Assembly (NCBI GenBank): GCA_913050035.1
Contig: CAJXAC010000008.1
Coordinates: 1 to 52,068 of the forward strand
Direction: 5' to 3'
Source of the DNA: an uncultured Gammaproteobacteria bacterium
Lineage (GTDB): Bacteria > Pseudomonadota > Gammaproteobacteria > Pseudomonadales > Azotimanducaceae
Length of the DNA: 52,068 nucleotides
Shown: positions 1 through 52,068 of the stretch, in pieces
Position numbering within the stretch: position 1 is the first letter of the stretch
Layout: the number at the start of each line of letters is the position of its first letter
Position numbers and translations under genes: made by a program
The notes under the pieces: generated by a model
Database searches by the model: none
Told to the model about the DNA's origin: nothing
Seen by the model: the letters and a program-made list of their open reading frames with translations, nothing else

Positions 1-1023
1 CGAGAAATCATCAAAGCCTGCAGCCTTGGTCATTTCTTCAGCGACTTTGCGGGTAAATCCGAGAGTACCCAACCCCGCTCCATCTGCGGTGGACATACCC
101 GAGTTCATACACACCATGACAGAAAAACCGTATAACAATCCGGCCATGGGGTGATTCTGCAGATTTTCATTAAACGTCTCGAAGCCCCTTATGTCTTCGC
201 AGAGCCAGTAACTTTCAGGTTTCAGCGCGCCGTATATATCGCTAATTAGCCGATCCGGATAAGGCGTGTCATGGACAACGTCAAAGGTCGTCACCAGATC
301 AAAACTCGGCTGCTGTGGCAACGGCTCCTGTAGCGGATTACTCAGTCGAATATTGGTAACTCCCGCCTCCGCGATGTTCGCGCGCGCCCTTTGCAACGCC
401 ACCTCTGAGGTGTCATAGCCAATAAACTGCGAGTTTGGAAAAGCCTGGGCCATGGCAATCGTTGATAAAGCCCCACCACAACCCACATCAGCCACTACCG
501 CTCCCCCGGCTAGGCGATCTTGCATATGCGGAATCATCGGCAACATTTCCGGCACTAGGCGCTGCTGCTTCGAGAAAGCTCCCATACGCTCGATACCACA
601 GGCACAGTCAGGTCCGTGCTCGTCGTAGCTCATCCCCAAACCAGTGCGGAATGCGTCTTGGAGTTTTTCAACTGCAGGAAATACCGCCACCGCAGCATCG
701 TAGGCGCCCATTAAATAAGCCGGATGATCCGCATCTACCAGTACCGCATGGGCCTCGGCAGAGAGCGCAAACACTTTAGCGTCCGAATCATAGTCCACCT
801 GACCAACACAGGCCTGGTGCTGTAACCATTCACGCACCCAGCGCTCATGCAAATTCAATTGCCTGGCCAGGGTCGTACTGTCGCAAGGGCCAATGTCGTA
901 CAAGGTTTTGAATAATCCCAGTCGATCACCCAGTACCGAAATCGCGCAATTAAACCCCGCGGCCACCATGCCGCCGGTTTGCTTTAGAAAGTCGCCTAGT
1001 TTGTCTTGATCTACAGCATTCAT
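1..1023 (-). CDS. Class I SAM-dependent methyltransferase with N-terminal winged helix (partial, runs off window)
   Basis: Read on the minus strand from an ATG at 1023 preceded by a GGAGG ribosome site; 341 codons are open to the window edge, so the C-terminus is missing. Residues ~25-95 look like the winged-helix region that precedes the catalytic domain in Rv2258c-type methyltransferases, and the glycine-rich SAM motif VADVGCGGA lies at ~177-185, followed by an acidic residue in FIGYD. The substrate is unknown. It is divergent from the epoxide hydrolase-like gene, sharing ~120 bp of upstream DNA. The family is clear; the reaction is not. Confidence 0.85.
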   Translation of the reverse strand, partial: MNAVDQDKLGDFLKQTGGMVAAGFNCAISVLGDRLGLFKTLYDIGPCDSTTLARQLNLHERWVREWLQHQACVGQVDYDSDAKVFALSAEAHAVLVDADHPAYLMGAYDAAVAVFPAVEKLQDAFRTGLGMSYDEHGPDCACGIERMGAFSKQQRLVPEMLPMIPHMQDRLAGGAVVADVGCGGALSTIAMAQAFPNSQFIGYDTSEVALQRARANIAEAGVTNIRLSNPLQEPLPQQPSFDLVTTFDVVHDTPYPDRLISDIYGALKPESYWLCEDIRGFETFNENLQNHPMAGLLYGFSVMVCMNSGMSTADGAGLGTLGFTRKVAEEMTKAAGFDDFS

Positions 1024-1142
1024 ATTGCCCTCCTCAATGGCCAGTTGTGTGGCCATAGCCCCATGGCTGCATGACCAATTACCGAGTAAATCAGTTACAT
1101 TCACCCCTGACAAATTCAAGCCTAAACAGTCAGGGAGTAGAG

Positions 1143-2087
1143 ATGGATTTTCCGCAACCAGAAATGATCGAGGTCAACGGTGTTACCTTGGAAGTGTTCA
1201 GTGCCGGACACGGCACACCACTGGTGCTGTGTCATGGATGGCCAGAGCATGCGTATTCCTGGCGCTTTCAGATTCAACCGCTAGTTGACGCCGGCTACCA
1301 TGTCATCGTGCCGAATCAGCGAGGTTATGGAAACTCTAGCCAACCAGAGGCGGTGACCGACTACGATATTGAACACCTAACCGGCGATCTGATCGGCTTA
1401 TTAGATCATTTCGGCTACGAGCAGGCAGGATTTGTCGGCCACGATTGGGGCGCAATCATCGTTTGGAATCTAGCCATGATGCACCGCCAGCGAGTCAGCG
1501 CGGTGGCCAACCTGAGCGTGCCCTTTATGCAGCGCGGTAGCAGCGAGTGGGTCGGCTTCTGGGAAAAAATGCTTGGCGGCGATTTTTATATTGTGCACTT
1601 CAATCGCCAGCCCGGTGTAGCAGACGAGGTCTTTGGCAACCATACCCAGCAATTTCTTGACAATATGTACCGGACTAATCAATGGCAACACCCACCGGTA
1701 GATCTCGGCCCTGGCATGAATATGATCAACATGGCCACAGCCCCAGAACTAGCTGGCGGCATGCCCGGGGACCCGCTGATGTCTGATCAAGAAATGCAGA
1801 TTTTCTTAGACGCCTTTGCCATCTCAGGCTTTACTGGCGGCATCAATTGGTACCGTAACTTTAGTCGCAACTGGGAGATCATTGGCGCCTTCGAGCAGTA
1901 TATTCACCAACCCACCCTGATGATCTATGGCGACTATGACATGGTGCCAAAATCCGAAAATCTTGAGGATTTTGTCGGCGACCTCACCGTACACTCATTC
2001 CCCTGTGGCCATTGGATCCAACAAGAGCGCCCTGAAGACACCAATACCGCACTACTCAACTGGCTGGGTACTAAATACCCAGCCTGA
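1143..2087 (+). CDS. Alpha/beta hydrolase, epoxide hydrolase-like
   Basis: The 314-residue product has the epoxide hydrolase layout: HGWP oxyanion motif at 31-34, an Asp nucleophile in GHDWGA (D101) where esterases have Ser, a lid-domain tyrosine in INWYRNF (Y237), an acidic YGDYD near 264 and catalytic His in CGHW (H290). Known members open epoxides to diols or, with the same fold, dehalogenate haloacids; the lid tyrosine favours epoxide hydrolysis. An upstream in-frame ATG at 1071 is possible, but the ATG at 1143 has AGGGAG about 8 bases before it and matches the usual family N-terminus. Substrate unknown. Confidence 0.88.
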   Translation: MDFPQPEMIEVNGVTLEVFSAGHGTPLVLCHGWPEHAYSWRFQIQPLVDAGYHVIVPNQRGYGNSSQPEAVTDYDIEHLTGDLIGLLDHFGYEQAGFVGHDWGAIIVWNLAMMHRQRVSAVANLSVPFMQRGSSEWVGFWEKMLGGDFYIVHFNRQPGVADEVFGNHTQQFLDNMYRTNQWQHPPVDLGPGMNMINMATAPELAGGMPGDPLMSDQEMQIFLDAFAISGFTGGINWYRNFSRNWEIIGAFEQYIHQPTLMIYGDYDMVPKSENLEDFVGDLTVHSFPCGHWIQQERPEDTNTALLNWLGTKYPA

Positions 2088-2102
2088 ATGAGTCGCCAGC
2101 CT

Positions 2103-2486
2103 TCAGAACGCTTGCTCGATCGCGCCCCAAAGTGCGGCACCGATGAGCGCCAAGTTGGCCACAAAGCCCAACAGGAACCCTAAAGTGCGAGAACCAGGAT
2201 CGCGAACATAGGCGCGCGCGTACAATCCACGGCCGATCACAAACAACAGACCCACTGGTGCTGCGAAAAATGCATTACCAAACATTGCTGCTGCGACCAG
2301 TGCCGGCAGAAATATAACCAACTGCTCCAAAGTATTTTGTTGTACCCGAAAGTACCGATCAAACTCTTCATTGCCGGTGGTCGCCGGCGCCGCGACGCCG
2401 CAGCGGCCTCGTGCGCGGCCAACCTGCAGTGAAAAATACAAAAATTGCAACAACGCCAACATTGCAATGATAACTATATAAGCCAT
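2103..2486 (-). CDS. MAPEG family integral membrane protein
   Basis: A 127-residue protein with about four hydrophobic segments and the soluble stretch FDRYFRVQQNTLEQL, the MAPEG signature (membrane-associated proteins in eicosanoid and glutathione metabolism). Bacterial members are inner-membrane glutathione transferase- or peroxidase-like proteins, mostly uncharacterised. GAGGGG lies just upstream of the ATG. It follows the thioesterase on the same strand with a ~70-base gap. Family call is firm; no substrate can be given. Confidence 0.85.
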   Translation of the reverse strand: MAYIVIIAMLALLQFLYFSLQVGRARGRCGVAAPATTGNEEFDRYFRVQQNTLEQLVIFLPALVAAAMFGNAFFAAPVGLLFVIGRGLYARAYVRDPGSRTLGFLLGFVANLALIGAALWGAIEQAF

Positions 2487-2554
2487 TACTACCCCTCTCT
2501 TTTGCTACTGCCACTATACCGATTCAACGGCGCAGCCACATATCTAACAGCCGC

Positions 2555-2992
2555 TCAACTAGGATTGAGCATAAACGCCCCGCTGGCCTCTGCCACCACA
2601 AAATTGTCTGCACTACGAATAACCCGCCCTTGCATTTGCGCCAAACGGCCCTTGCGTTTTTCGCACCAACCCTCTAACTGCACCGGGGTGCCTACCATAA
2701 GTTCACTGCGATAACGGATATCGGCACGCGCAGTGAAACACTGCAAACCCTGCAGCCACAGCCAGTTGGCCATCACATCATCTAATAAACTGAATACAAT
2801 GCCGCCGTGGGTAACATTGCGATAACCCATATGCTGGGATTGAGGGGTGAACTGCCCGCGGCAAATCTCACCATCCAAGGTAAATTTAACCCCCAGACCG
2901 ATTGGATTTGCAGGGCCGCAAACAAAGCAGTGATTGCTGTCGCTGGCTAAAGCCGCTTCGCGGCCGGCATACCGCTGGTCGTTATCTGTCAC
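2555..2992 (-). CDS. PaaI-type hotdog-fold thioesterase
   Basis: A 145-residue single hotdog-domain protein. The N-terminal CFVCGPANPIGLG and the HGGIVFSLLDDVMANWL helix with its acidic residue are typical of the PaaI/4HBT-like acyl-CoA thioesterases. These hydrolyse acyl- or aryl-CoA thioesters. The start is GTG at 2992, chosen because GGAG sits seven bases upstream. The gene is divergent from the NUDIX gene that begins ~80 bp away, which probably acts on CoA derivatives too. Substrate range cannot be read from sequence. Confidence 0.85.
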   Translation of the reverse strand: MTDNDQRYAGREAALASDSNHCFVCGPANPIGLGVKFTLDGEICRGQFTPQSQHMGYRNVTHGGIVFSLLDDVMANWLWLQGLQCFTARADIRYRSELMVGTPVQLEGWCEKRKGRLAQMQGRVIRSADNFVVAEASGAFMLNPS

Positions 2993-3074
2993 TCAAAATC
3001 TCCGTTGCTCGCGTGATCGCCTTTCAGCCGTTAGAGTAGTAGCTAATGAAGCCAATTTTACGTTATTCCAGCCT

Positions 3075-3686
3075 GTGTTAAACGAAATTACTGAAAGCCT
3101 CGCCAGCTATAACGCGCGGTTTGGCGAAATCAATGCCAATACCCGAGAGGCGGCCGTAGCGATTATCCTGCGGCAGCAGCCCGATGCTCCGGACAGCACT
3201 GATATTTTGTTTATCCAACGCGCCGAAAAAGTCGGCGACCCTTGGTCCGGGCATATGGCCTTTCCTGGCGGCCATAGAGAACGCCAAGACGATGGCCTGC
3301 GCGGGGCGGCAATGCGCGAAACCTCAGAGGAAATTGGCCTCGATCTGAGCAATTCCAAATATCTGGGCGCTCTGGATCACGAACAAGCACAACCCCGGGG
3401 CCGAGTACTGAACATGCTCATTGCACCTCATGTCTTTCAAATTACCGGCGACCCAAAATTTTCGCCGAACCATGAGGTGGCTGAGGTGGTTTGGGCTCCG
3501 CTAAATGTACTGGCAGCTAATACACTACACAGCACTGAGACAATGCCCATGGCAGGTCGGCCCACCGTCTTTAACGGTTATCGACTGGAACGCGGCCATT
3601 TTGTCTGGGGGCTAACCTACCGGATCCTCAAGTCATTCTTCGCCACAGTCGACCCGAGTTGGCAACCACCCCATGAGGTGGATTAA
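3075..3686 (+). CDS. NUDIX hydrolase, CoA pyrophosphatase (NudL)-like
   Basis: The NUDIX box (AFPGG, then RETSEEIGL) has the extra residue between Gly and RE that marks the CoA pyrophosphatase group, and the preceding WSGHMAFPGG fits that group's conserved element. Known members cut CoA to phosphopantetheine and 3',5'-ADP. The start is uncertain: the frame is open back to 2934, overlapping the divergent thioesterase, and no in-frame ATG lies near the domain; GTG 3075 gives 203 residues, close to family length, but has no clear ribosome site. Confidence 0.8.
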   Translation: MLNEITESLASYNARFGEINANTREAAVAIILRQQPDAPDSTDILFIQRAEKVGDPWSGHMAFPGGHRERQDDGLRGAAMRETSEEIGLDLSNSKYLGALDHEQAQPRGRVLNMLIAPHVFQITGDPKFSPNHEVAEVVWAPLNVLAANTLHSTETMPMAGRPTVFNGYRLERGHFVWGLTYRILKSFFATVDPSWQPPHEVD

Positions 3687-3698
3687 CAACGTTTACAG

Positions 3699-5096
3699 CT
3701 AGGGCGTATACCGCAGCTGGCGGAAATTGGCGATCGCGAGTCCAGCAGCAACGCTAGTAAACGGATCGTGGTCTACCACGCGAGCACTGAACCTCTGAGT
3801 CAGCAGATCATTGACTGCTGGTATCAGGCTGGAACCGCCGGTGCGCAGGACAATGCCTATGTCATCATGTTGCAGTCCGGCCTTCGCGACCACCGTGTCC
3901 AGCGCTTGGGCCACCGCAGCGATAGGTTCACTGATCAGCGTTTCGAACTCTGCTCGCTGCATCGGTATTGCCAGATCAATCTCCGGAATGTCCAGAACCG
4001 CTTGATCAACAGTGGATAACTGCGCCTTAAAATCTTTAATTCGCGAAAACAGCAAATAACTCAAATTGTGCTTTATGACATCGCGTAGCCGCTCGAATTG
4101 CTTCTGAGCGGGGCCGCCTGCGGCAATGCATTCCATTACCGGCGTAGTGTAGCGGTTCTGATTCAACGTATAGGTGATCGCCCAATTGATTAGTAGCTCT
4201 TCAAAATCTTCAAACGGAAACTGGGTCTCAATCTCGCGATCAAAGCCGCGCCGGCGCCAAACTTGTCCCTTGCCTAAATGTGGAAACAAAAGTTTGCGAA
4301 ACAATAATTGGTCGAGGTGATCGCCACCCAAGCCAATGCCATGAGTCGCCACCACCTCAAAATCCTGACCCTGCCGCCGCAACACGCAAAAATCTAAGGT
4401 GCCGCCACCAAAATCCAGAGTCAGCAACAGTTCGCCTTCGGCATACGGATTGCTATGCAGATAACTGACAGCCGCCGCAATCGGCTCCGGAAAAAAATGT
4501 TGCGTCTTTATTCCGGCGTAATTAAACGCTTCACCCAGACGATTCAGGGCTAGATCATTGGCAAATCGATCACGGCCTTCAAAGTTAACCGGATAACCCA
4601 AGTGGGCTGCGTTAACTGCACCCACCTGTTGCTCAATAGAGTGACGGATACGCAATAACAGCGGTGTTATCAATGCAACCAACCTGAACGGCTGATCAAA
4701 TACCATTAGCCTACGGACAGTTTCGTCACCAAGTAGGCGCTTAGTGCCACGAAACAGTCGACCCTGCATACCGCTGTCGGTGATTGGAGCACCGTAAATC
4801 TTCTGCGTTGCCGTATCGACTTCCGCAACTTCGTCACCGCCACCACCCTCTACAAACTGGCTGGTTTCACCCACCACCTCGGGAATCAGTTCCACCGTTC
4901 GGCCAGTATTGTCTGCAATGTATTGACTCACCGCTTGCTGACCCGTCTGCGCTGTCAGCGAACGATCGATATAGGTGGCAGAAGGAATAATGTCGTCGTC
5001 TTGTTCCAGACGCACGAGTTGCAGCTGCTCGCCGTCAAAAACCGCTGCTGCTGAATTGCTGGTTCCAAAATCAATGCCGATGCCGACCTTCGACAT
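3699..5096 (-). CDS. Hsp70-family ATPase, YegD-like
   Basis: An actin-fold ATPase of 465 residues with phosphate-1 motif GIGIDFGTSNSA at the N-terminus, phosphate-2 motif LTLDFGGGTLDF near the middle and adenosine motif VLRTGGSSLIPAV near the end. It lacks the C-terminal peptide-binding domain of DnaK, as do the YegD proteins, whose clients are unknown. The ATG at 5096 is preferred over 5117 because GAGGAAAGG lies directly before it and the protein then starts right at the first beta strand. It converges with the NUDIX gene (12-base gap). Confidence 0.87.
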   Translation of the reverse strand: MSKVGIGIDFGTSNSAAAVFDGEQLQLVRLEQDDDIIPSATYIDRSLTAQTGQQAVSQYIADNTGRTVELIPEVVGETSQFVEGGGGDEVAEVDTATQKIYGAPITDSGMQGRLFRGTKRLLGDETVRRLMVFDQPFRLVALITPLLLRIRHSIEQQVGAVNAAHLGYPVNFEGRDRFANDLALNRLGEAFNYAGIKTQHFFPEPIAAAVSYLHSNPYAEGELLLTLDFGGGTLDFCVLRRQGQDFEVVATHGIGLGGDHLDQLLFRKLLFPHLGKGQVWRRRGFDREIETQFPFEDFEELLINWAITYTLNQNRYTTPVMECIAAGGPAQKQFERLRDVIKHNLSYLLFSRIKDFKAQLSTVDQAVLDIPEIDLAIPMQRAEFETLISEPIAAVAQALDTVVAKAGLQHDDIGIVLRTGGSSLIPAVNDLLTQRFSARVVDHDPFTSVAAGLAIANFRQLRYTP

Positions 5097-5304
5097 ACCT
5101 TTCCTCTCGTCGTTCACGTATCAGCTTCGCCGATCCGGGGCTACGCCCTATTTCTGCAAAAAATTATTCCCCGCATGCATACAGTGTCGCGCGCGCTCTA
5201 AAGGGCCGGCATGGTAACCGCGATAACCTAGAAGGCCAATCGCACCATCCATTTATTGCGCATTTATTGCGCTACGCAGGTCAAGAGTTGTGTAGAGTTC
5301 GGAT

Positions 5305-5508
5305 ATGACCAAAGCCAGCCGCCCGACCGATCTAGGGAAATTCCGCAAACTGCGGCGCAAACAAACCGCCCAAGGCAAAACCCTGTGCGCGCGCGGCTTT
5401 CACAAGTGGGTGGACGACGGCAAAAAGCAGTTCGATGTCAAACAAGGTCGCCTTATTAGCATTCAGCGCTGTCAGCGTTGTGGCATTGAAAAGACGCAAA
5501 TCGGCTAG
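5305..5508 (+). CDS. Small conserved protein with paired cysteines, zinc-ribbon-like
   Basis: A 67-residue basic protein containing CARGFHKW in the middle and CQRCGIEK near the C-terminus. This Cys-x4-His-x-Trp then CxxC arrangement resembles DUF1660-type small proteins and suggests a zinc site; that is inference. Codon use resembles the neighbours and the frame is stop-free from a plausible ATG, though only a weak GAG precedes it. Upstream at 5250-5271 an 11-base unit (CATTTATTGCG) is repeated twice in tandem. No function is known to me. Confidence 0.65.
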   Translation: MTKASRPTDLGKFRKLRRKQTAQGKTLCARGFHKWVDDGKKQFDVKQGRLISIQRCQRCGIEKTQIG

Positions 5509-5528
5509 CAAAGCTTGTCGCAGGTTTG

Positions 5529-6182
5529 TTAGATCTCGACCCCCAGAGCACCCAAATCACAACCTACTCCGGTACCACCCAGACCACAGTAACCATTGGG
5601 CACCTTGGCCAAATATTGCTGGTGATAGTGCTCGGCGTAATAAAATTCGCCAGCCATGCTGAGTTCGCTAGTGATCTGTCCATAACCTGCAACATTCAAC
5701 GCTTCTTGAAAAATTGCCGCACTGGCCCGGGCTTGGGTCAATTGTGCCTCACTGAAGGCGTATATTGCCGATCGATATTGCGTGCCTCGATCGTTGCCCT
5801 GGCGCATACCTTGGGTCGGGTCATGCCCCTGCCAGAAGGTCTTTAGGATATCCGTTAATTCGACTCGCTCGGTATCGTAAACAACGAGCACCACTTCTGT
5901 ATGACCAGTACCACCACTGCATACTTCCTCGTAGGTGGGATTAGCGGTAAGGCCGCCGGCATAACCTACCGCAGTAGAGTAGACACCGGGCAACTGCCAA
6001 AACATCCGTTCAGCACCCCAAAAACAACCCATACCTACCAGTATTTGTTCACAACTGGCAGGAAACGGCGCCTGCAAAGTACGACCGTGCACAAAGTGTC
6101 CTGGCGGCAACGGCATAACCTCATCGCGACCAGGTAAAGCCGTCTCTGGAGTCGGCAATGCAGATTTAGAAAGTCCAAACAT
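5529..6182 (-). CDS. msrA: Peptide methionine-S-sulfoxide reductase MsrA
   Basis: 217 residues, close to E. coli MsrA in length and sequence. The catalytic motif GCFWGAE has Cys53, and the C-terminal [11 protein letters not shown] provides the resolving pair Cys199 and Cys208. The enzyme reduces the S-epimer of methionine sulfoxide in oxidised proteins, using thioredoxin. It lies 56 bases downstream of rimK on the same strand and may be partly co-transcribed, although a hairpin occupies the gap. Identification is secure. Confidence 0.96.
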
Positions 6183-6198
6183 AACGCTTCTCGCTAAT

Positions 6199-6239
6199 AA
6201 CTATTGAGGTTACAACCGCACTCAACCGTTGCAATAGTT
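6199..6239 (-). terminator. Hairpin between rimK and msrA
   Basis: Perfect 8-base inverted repeat AACTATTG / CAATAGTT bounding a 25-base loop that itself contains GGTT/AACC. It begins at the rimK stop codon and ends before msrA. No U tract follows on either strand, so it is not a classic intrinsic terminator; it may be an attenuator or mRNA-stabilising end. Confidence 0.35.
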
Positions 6240-7150
6240 TAGCCCTTGCCCTTGGTTTTAGTACGGTTTGGCTTAGAGTTTTTTTCTATAAATTGCACGA
6301 TCTGTTTCGCTACATCTACTTGGGTAACCTCTTCCACCCCGCGTAATCCAGGCGAGGCGTTCACTTCCATTACTAAGGGTCCGCGATCTGATCGCAGAAT
6401 GTCCACACCGCATACATTCAGACCGAGGTAGCGCGCTGCCTTTACCGCGGTTGCGCGTTCTTGTGGGGTCAACGTCACTTGGTGCGCAGACCCACCGCGG
6501 TGCAGATTACTGCGAAATTCGCCCTCGATGGCTTGCCGGCGAATCGCAGCAACCACTTTGTTGCCGATTACAAAACAACGGATATCGGAACCGCCGGCCT
6601 CGCGAATATATTCCTGCACCAATATGTTGGTATTGGTTTCCATAAAGGCTTGTATCACGCTTTCCGCGGCCTTTTGGGTCTCTGCCAGAACCACGCCTTT
6701 GCCCTGAGTTCCCTCCAACAGCTTAATTACCAGCGGCGAACCACCGACTTCGCGAATCAAACCATGGACGTTGTCCGGAGTGTGTGCAAAAGACGTTACC
6801 GGAATGCCGACGCCTTTACGCGCTAACAACTGCAGACTACGCAACTTGTCTCGGGCACGGGTAATTGCTACCGACTCATTCAGCGAGTACACGCCCATCA
6901 TTTCAAACTGGCGCACCATGGCACAGCCATAAAAAGTTACCGACGCACCGATGCGCGGAATCACCGCGTCAAAATCCTTGGCTCGAAACTCCTCATTCAG
7001 ATAGTGCACCGATGGGTTATCTGAGGTGATATCGACGAAGCAACGCAGGTGGTCAATGACACGTACCGTATGCCCCGACTCTTCGCAGGCCTGACGCAGT
7101 CGGCTGGTCGAATAGAGATTCGGTCCACGGGATAAGATCGCAATATTCAA
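6239..7150 (-). CDS. rimK: Ribosomal protein S6 L-glutamate ligase RimK
   Basis: ATP-grasp ligase adding glutamate residues to the C-terminus of ribosomal protein S6. The product aligns along its length with E. coli Rim[61 protein letters not shown] and MEVNASPGL. The frame is open to an ATG at 7183, but TTG at 7150 gives 303 residues (E. coli RimK 300), starts exactly at the conserved NIAILSRG strand, and has GGAAG seven bases upstream, so I chose it. It follows rimB by 85 bases; the pair mirrors the rim locus of pseudomonads. Confidence 0.93.
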
Positions 7151-7235
7151 TGCATAGCTTCCAAGGTTAGGCGCTGTATACAACGCCGGATTAATAGATT
7201 GGCTTCTGAACCGATGAGCTCGACGCTACTCCGTT

Positions 7236-7706
7236 TCATTCCTCTTCCTCGCCAAATTCATGGGCGCCTTTGAAACCACCTAGTAGATAGGACTTGCCAG
7301 GAATCACGTGGTAACCATCGGGTATACCGCTGCGACCCAGCAACATTCGAAAACGCATGTTCGTGCGCGACGCCAAGGTCAACTCAATGGTGCGCACCTG
7401 ATCACCAATAGCGACCTTGGTGGCAATGACCGCGCGCTCATCTTGAACCCCTCCAGAATTTCGCACTTTTCGGTACCCAACTAACAGCGCACGACAGCGT
7501 GTAGTCAGTGCATCACTAAATTGACTGGGTAAGACGGTGAACTCGACCCAAGAGTCACCATCAACCGTGCTGACTTGGATATCCGTTGCATGAATCGCTG
7601 AAGTTAACGCACCGGTATCTACCTTCGCCTTTATAGAGTCAACACCGAGTTCCGGCAGTGCCAAATACTCACGCCAACCGATTTCACCGCCTTTGGTTTT
7701 ACTCAT
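7236..7706 (-). CDS. rimB: RimB-like retropepsin-type putative protease
   Basis: A 156-residue protein of the PF05618-type family once annotated as ATP-dependent zinc protease. The motif KVDTGALTSAIHA (Asp30) is the aspartic-protease-like DTG of retropepsin folds. In pseudomonads the homologue RimB is encoded beside rimK and modulates RimK activity on ribosomes. Here it is the first gene of a rimB-rimK unit, with ~85 bases between them. Function by homology and context; the proteolytic mechanism is inferred from the motif. Confidence 0.82.
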   Translation of the reverse strand: MSKTKGGEIGWREYLALPELGVDSIKAKVDTGALTSAIHATDIQVSTVDGDSWVEFTVLPSQFSDALTTRCRALLVGYRKVRNSGGVQDERAVIATKVAIGDQVRTIELTLASRTNMRFRMLLGRSGIPDGYHVIPGKSYLLGGFKGAHEFGEEEE

Positions 7707-7843
7707 TATTTGCGTCTGCGCTCAATCTTACTCATCTCGCCATCTTCACAGCGCCCATAGCTTGCACCTTTGCTCCATGGGCCCCGCTCTATCGAGCAGT
7801 TTCTTGGGTGCGGGCATTATCTCCTGAAAGCATTAGCTGACCC

Positions 7844-7860
7844 CAGCAATATTTTTGCTG
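7844..7860. other. Short hairpin in the rimB/lipoprotein divergent region
   Basis: Inverted repeat CAGCAA / TTGCTG with a five-base AT loop, between the divergent rimB and lipoprotein genes. It could be an operator; no regulator can be assigned. Confidence 0.25.
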
Positions 7861-7908
7861 TGGAATAGTAAGACACCTAGACAAGCGCTGGTTAATACTG
7901 CCACTGAG

Positions 7909-7937
7909 TTTCATCCTCACCACGACAGTGCTATAAC
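7909..7937 (+). promoter_or_regulatory. Predicted sigma-70 promoter giving a leaderless lipoprotein mRNA
   Basis: TTTCAT at 7909-7914, a 17-base spacer, and TATAAC at 7932-7937. Only six bases separate the -10 box from the ATG at 7944, so initiation would fall on or next to the start codon, and no Shine-Dalgarno sequence is present there. The -35 match is poor. Confidence 0.4.
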
Positions 7938-7943
7938 ACTTCG

Positions 7944-9662
7944 ATGAACATCCTTCGTCAGCCACTGCTCTCACTTTGCGCACTTGTAGGCCTTGGGCTG
8001 CTTCTCGGCGGCTGTCAAACCAGTGCGCCCAGACCTACAGCTGTGGAATATAACGGCACGCCGTTGCCCAGTATTATGGGCCTGCAACAAGAGTTCTTAT
8101 CCCAGCCTGACGTCATGACTCGGTACCTGAGATTGTCCGAGCTTGAAGCTCAAGCCCTGGCCCTAGCGGCAGACGAACCCCTGCGTCTGGGCTCTGTCGG
8201 TTCCGCCATTTTAGAAATTTATCCTGCCAGCTACACCGGTCATTTCGTATTGGAGAAATTTTATCGCGATTTAGAATCGACTGACGCCCAACAACTGCAT
8301 GCCGCGTGGTTACGCCACTTACGAAACACCACGGTCGGCGAAGCAGATGGCAGCACTGACGCTCCGTACAAGTTAATGAGCATCAACGACGCAAGGGCCT
8401 TTTTGGCCATGCAAGGTTGGCTGGAAACCGGTGCGCTTTACCAAAGCAATGCCGAGACGCCGCTCGGGTTAACAATGCTTGCCCGAGAAAATGCCCAAGC
8501 GCCACTGCGGACCCAACAATTCGATCTCTCTTCAATACTGCGACCGCTAACTGAAGATCTGGCCGGCGCACAAACGATACAACCGAATAATCCGTGGCCA
8601 CTACTACGCGAACTGGCGAGCAGCAAGAATTCCGCAGCCCAAGCGTCAATTGGCACCTTTTTAGCCAAACAACGCCGGTTCGATGCTGCGTTGAGTTGGC
8701 TAGAGGTCGCAGCACGACCTGGCAACCTGTTCGCGAATAGCCTGCTGGCGCGAATCTATTGGTTCAAAGCAGGTTCAGCGCAAAAACAAGAGCCACAACA
8801 AAACCCAGCAGAGTCGGATGATCAGCAACCGACAGCACAAGAGTTCAAACAACTGGCCCTGGAAAACCACCTCCAAGCCATAGCTCTGGGTTCGGCAGAT
8901 TCCATGTATACCCTTGGACGATTGTACATCGAGGAATTCTTTGGCCCTGCCAACAATGCAGAGGGCATAGCTTTGCTGGAGCAAGCCGGCCGCCTGGGCA
9001 AGGCTGAGGCGTTATTGTATTTGGGGCATCAATTCCGTACCGGGCAGCGTTTGGGCGCGAATCCAACTGCCGCCAAAGACTACCTAGAGCAAGCTGCGGC
9101 GTTGCAAAACCCGGATGCCATTATCAGTTATGCGCGCTACCTAACCACGGCGACCGGTCAGGAGAATATCTCGGCCCACGAACGTTTGATGCCCTGGTTA
9201 TTAGAATTAGCAGATACCGACCACGCAGAGGCCATGGTAGTGCTTGGCAACCTCAGCGCACGCGGTATCGCTGTGCCTAAGTCCAGTAGACGAGCTTTGA
9301 AGTGGTACAAAAAAGCCGTCCGCAATGCGGGTTCGCATCATCACGGCGCCGCCGAAATCATTAACGAAGTGTCTTGGACCTTAGCCACAACGCCCATCAA
9401 CAGCCTGCGCGACAGTCGCTATGCGCGAACCTTAATGGACAAATTAATGGCCGCAGATGAAGCCGCACGCGACCGCCCTGAATACCTCGATACCTGGGCT
9501 ACAACCTATGCCGCAACCGGAGACTTTGTCACCGCCATCGACAAGCAACAACAGGCCATAAGTAAGGCAGAAGAACAACAGCGGGATGACGTACTGGAAA
9601 TTCTGAGAAAACACTTATCCAAATTCAAAGCCGGTGACCGCATTGTCGACCAGGTCCCCTAG
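7944..9662 (+). CDS. Outer-membrane-type lipoprotein with Sel1/TPR repeats
   Basis: 572 residues. The signal peptide ends in the lipobox LLGGC (Cys24), so the mature protein is lipid-anchored. From ~230 the sequence is made of Sel1-like helical repeats (A-x-Y/L-x-L-G-x-x-Y patterns such as DSMYTLGRLYIEEFFG, EALLYLGHQF and AMVVLGNLSARG), and the last ~100 residues read as TPR. Such solenoids scaffold protein complexes in the periplasm. It overlaps mnmH by 29 bases, suggesting translational coupling. Specific role unknown; a distant resemblance to alginate-type TPR lipoproteins is not enough for a name. Confidence 0.85.
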   Translation: MNILRQPLLSLCALVGLGLLLGGCQTSAPRPTAVEYNGTPLPSIMGLQQEFLSQPDVMTRYLRLSELEAQALALAADEPLRLGSVGSAILEIYPASYTGHFVLEKFYRDLESTDAQQLHAAWLRHLRNTTVGEADGSTDAPYKLMSINDARAFLAMQGWLETGALYQSNAETPLGLTMLARENAQAPLRTQQFDLSSILRPLTEDLAGAQTIQPNNPWPLLRELASSKNSAAQASIGTFLAKQRRFDAALSWLEVAARPGNLFANSLLARIYWFKAGSAQKQEPQQNPAESDDQQPTAQEFKQLALENHLQAIALGSADSMYTLGRLYIEEFFGPANNAEGIALLEQAGRLGKAEALLYLGHQFRTGQRLGANPTAAKDYLEQAAALQNPDAIISYARYLTTATGQENISAHERLMPWLLELADTDHAEAMVVLGNLSARGIAVPKSSRRALKWYKKAVRNAGSHHHGAAEIINEVSWTLATTPINSLRDSRYARTLMDKLMAADEAARDRPEYLDTWATTYAATGDFVTAIDKQQQAISKAEEQQRDDVLEILRKHLSKFKAGDRIVDQVP

Positions 9663-10698
9663 GCTTGAGCTTCAGCCATTATTGGCCACACAACCTACCT
9701 TTTTGGATGTCCGCGCTGAGCAAGAATACGCCAAGGGGCATTTCCCAAACAGCATCAATGCGCCAATTTTAAATGACGACGAACGTCACCAAGTCGGAAC
9801 TACTTACAAACAACAGGGCGCAGACGCGGCTGTGGCGTTAGGCCATAAACTGGTATCAGGCACATTGCGAGAGCAACGTATCGCCACTTGGCAAAGCATT
9901 TGTACTGAACATGACAACGTTCACATCATGTGTTGGCGCGGTGGCCAACGATCTAGCCTGGCCCAGCAGTGGCTAGCCCATCAAGGCATGGAGCGACCCC
10001 GCATCGAGGGCGGCTTTAAGGCGCTGCGACAGCAAAGCCTCGAAATTCTCGGTCGTCCAGACAAAACATTTTGGCTACTCAGTGGTCGCACCGGCTCCGC
10101 CAAAACCGTCATCATCAAGCAACTTCCCAACAGTATTGATTTAGAGGGTCATGCCAACCACAGAGGTTCGGCATTCGGTCGGCGCCTAACGCCGCAACCG
10201 TCTCCGGTAACCTTCGAATGCGCACTGACAGCAGACTACCTGCAACATTCCCAGCAAAACCTCGTGGTGGAGGACGAAAGTCGCACCATTGGCAGCGTCG
10301 GCTTACCTGAGCGATGGCACCAATCCATGCAGCATGCCGATATCGCACTGCTCGAGGTCGATATCGAACAACGCATCAGCCACATCGAAGAGGAGTATGT
10401 TGATCAAGCACTGCACGAGGCCGAACAGCACGGCTTCACCCAGGAGGACGTGCATCAGCGCTACCAGAGCGCATTACTACGTATCGGCAAGCGGCTCGGT
10501 GGGGTGCGCTTGCAAACACTACAAAAGCACCTGACCCAAGCATTTACCGGTCAGGCTAGCCATACGGCGTGGATCGACTACTTACTCCGGGAATATTACG
10601 ACCCGATGTATGACTACCAGCTGAGCAAAAAACAACAGCGCATTCGTGTTCGCGGCGGCACTGAAGACGTTACCGCCTTTCTCCAACAATTGCCCTAG
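9634..10698 (+). CDS. mnmH: tRNA 2-selenouridine synthase MnmH (SelU/YbbB)
   Basis: An N-terminal rhodanese domain with active Cys100 in MCWRGGQRS is fused to a P-loop domain with GRTGSAKT at 151-158, the unique MnmH architecture. MnmH geranylates and then selenates 2-thiouridine at the tRNA wobble position using selenophosphate; no selD is in the window. Length (354) is normal. The start is GTG at 9634, inside the end of the lipoprotein gene; it could be the TTG at 9643. The stop codon overlaps that of the convergent hydrolase in a CTAG palindrome. Confidence 0.94.
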   Translation: MTALSTRSPRLELQPLLATQPTFLDVRAEQEYAKGHFPNSINAPILNDDERHQVGTTYKQQGADAAVALGHKLVSGTLREQRIATWQSICTEHDNVHIMCWRGGQRSSLAQQWLAHQGMERPRIEGGFKALRQQSLEILGRPDKTFWLLSGRTGSAKTVIIKQLPNSIDLEGHANHRGSAFGRRLTPQPSPVTFECALTADYLQHSQQNLVVEDESRTIGSVGLPERWHQSMQHADIALLEVDIEQRISHIEEEYVDQALHEAEQHGFTQEDVHQRYQSALLRIGKRLGGVRLQTLQKHLTQAFTGQASHTAWIDYLLREYYDPMYDYQLSKKQQRIRVRGGTEDVTAFLQQLP

Positions 10699-11561
10699 GC
10701 GGCAAAAAACTTCTTGATGTGATCGACGACTGCTCGGGGTTGATCGTGGTGCGTCCAGTGGCCGGCGTCTGCAATATCGTGCAGTTGCGCATTGGTAAAA
10801 TGCAGTAACGTGCCGTCTTGGCCGGTACGATTATCCAAACCATTCGCCGCGTTCAAAAGCAACACTGGGCATTGAATCGATTCCCATAGCTCGATCATTT
10901 CATCTGCACGAATGCCCATACTGGCAAAATTATAAGTGTAGTTATCGTACTTCCAGGTAAAACGCCCGTCTTCGTGACGCACACTACCGTGCAACGTTAG
11001 ATGGTAAGCCTGCTCGCTACTCAGCTGTGGATTTGCCTGCTGCATACGCTGATAGGCTGCTTCAAGAGAGTCGTAACGCTTGGGCTGTCGGTCTGCCAGA
11101 CTCTGAGTAGCCTCGACCCACACCCGCAGCTTTTCCCGCAAGGGGATCTCCACAGCGTCACGCTGCCACAATCCTATGCCCTCGATCACTACCAATTTCG
11201 CCACAAGCTCAGGATAAGTCCCAGCAAAAAAACTGGTAATAGCACCGCCAAGACTATGGCCCACTAAGTAAACTGGGCCGTAATCGTTCTGTACGATCAG
11301 TTGATACAGGTCGTACAAATAGTCTAAGTAATCATACCCCGAGCCCTGCACCCATTCAGAGTCCCCATGGCCGCGCAGATCCGGCGCAACAATATGATAA
11401 TCGTCGGCAAAATATTCCAACACATCATCCCAAGTACGACTGTGGTCACGCACACCATGCACAAACACAATGGTTGGCGCCTGAGGATCGCCCCATTCGA
11501 CAAACTGCAGTCGCAGACGTTGCGAATAAAAACTATGAGATGTCGGCAAGTGGCGGCTCAT
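10695..11561 (-). CDS. Alpha/beta hydrolase
   Basis: 288 residues with HGVRDHSRTW (oxyanion region), the Ser nucleophile in VGHSLGGA and the catalytic His in DAGHWTHHDQP. It belongs to the broad serine esterase/C-C hydrolase group; the substrate cannot be told. It is separated by only 37 bases from the LysR gene upstream on the same strand, so the regulator may be the first gene of a two-gene unit. Confidence 0.85.
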   Translation of the reverse strand: MSRHLPTSHSFYSQRLRLQFVEWGDPQAPTIVFVHGVRDHSRTWDDVLEYFADDYHIVAPDLRGHGDSEWVQGSGYDYLDYLYDLYQLIVQNDYGPVYLVGHSLGGAITSFFAGTYPELVAKLVVIEGIGLWQRDAVEIPLREKLRVWVEATQSLADRQPKRYDSLEAAYQRMQQANPQLSSEQAYHLTLHGSVRHEDGRFTWKYDNYTYNFASMGIRADEMIELWESIQCPVLLLNAANGLDNRTGQDGTLLHFTNAQLHDIADAGHWTHHDQPRAVVDHIKKFFAA

Positions 11562-11598
11562 GCTGAGTCCTTGTGCTATGGATAAAGTCGAAGTTCAT

Positions 11599-12516
11599 TC
11601 AGACTTGGGAGGGGTTATTTAATTCCGAACCAAGTAGCTCGTGGGCTCGCCGGTCGAAAATATCGCGCACGAAGTCCATAAATACTTTGACCCGTTTGGT
11701 GCTGCGCAGATCTGGGTGGGTCAGCATCCACATGGATGGACCGAGCACCGGTGGAATATTGCCAACCCTTAACAGGCCCGGATCTGACTCCGCCAGAATA
11801 CAAGGCAAAAACGCGTACCCCAGACCTTGGCGTACCGCTTCGAGTTGCAGCAGCAGACTATGATTACGGACATGGATGCGCGCATTAGCAGCGTGGGCGG
11901 CACGTAGGCGACGGCTCACACGGCTCATCTCACTATCGGCAAGGTAGTCGACCCAAATATTGTCCTCACCGCCGGGTAAAATCCCCGCTCGGGTATCCCG
12001 GTCAATTAACTCTTGGGACCCATATGCGGCAATAGCGATTGGCGATAATGAACGGCCAACCAAGTTTTCTGCCGGATGATCTGTTACCTCTATAAGGACG
12101 TCCGCTTCGCGTATGTTGATGTTGGGCCGTTGATGACCAGGAACCAAGCTAATTTCAATGTCTGGATATGCGTCCTGGAACCGAGAAAGCTCTTTCACCA
12201 GTAGGCTTAAAGCGATGACTTCAGGAATTACTACCCGCACCAGCCCCGACAGTCGTTGATCCTGCCCTATCAACTTACCTTCGATATTGCCCAGATCCGC
12301 CGCGATTTCGTTGACCCCGGCAATAACTTCGGCCCCTTCGGGAGTAATGGTGAGACCCCGCGGCGAACGGGTGAATAACTGCACCCCTAAACGTTGTTCA
12401 AAATGCTCCAGACGCCTGCTGACCGTCGACGGATTGACATCCAGCTGCTCTGCCGCCGCGCGCACCGAGCGCGTAGCCGCCACGGCACTGAAATATTTAT
12501 AGTCATCCCAATCCAT
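11599..12516 (-). CDS. LysR-family transcriptional regulator
   Basis: 305 residues. The N-terminal winged helix-turn-helix (FSAVAATRSVRAAAEQLDV, then NPSTVSRRLEHFEQRLG) is followed by a periplasmic-binding-protein-like effector domain. The subgroup resembles regulators that start with a DWDD-type N-terminus and act on nearby metabolic genes. It is divergent from a ~410-base gene-free stretch containing a small RNA candidate and, beyond that, an enoyl-CoA hydratase, so that region could hold its operator. Effector unknown. Confidence 0.88.
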   Translation of the reverse strand: MDWDDYKYFSAVAATRSVRAAAEQLDVNPSTVSRRLEHFEQRLGVQLFTRSPRGLTITPEGAEVIAGVNEIAADLGNIEGKLIGQDQRLSGLVRVVIPEVIALSLLVKELSRFQDAYPDIEISLVPGHQRPNINIREADVLIEVTDHPAENLVGRSLSPIAIAAYGSQELIDRDTRAGILPGGEDNIWVDYLADSEMSRVSRRLRAAHAANARIHVRNHSLLLQLEAVRQGLGYAFLPCILAESDPGLLRVGNIPPVLGPSMWMLTHPDLRSTKRVKVFMDFVRDIFDRRAHELLGSELNNPSQV

Positions 12517-12736
12517 CTAAATACCTTGAGAAGTCCGAAAAGCCTGGAGTTATCTCCTTAACATAATCTGGCGAATCTGTGCGTAGCAAAAATCATGGTA
12601 CTGGCCTCGCAGGCCGACAATAGGGCAAATTCTTGCAAAAAATCCATAATGCACGCAGTTATCTCTATTAAACACCAAACATTCAGTGTTGCATATAAGC
12701 AATCTGGTGTTGCGTAACTTAATGTGGCATTATTTT

Positions 12737-12875
12737 GTTACTGCAAGTAACATGGCTTCAACGGTGAGACATAACACCGATTACTAGAGGGATATCCGAA
12801 CCTCCTCTCCCCTCCCCTCCTCGGATATCCCTCCCCCTCTTCTAACGGGGACCACGAAAGTGGTCCCCGTTTTTT
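12737..12875 (+). ncRNA. Candidate small RNA with anti-Shine-Dalgarno-like hairpin loop
   Basis: A perfect 13-bp inverted repeat (12787-12799 with 12821-12833) encloses a 21-base loop made almost only of C and T (12800-12820; it contains CCTCC three times). About ten bases later comes an intrinsic terminator. A hairpin with a CCUCC-rich loop followed by a terminator is the plan of the CcsR RNAs of Rhodobacter and of sX13 of Xanthomonas, which act through C-rich loops on G-rich ribosome sites. The 5' end is not fixed; a weak promoter (TTGCGT 12710, TATTTT 12731) would start near 12743. Plus strand only, as the T run requires. Confidence 0.6.
12844..12875 (+). terminator. Strong intrinsic terminator
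   Basis: A perfect 12-bp stem (arms 12844-12855 and 12860-12871) is closed by a GAAA tetraloop, and a run of six T covers 12870-12875. No annotated gene ends before it on the plus strand, which supports a non-coding transcript. Confidence 0.88.
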
Positions 12876-12927
12876 GTTGCATTCGTTATTATCCAGCGGT
12901 CTCAGTGTTACCCCACAGGCAGTACTT

Positions 12928-13731
12928 ATGCCCCAAGCTAGCTACCCATACGAGCATATTCAGCTCGACAAAGAGGACCACGTGGCGTGGCTGCGCTTTA
13001 ATCGCGTCGCCAAGGCCAACGCGATGAATTACGCCCATTTATGGGAAGTGGAGCACGCTGCGCTGTCATTGCGCGACGATGCGGATATTCGTGTAGTGGT
13101 TCTTACCGGTAATGGCCCGCATTTTTGCTCCGGCGCCGATTTAACGGACCCCGGAGAACCCGACGACATGCCGTTGGTACTGCGCCGGCGCCGGGCGCGA
13201 ATGGGTGAGCGGGCCATCGAAGCGGTTCTAGATATCGATCAAATTACGATCGCAGCGTGGCATGGGGCGGCCATGGGCGGGGGTGCTTGTCTTGCGACAG
13301 CATGTGATTTTCGTATCGGCAGCGATGACTGTTTTATGCAATACCCAGAAATCGATATCGGCATAAACCTGATGTGGAAAAGTCTGCCCTTACTCGTCAA
13401 TCTGATCGGCCCGGCACGAGCTAAACGACTGGTTATCGGCGGCGAACGCATGCACTCGGAGACCCTTCTGAACTGGGGCATACTGGACCAACGTGTGCCT
13501 CGAGAAAATCTTCTGGCGGCGGCAACAGACATGGCTAAACATTACGTTAACAAGCCGCCCATCGCCGCACAGATGATCAAACAGTCGACCAATCAAATTT
13601 CCAACGCCTTAAACCACGCCTTAATGCACATGGACGCAGACCAAAATCTGCTGGCGGCTTCGAGCGAAGACCGTAAAGAGGCGATCAAGAGTTATATGGA
13701 AAAATCCACGCCCACGTTTAAGGGTAATTAA
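12928..13731 (+). CDS. Enoyl-CoA hydratase/isomerase (crotonase) family protein
   Basis: 267 residues from ATG 12928. Crotonase features: VVVLTGNGPHFCSGADLTD forms the first oxyanion strand, and AAWHGAAMGGGACLATACDFRIG the second, with the acidic residue in the later YPEIDIGI region. The family hydrates or isomerises 2-enoyl-CoA, or performs related acyl-CoA reactions. The frame continues upstream to TTG 12874, but that would run through the terminator T tract, so the later ATG is used. It converges with the Rieske gene (stop codons two bases apart). Confidence 0.85.
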   Translation: MPQASYPYEHIQLDKEDHVAWLRFNRVAKANAMNYAHLWEVEHAALSLRDDADIRVVVLTGNGPHFCSGADLTDPGEPDDMPLVLRRRRARMGERAIEAVLDIDQITIAAWHGAAMGGGACLATACDFRIGSDDCFMQYPEIDIGINLMWKSLPLLVNLIGPARAKRLVIGGERMHSETLLNWGILDQRVPRENLLAAATDMAKHYVNKPPIAAQMIKQSTNQISNALNHALMHMDADQNLLAASSEDRKEAIKSYMEKSTPTFKGN

Positions 13732-13732
13732 C

Positions 13733-14542
13733 TCACCAGTGCACAGTTAACTGATCGGCCTGAACCTGCACTTGCGGCCTCCGGCCCAGCCGACAGTTAC
13801 TGCTGCCCAGACATTCGCCAGACTGCAGATCAAACCGGTAGCCATGCCACGAGCAATGAACCTGGCCGGGCGTGTCTGGGTGCAAAGCCAAAGGCCCGAG
13901 TTGATGCGGACATCGCTGCGGATACACCACCCACTCAGCGTCCACCTTTTGCAGGACAAAGAAACGATCAGATAGGCTAAAGGTCAATGGCGTGGTAATT
14001 TCGTCAACCGCACCCAACATCAGGGAGTCTGCCGACTCCACGGCATCTATCCGCCGATCCAGCTGTTGCTGCCGCTCGGTCATCATCCGCACATCTTCGT
14101 CATATAGCACTTCATAGGCGCGTGCGTAGGCTCTGCCCACCTTGTCACGCTGTGCGGCGTCCACATCTGGCACAAAAAAATCCACGATAATGTCCAGACT
14201 CTGGGGAGTTAGCTCAAATACGTGAGTCCAAATTTCTACACCCTTGGCGGGGCCCTCTAGGTTGCGCGTTATCCAGCGACGGGCAGCTCGGTCCAGACGC
14301 AGTTCAATGATGCTGTCGGTGCCCTTACGCTGATCGACCACTTTGGCGCGCCATCCCCAGGCACCGGAATCCAGCAATTCCAAGTCACTGAAACTCGACT
14401 CATGCAAATGCGGTAAGTGCTCCCAATCCAAGGCGTTTTCATACATGCGCACCAAACTGACCGGCAAGCGACGACGATAGCTGCCCACATGATGACCCGA
14501 ATCTGTGTTCCCCGGGACAAACTCATAGCGCAACTCAACCAC
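13733..14542 (-). CDS. Rieske-type oxygenase-like protein with reversed domain order
   Basis: 269 residues. The Rieske [2Fe-2S] site is at the C-terminus: C211-x-H213 in CPHQLGPL and C230-x2-H233 in CSWHGYRF. The N-terminal part looks like a Rieske oxygenase catalytic domain: N36-x2-D39-x2-H42-x4-H47 (ENALDWEHLPHLH) matches the mononuclear iron signature, and LYDEDVRMMTERQQ (~146-159) resembles the helix carrying the third Asp ligand. Normal oxygenase alpha subunits have Rieske first. GTG start; only two bases separate it from the ileS stop, so it is co-transcribed with ileS. Substrate unknown; activity is inferred from the motifs. Confidence 0.8.
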   Translation of the reverse strand: MVELRYEFVPGNTDSGHHVGSYRRRLPVSLVRMYENALDWEHLPHLHESSFSDLELLDSGAWGWRAKVVDQRKGTDSIIELRLDRAARRWITRNLEGPAKGVEIWTHVFELTPQSLDIIVDFFVPDVDAAQRDKVGRAYARAYEVLYDEDVRMMTERQQQLDRRIDAVESADSLMLGAVDEITTPLTFSLSDRFFVLQKVDAEWVVYPQRCPHQLGPLALHPDTPGQVHCSWHGYRFDLQSGECLGSSNCRLGRRPQVQVQADQLTVHW

Positions 14543-14544
14543 TG

Positions 14545-17500
14545 TTATTCGCCTTGACGCCGCAGAGTAAAACCCAAGGAATGGCCGTCGATTTCAGTCT
14601 GCGTGCCCGCATCCGCATCCAGCTCATTCGATAAAGTGACACAGAGCGTTTCATGCATGACATAGTCACGATGCTCATCGATGGCCTGGGCTAACTCGCC
14701 CGAGGCTGCAAAATGCACTGTTATGCGGTCGCTGACGGCGAAATTCATATCCTTACGGGCCCGCTGAATACGGTTGACCACTTCCCTAGCGTAACCACCG
14801 CGCACTAACTCAGGAGTCAACTGGCAGTTTAAATCTACTGCTATCTGACTATTGGATATGGTGTTGGTGCCGGCACGGGCCTGCTGCTGCACTCGAACTT
14901 CATCCGCATTAAATACCTCGGTTGTGCCATCCACAGTCAATTCCACCGTGCCATTTTGCTGCAGCAAACCTATTTGCTCAGGAGTAAGGGCATCTATTGC
15001 AGCGGCAAAGGCCTTCATGCGCTTACCCAGCCGTTTACCCAAAAGCGGAAAGTTTGGCTTTGCGCACAATTCAATGAATGCGGCTTCATCAGTTGCATAT
15101 TCAACCGCCTGTACGTTTAGCTCTTCTCGCACGTAGCGCTCAATCGAACGCATGTCATCAAGCAGAGCCTGGTCTGAATTTACAATAGTCAGTTTGGACA
15201 GCGGCGTGCGCAGACCAATTTTGACTTCTTCACGCTTTTGCCGCCCTAACAATATGACTTGCTGCATGCGCTCTACCGCTGTCTCTAAACCAGGCTTCAC
15301 CTTGACCGACTCCGCCTCAGGATAGTCACACAGGTGCACTGAATTCGGCTGGGCCGACCGACCGGCAAGCTGCGCTAATGCCTGATACAAATGCTCCGAC
15401 AAAAACGGCGCGAATGGCGCCATCACCTTTGACAACTCCAACAGTACTTCATAGAGGGTGCTATAGGCCGCTATTTTGTCTGCGCTGATGTCTGCACCCC
15501 AAAAGCGCCCGCGATTAAGTCGGATATACCAGTTGGTTAAGTCTTCTATGAATGCGAACAGCGCCGGCACCACGTTGTAGAGGCGATAGCCCTCCATCTC
15601 CGTGGCTACGGTTTGTTTTAGAGTCTGCAGGCGCGACATAATCCATTGATCAAGGATGTTGTCGCCCTCGTGCTGACCTTTTTCCGGCGACCATTCATCG
15701 ATTTCTGCATAGGTGCGCAAGAATGAGTAGGCGTTATACCAAGGCAGCAAGGCGCGACGCACCATATCGCGTACACCTGAATCGGCAAAACGCTGCTCTT
15801 CCCCTTTCACAAGTCCGGAGTTTATGGAATATAGTCGCAGCGCATCCGCGCCATAGGTCTCCATCAACTCATCCGGCGGCGTATAATTGCGCAGGCTTTT
15901 CGACATTTTCTTGCCGTCTTCAGCCATGACCATGCCGTTAACGATCACGTTACGGAATGCCGGTTGGTCAAATAGTCCGGCTCCCAGCACCGTCAGGGTA
16001 TAGAACCATCCGCGGGTCTGATCTAATCCTTCTGCAATGAATTCGGCAGGAAAACCAGCTTCAAACACGTCTTCGTTTTCGAACGGATAATGCAGCTGTG
16101 CATAAGGCATAGACCCGGATTCAAACCAACAGTCGAGTACCTCTTCTATGCGCCGATACGTGCCCGCCTCTCCAGCAATCTGAAAAGTCAGTGCGTCAAC
16201 ATGCTCGCGATGCAGGTCTTCTACCCGAACCCCAGTGTAGTTGTACAACTCATCAATGGAGCCTACGCACAGCGCATTGCCCGTTTCATCATTTACCCAA
16301 ACCGGCAGCGGTGTACCCCATACCCGATTCCGAGAAATGGCCCAATCGATAGCGCCATCGAGCCAGTTACCAAAACGTCCTTGCTTAATGTGCTCTGGCA
16401 CCCAATTTATTTTTTCATTGGCCGCCCTGAGGTTGTCTTTTATCGCGGTGACTCGCACATACCAGGACGGAATGGCTCGATAGATCAGCGGCGTATCAGA
16501 CCGATAGCAGTAGGGATAGCTGTGCTGAATCACCTCTTGGCGATACAACGCGCCACTGGCTTTGAGGGCTGCGATGATGTCTTTATCAGCGTCTTTGACA
16601 TGGCGTCCGGAAAAATCCGGTACCTCTTCCGTAAACTCACCCTGCAACGTCACCGGACAGGCAAATGCGTCCAGCCCACTGGCTTGAAATGCCTTGTAGT
16701 CATCTTCACCAAAAGCCGGGGCCTGATGCACCAAACCGGTGCCACTATCAGTGGTGACGTATTCACCACTGATCACCACAAAAGCTCCTTCTGCTGATTT
16801 CTCAGCAAAGTAGTCGAACACCGGCTGATAGCGTCTACCCACAAGCTCACGGCCACTCACCGTTGCCAGTACCGCAAATTCGCTATCGCCCTGATAGTGG
16901 GACAACCGCTCAGTCGCCAAATAGATCGCCTTACCGGAATCTGCATCGCGCACCAGCGAATATTCAATGTCATCGCCCACGCAAACCGCCAAATTTGACG
17001 GTAGCGTCCATGGCGTGGTGGTCCAAATTGCGAGGTAGGCGTCTTCGTCGAGCAGCTTCAGCAACACTGTGATCGCTGGGTCCTGCACATCCTGATAGTT
17101 CGATGTGGCCTCGAAATTAGCTAACGGCGTGCCCAGTGCGGTGGATACGGGCACCACTTTGACGCCCTGATAAATCAGCCCTTTATCCCATAGCTGTTTG
17201 AACACCCACCAAACAGATTCCATATACCAGGCGTCCATGGTCTTGTAATCGTTGTCAAAATCGATCCAACGCCCGATACGCGTGATGGTATGCCGCCACT
17301 CTTTAACATAGCGCTGGACAATCGCCCGGCACTCGTTGTTGTAACCAGCGACGCCAAGTTTTTCTACCGCGTCTTGGGCCGACATGCCCAGCTGCTTGTC
17401 GATCTCATGCTCAACCGGTAGACCGTGACAATCCCAACCAAAGCGGCGCATCACATAGCGACCCTTCATGGTCCAATAACGGGGCACCACATCTTTAATC

Positions 17501-17691
17501 GTGCTGGCGACAAGGTGGCCGTGATGGGGCAGGCCCGTGGCAAACGGTGGCCCGTCATAAAAAATATACGGTTTCTTGCCTTGAGTATTGGCCAGCGACT
17601 GTTGGAACGCGTCCGTGTCCTGCCATAACTTAAGAATGTCATGCTCCATTTCTACAAATGAAAATGGTGCGTTGTCAGCAGGCTCCGACAT
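14545..17691 (-). CDS. ileS: Isoleucyl-tRNA synthetase, eukaryote-like type (IleRS2)
   Basis: 1048 residues, longer than the ~940 of E. coli IleRS. The HIGH-type motif is HHGH at 56-59 in the context GLPHHGH, and KMSKS is near 595. The sequence DGPPFATGLP and the C-terminal extension are those of the eukaryote-like IleRS2 class, which is known for natural resistance to mupirocin. It charges tRNA-Ile with isoleucine and edits valine. No zinc-ribbon-type E. coli C-terminus and no lspA neighbour are seen; the usual gammaproteobacterial ribF-ileS-lspA context is absent. Confidence 0.93.
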   Translation of the reverse strand: MSEPADNAPFSFVEMEHDILKLWQDTDAFQQSLANTQGKKPYIFYDGPPFATGLPHHGHLVASTIKDVVPRYWTMKGRYVMRRFGWDCHGLPVEHEIDKQLGMSAQDAVEKLGVAGYNNECRAIVQRYVKEWRHTITRIGRWIDFDNDYKTMDAWYMESVWWVFKQLWDKGLIYQGVKVVPVSTALGTPLANFEATSNYQDVQDPAITVLLKLLDEDAYLAIWTTTPWTLPSNLAVCVGDDIEYSLVRDADSGKAIYLATERLSHYQGDSEFAVLATVSGRELVGRRYQPVFDYFAEKSAEGAFVVISGEYVTTDSGTGLVHQAPAFGEDDYKAFQASGLDAFACPVTLQGEFTEEVPDFSGRHVKDADKDIIAALKASGALYRQEVIQHSYPYCYRSDTPLIYRAIPSWYVRVTAIKDNLRAANEKINWVPEHIKQGRFGNWLDGAIDWAISRNRVWGTPLPVWVNDETGNALCVGSIDELYNYTGVRVEDLHREHVDALTFQIAGEAGTYRRIEEVLDCWFESGSMPYAQLHYPFENEDVFEAGFPAEFIAEGLDQTRGWFYTLTVLGAGLFDQPAFRNVIVNGMVMAEDGKKMSKSLRNYTPPDELMETYGADALRLYSINSGLVKGEEQRFADSGVRDMVRRALLPWYNAYSFLRTYAEIDEWSPEKGQHEGDNILDQWIMSRLQTLKQTVATEMEGYRLYNVVPALFAFIEDLTNWYIRLNRGRFWGADISADKIAAYSTLYEVLLELSKVMAPFAPFLSEHLYQALAQLAGRSAQPNSVHLCDYPEAESVKVKPGLETAVERMQQVILLGRQKREEVKIGLRTPLSKLTIVNSDQALLDDMRSIERYVREELNVQAVEYATDEAAFIELCAKPNFPLLGKRLGKRMKAFAAAIDALTPEQIGLLQQNGTVELTVDGTTEVFNADEVRVQQQARAGTNTISNSQIAVDLNCQLTPELVRGGYAREVVNRIQRARKDMNFAVSDRITVHFAASGELAQAIDEHRDYVMHETLCVTLSNELDADAGTQTEIDGHSLGFTLRRQGE

Positions 17692-17845
17692 GAGATCTCA
17701 ATCAAAAAAATGGGCGCAAAGTATAGCGGCAATAGCGCACGAATGGAGCGCGCTGTTAGACAATTCCACTAATGCCAAGTCACTCTAGAAATAAGCGCTC
17801 CCCGCATCGTAGACTGACCCCAGCATTTGGACATTAGGAGGGGAC

Positions 17846-18715
17846 ATGCAAATTGGCGCGGTATTTCCACACAACGAAATCGGGACCGACCCCGGTGCAA
17901 TAAAGGCTTTCGCTCAAGGCGTCGAGGCCCTGGGCATTAGCCACCTATTAATCTACGACCATGTGCTGGGGGCAGATCCAGATCGTGAGGGCGGTTTTCG
18001 CGGCGCTTACGATAAAGACGTGGCCTTTCATGAACCATTCACAACATTTGCCTTCATAGCCGCAGTGACTGAAAAATTGGAGATGATCACTACAGTAATG
18101 ATCTTGCCCCAGCGCCAGACTGTGCTGGCTGCCAAGCAGGCGGCCGAGGTGGCGCTACTGTCCAACAACCGCTTTCGGCTTGGCGTTGGCGTAGGTTGGA
18201 ATGAACTCGAGTACGTGGGTCTGAATGAAACATTTAACAATCGCGGGCGCCGCCAAGCCGAACAAGTGGAAGTTATGCGAAAACTTTGGAGCGAAGACTC
18301 CTTAGATTATACCGGCGACTACCATCGCATAGACAAAGCCAGCATTAATCCGCGCCCCAGCAAACAGATTCCGATCTGGTTCGGCGGTTCGGCGCCGGCA
18401 CTATTAGATCGCGTAGCACGCCTCGGCGATGGCTGGATACCATTGATGGGTGCGAACGAAAAAGCCCAAGCCTGCATCGACAAGATTAAGGCCACCCGCG
18501 AAGCTGCCGGGCTTAGCTTTGATAATTTTGGGATTCAGGCCCAGGCCCAATATTCCGGCGGCTCACCAGAACGCTGGCAAAAACATGCTCGGGCATGGCG
18601 TGATATGGGCTGTACCCACATCGCTATCGCCACACATAATGCCGGGCCAACAAATGTCGACGGCCATTTGGCGCGCATACGCGAATATCAGGATGCTCTG
18701 AACGACTTGGGTTAA
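17846..18715 (+). CDS. Luciferase-like (LLM) flavin-dependent oxidoreductase
   Basis: 289 residues forming one TIM-barrel LLM domain: AVFPHNEIG start, LEMITTVMILPQRQTVLAAKQAAEVALLS and FGGSAPALLDRVARLGDGW near 180-200. Such proteins are often labelled F420-dependent, but gammaproteobacteria commonly use FMN; no F420 genes are in the window. A very strong AGGAGGGG ribosome site precedes the ATG and is complementary to the loop of the small RNA candidate. Its stop codon overlaps the stop of the convergent LLM gene (TTAA). Confidence 0.86.
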   Translation: MQIGAVFPHNEIGTDPGAIKAFAQGVEALGISHLLIYDHVLGADPDREGGFRGAYDKDVAFHEPFTTFAFIAAVTEKLEMITTVMILPQRQTVLAAKQAAEVALLSNNRFRLGVGVGWNELEYVGLNETFNNRGRRQAEQVEVMRKLWSEDSLDYTGDYHRIDKASINPRPSKQIPIWFGGSAPALLDRVARLGDGWIPLMGANEKAQACIDKIKATREAAGLSFDNFGIQAQAQYSGGSPERWQKHARAWRDMGCTHIAIATHNAGPTNVDGHLARIREYQDALNDLG

Positions 18716-19569
18716 TCGCCACCCAAGGCCATCAGTGCATCTAGGCGATCGGACAATTTATCTAGCTTGCCTGCAAAAACCGGCACCACCAACTGATCAA
18801 CACCCGCGGCCATATAGGCCGCTAGGGTGTCTTCATTGACCGGATGGCGATTAGGTCCAACCACAAGATCAATGTCGCCACGACTACGACCGGTCGCCGC
18901 CAATGCTGCATCTAAGCTAACTAACTTTTCCTGCAACTGTTCAGGGCTTAAATCGAAACCGTACCAACCGTCGCCGAGCCTCGCGACGCGACGCATGGCC
19001 GCGTCTGATTCGCCACCAAAATAAATTGGCGGATGCGGCTTTTGCACAGGCTTTGGATTAAAATGGCAAGGCTGCAAGTTGACGGTCTGGCCGGAAAATT
19101 CACTAACGCCATCCGACCACAGTGCGCGCATTGCCAAAATATACTCTTCTGTACGCGCAGCTCGAGTAGCGAAGTCCATATCAAGATTCTCGAACTCTTC
19201 TCGCAGCCACCCGATACCAACACCAAAATCCATTCTGCCGTTGGACAAGTAGTCCACGTCCGCAACCATTTTCGCGGTATATACCGGCTGCCGCTGGGGC
19301 ACCAGACATATGCCTGTACCAAGGCGAACACGCTGGGTGTGGGCCGCAATAAAGGTTAGTGCCGTAAATGGATCGAGAATACCTTCAGGATTACCCGGGA
19401 TGCGGCCATTGTCAGAATAAGGATAGGTCGAAGCATAATCGGGGAAAAATAGAACATGCTCGGGAACCCAAATCCCATGCACACCTTTTGACTCCACCAG
19501 TTGTACCGCGTCTTTAATAAAGTCCACCGCTGTATGCTGGCTGAACGCCATGGCTACACTAATTTTCAC
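18712..19569 (-). CDS. Luciferase-like (LLM) flavin-dependent oxidoreductase
   Basis: 285 residues, a second LLM barrel of the TIGR03619-like type: FTALTFIAAHTQRVRLGTGI then VDYLSNGRMDFGVGIGWL and YFGGESDAAMRRVARLGDGW. It is only distantly similar to the convergent LLM gene, so this is not a recent duplication. It lies 28 bases downstream of an alpha/beta hydrolase on the same strand and probably shares its transcript. Cofactor (F420 or FMN) and substrate cannot be read from sequence. Confidence 0.86.
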   Translation of the reverse strand: MKISVAMAFSQHTAVDFIKDAVQLVESKGVHGIWVPEHVLFFPDYASTYPYSDNGRIPGNPEGILDPFTALTFIAAHTQRVRLGTGICLVPQRQPVYTAKMVADVDYLSNGRMDFGVGIGWLREEFENLDMDFATRAARTEEYILAMRALWSDGVSEFSGQTVNLQPCHFNPKPVQKPHPPIYFGGESDAAMRRVARLGDGWYGFDLSPEQLQEKLVSLDAALAATGRSRGDIDLVVGPNRHPVNEDTLAAYMAAGVDQLVVPVFAGKLDKLSDRLDALMALGGD

Positions 19570-19597
19570 ACTACCCTCCTAATAAGTTCCTCAGTGC

Positions 19598-20506
19598 TTA
19601 CTCTGTACCTGATTGAACGGGTTGTACACTGGCCCCAGCAATAATGAAATCAGCAACCAACTGCGGATCCTGCATGGGGATAAAGTGGGTCAACTCCGGC
19701 AAATAGACATCCTGGGCATGACGAAATTGACTTGCAAGCTGAGGCCATGTGGGGGACGCCGTAAAGTCCATGGTCTGACTTTCAGGATCTCGAGGTTCAG
19801 CCCTTAGCACCACTACTGGCGTATCGATGTGGGGGATTAAATCGTATAAGTCCGAATCAAAATTGCCCATATAGATAGATGCCTCAACCTCCGGCGGGCA
19901 AGCCAGCTCCATACCCTCTCCGTCCTCCCTCGGTACCACTCCAAAGTCACAGTAGTCGCGAAATACCCGGGGGTTCCAAAGGGCATAGGGCGATCGCTCG
20001 GCATAGCGATCGTACATCGCTTGCGCGTCTGCAAAGTGACTGCGCCGACGCGCGATCGGATGCTCGGATACATCCGCATATTGATGACGCGAACTGCTCT
20101 GGTAGAGCTGCGGATCCATGATGACGGGATCAACCAAAACAAGATGGCGAAAAAAACGTTCGTCGTGGCCGCAAGTATGGGTTACACAGTGACCGCCCAT
20201 TGAATGGCCAACCCCAATGGCGCCGGACAACTCTAATGCTGCGCACACCTGTAACAGGTCGTCACCAAAGCGCTGCCAGGTAAACGGTCCAAGGTTCGCC
20301 GAGCGTCCATGCCCACGCATATCAACCGCAAAGATCTGCCAATCTTGGGGCAGCAGCGCTACCACCTGATCCCAACACCGCGCATGAAATCCAGTGGCAT
20401 GAACCAGTAACACTTGTTGCACCCCAGAGGCTTGGCCAGCCCACTCGAAGACAACGATGTCAGCACCGTCAACGGATATCGTGTATTGCTCGGGAGATTT
20501 GCGCAT
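19598..20506 (-). CDS. Alpha/beta hydrolase
   Basis: 302 residues with HATGFHARCW (oxyanion region), nucleophile Ser in GVGHSMGGH, acidic residue in VVVLRAEPRD and catalytic His in LTHFIPMQDP. Serine hydrolase fold, probably an esterase or C-C hydrolase. First gene of a pair with the LLM oxidoreductase. It is divergent from idi with a ~100-base shared upstream region. Confidence 0.85.
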   Translation of the reverse strand: MRKSPEQYTISVDGADIVVFEWAGQASGVQQVLLVHATGFHARCWDQVVALLPQDWQIFAVDMRGHGRSANLGPFTWQRFGDDLLQVCAALELSGAIGVGHSMGGHCVTHTCGHDERFFRHLVLVDPVIMDPQLYQSSSRHQYADVSEHPIARRRSHFADAQAMYDRYAERSPYALWNPRVFRDYCDFGVVPREDGEGMELACPPEVEASIYMGNFDSDLYDLIPHIDTPVVVLRAEPRDPESQTMDFTASPTWPQLASQFRHAQDVYLPELTHFIPMQDPQLVADFIIAGASVQPVQSGTE

Positions 20507-20604
20507 TAGCCCGCCTTTAGACTGATAAAATTGCAGCTGCGGAGTTTAGGCGAAATCCAGGCGAAGCGTTACAATTGCTGCTCACATTGCCATTAACCAC
20601 AACT

Positions 20605-21177
20605 ATGACCGACCCTCAGCGTTCAGAAATTGTTTCAGATGATTCGGAACTGTTGATCCTTGTGGATGACGAGGATCGCGAACTCGGGCATCTCGATAAG
20701 GCAGCCTGCCATGATGAGTCGGGTATTCTGCATCGCGCGTTTTCCTTGTTTATTTTTAATAATCAGGGCGAATTACTGCTGCAACAACGTGCACCCGACA
20801 AGCGACTGTGGGGCGGGTATTGGTCTAATTCATGCTGTTCGCATCCGCGCAAAAACGAAACCATGGCCGAAGCGGTGATGCGGCGCTGCCAGCAAGAGCT
20901 GGGCTTCAGCACCGAGCTAAGCTTCGTTTATAAGTTCAAATATCATGCAGAGTTCGCAAATCTCGGCAGCGAGCATGAATTGTGCTCGGTATATATCGGA
21001 CAATTCAATGGTGAACCGCAGGTCAACACAACCGAGGTCAGTGCCTGGCGCTGGATCAGCCCTGAGCATCTGAACCGTGAGCTAAAGGATCCTACAAAGC
21101 TGTTTACACCCTGGCTCCAACTAGAGTGGCAACGGCTTAACCAAGAATTTTCCAAGCTTTTCATCAAGGCTGAGTAG
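20605..21177 (+). CDS. idi: Isopentenyl-diphosphate delta-isomerase, type I
   Basis: 190 residues from ATG 20605. Signatures: HRAFSLFIFNNQGELLLQQRA, the metal and active-site Cys in WSNSCCSHP, and a NUDIX-like AVMRRCQQELGF; the E in YHAEFANLGSEHELC is the other catalytic acid. It interconverts IPP and DMAPP for isoprenoid synthesis. Type I Idi is optional in DXP-pathway bacteria and often accompanies carotenoid or quinone demand. An upstream in-frame CTG/TTG stretch to 20575 exists but lacks support. Confidence 0.94.
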   Translation: MTDPQRSEIVSDDSELLILVDDEDRELGHLDKAACHDESGILHRAFSLFIFNNQGELLLQQRAPDKRLWGGYWSNSCCSHPRKNETMAEAVMRRCQQELGFSTELSFVYKFKYHAEFANLGSEHELCSVYIGQFNGEPQVNTTEVSAWRWISPEHLNRELKDPTKLFTPWLQLEWQRLNQEFSKLFIKAE

Positions 21178-21241
21178 CTCTGTTCACTTTGCTCAATGCA
21201 AGATAACGCGACACCACAGCGATCGCCGGCTGCAACTGACC

Positions 21242-21979
21242 TCAGCGCATTGAACTGGGTTTAACCCTCGGTCCTGCCACCGCAGTATGTCGATCAAACC
21301 ATGCATCCGCGGAGTCATTGATGCGTGCACGCATTCCAGTCTTAATTTTTTGCGGCGTTCCAGCGGGAAAGTCTGCAAAACGCTGACATAGCGCCCGTGC
21401 ATTCGCCAGCACTTGCTCATCCGCCACTGACTCGTTGGCCAAACCCAGACGCATCAGGTCAGCAGCCTGCAAACGGTCGCCGATCAATGTCACTTCAGCA
21501 ATAACCCGCTCGCTGTGGCGCAAATTGAGCCAAGCCATGTTGTAGGGGGCAGCCATACCGATTTGCACCTCGCCAACCTGCAAGAAGGCCTGTTCACCCG
21601 CGACCAGATAGTCGCAGGCAATCGCCAGCGCCGCCCCACCGTTGATTGCATAGCGTTCTAACGCTCCAACAATCGGCTTGGTACAATTGAATAAAGCACT
21701 ATGCGCGCGCCGCCAAGTGGTCTGAAAGCCAGCAACCCAGGCGGGCTCTGGCTCAGCGTTAAACGCATTGAGATCAAGACCTGAACAAAACGCGCCACCC
21801 GCACCGTGGAGCAAAATTGCCTGCACCTGCCCATCGCCCTGCAGTTCTTCGAACGCATCGGCCAATTGCTCACCAAACGGTCCGGTGATAGCGTTTTTGC
21901 GCTCGGGACGATTCAACATGATCTCACCCCAACAGCCACCTGCTTCGGTGTGCTGCTTGCGCCATTCCACTTCAGCCAT
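21242..21979 (-). CDS. Enoyl-CoA hydratase/isomerase family protein
   Basis: 245 residues, crotonase fold: AILLHGAGGAFCSGLDLNAF and YAINGGAALAIACDYLVAG give the two oxyanion-hole strands; VGEVQIGMAAPYNM follows. Different from the hydratase at 12.9 kb. It starts nine bases after the DMT transporter stop on the same strand, as last gene of MATE-DMT-hydratase. The reaction (hydration, isomerisation or other) is not decided by the visible residues. Confidence 0.85.
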   Translation of the reverse strand: MAEVEWRKQHTEAGGCWGEIMLNRPERKNAITGPFGEQLADAFEELQGDGQVQAILLHGAGGAFCSGLDLNAFNAEPEPAWVAGFQTTWRRAHSALFNCTKPIVGALERYAINGGAALAIACDYLVAGEQAFLQVGEVQIGMAAPYNMAWLNLRHSERVIAEVTLIGDRLQAADLMRLGLANESVADEQVLANARALCQRFADFPAGTPQKIKTGMRARINDSADAWFDRHTAVAGPRVKPSSMR

Positions 21980-21988
21980 AGTCCCCCC

Positions 21989-22867
21989 TTAAATCAGCAA
22001 TACAATGCCTAGTACCAGTAGCAACATACCTAACACTTCCCGGCGACGCACTCGCTCACCAAGAAACCATATCGAGGTAATCAGCGTAAACAAGAGTTCA
22101 ATCTGACCCATCGCCCGAACCAGCGCCGCGTTCACCAGCGCCATAGCTGTAAACCAACAAATAGAGCTGGTCATACCTATCAGACCTACCCAGATAGCAA
22201 CCCGCCAACTACTTACGACCCGCTGCAGTTGCCGGGGTTCGCGGACGATCAAATAAGCGCCCATAACCACAGCCTGCAAAGTTAAGGTAGCCGCGAGGGT
22301 CAGGGCAGCGCGCTGCCAAGCGTCAGTCTCATCGGTACCTAGGGCCAAGCTAGCACCACGGAAGCAAACCGAGCATAAAGCAAAGCTACTGCCAGCCAAC
22401 AACCCTAGCCACAATGCAGGGCCGCGCTGAAAGATCTGCCGTGGACTGACGCCGCCGGTCAGCAGAAAAACGCCTACTAGGCTAACAGCAATCCCCAACA
22501 AAGCCTGTAAGGACAGTTGTTCACCGAGCAGTATGAGACCGATTGCAGCGGCCTGCATGGCTTCGGTTTTGCTCATCGCGGTGCCAACCGCAAATTCGCC
22601 GTTGCTCACCGCGGCAACAAGTGCCGATGTTGCGACAATCTGGGTAATACCGCCGGCGCAGACATACCACCAAAACGACGGGGTTAAGACTGGCAGGTTG
22701 GTTTGGCCGAGCCACAGTACTAATAGCCAGGCAAACGGCAGAGCGTAGAGGAAACGCACATAGGAAGAGCCATTAACGGAAAGAGTTCGGGTCAGTCGGC
22801 GCTGCATTAGCGAGCGCAAATTTTGCAGAAATGCTCCGGCAACAGTAAGTCCGACCCACCACTCCAT
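21989..22867 (-). CDS. DMT-superfamily (EamA) transporter
   Basis: 292 residues with ten hydrophobic segments in two repeats of five, the EamA arrangement (MQAAAIGLILLGEQLSLQALLGIAVSLVGVFLL and LITSIWFLGERVRRREVLGMLLLVLGIVLLI are the equivalent helices). These inner-membrane proteins usually export amino acids or other small metabolites. It is 16 bases from the MATE gene upstream and nine from the hydratase downstream, so the three are probably co-transcribed. Confidence 0.87.
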   Translation of the reverse strand: MEWWVGLTVAGAFLQNLRSLMQRRLTRTLSVNGSSYVRFLYALPFAWLLVLWLGQTNLPVLTPSFWWYVCAGGITQIVATSALVAAVSNGEFAVGTAMSKTEAMQAAAIGLILLGEQLSLQALLGIAVSLVGVFLLTGGVSPRQIFQRGPALWLGLLAGSSFALCSVCFRGASLALGTDETDAWQRAALTLAATLTLQAVVMGAYLIVREPRQLQRVVSSWRVAIWVGLIGMTSSICWFTAMALVNAALVRAMGQIELLFTLITSIWFLGERVRRREVLGMLLLVLGIVLLI

Positions 22868-22883
22868 AACCTATCCTCAACCC

Positions 22884-24212
22884 TCAGGATGCTATTTGTT
22901 GCTCGTCGCGTGCAGTCCGAACATAGTGCTTGGATACGCGGTTAAAGCGCGTTACCAAAACTACGGCAGCGCAGATCAAGCCACAGGCCAGGCCAATCCA
23001 ATAACCAGTTACGCCAAGATACAGATCCTCGACGATGCCATAACCAAATACCAGAGCCACTGGCAAACTTACCAACCAATAACAGATCACAGCAATTATG
23101 AATGGCTTGGTAGTGTCTTTGTAACCGCGCAAGGCACCCATGGCGATCACCTGAACATCATCAAAAACCTGATAAACCGCGACGATCAGCAATAATCCTG
23201 TCGCCACAGCCACCACCTCCGGCTCAGTTGAGTACAAAGTCACAACCCATGGACCAAGAGTCAGCAAGGCGGTAACAGCTACTATGGCAAACCCGAAACT
23301 AGCGCCGATGGCTACCCAACCGCTGCGCCGGGCAGCATGGAAATCGTTAGCACCAACATTAAACCCTACACGGATAGAGGTGGCCATGCCCAACCCCAAG
23401 GGCACCATAAACACGAGCCCGCTGATATTGTTAATAATCTGATGCGCAGCAACGGTCTCTGCACCGAGACGCCCGATCAATAAAGTCATTAAGGAGAAAA
23501 TGCCAAATTCAGCAAAGGTGGACATACCAATGGGCAGTCCCAGCTTTATATAGCGCCATATCGCGTCGGTATCCGGCCAAGAGAAACGACGGAAAACACC
23601 AGCCACGGCCACCCGCGAGTAGCGCACCACGAGGCAAATAGCAATGAACTGCAATCCCATTATTACCGCCGAGGCCCAACCACAGCCCTCGCCACCCAAC
23701 GCGGGAATTCCCCAACCACCGTAGATGAGCCAATAGTTCAGAGGAACTTTCAACAGCAATCCAACGCCCGAGATGACCATTGCCGGCGCGGTCCAAGATA
23801 GACCCTCACAGAGATAGCGCAGGGCAAAATAGCCCAACACCGGCAACACCCCCCAGCTAATCGCTTCGAGGTAGCCCACCGTAATCGGAATCGCCAGAGG
23901 ATCGACACCGATTAAGTGATAAAGAGGCTCAACGTTCCTGAGCAGCAAAATCAATGCAAGTCCCGCAGCCAGCCCGATCCACAAAACTTGCCGCACGGCC
24001 TCTCCCGCTTCATGGCTGCGGCCAGATCCATGCAGTTGTGACACCGTCGGGGTAAGCGCCATAACCACCCCTGCGACCAACAGCAGCAGCGGCCAGAACA
24101 CCACACCGCCCAATGCCACGCCGGCTAGATTCACCGCACCCAAACGGCCGGCCATAACTGTATCGACAACACCCATGCCCATTTGCGCCAATTGTGTAAA
24201 TACAAGCGGCAC
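22884..24212 (-). CDS. MATE-family multidrug/cation efflux transporter
   Basis: At least 442 residues with twelve hydrophobic segments; the N-terminus MGMGVVDTVMAGRLGAVNLAGVALG and LPIGMSTFAEFGIFSLMTLLIGRLG are NorM-type repeats of the two bundles. It extrudes cationic drugs or metabolites using Na+ or H+. The start is odd: the only near-cognate codon is GTG at 24212, already inside helix 1. The frame stays open 21 codons further to a TAG at 24276-24278, with AGGGG followed by ATT and ATC codons, so a rare start may be used. Confidence 0.9.
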   Translation of the reverse strand: MPLVFTQLAQMGMGVVDTVMAGRLGAVNLAGVALGGVVFWPLLLLVAGVVMALTPTVSQLHGSGRSHEAGEAVRQVLWIGLAAGLALILLLRNVEPLYHLIGVDPLAIPITVGYLEAISWGVLPVLGYFALRYLCEGLSWTAPAMVISGVGLLLKVPLNYWLIYGGWGIPALGGEGCGWASAVIMGLQFIAICLVVRYSRVAVAGVFRRFSWPDTDAIWRYIKLGLPIGMSTFAEFGIFSLMTLLIGRLGAETVAAHQIINNISGLVFMVPLGLGMATSIRVGFNVGANDFHAARRSGWVAIGASFGFAIVAVTALLTLGPWVVTLYSTEPEVVAVATGLLLIVAVYQVFDDVQVIAMGALRGYKDTTKPFIIAVICYWLVSLPVALVFGYGIVEDLYLGVTGYWIGLACGLICAAVVLVTRFNRVSKHYVRTARDEQQIAS

Positions 24213-24383
24213 AGCAAGGCGAACAAGTTGCCGGAATTCGGCTAAATTACGCTGAGCAATGATTTCAATTATCCCCTAGAGGCACTGGGCGCAAGCACCA
24301 TACCTCACCCCCCACACAACCACACTCCTTGAGCATGGTATGAGTGCACTAACTGAAGACTTCGGCGCATAGTTATCGCAAAT

Positions 24384-24427
24384 AAGAATGATTATCATTG
24401 ACAAAACCAAAAATTTAGAGGTATTTG
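24384..24427 (+). promoter_or_regulatory. Fur-box-overlapped promoter of rubrerythrin operon
   Basis: The 19 bases 24384-24402 (AAGAATGATTATCATTGAC) match the Fur consensus at 14 of 19 positions, including the core ATGATTATCATT. It overlaps a perfect -35 box TTGACA (24398-24403); TATTTG at 24422-24427 is a weak -10 at 18-base spacing. Binding of Fur-Fe would occlude RNA polymerase, so repression under iron-replete conditions is expected. The predicted leader is ~120 bases. The rest of the 24213-24383 interval has no clear structure. Confidence 0.65.
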
Positions 24428-24553
24428 ATAGATTTTGTCTATTACAGCGATCTAAACATTCAAATAGATTCGATGACCAATCAACCTATACTGCACCTCA
24501 ACCAGCAGCCACCGGCTCGCTATTCGCTAACCTTTTATGGAGTTCATGTCAGC

Positions 24554-24970
24554 ATGGAATTGAAAGACAGCAACACTTTACAGAATCTCAAAGACGCTTT
24601 TGCCGGCGAGTCACAGGCGAATCGTCGTTACTTGTACTTCGCAGCAAAGGCTGACGTTGAAGGTGAAAACGATGTAGCCGCAGTATTTCGCTCAACTGCA
24701 GAAGGAGAAACCGGTCACGCCCACGGCCACCTCGAGTACATGGAGGCAGTAGGTGATCCGGCAACTGGCCTGCCCATGGGCAACACAGCAGATAACCTCA
24801 GAGCATCGGTGGCAGGTGAAACTCACGAGTACACGGACATGTACCCCGGAATGGCAAAAACCGCTCGCGACGAAGGCTTTGATGAAATCGCAGACTGGTT
24901 TGAGACACTGGCCAAGGCCGAGCGCTCACACGCCAACCGCTTCCAAAAAGCATTGGACGCGATGGACTAA
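24554..24970 (+). CDS. rbr: Rubrerythrin, short form without rubredoxin domain
   Basis: 138 residues from ATG 24554, the start that matches the conserved family N-terminus [16 protein letters not shown]. Di-iron four-helix bundle: [32 protein letters not shown] and [11 protein letters not shown] supply the Glu/His ligands. It reduces hydrogen peroxide. Unlike classic rubrerythrin it has no C-terminal rubredoxin domain, so electrons must come from a partner; the Fe-S protein encoded next is the obvious candidate. The frame extends upstream to 24425 but that part lacks similarity. Confidence 0.93.
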
Positions 24971-25026
24971 CCCACTGGCCCTAGTGGGTATACCAAAAGG
25001 AGGGGCTTGTTCGGCCCCTTTTTTTT
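24971..25026 (+). terminator. Intrinsic terminator after rubrerythrin, with preceding hairpin
   Basis: GGGGC / GCCCC stem around 25002-25018 followed by eight T to 25026. A second hairpin, CCCACT/AGTGGG at 24971-24988, lies directly after the stop codon. The terminator would reduce read-through so that rubrerythrin mRNA exceeds that of the two genes downstream. Confidence 0.8.
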
Positions 25027-25086
25027 GTCTGCGGTTAACGCCGCTAGATGGTTTAACGAAATCAGTAAACGACAGAAGAGATCAAT

Positions 25087-26415
25087 ATGAGTTCAAGAGA
25101 AGGCAGCTTAGAAGCTCCAGAACGACAGCCGTTAGACTGGAAGAACCCAGATTTCTACGATCGAGACTCGCTGCATGCGGAGATGGAACGCGTGTTTGAC
25201 GTCTGCCATAGTTGCCGACGCTGTGTCAGCTTGTGCGACTCTTTTCCAACGTTGTTCGATCTTATCGACGAATCGGATACCTTTGAGGTCGACGGCGTCG
25301 ATAAAGCTGACTACAACAAGGTCGTAGAGCAATGCTTCCTCTGCGACTTGTGCGCCGAAACCAAGTGTCCCTATGTGCCCCCCCATGAATGGGCTATCGA
25401 CTTCCCGCACCTCATGCTGCGGGGCAAAGCGCAAAACTTTGCCAACAAAGACACCAAATGGCGGGATCGGATCATCACCTCTACCGACCCCATCTTCGAC
25501 ACTATTTCAACACCGGGTATCGCCCAACTCGCAAACGCGGCCGCAGGATCGCGCACCATGCGCAAGGCCGGCGAAGCACTACTTGGTATTCATAAGGACG
25601 CGCCCTTACCGCATTTTGAAAGCACACCCACAAGTAAGCGTATCGCCGCCATCAGCGACCCCCAAGAGCAACCCACTGCGACCGACCGCACCACCGGCAA
25701 AGTAGCTATATATGTTACCTGCTACGGGGACCATAACGAGCCGCAAATGGTTGAAGACCTGGTCGCCGTGCTGCAGCAAAACAACGTAGCCGTTAAAGTG
25801 CTGCAAGACGCTAAGTGCTGTGGCATGCCAAAACTCGAGCTTGGCGACCTGCCCAAGGTAGAGAAAATGAAAGACGCCAACCTACCGATCTTTCTGCAAG
25901 CAATCGAAGACGGTTACGATTTGATCGCGCCGATTCCCTCTTGCGTACTTATGTACAAGCAAGAATTGCCATTGATGTTTCCTCAGGACGCGGATGTTGC
26001 AAAAATCCAACAATATTTTTTCGACCCTTTCGAGTACCTTATGTTGCGCCACAAGGCGAACCTCATCGATACAAATTTTCCTCAGCCGTTAGGCAAGGTG
26101 GCTTATCACGTTGCCTGTCACCAACGAGTACAAAATTTCGGCATGAAGACTCGAGAGTTCTTAAACCTGATTCCCGACACCGAAGTCACCGCAATTGAAC
26201 GCTGCTCTGGGCACGATGGTACTTATGCGGTAAAGGCGGAGACTTATGAAAAAGCAAAGAAGATAGCGCGGCCAGTGGTGCGGCGGGTAGCTGATGCTGC
26301 TGCCGACACCTTTGGCTCCGACTGCCCCATGGCTGGTCGGATGATCGCGGATGGAATGGAAGAAGGTGATGCTGAACATCCGATTTCAATGGTCCGCCGC
26401 GCCTACGCAATCTAA
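25087..26415 (+). CDS. Heterodisulfide reductase-like Fe-S oxidoreductase
   Basis: 442 residues. Two [4Fe-4S] sites: C40-x2-C43-x2-C46-x3-C50, and C83-x2-C86-x2-C89-x4-C94. The C-terminal half carries HdrD/GlpC-type cysteine-rich domains, the first with AKCCGMP; the second (RCSGHDG) lacks the paired cysteines of a full CCG motif. It probably passes electrons to rubrerythrin: rubrerythrin, this protein and DUF3501 form a recurrent three-gene set in proteobacteria. Electron donor unknown. Confidence 0.88.
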   Translation: MSSREGSLEAPERQPLDWKNPDFYDRDSLHAEMERVFDVCHSCRRCVSLCDSFPTLFDLIDESDTFEVDGVDKADYNKVVEQCFLCDLCAETKCPYVPPHEWAIDFPHLMLRGKAQNFANKDTKWRDRIITSTDPIFDTISTPGIAQLANAAAGSRTMRKAGEALLGIHKDAPLPHFESTPTSKRIAAISDPQEQPTATDRTTGKVAIYVTCYGDHNEPQMVEDLVAVLQQNNVAVKVLQDAKCCGMPKLELGDLPKVEKMKDANLPIFLQAIEDGYDLIAPIPSCVLMYKQELPLMFPQDADVAKIQQYFFDPFEYLMLRHKANLIDTNFPQPLGKVAYHVACHQRVQNFGMKTREFLNLIPDTEVTAIERCSGHDGTYAVKAETYEKAKKIARPVVRRVADAAADTFGSDCPMAGRMIADGMEEGDAEHPISMVRRAYAI

Positions 26416-26432
26416 ACCTATTGAGAAAATAA

Positions 26433-27014
26433 ATGACGCTAACAAGAGATGACCTTTGGTCCTTGGAAGAATACGCAGGACGACGAGCCGAGTTCAGGCA
26501 GCAGGTATTAGCCCATAAAAAATTGCGACAAGTGGCCCTGGGCGCCCACGCAACGCTGTATTTTGAGGATCAATTGACCATGCATTATCAGGTCCAAGAA
26601 ATGCTTCGGGTCGAGCGAATTTTTGAGGCGGCTGAAATCGAAGAGGAACTTGAAGCCTATAATCCACTCATTCCAGACGGCAGCAATTGGAAAGCCACCT
26701 TCATGATCGAATACGGCGACGTTGAAGAACGTCAGCGGGCACTTGCTAACATGGGCGGCATAGAGGAAACCGTTTGGGTTCAAGTCGGCGATGGCACTAA
26801 GGCTTATGCAATCGCTAACGAGGACATGGAGCGAACCCGCGACAGCAAAGCGGCGGCTGTGCACTTTATGCGCTTCGAACTCAGTGCACAGGACCTCGCA
26901 GCACTGGGCCAAGGTGCCCAGGTGCACATGGGCTTAGACCATGCCAGTCTGGCAAACTCGGTAACCCTTGAGGCCACCGTAAGAGAGGCCCTATGCAAGG
27001 ACCTCGACATTTAG
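26433..27014 (+). CDS. DUF3501 family protein
   Basis: 193 residues, starting 17 bases after the Fe-S protein. The sequence begins with LTRDDLWSLEEYAGRRAEFR and contains HATLYFEDQLTMHYQVQEML and MLRVERIFE-like text typical of DUF3501, a family of unknown function found with rubrerythrin and the HdrD-like protein. No cysteines suitable for a cluster are visible. It converges with oxyR at a 20-base gap. A role in peroxide defence follows from context only. Confidence 0.85.
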   Translation: MTLTRDDLWSLEEYAGRRAEFRQQVLAHKKLRQVALGAHATLYFEDQLTMHYQVQEMLRVERIFEAAEIEEELEAYNPLIPDGSNWKATFMIEYGDVEERQRALANMGGIEETVWVQVGDGTKAYAIANEDMERTRDSKAAAVHFMRFELSAQDLAALGQGAQVHMGLDHASLANSVTLEATVREALCKDLDI

Positions 27015-27034
27015 CAGCAACAGCCCCAGCGACC

Positions 27035-27925
27035 CTAGGTATTTAATACCTGCTGCAAGAACTGGGCTATGTCTGCCAGCAAACCGCTGCGGGTGGACGA
27101 GGAACGCCAGCACAGCCCCAAGGTGCGTGACGGCACCTCGCCCACAAAGGGGATGTAACACACGCCGCTGGCATTATCCGCTTGTTCGGGAACGGCCAAT
27201 GCAGGCATCAGCGTGATGCCCCTATTGGCCGCCACTAACTGGCGCAGGGTTTCTAGACTGGTAGCTGTGAAGCTAGAGCTTTCGATACCGCGATGTGCAT
27301 GACAAACCGCTAACGCTTGATCACGAAGACAGTGACCGTCCTCAAGCAACAGCACCTCCTCGTCTTGCAAATCATCAGCACTTACGCTTTTTTGCTGGGC
27401 TTTCGGGTGCTCTGTTGCGGCCGCAAATAAAAAAGGCTCGGTATAAAGCTCGAACTCTTCTACGTTTTCTTCCTGCAACGGCAGGGCCAGCAATACTGCA
27501 TCGAGGTCACCCTGCTTGAGCATGCGCGTTATTTGACTGGTTTGCCCCTCGGTAAGTTGAATATTGAGGTTCGGAAACTCCGCCGTCAGCGGCGCAAGGA
27601 TTTTCGGCAATAGATACGGCGCGATCGTCGGAATGATGCCTAGTCGCACCTCACCACCCAATGGGTCACGTAACTGCTCTGACATCGCCGTCAAAGAATT
27701 TACCTCGACCAGAATACGCTGAGCTTGAGCCACGATCTGTTCACCTTCCGGTGACAACATAACCCGCCGATTAGTGCGCTCTATCAGGATTACGCCCAGT
27801 GTTTGCTCGAGTTTTTTCAGTTGCGTAGACAGCGTCGGCTGGCTGACAAAACACGCCTCAGCAGCACGACCAAAGTGTTGGTGTTCGGCTACTGCAACCA
27901 GATATCTGAGATCCCGTAAGTTCAT
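27035..27925 (-). CDS. oxyR: Hydrogen peroxide-sensing regulator OxyR
   Basis: LysR-type regulator of 296 residues from ATG 27925 (MNLRDLRYL, the family start; the frame extends five codons further). Cys199 and Cys208 in GHCLRDQALAVC are at the same numbers as the redox-switch cysteines of E. coli OxyR. On oxidation the disulfide form activates peroxide-defence genes. Its 3' end faces the rubrerythrin cluster, and it follows a c-type cytochrome gene by 33 bases on the same strand. Confidence 0.95.
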   Translation of the reverse strand: MNLRDLRYLVAVAEHQHFGRAAEACFVSQPTLSTQLKKLEQTLGVILIERTNRRVMLSPEGEQIVAQAQRILVEVNSLTAMSEQLRDPLGGEVRLGIIPTIAPYLLPKILAPLTAEFPNLNIQLTEGQTSQITRMLKQGDLDAVLLALPLQEENVEEFELYTEPFLFAAATEHPKAQQKSVSADDLQDEEVLLLEDGHCLRDQALAVCHAHRGIESSSFTATSLETLRQLVAANRGITLMPALAVPEQADNASGVCYIPFVGEVPSRTLGLCWRSSSTRSGLLADIAQFLQQVLNT

Positions 27926-27958
27926 CCACTGAGTCCGCACAGCAGCATTGCGCTCACT

Positions 27959-28315
27959 CTATTGACCCTCTTCGATCATATAGTCCACCGCTGCTGCTAA
28001 GTCGTCATCGCTACAGCTTAGACATAGCCCACGCTGGGGCATGGCTGGGGCAATTCCCTCTAGGGTCGAAGTCAACAATATTGCGCGCCCCTGAGCAATG
28101 CGCGGCGCCCATGCTTCAGCGTCGCCTAGCCGAGGTGCGCCATTCAATCCTGGATTGTGGCAGCTGTAGCAGTATTGATCGTAAATTTCCTTGCCCGGGT
28201 GCGCATTTATCGAAGCCGCACTAACATCTGCTTGCTCGGCGTTACCGCCGCAACCGGCCAGGATCATCAGAGCTCCTGCGATTGCCGCGTTGGACCATCC
28301 TGTAAAACGTTTCAA
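27959..28315 (-). CDS. Cytochrome c5-type lipoprotein
   Basis: 118 residues. Signal peptide ends in LAGC (Cys22), so it is probably a lipoprotein. One haem c site, C49-x-x-C52-H53 (CYSCH), and a likely axial Met92 in PAMPQRG. A C98-x-x-C101 pair near the end is typical of cytochrome c5. It would carry electrons in the periplasm. Located between an omega-amidase gene and oxyR on the same strand. A link to peroxide handling is possible but unproven. Confidence 0.87.
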   Translation of the reverse strand: MKRFTGWSNAAIAGALMILAGCGGNAEQADVSAASINAHPGKEIYDQYCYSCHNPGLNGAPRLGDAEAWAPRIAQGRAILLTSTLEGIAPAMPQRGLCLSCSDDDLAAAVDYMIEEGQ

Positions 28316-28376
28316 CTTATCACCTCATTCATGACCGTTTATTCTTATCCAACTGCTTACCCGGTTGCCTACCCCG

Positions 28377-29153
28377 CTATACAGACAGGGTAAAATCATC
28401 TGCATCAAGGTTGACCGGAAATTGTTCGCGCGCCTCTTGCAAACTCTGCCAAGGCAAAACTTGAGTGACAACCGAGGGCGTATTACCGCACTCGGACAAT
28501 TCTTCGCCATCATGAGCGTAGACCCCTGAACCACCGGCGTAGTGCAAACCATTACCATCGTCACCGACGATATTTACACCGACACAGTACGCTTGGTTTT
28601 CTATCGCACGAGCGCGCAACAAACTCTGCCATGCTACCCGCCGCGCTGCTGGCCAATTCGCCACAACCAGTAAAACATCGTAGTCACCACGATTACGTAG
28701 CCACACCGGAAACCGCAGGTCGTAACAAACTGCAGGACAGATTCGCCAACCATACAGTTCCAGCGTAATACGCTCACTCCCCGCGGCATAGTGCTCATGC
28801 TCATTAGCCATGCGGAATAGATGGCGTTTGTCGTACCAGCGCAGCTCACCCTCGGGCATAGCCCAGATAAACCGATTGAAATATTGATCTGCTGCACGAA
28901 TAACCACACTGCCACAGAGCACTTTCCCGAGGGACTGCGCACGCTCGCGCATCCACGCTACCGTGGCGCCCTCCATGGACTCGGCCACCTGAGAAGAATC
29001 CATAGTAAACCCGGTGCTGAACATTTCAGGCAACACTACCAGCTGCGCCGCATCGGGCACTTGTGCAAATAGCCCGTCAAACAAAGCGCGGTTAGCCTCA
29101 GCGTCGTGCCAATGGGTATGGGTCTGCAGCAGGCTTACCGTTAAAGGCTGCAT
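28377..29153 (-). CDS. Omega-amidase-like carbon-nitrogen hydrolase (YafV/Nit2 type)
   Basis: 258 residues from ATG 29153, which overlaps the end of the aminotransferase gene by 13 bases. Nitrilase triad: Glu43 in LPEMFSTGF, Lys109 in YDKRHLF and Cys143 in CYDLRFP. Omega-amidases hydrolyse alpha-ketoglutaramate and alpha-ketosuccinamate to the keto acids. Paired with a glutamine-using transaminase this removes the product and drives transamination. The longer frame to 29201 lies wholly inside the aminotransferase and is not needed. Confidence 0.87.
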   Translation of the reverse strand: MQPLTVSLLQTHTHWHDAEANRALFDGLFAQVPDAAQLVVLPEMFSTGFTMDSSQVAESMEGATVAWMRERAQSLGKVLCGSVVIRAADQYFNRFIWAMPEGELRWYDKRHLFRMANEHEHYAAGSERITLELYGWRICPAVCYDLRFPVWLRNRGDYDVLLVVANWPAARRVAWQSLLRARAIENQAYCVGVNIVGDDGNGLHYAGGSGVYAHDGEELSECGNTPSVVTQVLPWQSLQEAREQFPVNLDADDFTLSV

Positions 29154-30307
29154 AAGATCTCTGCCGCACGCTCCAAAGTTGCATCGTCCTTGGCAAAGCA
29201 AAACCGCAGCACTGACTGCGGTTCTGCAACCCCGTGCTGATAAAATACCGATACCGGGATGGAGGCTATTCCTAACTCTTCAGTCCAGCGGCGCGCTAAC
29301 GCCACGTCATTTTCAACAGCAATTGTCGAGTAATCCAAAAGCTGAAAATAGGTCCCAGCACTGGGCGTGAACTGAAATTTAGACTCCGCAAGCAGGCCAC
29401 AGAAATAGTCCCGTTTGCTTTGATAAAACTGGCCTAGGGTCCTATGGTGGTCGGGGTGGCTCAACAAAAAATCCGCAAGGCCATACTGCACCGGGGTGTT
29501 GACCGTAAAGGTAACAAACTGATGAATCCGCCTAAATTCCGTAGTCAGTTCTGGCGGTGCGACGCAGTAACCCACTTTCCAGCCCGTCACGTGATAGGTC
29601 TTACCGAAGGACGATACGACGAAACTGCGCCGGTACAGGTCCGGATACCGGCATAGACTCTGATGGGCGGCACCATCGAAGATAATATGCTCATAAACTT
29701 CATCGCCAATCAGAAAGATCGGCTTGTCTGCAATTAAGCTTTGTAAGGTTTGCATATCCTCGGCATCCCATACCGATCCCGTTGGGTTATGCGGCGTATT
29801 GATGATAATCAAACGCGTACGTTCTGAGATCGCATCGCTGACCATGGTCCAATCAACTTGATACTCTGGCGCAGAAAGCGGCAAGTGCACGGGCACACCG
29901 CCTTGCAGACGAATCACCGGGTCGTAGCTGTCATAGGATGGATCAAACAAAATAACCTCATCACCAGGATTCACCACCGCAGCGATGGCACAGAACAAGG
30001 CTTCCGTAGCGCCTGCGGTCACCGTAATTTCGGCATCGGCAGAACATTGCAAGGCATAAAGATCAGCAACCTTGTCTGCAATGGCCTCACGTAACGACTG
30101 TACCCCAGCCATCGGTGGGTATTGATTGAAGCCATGGGTCAAATAATGCTGCACCCGCGCCAGCAACTCTGCAGGACCGTCGAAATCGGGAAAACCCTGA
30201 GACAGATTGATGGCGCTGTGACGCTCAGCCAGCGCACTCATCACCGTAAAAATCGTCGTTTGCACATCGGCAAGCTTGCTGACAGGTGCGAGAGTTTGCA
30301 TAAACAA
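29141..30307 (-). CDS. PLP-dependent aminotransferase, YbdL/methionine-glutamine transaminase type
   Basis: 388 residues of fold-type I, class I aminotransferase. NTPHNPTGSVW binds cofactor, GDEVYEHI the pyridine nitrogen, and SFGKTYHVTGWK holds the PLP lysine (Lys236). The sequence resembles E. coli YbdL and kynurenine/glutamine transaminase K, which accept methionine and glutamine and can re-aminate the keto acid of methionine salvage. Translationally overlapped with the omega-amidase. Divergent from the SahR-like gene across a palindromic operator. Confidence 0.9.
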   Translation of the reverse strand: MFMQTLAPVSKLADVQTTIFTVMSALAERHSAINLSQGFPDFDGPAELLARVQHYLTHGFNQYPPMAGVQSLREAIADKVADLYALQCSADAEITVTAGATEALFCAIAAVVNPGDEVILFDPSYDSYDPVIRLQGGVPVHLPLSAPEYQVDWTMVSDAISERTRLIIINTPHNPTGSVWDAEDMQTLQSLIADKPIFLIGDEVYEHIIFDGAAHQSLCRYPDLYRRSFVVSSFGKTYHVTGWKVGYCVAPPELTTEFRRIHQFVTFTVNTPVQYGLADFLLSHPDHHRTLGQFYQSKRDYFCGLLAESKFQFTPSAGTYFQLLDYSTIAVENDVALARRWTEELGIASIPVSVFYQHGVAEPQSVLRFCFAKDDATLERAAEILCSL

Positions 30308-30358
30308 AGTATTTTTGACTGGAGTTATATGGTCGCATAGGGCCGCCCCTAACTAAAC

Positions 30359-30374
30359 ATCAAAATATTTTGAT
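30359..30374. promoter_or_regulatory. Palindrome, probable SahR operator
   Basis: ATCAAAATATTTTGAT is a perfect 16-base palindrome in the 124-base gap between the divergent aminotransferase and SahR-like genes; ATTTAAAT follows at once. ArsR-type regulators bind such short AT-rich palindromes. I do not recall the published SahR consensus exactly, so the assignment rests on position and symmetry. Confidence 0.5.
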
Positions 30375-30431
30375 ATTTAAATTCAGGCTGGTAGGATGCG
30401 CCGCTCAGAATGCTAAAGAACCCTAAGTACT

Positions 30432-31412
30432 GTGCCAACTAAGCTACGGAAAAGCGCTGTATCCCTGCCGGATCCCGATGACTACGATGTCGTGCGCGTG
30501 GCAAAAGCGGTGGGCGACGCCCTCCGCGCGAACATACTGCGCGTGCTGGCGAGTGACTCCTTTGGTGTACAAGAATTGTGCTCAATCTTTTCAACCGCCC
30601 AGCCGGCTCTAAGCCATCATCTGAAAATATTGCGCGAGGCCGATTTAGTCAGCCAGCGCAAAGAGGGCACCAACGTCTTTTACCGACGCAGCAGTCACCC
30701 CGATCAAACATTGCACGCCGCCCTTTTTGCCGCCGTAGATGCGCAACCTCTGTCGGCGGAGATATGCGCACAGATTCTCACACTTAACCAACAGCGCGCC
30801 GAGCGCTGCCAAACGTTTTTCGCCAACAATAAAGACGTACTGGACCAGCAAGACGAACTCATCTGCCCGGCTGAGGTTTATTTGAGTTGTGTGATGGAAA
30901 ATCTGCCAGAAGATCTGCAGACCGGCAGTCGAGCACTGGAAGTTGGTCCAGGCAATGGCACGCTATTGCTGGGGCTGAGCGAGCGCTATGGGCAGGTCCT
31001 AGGCATGGACAGTTCCTCCACAATGTTGGCTGCCACCGCAGATGCAATTGCACACCAACCCGCAGCCAAACACATCAAACTGATGCAAGGCGACTTTTTT
31101 AGCCTCCCAAACCAACCACAGTTCGATGCTCTGGTTGCTGCCATGGTGTTACATCACATGCCGTCGCCAGAAGCATTTTTTCAAAAGGCAGCAAAGGTCA
31201 CAGTCCCAGGCGGCGATCTGGTGATCGCGGAGCTATGCGCCCACACCCAAGACTGGGTTACCACAACAGTTGGCGATCTTTGGCTTGGCTTTGAGCCCGC
31301 CGTTCTAAGCCAATGGGCCGAGCGCCACGGCTTTAAAATTCACGATCAACAACATCTGGCCCAGCGCAATGGCTTCCAGGTACAAGTCCTAAGTTTCGAA
31401 CGTAATGCATAA
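30432..31412 (+). CDS. sahR: SahR-like ArsR-family regulator with SAM/SAH-binding methyltransferase domain
   Basis: 326 residues. An ArsR winged helix ([19 protein letters not shown], then [18 protein letters not shown], to ~100) is fused to a class I methyltransferase-like domain with [19 protein letters not shown] and [11 protein letters not shown]. This is the architecture of SahR, which senses S-adenosylhomocysteine and represses SAM-cycle genes in proteobacteria. It sits 32 bases upstream of ahcY in one operon. GTG start at 30432. Whether the domain is catalytic or only a sensor is not visible. Confidence 0.78.
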
Positions 31413-31444
31413 CACTCTCTCAACAGACACTACAGGAGCACTTC

Positions 31445-32806
31445 ATGTCTGATTATAAAGTCGCGGATATCGGCCTCGCCGAATTCGGCCGCAAGGAACT
31501 GACTCTCGCTGAAGCGGAAATGCCCGCGCTAATGGCATTGCGCAAGCGCTATGCTCCAAGCCAGCCGCTGGCTGGCGCTCGTATCATTGGCTGCATCCAT
31601 ATGACGATCCAAACCGGCATATTGATTGAGACATTGGTCGATCTCGGTGCCGAGGTGCGCTGGTCTTCATGCAATATTTTCTCCACCCAAGATCATGCTG
31701 CCGCCGCAATCGCCGCTGAGGGCATTCCGGTTTTCGCATGGAAAGGTGAAACCGAGGAGGAATATGAATGGTGTATCGAGCAAACCATCCTGAAAGACGG
31801 TGCACCGTGGGACGCCAATCTGTTGTTAGATGATGGCGGTGACCTGACCCAAATCATCCACGATAAATACCCACAAATGCTCGACAGCATTCACGGTATC
31901 AGCGAGGAAACCACCACAGGCGTGCACCGGTTACTGGAAATGCTGCGCGATGGCGAGCTCAAAGTTCCGGCGATCAACGTCAACGACTCCGTAACCAAAT
32001 CAAAAAACGACAACAAGTATGGCTGCCGACACTCGCTCAACGACGCCATCAAGCGCGGTACCGACATGCTCATGTCCGGCAAGCGCGCCCTAGTTATTGG
32101 CTACGGCGATGTCGGCAAGGGCTCTGCTCAGAGCCTGCGTCAGGAAGGTATGATTGTGCGCGTTACCGAGGTCGACCCAATCTGTGCGATGCAGGCCTGC
32201 ATGGATGGCTATGAAGTGGTTTCTGCCTATACCAATGGTGTTAACACCGGCAAGATCGAGGACATCGATCAGCGCCTGTTAAAAGACACCGATCTCGTGG
32301 TGACCTGCACGGGTAATGCGAACGTCTGTGATTCGGCAATCTTAAGCAGCGTCAAAGCCGGCGCGGTGATTTGTAATATTGGTCATTTCGACAATGAAAT
32401 CGACACTGCTTACATGCGGGAAAACTGGCGCTGGGAAACGGTAAAAGATCAGGTACACATGATCCATCGATCGGAAGAGCGCGGTGACTACTTGATTCTG
32501 CTGTCCGAAGGGCGCCTAGTTAACTTGGGTAACGCCATGGGTCACCCATCACGCATCATGGACGGTTCCTTCGCGAACCAAGTGCTCGCGCAAATGCACT
32601 TATTTGAGCAAGCATGGGCCAACCAGCCTGAGAACCAGCGTCAGCCCATTACCGTTGAAGTGTTGCCAAAGAAGCTGGACGAAGAAGTGGCAGAACTGAT
32701 GGTTGCCGGCTTTGGCGGTGTGATGACCCGACTGACCCAACATCAGGCCGACTACATCGGTGTCAGCACCGAAGGTCCATTTAAGACTGAGAGCTATAAG
32801 TACTAG
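31445..32806 (+). CDS. ahcY: Adenosylhomocysteinase
   Basis: 453 residues. It splits S-adenosylhomocysteine to adenosine and homocysteine with bound NAD. Clear signatures: [55 protein letters not shown] with the catalytic Lys/Asp/Asn set, the NAD-binding [16 protein letters not shown] and C-terminal FGGVMTRLT...Y. GGAG lies nine bases before the ATG. Co-transcribed with the SahR-like regulator, giving feedback control by its own substrate. Confidence 0.97.
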
Positions 32807-32905
32807 GCCCAGTTTTAGCAGCAACCGACCCGGACATCCCATAGAGCGTGCATCTAGTTTGCCAACCGGCGCCTAGCTGTACACTCTGAGGACGGGAATA
32901 TGATC

Positions 32906-32930
32906 GCCTGACCTTGACCGGAGGTCAGGC
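32906..32930 (+). other. Hairpin between ahcY and tesB
   Basis: Eight-base perfect stem GCCTGACC / GGTCAGGC with a nine-base loop in the 184-base gap. No T run follows on the plus strand, so it is not a typical terminator. It may mark an mRNA end or processing site. Confidence 0.35.
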
Positions 32931-32990
32931 TTACTCAACACTGGCGCCCGCAAAAACACCCCGCCACTATGGAGCACCAGCGCTGAGCCT

Positions 32991-33863
32991 ATGCAGCCGT
33001 TAAATAAAATTATAGAAATCCTCGACCTCGAGGAAATCGAACAAAATCACTATCTCGCCACCAGTCCCAACGAGGGCTGGCAACGTGTTTATGGTGGGCA
33101 AGTGATAGGCCAGGCCTTGGTCGCTGCGTCACGAACGGTAGCAGATGACCGCCAAGCGCACAGTTTGCACGGCTATTTTCTGCGTGCCGGAGATAAAGAG
33201 AAACCTATTCTCTATAAGGTCGACCGCATCCGTGATGGTAAAAGCTTTACCACACGACGCGTGATGGCGGTACAACACGGCCAAGCGATTTTCACCATGT
33301 CAATCTCCTTTCAAGTGCAGGAGGGCGGTTTATCGCACCAATTCACCATGCCCGACGTAACGCCACCCGAACAGTTGCTAAGCGACGATGAAATCCGCGC
33401 TGAGCAGGCAAAAAACTGGCCCGAGGAGTTCCAAGAGTCGTTCAGTGGCTCCTCTGCTATCGAATTGCGGCCGGTAGAGCCATTAGACCTATTAAATCCG
33501 CTAAAGACAGATCCAGTGCAACGCTGTTGGATGCGCTGTGGCGAACAGCTACCCGACGACCCGCGCTTGCACCAATGCGTACTCGCCTATCTTTCTGATT
33601 GGTCATTACTGGACACAGCGACACGGCCCCATGGCATAAGTTTTGTGCAAGACAACATCCAAGTAGCAAGCTTAGACCACGCGATGTGGTTCCACCGCCC
33701 TTTCCGGGCTGACGAATGGCTGCTGTATGACCAAGACAGTCCCAGTGCCAGCGGTGCCCGGGGCTTTAACCGTGGACTGATCTACAACCAGGCTGGCGAA
33801 CTGGTGGCGTCCACCACTCAGGAAGGTCTGATGCGAGTACACAGCGACACCGAGTGTTACTGA
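32991..33863 (+). CDS. tesB: Acyl-CoA thioesterase II (TesB)
   Basis: 290 residues, double hotdog fold. EGWQRVYGGQVIGQALVAA marks the first hotdog, HSLHGYFLRAGD follows, and the catalytic Asp/Ser-Thr/Gln set of TesB is seen in DHAMWFHRP, PSASGARGFNRG and STTQEGLMR. It hydrolyses medium- to long-chain acyl-CoA in the cytoplasm. Convergent with the DksA-like gene with a 12-base gap. Confidence 0.94.
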   Translation: MQPLNKIIEILDLEEIEQNHYLATSPNEGWQRVYGGQVIGQALVAASRTVADDRQAHSLHGYFLRAGDKEKPILYKVDRIRDGKSFTTRRVMAVQHGQAIFTMSISFQVQEGGLSHQFTMPDVTPPEQLLSDDEIRAEQAKNWPEEFQESFSGSSAIELRPVEPLDLLNPLKTDPVQRCWMRCGEQLPDDPRLHQCVLAYLSDWSLLDTATRPHGISFVQDNIQVASLDHAMWFHRPFRADEWLLYDQDSPSASGARGFNRGLIYNQAGELVASTTQEGLMRVHSDTECY

Positions 33864-33875
33864 GGCTTGGGCGCA

Positions 33876-34211
33876 TCAGTTTTGCTCACTCTGAGCCGCG
33901 CAGTTAATGCACATCAAGACAGTAGGATCCAGCGCTAAACGCCGGGGATTGATCGATTCGTCACAGGTTGCGCAAAAGCCGAATTCGTCGTCCTCAAGCC
34001 TCTGCAGCGCCGCTTCGATGCGTCGCAATTGCTGACTGCGACGACCCACAGCGGCCTGAGCCATGGCTTGAGCTTGCATCGCATCCATTCTCGACAAACG
34101 CCCTACCTTAGACTGATCCAGTTCCACTACCGCAGCCTGAGCATCGGTAGTGGCTGCGTTAGCTAGCAGTTCTTCGCGCATCCGCTGCAGTTGAGTGTGG
34201 TAATCGTGCAT
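33876..34211 (-). CDS. DksA/TraR-type zinc-finger protein
   Basis: 111 residues from ATG 34211. An N-terminal coiled coil (~1-75) is followed by the C4 zinc finger CATC...CINC near the C-terminus. It is shorter than DksA (151) and lacks a recognisable DxxDxA pair at the coiled-coil tip (sequence there is LDQSKVGRLSRMDAMQ, which is the YbiI/TraR-like pattern ELDQ.VGRLSRMDA). It may bind the RNA polymerase secondary channel, but a DksA role is not established. Confidence 0.83.
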   Translation of the reverse strand: MHDYHTQLQRMREELLANAATTDAQAAVVELDQSKVGRLSRMDAMQAQAMAQAAVGRRSQQLRRIEAALQRLEDDEFGFCATCDESINPRRLALDPTVLMCINCAAQSEQN

Positions 34212-34311
34212 AGGGTTAAGTCTGCCAGATCCATGATGCAGTACCAGCATCGCACACTGGCCCCAAGGTCAAGCCTATACATATGAAAACGCCCAAGTAA
34301 TAATGCTGAGC

Positions 34312-34336
34312 TTCGCACCAATGGAGCGGGTGCGAA
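34312..34336 (+). other. Hairpin with GGA loop in the moxR leader region
   Basis: Perfect 8-base stem TTCGCACC / GGTGCGAA with loop AATGGAGCG, ~100 bases before the MoxR gene. A GGA in a hairpin loop is the form preferred by CsrA/RsmA; a single site is weak evidence. No clear promoter could be assigned for the operon. Confidence 0.3.
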
Positions 34337-34433
34337 TCCATGACCTTCGTCTGCCTTTGGCGCTGCAGCTATTTTACCGCCGAAGCCGTCTTTGTTTGGT
34401 CTGCCCACAATTGAATCTGCTTACGGGAGAAGT

Positions 34434-35372
34434 ATGGCTGACATTGAAACCATTGCCGCATCGGTTGCATCACTGAAGGAAAACTTCGAGCAACACCGCT
34501 ACATATGCAGTAACGAAATCGCCACAGCTGTGTTTCTGGCCTACCAACTGCGTAAACCCGTACTGATCGAGGGTCCTCCGGGGGTGGGTAAGACCGAGTT
34601 GGCCAAAACCGCCGCCGAAATGTTCAGTCTGCCGCTCGTGCGCCTGCAGTGTTACGAAGGCCTGGACGAGTCAAAAGCCATCTACGAATGGAAATACGGT
34701 AAACAACTGCTGTATACCCAGGTACTGAAAGAAGCCTTGGATGAGGTGTTGCAGGGTGCAAAAGGTTTTGCCCAATCGGTCAGCAAGCTGCATGAATTTG
34801 GCGATATCTTTTTTTCCAACGAATTTTTAGAGCCACGTCCGCTGCTAAAAGCGTTGCGTGAGGAGAACGGCTGCGTTCTGCTGATCGATGAGATCGACAA
34901 GGCCGACCACGAGTTTGAATCTCTACTGCTGGAGATTCTCTCAGATTACCAGGTATCGATTCCCGAAATCGGCACCGTTAAAGCCGTTGCTGAACCGCCC
35001 ATAGTGTTCTTGACCTCAAATAATACGCGGGAAATTTCCGATGCACTTAAACGTCGCTGCTTACATCTTTATATCCCGTTCCCGGACGTCGAAGTGGAAA
35101 GCAAAATCATTGGTGCTCGTGTACCTGAAGTACCGCCGGAGCTACAGCGCCAGCTGGTCGAATTCATCCACGAACTGCGCAATTTAGACCTAAAGAAACT
35201 GCCCGCCATTTCCGAAACCATTGATTGGGCTCGGACCTTGGTATTACTCCACGCCGAAAGCCTCGAGCCACAATTGGTCAAGGACACATTGAATGTCATT
35301 CTTAAATTCCAAGAGGACATCGACAACGTGCAAAGCGAAGTGAATGCGCTTGCGGCAAAGATCACCAAATAA
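34434..35372 (+). CDS. MoxR-type AAA+ ATPase
   Basis: 312 residues from ATG 34434, preceded by GGGAGAAG. Walker A GPPGVGKT at 47-54, Walker B LLIDEIDK near 149-156, sensor LTSNNTREIS, then an arginine finger region. MoxR-class ATPases work with VWA proteins as chaperones that activate or insert metals into enzymes (CbbQ/CbbO, NorQ/NorD, CoxD/CoxE). The VWA partner follows in the next gene at a 12-base gap, and peptide-transporter genes come after. Confidence 0.92.
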   Translation: MADIETIAASVASLKENFEQHRYICSNEIATAVFLAYQLRKPVLIEGPPGVGKTELAKTAAEMFSLPLVRLQCYEGLDESKAIYEWKYGKQLLYTQVLKEALDEVLQGAKGFAQSVSKLHEFGDIFFSNEFLEPRPLLKALREENGCVLLIDEIDKADHEFESLLLEILSDYQVSIPEIGTVKAVAEPPIVFLTSNNTREISDALKRRCLHLYIPFPDVEVESKIIGARVPEVPPELQRQLVEFIHELRNLDLKKLPAISETIDWARTLVLLHAESLEPQLVKDTLNVILKFQEDIDNVQSEVNALAAKITK

Positions 35373-35384
35373 GACTCTGGTTCA

Positions 35385-36896
35385 GTGAACGCACAAACCA
35401 CAGACCGCACGATCAGCAACTTTATTCGCGCGTTGCGTAATGCCGACATTCGCGTGTCCACGGCCGAAACCCTGGATGCACTGAATGCCGTTGAGTTAGT
35501 GGGCTACGAAGATCGGGACTACCTAAAACGCACGCTGTCGCTAGTGCTACCAAAAACCGCAGACGAAAAAGTCACCTTCGACGCCTGCTTTGATCAATTC
35601 TTTGCCTTCCAAGATGTGCGCGGCGAAGCCGAGGCAGCGTTGGGCGATACTGGCGATGCCGATGATCAAGACAGCGAGGACGGTGGCGATGGCGAGGGCG
35701 GCGGCGCAGGCAGTGATCGTCAGGCCCAGCCCGGTGGTAAGGGCAAAAAGAATAAAAGCAAGAGCAAAAACAAGAACAATTTGTTTGAGGAAGAGGAAGA
35801 AGAAGACCTCGGTCCTGGCGAGATGACGGATCCCAGTTCGGCCCTGGGCAAATTGCTTATGGCTAATTCTCGGGTAGAACTGACCGTACAGATGTCAGCA
35901 GCTGGCGAGGCGGTAAATATTCGCGAAATCCAGATCTTTACCCAAAAAGGCCTGTACGCACGACGCATCATGGACCAGATGGGGTTAGCGGATCTGAACC
36001 AAGAAATCGCCGATCTGCGACAAGCCCCAGCGGTGCCCGCGAGACGCCTAGGACAGCAGCTTAAAGGGCGCCGCGACTTTTTGCGTGAACAAGTGCGCGA
36101 CTACGTAGAGCAACAGTTTCTCTTAAATGCTGATGTTTCCGGCAAGCGTTTGCGTGAAGAGCTTTTGCGCAAAGTGAAACTATCAAATGTGGAGCACCGA
36201 AACTTTCGGCTGATCCAAGAAATCGTCTACAAAATGGCGAAAAAGCTCAGCACCTTGCACAGTCGGCGCAAAAAAGTTTTTAAGCGCGGGCAACTGAACA
36301 TTTCTCGAACTTTACGCAACAATATGTCTTATGACGGTGCAATATTTAATCTGCACTGGAAATCGGTGAAAGTGGATCGACCAAAGGTCTTCGCGATCTG
36401 CGATGTTTCCGGCTCGGTAGCAAACTACGCGCGATTTATGTTGATGTTTTTATATAGCCTCGACGAAGTTATGCCAAAGGTACGGAGTTTCGCCTTTTCC
36501 TCTGACCTTGCCGAGGTTACTGAACTGTTTAACCGCAACAAGATCGAAGATGCCATAGCCAAAACTTTACGCGACTATAGCGGTGGCTCGACAGATTACG
36601 GTCAGGCCTTGTTAGATTTTAAAAAGCTGTGTCTAGACGATGTAGACAACCGTACGACGATCATCATTCTCGGTGATGCCCGCAATAACTTCGGTGAAGC
36701 ACATGCCGAAGTACTCAAGGAGTTATACGATCGCTCAAAACGAGTGATCTGGCTGAATCCTGAGGCGCGGTTGGCATGGAATACGGGTGACTCAGAGATG
36801 CGCAAATACGGCGCCTACTCACATCAGGTTGAAGAATGTAATTCGCTCATGCATCTTGAGCGTGTGGTCGGCAACCTACTGCGCCAAGTAAACTAA
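35385..36896 (+). CDS. VWA domain protein, CoxE-like partner of MoxR ATPase
   Basis: 503 residues. The N-terminal ~80 residues are helical; ~88-147 is a low-complexity linker, first acidic/glycine-rich, then lysine-rich, then a run of Glu. The VWA domain begins near 335 with the MIDAS motif D340VSGS and a later SGGSTDYGQAL. CoxE-like proteins pair with MoxR ATPases in assembling metal enzymes such as CO dehydrogenase; no such enzyme is encoded here, so the client is unknown. GTG start. Confidence 0.9.
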   Translation: MNAQTTDRTISNFIRALRNADIRVSTAETLDALNAVELVGYEDRDYLKRTLSLVLPKTADEKVTFDACFDQFFAFQDVRGEAEAALGDTGDADDQDSEDGGDGEGGGAGSDRQAQPGGKGKKNKSKSKNKNNLFEEEEEEDLGPGEMTDPSSALGKLLMANSRVELTVQMSAAGEAVNIREIQIFTQKGLYARRIMDQMGLADLNQEIADLRQAPAVPARRLGQQLKGRRDFLREQVRDYVEQQFLLNADVSGKRLREELLRKVKLSNVEHRNFRLIQEIVYKMAKKLSTLHSRRKKVFKRGQLNISRTLRNNMSYDGAIFNLHWKSVKVDRPKVFAICDVSGSVANYARFMLMFLYSLDEVMPKVRSFAFSSDLAEVTELFNRNKIEDAIAKTLRDYSGGSTDYGQALLDFKKLCLDDVDNRTTIIILGDARNNFGEAHAEVLKELYDRSKRVIWLNPEARLAWNTGDSEMRKYGAYSHQVEECNSLMHLERVVGNLLRQVN

Positions 36897-36924
36897 GTTT
36901 TTACGGTATTCGATAACACAACTT

Positions 36925-38664
36925 ATGAGTATTGCTGAACCGCATTCCGAATCTAGCAGCAACGGCCATTCGAGCGCTGCAAGTGCGCTGTCCAGCGCAG
37001 CGCTGCGGCAACTCATTATATATTTTGGCGCCGCCATTGCAGGCTGCACGCTGCTGATGTTCGCCTTGCACTATCTTGCTAGTGCATTTTCATCCGGCAG
37101 CACCACAGCTATCGCCGTAGACCCCGAAAACAACAGCATTTCGATCTACTTAAAAGAAGAGCCACCTAGCCTCAACAGCACCATCACTACGGACTCGGTC
37201 TCGGGCATGGTACTAAACCATGTTATGGAGGGGCTGCTGCGCATGAGCGTGGACGATAAATTAGAGGCCGGAATAGCAGAACGTTGGGAGGTTACACCAA
37301 CTCATGCCACTTTCTGGCTGCGCGACAATGCTCTGTGGAGCGACGGCCAACCCATCACTGCTGCAGACTTTATTTTCTCTTGGACCACCGCCCTTCGCCC
37401 CGAAACCGCATCTGAGTACGCATTTCTCCTGTATTCAATAAAAAACGGACGCGCAGTCAACGAGGGCACCATGCCTGCTGAGGCCTTAGGTGTCAGCGCA
37501 CCAGATCCGCACACGCTGGTTGTGGAACTGGAGCAGCCCATGGCGTTCTTTGACAAAACCGTGGTATTCCCAACGTTTTTCCCCATCCGCGAGGATTTCT
37601 ATAACGCCACCAACGGCCGTTTTGGCGCAGACGCTCACGAACTTTTATTCAGTGGGCCGTTCAAGCTCACCAGTTGGGTGCATGGCTCCAGTCTATTGTT
37701 TGAGAAAAACCCTAACTATTGGGATAAAGATCGCATCAAACTCGATCAAATCAATGTTGCCTACATTACCCAAGACGCAAACGCCGCAATTAATTTTTTC
37801 AAAGACGGCAAAGTTGCCTTCACCACTCTCGGTGCCGAAAACTTAATCGAGGCCCAGCGTCAGGGCTGGCCCATTAAACGCAATCAAGACGGCACGTTGT
37901 TCTTTTTAGAGTTCAACCACCGCGATGAACGACTGACCCGCAACTGGAACCTTCGACGCGCGATGCAGTTGGTTTTAGATATGGATGAGTTGGTTTATAA
38001 GGTCACAAAACTACCTGGGTTTAAACCAGGCGTTTCAATATTCCCCGAGTGGCTTATGGGCACCAATGCGCCTTTGCGCGAAGAATATCCACCGCCCCAG
38101 TTACGCCTCGATACCGCCAAAGCACGAGAACATCTGGCTTTGGCCAAAGAAGAACTGGGCTTAGACGAGTGGCCGCCCATCGTACTGCTTACCAGCGACA
38201 GCCCAGTCTCTAACATTCAGTCCGAGTGGGTACAAGAAGCACTCAAAAGCAAGCTCGGTCTGACCATAAAAATCGATAAACAGATTTTTAAGCAGCGTTT
38301 AGCAAAGATGACCGCGGGAGAATTTGACATTCTGTTAGCGGGTTGGGGGCCGGACTATAACGATCCTCTGACCTTTGGCGATCTGTTCGCATCCTGGAAC
38401 CTGAACAATCGAGGTCGCTACATGAGCGACGAAAACGACCGGCTGGTGCGCGAAGCTCAAGGGTCAACGGATACCAAAACTCGTATGGATGCGTTTGGAA
38501 AAATACAGCATGTGCTGTTTGACGATGTCGCACTGCTGCCTATGTTCGAGCGCGGAGTGACCTACGCGGTCCACCCACAACTGAAGGGTCTGAAGCGTCG
38601 TGTAATCGGTGCTGATACCGACTATACCAATGCATACATTGACACTAGTGCAGGAGGTCAATAG
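36925..38664 (+). CDS. Oligopeptide ABC transporter substrate-binding protein (family 5), membrane-anchored
   Basis: 579 residues. Solute-binding family 5 features: VMEGLLRMSVDDKLEAGIAERWEV, LRDNALWSDGQPITAADFIFSW and FDILLAGWGPDYNDPLTFGD. The N-terminus is unusual: ~36 polar residues precede a hydrophobic stretch (~30-53) with an IAGC in its middle. Since the Cys is central, a transmembrane anchor is more likely than lipoprotein cleavage. First gene of the transporter part, 28 bases after the VWA gene. Confidence 0.9.
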   Translation: MSIAEPHSESSSNGHSSAASALSSAALRQLIIYFGAAIAGCTLLMFALHYLASAFSSGSTTAIAVDPENNSISIYLKEEPPSLNSTITTDSVSGMVLNHVMEGLLRMSVDDKLEAGIAERWEVTPTHATFWLRDNALWSDGQPITAADFIFSWTTALRPETASEYAFLLYSIKNGRAVNEGTMPAEALGVSAPDPHTLVVELEQPMAFFDKTVVFPTFFPIREDFYNATNGRFGADAHELLFSGPFKLTSWVHGSSLLFEKNPNYWDKDRIKLDQINVAYITQDANAAINFFKDGKVAFTTLGAENLIEAQRQGWPIKRNQDGTLFFLEFNHRDERLTRNWNLRRAMQLVLDMDELVYKVTKLPGFKPGVSIFPEWLMGTNAPLREEYPPPQLRLDTAKAREHLALAKEELGLDEWPPIVLLTSDSPVSNIQSEWVQEALKSKLGLTIKIDKQIFKQRLAKMTAGEFDILLAGWGPDYNDPLTFGDLFASWNLNNRGRYMSDENDRLVREAQGSTDTKTRMDAFGKIQHVLFDDVALLPMFERGVTYAVHPQLKGLKRRVIGADTDYTNAYIDTSAGGQ

Positions 38665-38666
38665 TT

Positions 38667-39599
38667 ATGTGGCGCTATATGTTGAAACGGCTTGCACTCA
38701 GCGTAGTGACCATATGGTTTATCGCAACCGCGACGTTTTTTGGCATGCACGCAGTACCGGGCGATCCGCTAACCAGCGACAAGGCCACTAGCGCAAAGAT
38801 TCGCGCCAACTTAGAAGCCAAATACGGGCTAGATAAACCCCTGACAACCCAGTATCTAGTGTTCTTACGCAACCTTAGCCAAGGTGATTTGGGTATCTCG
38901 TTTACCCAAGAAAACCGCCGCGTAAATGACATCATCCGCGAGCACTTCCCAGTGTCTGCGACTTTAGGCATCTTGGCAGTGGTTTTTGCCGGTCTCGGCG
39001 GTGTTCTTTGGGGTGCCTTAACCGCCCTGTATCGCAACCGCTTACCCGATACCATCATCATGTTTTTAGTCATCCTCGGCATATCCGTGCCGAGTTTTGT
39101 CATCGCCGCTATCGGCCAGTTGTCGCTGGTAAATCTGAACAACCTTGCGGGCACATCGATCTTGCCGGTAGGCGGCTGGGGCACAGTCCAGCATATGATT
39201 TTACCAGCCATGGTGTTGGGGCTTTCGACTATGGCGTATCTAACCCGCCTGATGCGCTCGTCAATGCTGGAGATCGTTAATTCCGACTACATCCGCACCG
39301 CTAATGCTAAGGGCCTGCCCAGTACTCAGGTATTCAGCCGCCATCAGCTACCTAATGCGGTTTTGCCGGTAGTAACCGTTCTCGGCCCAGCCATAGCCAG
39401 CATCACTACTGGCGGCTTCGTGGTGGAAATCGTTTTTGCGATTCCAGGTTTGGGCCGGTACTTCGTCCAGGCTGTGCAACAACTGGACTACACGGTAATT
39501 ATGGGCACCACGGTCTTCTTCGGCGCCTTTCTGGTATTTATGGTTATCGTGGTCGATCTGTTTTACGGCTGGATTGACCCACGGGTGAGGCTCGACTGA
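38667..39599 (+). CDS. Peptide ABC transporter permease, OppB/DppB type
   Basis: 310 residues, six hydrophobic segments. The N-terminus MLKRLALSVVTIWFIATATFF and the cytoplasmic loop ANAKGLPSTQVFSRHQLPNAVLPV (EAA-type loop contacting the ATPase) are those of OppB-family permeases. It starts two bases after the binding-protein gene and overlaps the next permease by one base (TGATG), so the subunits are translationally coupled. Confidence 0.93.
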   Translation: MWRYMLKRLALSVVTIWFIATATFFGMHAVPGDPLTSDKATSAKIRANLEAKYGLDKPLTTQYLVFLRNLSQGDLGISFTQENRRVNDIIREHFPVSATLGILAVVFAGLGGVLWGALTALYRNRLPDTIIMFLVILGISVPSFVIAAIGQLSLVNLNNLAGTSILPVGGWGTVQHMILPAMVLGLSTMAYLTRLMRSSMLEIVNSDYIRTANAKGLPSTQVFSRHQLPNAVLPVVTVLGPAIASITTGGFVVEIVFAIPGLGRYFVQAVQQLDYTVIMGTTVFFGAFLVFMVIVVDLFYGWIDPRVRLD

Positions 39600-40972
39600 T
39601 GCGCGCAGCAGATGCATTCACACCCCTAGCACAGGATCAAGCGGCCGCAATAAGTAGCCGTCCGTCGCTGTCCTATTGGCAGGACGCATGGAGGCGTCTG
39701 CAACAAAACAAACGCGCCATTTTTTCCCTGTATTTAATAATCGGCTTGCTCGCCTTTACCTTCATCGGCCCCATGATCTGGACCGTTGATCCGTCATCCC
39801 AAGATGTCGACCAAATTAGCATCGCGCCGGGTGCCGATCGCTCCGCCATATTAGTGAAGGACTATGAGCCGTGGTACGGCGAGCTTAGCGAAGACTTTGT
39901 GGCAAATGATAATGCAGTAGGCCTGACATTTGCCGTGGCGCCTTCTACCCAATCCGTGCGCTTAAGCTGGCAAGCTCAGGGCGAGCGCGCTGCCGGTGGT
40001 TATCGTATTTACCGTAACTTATTCCCAATCACCGCCGGCCGCTCCTTGGGGTTGCCGCTTGCTGAAACTCAAAGCCTGTACTTCGAAGACCGCCTTGATC
40101 TGCGCCCCATTGATTACTACTACTCTGTAGTGGCACTGAACAAGCGCGGCGAAGACAGCGACTTGGTAGCAACCTTAAGCACCACCGTAACCAGAGTGAT
40201 CACGCGTCGCGAGGCTGAGAGACGCGGCCTACTGGGCGCCGCTGAGCAAGTGGCTTATGGCCACGAATTCCAGCTTAAACTGCATCCATTGGGCACCGAC
40301 TATCTCGGTCGCGACATGCTCTCTCGACTCATGCACGGCGCTCGCGTATCCCTGTTTATCGGTCTGTTTGCGCCGATTCTGTATATTCTATTTGGTGTCT
40401 TGTATGGCAGCGTAGCCGGATTTGTTGGTGGTTTGACCGATCAATTGATGATGCGCTTTGCCGACTTCGTAGTCGCCCTGCCGTTCCTACTCTTTATGAT
40501 TCTGTTCAAAGTGATATTCGGTATCGGCCCGGGCGAGAGCGGCATAATGCCGATGCTGGTAGCGATGGTGGTATTACTTTGGCCGGCTGCGGCCCGGCTA
40601 GTGCGCGGCCAAGTGCTACAAATTCGTGAGGAAGGCTACATTGGCGCATCGCGTCTACTGGGTGCAAAAACCCCCTATCTGCTATTACGTCATATGATTC
40701 CTAATACCATGGGCGTTATCCTCGTTACCGTCACCTTTGCAGTACCCAGCGCCATCTTTACTGAAGCCTTTCTATCCTTCATCGGCATGGGCGTGGCGCC
40801 ACCGACTCCGTCTTGGGGATCCATGTGTAACGAGGGCATCAAGACAATGCTTACGCATCCCCATGAACTGATTTTCCCTGCACTGTTTATCAGCGTAACA
40901 GTGTTGGCTTTTAACTTGCTTGGCGATGGCCTGCGCGACGCGCTCGACGCACGCATGCGCAACCGCGAATAG
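39599..40972 (+). CDS. Peptide ABC transporter permease, OppC type with fibronectin-III-like insertion
   Basis: 457 residues, about 150 more than OppC. Residues 1-60 hold the usual N-terminal tail and first helix, and from 228 the standard sequence resumes (HPLGTDYLGRDMLSRLMHGAR). Between them, ~70-222, is an extra periplasmic segment; ~115-200 reads as a fibronectin type III-like fold (VRLSWQ, GGYRIYRN, YFEDR, YYYSVVALNKRGEDS). The EAA-type loop GASRLLGAKTPYLLLRHMIPNTMG is intact, so the permease should be active. The insert may bind the anchored binding protein or peptide. Confidence 0.92.
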   Translation: MRAADAFTPLAQDQAAAISSRPSLSYWQDAWRRLQQNKRAIFSLYLIIGLLAFTFIGPMIWTVDPSSQDVDQISIAPGADRSAILVKDYEPWYGELSEDFVANDNAVGLTFAVAPSTQSVRLSWQAQGERAAGGYRIYRNLFPITAGRSLGLPLAETQSLYFEDRLDLRPIDYYYSVVALNKRGEDSDLVATLSTTVTRVITRREAERRGLLGAAEQVAYGHEFQLKLHPLGTDYLGRDMLSRLMHGARVSLFIGLFAPILYILFGVLYGSVAGFVGGLTDQLMMRFADFVVALPFLLFMILFKVIFGIGPGESGIMPMLVAMVVLLWPAAARLVRGQVLQIREEGYIGASRLLGAKTPYLLLRHMIPNTMGVILVTVTFAVPSAIFTEAFLSFIGMGVAPPTPSWGSMCNEGIKTMLTHPHELIFPALFISVTVLAFNLLGDGLRDALDARMRNRE

Positions 40973-40984
40973 AGAGAATGCACT

Positions 40985-42010
40985 ATGTCTGACACGCTGA
41001 TGAGCGTTAATGATCTCCACGTAGAATTCGACACCTATGGCGGCATCGTTAAAGCCGTACGTGGTGTGAGTTTTGACGTGCGCCTAGGCCAGACCCTAGC
41101 CATTGTCGGCGAGTCCGGCTGCGGCAAATCAGTAACAGTACAAAGTCTCATGGGCTTGATACCCATGCCGCCAGGGCGCATTACCCAAGGCACGGCGACC
41201 CTAAACGAACATGACATCCTCGGCACCAAGGTCATCGGCGGTAACGATATTCGCGGCGATCAGGTAAGCATGATCTTCCAAGATCCCATGACCTCACTAA
41301 ACCCAACCATGAACATCGGTAACCAAATTGCCGAAACCCTGCAAGTGCATAGAGGCTATAGCCATCGCGATGCATTCAAACGCGCAGTAGAACTGCTGGA
41401 ACTGACGAAAATTCCCGAAGCCGCAAAACGCGCGAAACAGTACCCGTTCGAATTTTCAGGGGGCATGTTACAACGCGCGATGATCGCCATGGCCATCGCC
41501 TGCGAACCCGCGGTGCTGATTGCAGACGAACCCACTACCGCCCTGGATGTAACCATCCAAGCGCAAATTCTCGACTTGCTCAACGACCTGCAACAAGAAA
41601 CCCAAATGTCGATCATATTAATTACCCACGACCTCGGCGTAGTCGCGCGGATGGCCGATGAAGTAATGGTGATGTACGCCGGCCAGGTGGTCGAACATGG
41701 CAGCGTTGACGATGTATTTTATCGCTCAGCGCACCCATACACTCTGGGGCTGCGTGGTGCCATGCCCTCCAACAGACGCAGCGCAAGCCAGACTCTGGTA
41801 CCCATTGACGGTTCACCACCAGATCTATTTCAACCGCCCCAAGGCTGTGGCTACTGCGCGCGCTGTCCCCACGCCATGAAAATTTGCGGCACTGAGCCTC
41901 CGAGCACCACTACGGTTAATAGTAACCATTGGTCGCGCTGCTGGCTCCATGACAACGAGAATCCCAACAGACCAGAAACTCTGTACTTTGCAGCGGGAGC
42001 TGAGCGTTGA
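40985..42010 (+). CDS. Peptide ABC transporter ATPase, OppD/DppD type
   Basis: 341 residues. Walker A GESGCGKS, Q-loop FQDPMTSLNP, signature FSGGMLQRAMIAMAIA, Walker B LIADEPTTALDV and H-loop LITHDLGVVARM are all intact. The C-terminal Cys-rich tail (GYCARCPHAMKICG and a later C) is the OppD-type [4Fe-4S]-like element. It shares four bases with the following OppF-type gene. Confidence 0.94.
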   Translation: MSDTLMSVNDLHVEFDTYGGIVKAVRGVSFDVRLGQTLAIVGESGCGKSVTVQSLMGLIPMPPGRITQGTATLNEHDILGTKVIGGNDIRGDQVSMIFQDPMTSLNPTMNIGNQIAETLQVHRGYSHRDAFKRAVELLELTKIPEAAKRAKQYPFEFSGGMLQRAMIAMAIACEPAVLIADEPTTALDVTIQAQILDLLNDLQQETQMSIILITHDLGVVARMADEVMVMYAGQVVEHGSVDDVFYRSAHPYTLGLRGAMPSNRRSASQTLVPIDGSPPDLFQPPQGCGYCARCPHAMKICGTEPPSTTTVNSNHWSRCWLHDNENPNRPETLYFAAGAER

Positions 42011-42984
42011 ACAATCTCGTAGAAATCGACCAGTTGGTAAAATACTTTGACCTCGGTCGCCAGCAGCGGGTACACGCAGTCGACCATGTCAGCCTTAACA
42101 TTGGCGAACGAGAGATCGTGGGCTTGGTCGGTGAGAGTGGATCTGGCAAATCCACCCTCGGTAAAACCCTCCTTGGCCTGCACGACAAAACCGCCGGACA
42201 GGTGACCTTTCGTGGCGAAGTGATGCCCAAAGCCTACTCAGCTAAGGATTTCGCCCGCTACTCACCGCATATGCAAATGATCTTTCAAGATCCCTACTCA
42301 TCGCTCAATCCGCGTATGACCGTCGGGGAAATCATTGCCGAGGGCCTACGCTTGCATCACAAACTGAGCAACACCGAGACTCAGGATGAAGTTGCCAGAT
42401 GGCTCGAGCAAGTGGGCCTGCATCCAGATCATAGATCTCGCTATCCTCACGAATTTTCCGGCGGCCAACGTCAGCGCATCGGGATTGCGCGGGCACTCAT
42501 ATTGCAACCCGAATTTGTGGTGTGCGACGAACCCATTTCCGCGTTAGATGTCTCCGTTCAAGCTCAGGTGATTAATCTACTCGGCGACCTTAAGGCGAGT
42601 ATGGGACTGACCCTTTTGTTCATCGCTCATGATCTGTCCATGGTGCGCTACATTAGTGATCGCATGGCGGTTATGTATTTGGGTGGCCTAGTAGAAATTG
42701 GTACCGCGGACGACGTGTTTTTTGAACCCAAACACCCCTATACCCAGACCCTCATTGCATCCAATCCAGAGGCTGATCCGCAAAGCGAGCGCGAACGCGC
42801 CTCAACAAATATCCAGGGAGAAATTCCCTCGCCGGTAAATGTGCCCGCGGGGTGTCGTTTCGCTAACCGCTGCCCGCAAGCTCAGTCAGAGTGCCATCAC
42901 ATCACACCAAAGCTATTGCCTATTGGTGACGGAAATAATCCACGCAGCGTGGCCTGCCACTTATTCCATCCAGCCGAGGCTTAA
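42007..42984 (+). CDS. Peptide ABC transporter ATPase, OppF/DppF type
   Basis: 325 residues from a TTG start overlapping the OppD-type stop (TTGA). Walker A GESGSGKST, Q-loop FQDPYSSLNP, signature FSGGQRQRIGIARAL, Walker B VVCDEPISALDVS and the C-terminal CRFANRCPQAQSEC region are present. It completes the five-subunit importer. Last gene of the long operon that begins at the MoxR gene; spacing never exceeds 28 bases. Confidence 0.94.
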   Translation: MNNLVEIDQLVKYFDLGRQQRVHAVDHVSLNIGEREIVGLVGESGSGKSTLGKTLLGLHDKTAGQVTFRGEVMPKAYSAKDFARYSPHMQMIFQDPYSSLNPRMTVGEIIAEGLRLHHKLSNTETQDEVARWLEQVGLHPDHRSRYPHEFSGGQRQRIGIARALILQPEFVVCDEPISALDVSVQAQVINLLGDLKASMGLTLLFIAHDLSMVRYISDRMAVMYLGGLVEIGTADDVFFEPKHPYTQTLIASNPEADPQSERERASTNIQGEIPSPVNVPAGCRFANRCPQAQSECHHITPKLLPIGDGNNPRSVACHLFHPAEA

Positions 42985-43082
42985 AATACGGCGGCGCAAC
43001 GCCACTGCAATCAGGCAGTAACGACGCCAGTGACATTCTCCAATAGCCGGAGCAAATAGCAGCCGCGCAAATTTTTTTGGCG

Positions 43083-43118
43083 CAAAAAAAACCCGCTGAC
43101 GCAATGTGCCAACGGGTT
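43083..43118 (-). terminator. Intrinsic terminator after the RRM gene
   Basis: On the minus strand a stem AACCCG...CGGGTT extended by further pairs (about eleven in all) is followed by eight T (A run at 43083-43090 on the plus strand). It lies ~65 bases past the RRM stop codon. It could also stop the peptide-transporter operon from the other side only weakly, since no T run follows on the plus strand. Confidence 0.8.
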
Positions 43119-43180
43119 CTTGCTAGCAATACTGACAGCGCGCTGTATAAACCCGCAGTCTGGTATTGGCCAGTCGATGC

Positions 43181-43468
43181 CTAAAAGCGTCGACCACCGC
43201 CGCCACCTGGACGACCGCCGCCAGAACGCTCTTTGCTTTGAGCCTCATTTACGCGCAGTGCTCGTCCTTTGAAATCTTGACCGTTAAGAGCTTCGATCGC
43301 GGCATCAGCGCCGTCTTCCATCTCAACAAATCCGAATCCTCGTGAACGACCAGTTTCGCGATCAGTAATAACCGTCGCAGATGCCACACTGCCGTGCTCT
43401 GAGAACAGAGATTGCAGATCTTCGTCAGCAACCGCCCAAGCCAGGTTACCTACATATAGTTTCTTCAC
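43181..43468 (-). CDS. RRM-type RNA-binding protein with glycine-rich tail
   Basis: 95 residues from GTG 43468, which places the start at VKKLYVGNL as in other bacterial RRM proteins; the frame extends upstream to 43543 without similarity. RNP2 LYVGNL is at 4-9 and RNP1 RGFGFVEM near 43-50; the tail is Gly/Arg-rich (RPGGGGGRRF). Such proteins bind single-stranded RNA and are often cold-induced. The 278 bases to the next gene contain a long leader with no firm promoter (TTGTTC/AATAGT is a weak guess), which fits post-transcriptional control. Confidence 0.88.
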   Translation of the reverse strand: MKKLYVGNLAWAVADEDLQSLFSEHGSVASATVITDRETGRSRGFGFVEMEDGADAAIEALNGQDFKGRALRVNEAQSKERSGGGRPGGGGGRRF

Positions 43469-43746
43469 AGCTCTTTTTGCTCCTTTACTTTTTACGTTTG
43501 ATAAGCGCTGAGTTTCTCCCTTTGGAGTCCTTCGACCAATCAAACCTAAGACTTTGACGAATCACACCTCAGACATCGCTGTCCGGGGCAGATTTCTCTA
43601 TCGAGTCCAACAACTAACACACTATTCGTGAGCCAGAAAAAGGAACAATCGGGCGACCATGAGAAGGGTACGGGAACGTTGACTAAGGAACAATGGGTAT
43701 TTTATTAAGTTTTATTTGACCCAAGTAGGGAAAAAGCGTAACAAAT

Positions 43747-44292
43747 TCAATTTTTATTGTTACTTTCGTGCCACTTTCGTCGCATGCGGAGTATCGATTC
43801 CTCTTTCGTATAGCGCTCTAACTCGTCTATTTTGACCCATGCCAGATCCAGAGATTCTTCACTTATACGAAACTTTTCACCGCCCGCTTGGATCTGATAA
43901 CGAACGTCAAAATGGTAGTGCGCCGGGTCATTTTTACGCTCCGGAATCTCATGCACATCCAAATCAAAAATATCTGGGTTTAGTAATTGTACTGCTAAGC
44001 CCGATTCTTCGTGGGCTTCGCGCATCGCTACCTCATCGGTGCTCGGATCCCCATCGCTGTGACCCCCCAGCTGCAACCACATATTGAGTTTGCGATGGTG
44101 AGTTAACAACAGATGCTGCTGATCCGGGCTAACCAGCCACGCTGATCCGGTAATGTGACCATGCCAACAATCTCGATCAAAGCACTCTGCGTGGTTTTCA
44201 ATTAACGCTTTGAATCGCCCCACTACGCCAACTTCCTCAGGATAACGTGCCGCGTAGCTTTCTATCGCCGCGAGCAGATTGCGTCTGTGCAT
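43747..44292 (-). CDS. NUDIX hydrolase
   Basis: 181 residues from ATG 44292, preceded by GGGAC; the longer frame to 44355 lacks support. NUDIX box: LQLGGHSDGDPSTDEVAMREAHEESGL. The N-terminal part (HAECFDRDCWHGHITGSAWLVS) is seen in a group of proteins of unknown substrate. Divergent from the ABM monooxygenase gene. Confidence 0.85.
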   Translation of the reverse strand: MHRRNLLAAIESYAARYPEEVGVVGRFKALIENHAECFDRDCWHGHITGSAWLVSPDQQHLLLTHHRKLNMWLQLGGHSDGDPSTDEVAMREAHEESGLAVQLLNPDIFDLDVHEIPERKNDPAHYHFDVRYQIQAGGEKFRISEESLDLAWVKIDELERYTKEESILRMRRKWHESNNKN

Positions 44293-44396
44293 AAGAGTCC
44301 CTATTCTCAATCTGAGATCGAGTTTACACGCTCGTATCTTATATATAGCAATCACTGATCTTTATTCGATCACTATTCACTGATGAGGAGAGGCAT

Positions 44397-44681
44397 ATGT
44401 TGGCAGTTATCGCCAAGTTAAACGTAAAAGAGGGTTCAGAGGCGGCATTTGAAGAAGTCATGCTCGACTTGGCTGCTAAGGTAAATGCCAATGAGCCTGG
44501 ATGTCATTTGTACACGCTATGCAAAGACGCAGACGGCAATTACACAGTGATGGAACTTTATGAGGACGAAGCGGCGATGGCCGCGCACGGACAGTCCGAG
44601 CACTTCAAAGCAGCTGGGGCCGGATTTAAAGGCTTGATGGGCGGCGCCCCAGAAATCATACGCATGGAAGTCGTGGGCTAA
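44397..44681 (+). CDS. Antibiotic biosynthesis monooxygenase (ABM) domain protein
   Basis: 94 residues, one ferredoxin-like ABM domain: LAVIAKLNVKEGSEAAFEEVM and EPGCHLYTLCKDADG, with HGQSEHFKAAG. Similar to YgiN-type quinol monooxygenases, which act without cofactor. GAGGAGAGG precedes the ATG; seven bases of it match the loop of the small RNA candidate. Convergent with cobT at a 58-base gap. Confidence 0.87.
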   Translation: MLAVIAKLNVKEGSEAAFEEVMLDLAAKVNANEPGCHLYTLCKDADGNYTVMELYEDEAAMAAHGQSEHFKAAGAGFKGLMGGAPEIIRMEVVG

Positions 44682-44739
44682 TGCCAGATGTGGGGTTAGG
44701 GCCTTGGCTCTAACCCTACACCATGCCACCCAGCTCGTC

Positions 44740-46551
44740 TTAGTCTTTGATGTCGAACAATTCCGCCAGTTGTTCGGTCATTGCTCCACCCAATTGCTCG
44801 GCGTCCGTAATCGTCACCGCACGCTTATAGTGGTGCGTCACATCATGACCGATACCAATTGCGACCAGTTCTACCGGCGAATGATTTTCGATCATATCAA
44901 TCGCGTACTTGAGGTGCTGTTCCAAAAAGTTGCTAGGGTTTACTAACAACGTAGAGTTATCCACTGGTAGGCCATCGGAAATCACCATCATTACCTTACG
45001 TTGTTCGTTACGGGTAACGATACGATTGTGCGCCCAAATCAACGCCTCGCCGTCTATATTCTCTTTCAGCAGTTCCTCGCGCATCATCAAACCTAGATTA
45101 CGCCGCGCTCTCGACCACGGATCATCTGCAGATTTATAAACAATGTGCCTGACGTCATTCAGTCGCCCAGGATTGGACGGTTTATTGGCATTGATCCAGT
45201 CCTCTCTGGATTGACCGCCGCGCCAGGCCCGGGTAGTAAACCCAAGAATTTCTACCCGCACCGAGCAACGCTCGAGAGTACGCCCCATAATGTCTGCACA
45301 CATAGCGGCAATGGTAATGGAACGACCGCGCATAGACCCGGAACTGTCGATCAGTAGCGTCACCACGGTATCGCGAAACTTCATTTCTTTTTCTTGTTTG
45401 TACGCCAGTGGATTCATCGGATCGATGATCACCTGGGTGAGCCGCGCCGCATCCAATATGCCTTCTTCTAGATCAAACTCCCAGGTGCGGTTCTGCTTGG
45501 CCATAAGGCGGCGCTGCAGGCGATTCGCCAGTTTCGATGTGGCGTGGTGCAAACTCTGCAACTGCTGATCGAGCATCCTTCTGAGGCGCGTTAGTTCCTC
45601 GGCATCACACAACTCTTCAGCCTTGATTATTTCGTCGTATTTGTCGGTAAAACTCGAGTAATTAAAGTCCACCGAAATGCGCCCAGCATCGTCAGGCATG
45701 GGTACCGGTGCTTCATCTGGATCCGCTTCGCCTGCAGCATCGTCCATGTCCGCATGGGCATCCATTTCCACCGTGGTCGCGTCACCATCAGTGCTCTCTT
45801 CACCGCCCGATTCATCATCAAGCATCACATCTTCAGGACTAAATTCCGCTTCCGAGTCTTGGGACTCGTCCATGGTTTCAACGTCATCAGGATTGGTCTC
45901 GCCGTCCATAGGATCGTCAAGATCAATCGGCAGTCCAAGGTCAGCGATAATATTGCGGCATAAATTCGCAAATTGCGCCTGATCACCCACATGCGCGCGC
46001 AACGCTTCAATGTGCTCGCCAGCGCTTTCCAAAACATGCTCGCGCCAGTACTGCACAACGTTCTCAGCACTCGGCGGTAGCTCGCGTCCAGTCAGCTGCT
46101 GACGCACAATTAATCCGACCGCCACAGACAAGGGAGCATCCGCTTCGGCGGTCACCGTATCAAAAGCAGCCTGCTGGCACTGGACCTCTAAGTGCGCATC
46201 CAAATTGCCAGCAACCCCTTCCATGCGCTGAGCGCCTAAAGATGCGATACGAGCAGATTCAATCCATTCGAACATCTCTTGAGCAGGGCCACCCTGAGGG
46301 CTGAAACGTGCATGCAACTGGGCGCTGTGATGGCGATAACGCAGGGCGTACTCGTCGCCAATACCACGCACGGCATCAATTTCGGTTGCACTTGCGCCTT
46401 GAGACGGCAATGGCAGGCGTATCCGATCTCCCTGAGCGGTGGGTGCACCGGGACCAAAATTTACGTCCAGTTCATCATTCTCAGCGATCGCGCGGATGGC
46501 GGCTGTAGTCGCCCGCTTGAACGGTTCAAGCGGATTGTCGACGTCGTTCAT
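44740..46551 (-). CDS. cobT: CobT-like VWA subunit
   Basis: 603 residues. An N-terminal CobT domain ([20 protein letters not shown]) leads to a very acidic stretch of roughly residues 215-300, then a VWA domain near 400 with MIDAS motif [11 protein letters not shown]. In cobalamin-making bacteria CobT and CobS form the AAA-VWA part of the cobaltochelatase with CobN. No cobN or other cobalamin gene is in the window, so the client may be different. Starts six bases after the cobS stop. Confidence 0.87.
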
Positions 46552-46557
46552 TGAGGC

Positions 46558-47562
46558 TTAGGCCGATTTCAGCGTAATGCCAGCTGTGGCATCGCCCAGG
46601 TCTTCGCCCAAGCAGCGTTGATAATATTCAGCAACGATCGGCCGCTCGAGTTCATCGCATTTATTCAGGAACGTCACCCTAAATGCAAAACCCACGTCAC
46701 CAAAGATTTCGCTGTTTTGTGCCCAAGTGAGCACTGTTCTCGGTGACATCACTGTCGATACGTCGCCGTTAACAAACCCCTTACGAGTGAGATCAGCGAC
46801 ACTGACCATATTACCGATCAAGCGCTCGCCCTTCGCACCCTTGGCAAATGCTGCAACTTTACCCTTTATGATCTCAACTTCTGCCTCGTGCTCGAGATAG
46901 TTCAGCGTTGATACGATACTCCAACGGTCCATTTGACCCTGGTTAATCTGCTGGGTGCCGTGATAGAGGCCAGTGGTATCACCCAGGCCGACGGTATTCG
47001 TGGTAGCAAACAGTCTAAAAAAAGGATTTGGATCGATAACCTTGTTCTGGTCGAGTAACGTGAGCTTACCCTCGACCTCCAAGATACGCTGGATAACGAA
47101 CATCACGTCTGGCCGCCCAGCATCGTATTCATCAAAGACCAGGGCTACCGGATGCTGTAGCGCCCAAGGCAAAATGCCTTCGCGAAATTCGGTAATCTGT
47201 TTGCCGTCTTGGAGCACGATTGCATCTTTACCTATGAGATCAATCCGGCTGATATGGCTGTCTAGGTTAACTCGTATGCACGGCCAATTGAGGCGCGCAG
47301 CCACTTGCTCAATATGGGTGGACTTGCCGGTACCGTGATAGCCCTGAACCATAACCCGACGGTTGTGTGCGAAGCCAGCAAGAATGGCCAAAGTAGTATC
47401 GCGGTCAAATCGATAATCAGGATCTATCGCCGGAACATAATCTGTTCTTTCGCTGAAGGCCGGCACCGATAGTTCTTGATCAATTCCAAAGGCTTCGCGC
47501 ACACTTACCGTGGTATCCGGAGTGAATGACGGGGTTATTCCTGCTGCTGCTTGATCAGACAC
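46558..47562 (-). CDS. cobS: CobS-like AAA+ ATPase
   Basis: 334 residues. Walker A GYHGTGKST at 74-82, the CobS-typical NLDSHISRIDLIGKDAIVLQ, Walker B LVFDEYDAGRPDV and sensor ATTNTVGLGD. It is the ATPase partner of CobT; together they drive cobalt insertion by CobN. First gene of the cobS-cobT unit. Divergent from the histidine phosphatase gene. Confidence 0.92.
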   Translation of the reverse strand: MSDQAAAGITPSFTPDTTVSVREAFGIDQELSVPAFSERTDYVPAIDPDYRFDRDTTLAILAGFAHNRRVMVQGYHGTGKSTHIEQVAARLNWPCIRVNLDSHISRIDLIGKDAIVLQDGKQITEFREGILPWALQHPVALVFDEYDAGRPDVMFVIQRILEVEGKLTLLDQNKVIDPNPFFRLFATTNTVGLGDTTGLYHGTQQINQGQMDRWSIVSTLNYLEHEAEVEIIKGKVAAFAKGAKGERLIGNMVSVADLTRKGFVNGDVSTVMSPRTVLTWAQNSEIFGDVGFAFRVTFLNKCDELERPIVAEYYQRCLGEDLGDATAGITLKSA

Positions 47563-47653
47563 ACATAATTCCTAGACATTGTTGCAAAGCATTATTGTAG
47601 GCAACCGGATGCTAAATCACGAGGGCTGGTGACGAATAACAGGAACGGTAAAT

Positions 47654-48211
47654 ATGACGCAAATTCATCTAGTAAGACACGGTAAGGCCGCTGCCGGGTT
47701 TGGCAGTCACAAGGATCCAGGGTTGGACGAATTGGGGCGTCGCCAGGCCCAGGCCGTTGCCGCCATGTTGCATGAACAGCACTGCGAGGATAGACCCACA
47801 TTATTTTCAAGCCCGCTAGCACGGGCGTTAGAGACCTCCGAACCGCTGGCGCAACAATGGAATTGTACGGTCGGCATTGAGCCCAGAGTTGCTGAGATAC
47901 CGTCACCCACAGAGGATTTGCAGGAGCGCGCCCAATGGCTACAGAAAGCAATGCAGGGTGGATGGTCAGCCCTGTCCGCAGATGCCCAAGCATGGCGTCA
48001 GGCGCTAGTTGACTATTTATTAGACCAGACCGAGAACTGCATCATCTTCAGCCATTTTGTAGCCATTAATGCCGCCGTCGGCGCCGCGACCAACGACGAT
48101 AGAATGCGAATTTTTGCCCCGGACAATTGCTCCGTGACTACTCTGGAAAACACAGGCGGACAGCTTGCCGTAGTCGAACTGGGAGTCACTGCCGATACCC
48201 ATATAAACTAG
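47654..48211 (+). CDS. Histidine phosphatase family protein (SixA-like)
   Basis: 185 residues. The phosphoacceptor motif is LVRHGKAA with His at ~7, followed by SSPLARALETSEPL and the second catalytic His in FSHFVAINA. Small members dephosphorylate phosphohistidine proteins or small phosphoesters; the substrate is unknown. It lies 26 bases before the PQQ dehydrogenase, but the two are not known to work together. Confidence 0.88.
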   Translation: MTQIHLVRHGKAAAGFGSHKDPGLDELGRRQAQAVAAMLHEQHCEDRPTLFSSPLARALETSEPLAQQWNCTVGIEPRVAEIPSPTEDLQERAQWLQKAMQGGWSALSADAQAWRQALVDYLLDQTENCIIFSHFVAINAAVGAATNDDRMRIFAPDNCSVTTLENTGGQLAVVELGVTADTHIN

Positions 48212-48237
48212 TACTCACCGCTCGGAGGACCCTGGCC

Positions 48238-50121
48238 ATGCCAACCCATCGCATCATCCTGGTATTAATTTTGTCGATGGCGGCACCCTATCTAAATGGG
48301 GCTGCTACCGATTGGCCAACCTATGGCAATGACCCAGGCTCCTCCAAATACGCTGATCTGGATCAGATTAACGCCAGCAACGTCGCCAAACTGGAAGTGG
48401 CGTGGCAATGGCAGTCTCCGGACAATACGCTGGTAAAAGCCGATCCAAAAAAGACACCCTGGGGTTTTAAATCAACGCCGCTAAAAGTCGGCAATGTGCT
48501 CTACACCAGCACCTCATTAGGGCACGTTGCCGCCATCGATGCGGTAACAGGCAAAACTATCTGGGTATTCGATACCCGCACCTACAGCGATGGTCGTCCA
48601 ACCAACCTCGGGTTTAACCATCGCGGCGTCGCTTACTGGTCAGATAGTCAGGGGCGGTCACGCATTTTTATGCCTACAAACAATGCCTATCTGTGGGCAC
48701 TCGATGCAGCAACCGGCCAACCGATTCAAGACTTTGGCGACGCTGGGCGTGTGGATCTAACCTTGGGTTTAGGTAAGCCCGTAGACCGGAAAGTGTATTC
48801 AGTTATTTCTGCACCCACGGTAGTTGCCGGCGTGGTGGTTGTGGGTTCTTCAATAATGGACGGCCCGAAAAATAAAGAGATGCCACCCGGACATGTGCGC
48901 GCCTTCGATCCGCTCACGGGCGAACAGGTATGGATCTTTGAGACCATTCCCCAGGGCCAAGCCTATGGCAGCGACACTTGGGAAAACGAATCTTGGCGTT
49001 ATACCGGTAATGCCAACGTATGGACCGGCATAAGTGCCGATCCGGAATTAGGCTATGTCTATTTGCCCACTGGCACGCCTACTAATGATTGGTACGGTGG
49101 GCACCGCCTTGGCGACAACCTATTTGCCGAAAGTCTGATCTGCTTGGATGCACGCACCGGCAAGCGGGTTTGGCATTTCCAAATGGTGCATCACGGATTG
49201 TGGGATTACGATCTGCCGGCGGCGCCGACACTAATGAATATAGTGGTAAATGGAGAAAGCATCAAAGCGGTGGCTCAGGTTTCAAAGCAAGGCTTTGTAT
49301 ATGTCTTTGACCGCATAACCGGCGAACCCGTTTGGCCAATAAATGAAACACCGGTGCCTAAGAGCACAGTGCCGGGCGAACGCTCAAGTCCAACCCAACC
49401 GATACCGAGCAAACCCGCCCCCTTCGAGCGCCAGGGCATGAACGAAAACCAACTAATCGATTTCAGCCCAGCGTTACATAACGAAGCAAAAGCGATTATG
49501 AGCAGGTTTCAAACAGGGCCTCTGTATACACCACCCAGCCTAAAGGGGACATTGAATCTGCCAGGATGGGCCGGTGGCGCTAACTGGACCGGTGCCGCCT
49601 TCGATCCTCGGCAGCGAATTTTATATATACCCTCTCAAGCCAGCCCCATTGCGGTAAAACTTAAACAGGGTAACCCCGACGAGACTAATTTTGACTATGT
49701 GCGCAGCCGCAGCGTCAACCGCGTCCGCGGCCCCAAAGGGTTGCCGCTGATAAAGCCACCCTATGCCAGAGTCACTGCCATCAATATGGATAGCGGCGAT
49801 CATCTGTGGATGAGCGTTAACGGCGACGGCCCCAGGCAAAAAGTTATCGACATGGGGTTGCCTGACCCAGGACCGCTCGGAGCCTCATGGTCTGGCGGCC
49901 CGGTGTTAACCAAGAGCCTACTACTTGTATCCCAGGCAGATGGGCAGCGTAATGTGCTGCGCGCTTTTGACAAGCTAGATGGACGGGTAATTGCAGAGAT
50001 CGATTTGCCCGCTCGGCCTTGGGGCACGCCTATGACCTACATGCAGAACGGCAAACAGTTCATCGTCATTGCCAGCGGCGAGGCACAAAACGCCCAACTC
50101 ATCGCGTTAGCGCTGCCATAG
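48238..50121 (+). CDS. PQQ-dependent dehydrogenase, quinoprotein glucose-dehydrogenase-like
   Basis: 627 residues from ATG 48238, with CGGAGGA ~10 bases before it and a signal peptide ending near residue 22. Beta-propeller of PQQ enzymes: DWPTYGNDPGSSKYADLDQI near the start, WDYDLPAAP, and the tryptophan-docking-like WAGGANWTGAAFDP. There is no N-terminal membrane domain and no C-terminal cytochrome c domain. It oxidises an alcohol or sugar in the periplasm; substrate unknown. No pqq synthesis genes are in the window. Followed by a palindromic terminator. Confidence 0.88.
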   Translation: MPTHRIILVLILSMAAPYLNGAATDWPTYGNDPGSSKYADLDQINASNVAKLEVAWQWQSPDNTLVKADPKKTPWGFKSTPLKVGNVLYTSTSLGHVAAIDAVTGKTIWVFDTRTYSDGRPTNLGFNHRGVAYWSDSQGRSRIFMPTNNAYLWALDAATGQPIQDFGDAGRVDLTLGLGKPVDRKVYSVISAPTVVAGVVVVGSSIMDGPKNKEMPPGHVRAFDPLTGEQVWIFETIPQGQAYGSDTWENESWRYTGNANVWTGISADPELGYVYLPTGTPTNDWYGGHRLGDNLFAESLICLDARTGKRVWHFQMVHHGLWDYDLPAAPTLMNIVVNGESIKAVAQVSKQGFVYVFDRITGEPVWPINETPVPKSTVPGERSSPTQPIPSKPAPFERQGMNENQLIDFSPALHNEAKAIMSRFQTGPLYTPPSLKGTLNLPGWAGGANWTGAAFDPRQRILYIPSQASPIAVKLKQGNPDETNFDYVRSRSVNRVRGPKGLPLIKPPYARVTAINMDSGDHLWMSVNGDGPRQKVIDMGLPDPGPLGASWSGGPVLTKSLLLVSQADGQRNVLRAFDKLDGRVIAEIDLPARPWGTPMTYMQNGKQFIVIASGEAQNAQLIALALP

Positions 50122-50181
50122 TTCGCTGCTCAGCACAGTTCGTGCGCTGGTATTTTCTAAATCGCCCCAACTAGGCATAAA

Positions 50182-50205
50182 AAAGGCGCACCTAGGTGCG
50201 CCTTT
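50182..50205. terminator. Bidirectional intrinsic terminator
   Basis: A perfect 24-base palindrome centred on CCTAGG (AAAGGCGCACC and its complement) with A and T runs at its two ends, between the convergent dehydrogenase and TonB-receptor genes. It can stop transcription from both sides. Confidence 0.85.
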
Positions 50206-50225
50206 GTTCTTAAGTTTGCCGTAAC

Positions 50226-51614
50226 TTAGAGGAAGTTATAAACAAACTCGACGCCGACATAGCGCGGTGCCAGCGCAACTACCCGCTGTGGGAAGTTACT
50301 GCCGTGACCCGATCGTCGACCTTCCATGTCCGACCATCTCAAGAACGTATCGTCTAATACGTTGTCGATGAACAAGGAGGTACTCCAACGCTGATCTGCC
50401 GAATCGAAGGACAGCCGCGTATCAATACGATGACGCTCCGGAACTTCGTCCCAGGGCCGAGCAAAGGTATTAGTGAAGTACTCACCGGTATACGCCACCG
50501 ATCCGTACCAGGTCAAAGTACCGGAGTCCATTACCCACTGATATGAGGCCCAGCCCGTCGCTTTGTGCTTCGGAATACCTGAGAGCTGCACTCCGTCCAC
50601 CTGCAAACAGTACAAATCTTTCGTTGCATCAGTTGCTAAGCAAGGATCCATGTTTAGATCGCCACCAAAGATTTCTCTTGGATAACGAGGGTCGTTTTCA
50701 TTAAAGACTGGATAGGACACGTCATAGACCGACTCGGTGTAACTGTAGTTTCCGCCTACGGTCAGACTGTCGGTTACAAGCAACACACCATCGATCTCAA
50801 ATCCGGCATTATGGGCTTTGGGAATGTTGTCAGTCATCGAGACTGGCCCACGCCCAGCTGGTGCCTCTATTCCTGCAGGCAGGTCGAAGTCACCACTCGA
50901 CGTTTCCCATGTTTCTACGTGATCCTGATAATCCTCATAATCATAGTAATAGAGCGCGCCAGTTAACTGGGCTCGTCCATCCAAGAAAGCGCTTTTGAAG
51001 CCAACTTCCCACGCCTTCAATTTTTCATCGCCGTAAAAGACCAGAGAACCAGTACCATCGATATAGACACGGTTATCCGATCCGCCCATGTTAAATCCGC
51101 CAGCACGATAGCTGGTTGTTAAACCGGCGTATATCAGGTGATCTGGGCTAGGCTCCCAATTAAAGTTGATTCGAAAACTGGTGTTTTTCGTCTCATAGTT
51201 ACCGCCAATCCGGCTTCCCCAGGATATCGGGATGCCGCCAAGCCGCAGTGGCGTAGCGCATTCAGTCGAACCTAGCGCACAAGTCGGCGTTATAGGATTG
51301 AAGGGGTCACCTGTCATGGTCGCTGCACCAGTCGCGACATTAATTGCCGCAAGCGGCGTCATGCCTTCAGCCATGATTGCGGCTCCTGTTTCCGCGTCGG
51401 GTGCAGTGAGAGAAATCATCGTCTGAATCCAGGGATAATCAGCGGCCTCAAGCTCAGAGTAGCCACCTCGTGCCTCGCGCGCTTCCCGTGAATCTTCTGA
51501 GTAACGGACACCTAGTGTCACGCTCCACGTATCCGAAATTGGGTAGTCTCCAAGCCATCCATCACCACCGAGCACGCCCCCGCTGCCTCCGCTCCTTCCG
51601 GGCGCAACCCTCAA
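50226..51614 (-). CDS. TonB-dependent receptor, C-terminal barrel (5' part missing)
   Basis: 462 codons, but only the later barrel strands are present: DYPISDTWSVTLGVRYSEDSREA onward to the terminal VEFVYNFL, with INFNWEPSPDHLIYAGLTTSYRAGGFN and IDNVLDD. Plug domain, signal peptide and TonB box are absent. The first ~20 residues (MRVAPGRSGGSGGVLGG, from a TTG) are not receptor-like, and a TGA lies two codons upstream of that TTG. So the gene is a remnant, or the sequence joins unrelated DNA near 51,555-51,620. Confidence 0.78.
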   Translation of the reverse strand: MRVAPGRSGGSGGVLGGDGWLGDYPISDTWSVTLGVRYSEDSREAREARGGYSELEAADYPWIQTMISLTAPDAETGAAIMAEGMTPLAAINVATGAATMTGDPFNPITPTCALGSTECATPLRLGGIPISWGSRIGGNYETKNTSFRINFNWEPSPDHLIYAGLTTSYRAGGFNMGGSDNRVYIDGTGSLVFYGDEKLKAWEVGFKSAFLDGRAQLTGALYYYDYEDYQDHVETWETSSGDFDLPAGIEAPAGRGPVSMTDNIPKAHNAGFEIDGVLLVTDSLTVGGNYSYTESVYDVSYPVFNENDPRYPREIFGGDLNMDPCLATDATKDLYCLQVDGVQLSGIPKHKATGWASYQWVMDSGTLTWYGSVAYTGEYFTNTFARPWDEVPERHRIDTRLSFDSADQRWSTSLFIDNVLDDTFLRWSDMEGRRSGHGSNFPQRVVALAPRYVGVEFVYNFL

Positions 51615-52068
51615 GAGTCAAGTTCACTTTGCCTTAGGCTACGTGGCTACGCGCCGCAGCCTTGAAGCGGTTTCTGTCAACGACGGATCCAAAGGCGTCA
51701 ATGGCGGCCTGGAGACGGTGGAGGATTGCCAGCGGGAGTTGGCGGCATCTCCGGGCCTGGCTGGCGTGATGCTCGGGCGGGCGGTGGTGGCGCGGCCATG
51801 CGCAAGACCATGACGTCGTCGAAGCCGTCGCCGTTGACGTCGGCCTTGGCGAAGGCCTGCTCCATCGCCTTCTGCTGTTGCTGCATGAGCAAATCGAGCG
51901 GCGCCTGATTCTGATTCTGCTTCAATGTGATTGTTACGTGCCTACCCCTGGGTACGCTGCTTCTCTTCCAGAGCCGCGCCTCGGGCCGCGGGGGCAGCAC
52001 GGGGACCGTAGGCAGGAATTCTTACGGAGTCATAAATGTTAAGCCCTAAGGCAACTGAGCGCATTAAG
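51615..52068. other. GC-rich terminal segment of unclear origin
   Basis: The last ~450 bases are visibly richer in G and C than the rest and show no continuation of the receptor gene. One short frame with an EF-hand-like motif is annotated separately. I see no insertion-sequence ends, tRNA or repeat. Could be a contig-end chimera. Confidence 0.5.
51698..52000 (-). CDS. Short ORF with EF-hand/FG-GAP-like motif
   Basis: 100 codons. A Gln-rich helix (LLMQQQQKAMEQAFAKAD) leads into DVNGDGFDD, a calcium-binding-loop-like motif, then a Pro/Arg-rich tail. The tail may be a wrong frame. Start codon is a GTG without ribosome site. It may be a fragment of an EF-hand protein. Confidence 0.3.
   Translation of the reverse strand: MLPPRPEARLWKRSSVPRGRHVTITLKQNQNQAPLDLLMQQQQKAMEQAFAKADVNGDGFDDVMVLRMAAPPPPARASRQPGPEMPPTPAGNPPPSPGRH

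Follow-up and report, generated by a model that had tools for sequence, protein, structure and literature searches.

The locus comprises a gap without genes, flanked by a divergent LysR-type regulator gene and an enoyl-CoA hydratase/isomerase family gene, in a 52,068-nt stretch of DNA that was analyzed as a whole and is called the window here. The features of the gap and its flanks are given below by window coordinates.

11599-12516, minus strand: divergent LysR-type regulator gene (PF00126 and PF03466).
12688-12703, plus strand: palindrome GTTGC-N6-GCAAT, probable LysR-type recognition box, with its centre at about -64 from the inferred start.
12709-12718, plus strand: GTTGCGTAAC (GTTGCGTTAC in many relatives), probable LysR-type activation box, recognized from the upstream blocks of relatives.
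12725-12730, plus strand: weak -35 TGGCAT (TTGCA-type in many relatives), placed by its position relative to TAACAT with a spacer of 17.
12736-12752, no strand: palindromic operator TGTTAC-N5-GTAACA, conserved in relatives and overlapping the inferred core promoter.
12748-12753, plus strand: -10-like TAACAT (nearly all copies listed have TAACAT or TAACAA, one has TAACAC and one TAACTT).
12760-12875, plus strand: predicted small RNA of about 116 nt, delimited by the promoter-like block and the terminator.
12762-12779, plus strand: small 5' leader hairpin, CGGTG/CACCG, from the fold (a leader hairpin was also present in some of six relatives folded).
12787-12833, plus strand: conserved 13-bp hairpin, supported by covariation.
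12800-12820, plus strand: 21-nt C/U loop (19-25 nt in relatives), with a mean unpaired probability of 1.00 in the fold.
12844-12875, plus strand: intrinsic terminator with a 12-bp stem (12844-12871), a GAAA loop and a T tract.
12928-13731, plus strand: downstream gene of the enoyl-CoA hydratase/isomerase family (PF00378).

The hairpin is formed by perfect pairing of positions 12787-12799 (GAGGGATATCCGA) with positions 12821-12833. The loop between them, ACCTCCTCTCCCCTCCCCTCC, has its sole purine at the first base and contains CCTCC three times. The fold of positions 12700-12900 gave a z score of -6.46 relative to 200 shuffled sequences, none of which was equally stable, and no listed open reading frame of at least 60 amino acids lies over the hairpin. 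The initial annotation of this DNA had described a 13-bp hairpin, a 21-nt C/U loop, a 12-bp terminator stem capped by GAAA and a gap into which no gene reads, and all of these are present in the window as it described them. It had placed the start of the element at 12737, a position that belongs to the operator palindrome; transcription of the RNA probably begins close to 12760, which would make it about 116 nt long. A scan of the window and of loci L001-L093 for stems of at least 10 pairs that enclose a C-rich pyrimidine loop of 15-31 nt detected only this one site in the window, and by eye the sites detected in relatives appear to be this element again. The genome from which the window comes (91.67% complete) contains one copy of the RNA element. 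A small coding RNA was considered and rejected because the short frames in the leader differ between relatives when compared by eye.

The stem of the hairpin is maintained by compensating changes. The smaller of two alignments contained 25 distinct hairpins, of which 11 of the 13 pairs showed changes on both sides; 94.4% of its cells were paired, a percentage that is biased upward since the hairpins were picked by a script that demands long stems, and the both-side changes are less affected by this choice. Its covariation score was reached by none of 500 shuffles, and slid versions of the alignment paired in 26-54% of cells. The number of further pair types was a moderate measure, reached by 33 of the 500 shuffles. 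The larger alignment, which was fitted to the covariance model and includes the sequences of the smaller one, consisted of 58 model matches in 47 distinct rows. Here 95.6% of cells were paired compared with 24-57% in slid versions, both-side changes were found in 12 of the 13 pairs among the 47 distinct hairpins, and again none of 500 shuffles reached the covariation score. The initial annotation had held that its proposal would fall if stem pairing and the C-rich loop were not conserved in related genomes; the opposite was observed, as nearly every pair covaries and the loops stay C-rich. Judged by these patterns of change, the hairpin very probably belongs to a real structured RNA gene. The gene very probably encodes a small regulatory RNA of marine gammaproteobacteria in which a hairpin holds a C/U loop.

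The distribution of the RNA was evaluated by protein, DNA and covariance searches. When one-per-species genomes were searched with the hydratase protein, 73 loci were recovered, almost all of them from metagenome-assembled genomes (MAGs) labelled Gammaproteobacteria or Pseudomonadales, some of the HTCC2089 or K189A clade, plus a small number of others. Many of these loci contained the same type of hairpin upstream of the hydratase, with different stem letters and a C/U loop. By DNA search, the element was present in 22 of 58 genomes, all from one genus. The covariance search of related genomes, which had been suggested in the initial annotation, found the hairpin in 30 of 40 genomes of the genus and in 61 of 206 genomes of the family, the latter distributed among 12 of 37 genera (model R1; searches spanning more than 40 genomes were run with stricter filters). 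The same model matched four of 390 genomes in a sample of the order, all from the genus of the window, and two of 369 in a sample of the class, namely the window's own genome and one genome of another order. That genome was the single match outside the family across the order and class samples. More than one copy was present in three of the 30 matching genus genomes (G017, G020, and G058). Some absences are assembly gaps: the operator block of G034 lies at a contig end beside a LysR frame, and in G036 the operator block and the hairpin lie at the ends of two separate contigs.

The match in the other order (L137, positions 1501-1550; E = 1.3e-6) has a C/U-rich loop within a terminator-like hairpin near an Rrf2-family gene, and a SufB-like frame was seen by eye in its surroundings. 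This match may be an independent look-alike. Comparison of the window with Rfam gave no match at the gathering score and, up to E = 10, only four sub-threshold matches to unrelated families, all on the minus strand. With the terms used, no paper on this or a similar RNA family in marine gammaproteobacteria or Pseudomonadales was found in the open-access literature searched.

The composition of the loop is conserved to a high degree. Among 46 distinct loops (L137 left out), one purine was found in 665 core positions, and purines were otherwise limited to the first three or last four positions. The loops are 19-25 nt long with a median of 21 nt, and C and U interchange at many columns. CCCC and CUCC were detected in all 46 loops, CCUCC in 44, CCCCUCCCC in 36 and ACCUCCU in six. 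In each of the seven transcripts that were folded, the loop was unpaired with a probability of 1.00. The initial annotation had read the loop as a mimic of the anti-Shine-Dalgarno sequence. A strict mimic was rejected as the conserved feature, ACCUCCU being restricted to six loops when CCCC is present in every one, so the exact sequence of the 16S tail is not what the loops preserve; the conserved feature, as read from the aligned loops, is a C-rich pyrimidine tract.

The surroundings of the RNA were compared for 52 copies at examined loci, which are a subset of all model matches in the genus and family. A terminator-like hairpin (at least seven pairs and a T tract within 150 nt downstream) was found in 31 of the 52 copies and in 11 of 156 stretches drawn at random from these loci. 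No simple terminator was detected within 150 nt in the other 21 copies, so the 3' end of the RNA is not uniform. Among these 21, folding revealed longer, bulged hairpins with T's in L008 and a run of four T's in L087. In 33 of the 52 copies, a hydratase gene on the strand of the RNA has its start no more than 200 nt downstream; in eight the gene is farther away, and in 11 it is not present in the searched stretch. Of 49 scored copies, 32 have a divergent LysR gene no farther than 450 nt away, two copies at contig edges and one of undetermined state having been left out of the scoring. It is absent at that range in 17 copies, four of which are tandem copies with the LysR gene farther upstream. 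Several copies without a near hydratase keep the divergent LysR gene. Tandem copies, two in L009 and three in L010, each have an operator with at most one mismatch. The distance between operator and hairpin ranges from 32 to 109 nt, and both ends are conserved. No viral contig carrying the hydratase was confirmed. A TTCGTTATTATCC-type stretch 3' of the terminator (12876-12927), with look-alikes in relatives by eye, may be the -10 of a hydratase promoter.

The conserved block upstream of the RNA contains the elements expected of a regulated promoter. A strict sigma-70 scan of positions 12500-13000 called no promoters, which fits an activator-dependent promoter, yet also counts against the promoter assignment. 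LysR-type proteins usually bind at about -64 from the transcription start, and the LysR-type box, GTTGC-N6-GCAAC, is located about 48 nt upstream of the operator. The box, written as GTTGC-N5..7-GCAAC with at most one mismatch, was present in 28 of 32 copies that adjoin a LysR gene and in none of 17 copies without one (Fisher 9e-10; p-values for this box are overstated because the copies share ancestry). The inner motif, GCAA-N5..7-GTTGC, was present in all 32 LysR-adjoining copies and in two of the 17 others, both of them tandem copies by eye. This pattern of occurrence argues that the RNA is likely under LysR control where the LysR gene is adjacent.

The operator GTTAC-N5-GTAAC was found in all 50 readable copies (46 perfect and four with one mismatch), and in the copies of relatives it overlaps the TTGCA-type or TGGCAT -35 and the TAACAT-type -10. 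The exact 17-bp form, TGTTAC-N5-GTAACA, occurs at 63 sites in the 40 genus genomes, with two sites in 24 genomes, three in two, one in nine and none in five; the reversed 17-bp pattern, used as a control, was present in two of the 40 genomes. Twenty-seven of the sites are at the RNA, 22 are at gntR and 14 are elsewhere; of these 14, five of which were inspected, two are RNA loci broken by contig ends (G034 and G036). In L257 and L258, near position 1501, the 17-bp form precedes, by eye, small proteins that look secreted, with another LysR-like frame close by. A gntR match was detected in 36 of the 40 genus genomes, and of 30 gntR loci read, 29 have the GTTAC-N5-GTAAC box ahead of the gene, the single miss being near a contig end. 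The gntR gene of the window's own genome (G000:C27:29303-30148; L142 and L173) is followed by a gene for an efflux-type membrane-fusion protein, and a third site of a shorter operator pattern in the same genome precedes another efflux-type membrane-fusion gene. The leaders of this gntR gene and of those in relatives (L174-L202) also contain TGGTC-N-GACCA-type repeats, which a loose pattern picks up in 26 of 29 leaders and which we take to resemble the FadR operator. A role of GTTAC-N5-GTAAC as GntR's own operator was dropped, as the gntR leaders carry these separate, FadR-like repeats. GntR may bind the repeats, which stand beside the GTTAC-N5-GTAAC box, so no factor is assigned to that box.

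Several known RNAs display C-rich loops or act as decoys. CcsR RNAs carry C-rich loops, and decoys of the CsrB/RsmY type have GGA sites, many per RNA. Compared with these decoys, the RNA described here has the opposite composition (C/U) and one site, and the likeness applies only if its loop holds a protein. The sX13 RNA of Xanthomonas is a compact, structured small RNA of 115 nt with apical CCCC loops, and it works independently of Hfq, its C-rich loops targeting G-rich motifs close to translation starts (PMC3771888). The two RNAs share a CCCC loop motif, a gammaproteobacterial host and a similar size (about 116 nt predicted here). In contrast, sX13 as described carries 4C or 5C motifs in three C-rich loops and is located beside polA, whereas the present RNA has one long pyrimidine loop and, in the window, lysR and hydratase flanks. 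The alpha-r14/cuckoo RNAs, NfeR1, and SmelA075/A099 are alphaproteobacterial and have three or four hairpins, each with CCUCCUCCC (PMC10746234; PMC3927594). They resemble the present RNA in displaying an anti-Shine-Dalgarno-like C/U motif in loops on variable stems, but CCUCCUCCC is absent from the window loop and there is a single C/U hairpin here. CcsR1-4 of Rhodobacter are cut from the ccaF1 transcript, have an RpoHI/RpoHII promoter and form a cluster of homologous small RNAs that ends in a Rho-independent terminator (PMC10253847). Clustered homologous small RNAs with a Rho-independent terminator are the point of likeness. The neighbors differ, with ccaF1 (DUF1127) described for CcsR and LysR and hydratase genes here, and the tandem copies in relatives of the present RNA each have an operator.

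The membership features tested for the cuckoo/alpha-r14, CcsR and sX13 RNAs and for any Rfam family were not found in the RNA. A single-stranded apical CCCC loop, the feature of C-rich-loop antisense RNAs, was present in every distinct loop and unpaired in all seven folds. Given how common CCCC is and how rare ACCUCCU is among the loops, the RNA resembles sX13 more than the cuckoo RNAs. Because it lacks the tested defining features of sX13, cuckoo and CcsR, we file it as a new family that is probably sX13-like in action. The initial annotation had assigned it to the functional class of CcsR and sX13; it may work like them, but by the tested defining features it is not a member of either family.

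Candidate target sites were found at the starts of several genes. With the first ATG of each frame taken as the start, GGGG was present at -20 to -1 in four of 44 window genes, and three of the four, scanned against Pfam, corresponded to a luciferase-like monooxygenase, an enoyl-CoA hydratase and a MAPEG protein. With starts defined in the same way, GGAG, GAGG or AGGA was present at -20 to -1 in 12 of the 44 genes (window positions 1071-51419). G-rich ribosome sites stand out because these classical Shine-Dalgarno 4-mers are uncommon in the window genes. With one mismatch allowed at most, GGAGGGGAGG matches at 40 places in the window's own genome, three of them inside the RNA itself; the reversed pattern is the same string and was uninformative as a control. 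A search of the loop against ribosome sites had been suggested in the initial annotation, and it produced hits, which are candidates only: six of the 27 inspected matches outside the RNA are at ATG starts, where the genes encode an SDR, a CoA-transferase III, a nitronate monooxygenase, two enoyl-CoA hydratases, and an amidase. Two more of the 27 (L153 and L159) are at possible GTG or TTG starts. Within the window, the genes that start at 17846 and, on the minus strand, at 21979 are examples with candidate ribosome sites. GGAGG-like motifs at start codons are expected anyway. GGGG was located within 32 nt upstream of one of these candidate hydratases in nine of 17 genomes with the RNA and in none of four without it, a weak, post hoc comparison made by eye on the 22 of 25 loci that were read, with G034, which lacks the GGGG, excluded as its RNA was probably lost to a contig end. 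The own genome gave 45 first-look candidates for this hydratase, and these genomes are rich in catabolic genes. As leads, the candidate sites point to catabolic genes but fall short of proof; the likely targets would be genes of acyl-CoA and other catabolism.

The proximity of the hydratase gene raises the possibility that the hairpin is a cis-acting leader or attenuator of that gene, and both the short distance in 33 of the 52 copies and the 21 copies without a simple terminator would agree with such a role. We consider this quite improbable: the hydratase is farther away or missing from the searched stretch in other copies, several of which still have the divergent LysR gene, the tandem copies each have their own operator, and the minimum-energy folds of seven transcripts contain no competing pairing between hairpin and terminator. 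The minus strand could be the functional one, as the reverse complement of the loop, GGAGGGGAGGGGAGAGGAGG, is GGA-rich and could bind a CsrA/RsmA protein; the model does score that strand, weakly, at 34.1 bits vs. 73.4 bits on the plus strand. This is scarcely credible when the terminator, the T tract and the promoter-like block of the window all point to the plus strand and 31 of the 52 copies have a terminator-like hairpin downstream on it. The operator palindromes are among the strongest DNA conservation, and an element that acts at the level of DNA only, as an operator cluster with an incidental hairpin, would account for them, but it would leave unexplained the stem covariation and the pyrimidine loop 32-109 nt from the operator start. 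It is highly unlikely to be the full explanation of the locus.

The composition of the loop is also what a protein decoy would need, in which the loop would bind and hold a pyrimidine-reading protein (Rho, S1, a cold-shock or a KH-domain protein) as CsrB's counterpart for pyrimidines. Composition seems to be under selection, given the single purine in the loop cores, the C/U swaps and the variable length, and antisense seeds need less than a loop of 19-25 nt. C/U swapping is, however, equally expected under mRNA pairing because G pairs with both, CCCC and CUCC are present in every loop, each RNA has one such hairpin, and just three of the 30 matching genus genomes have more than one copy. We regard a decoy as unlikely. 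More doubtful again is a form in which a LysR sensor drives the decoy and the loop titrates Rho, S1 or a cold-shock protein, with the result that a metabolic signal would shift general termination or translation and not single mRNAs. We lean toward antisense action on the G-rich ribosome sites of mRNAs.

In the antisense reading, the locus would produce a small RNA of about 116 nt that stands alone and acts in trans. The promoter, with a weak -35, would be switched on by the divergent LysR-type regulator where the gene for that regulator is present, and a second factor at GTTAC-N5-GTAAC would gate the small-RNA promoter. The stiff 13-bp stem would display the 19-25 nt loop, nearly free of purines, and in several mRNAs the loop may pair with G-rich stretches (GGGG or GGAGGGG type) that lie in or close to the ribosome-binding sites. 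Both C and U could pair with G, and binding of the loop would lower the translation of the paired mRNAs.

The RNA represents a well-supported family, unmatched in the Rfam copy searched, from bacteria known here only as MAGs. Its features suggest a further independent origin of a C-rich-loop regulator, here with a single long loop that is nearly free of purines. That the composition is fixed and the order of C and U is freer raises the question of whether the loop pairs with G-rich ribosome sites or holds a pyrimidine-reading protein. The promoter boxes link the RNA to a LysR-type regulator and to the gntR gene, and this link provides a physiological handle on its function.
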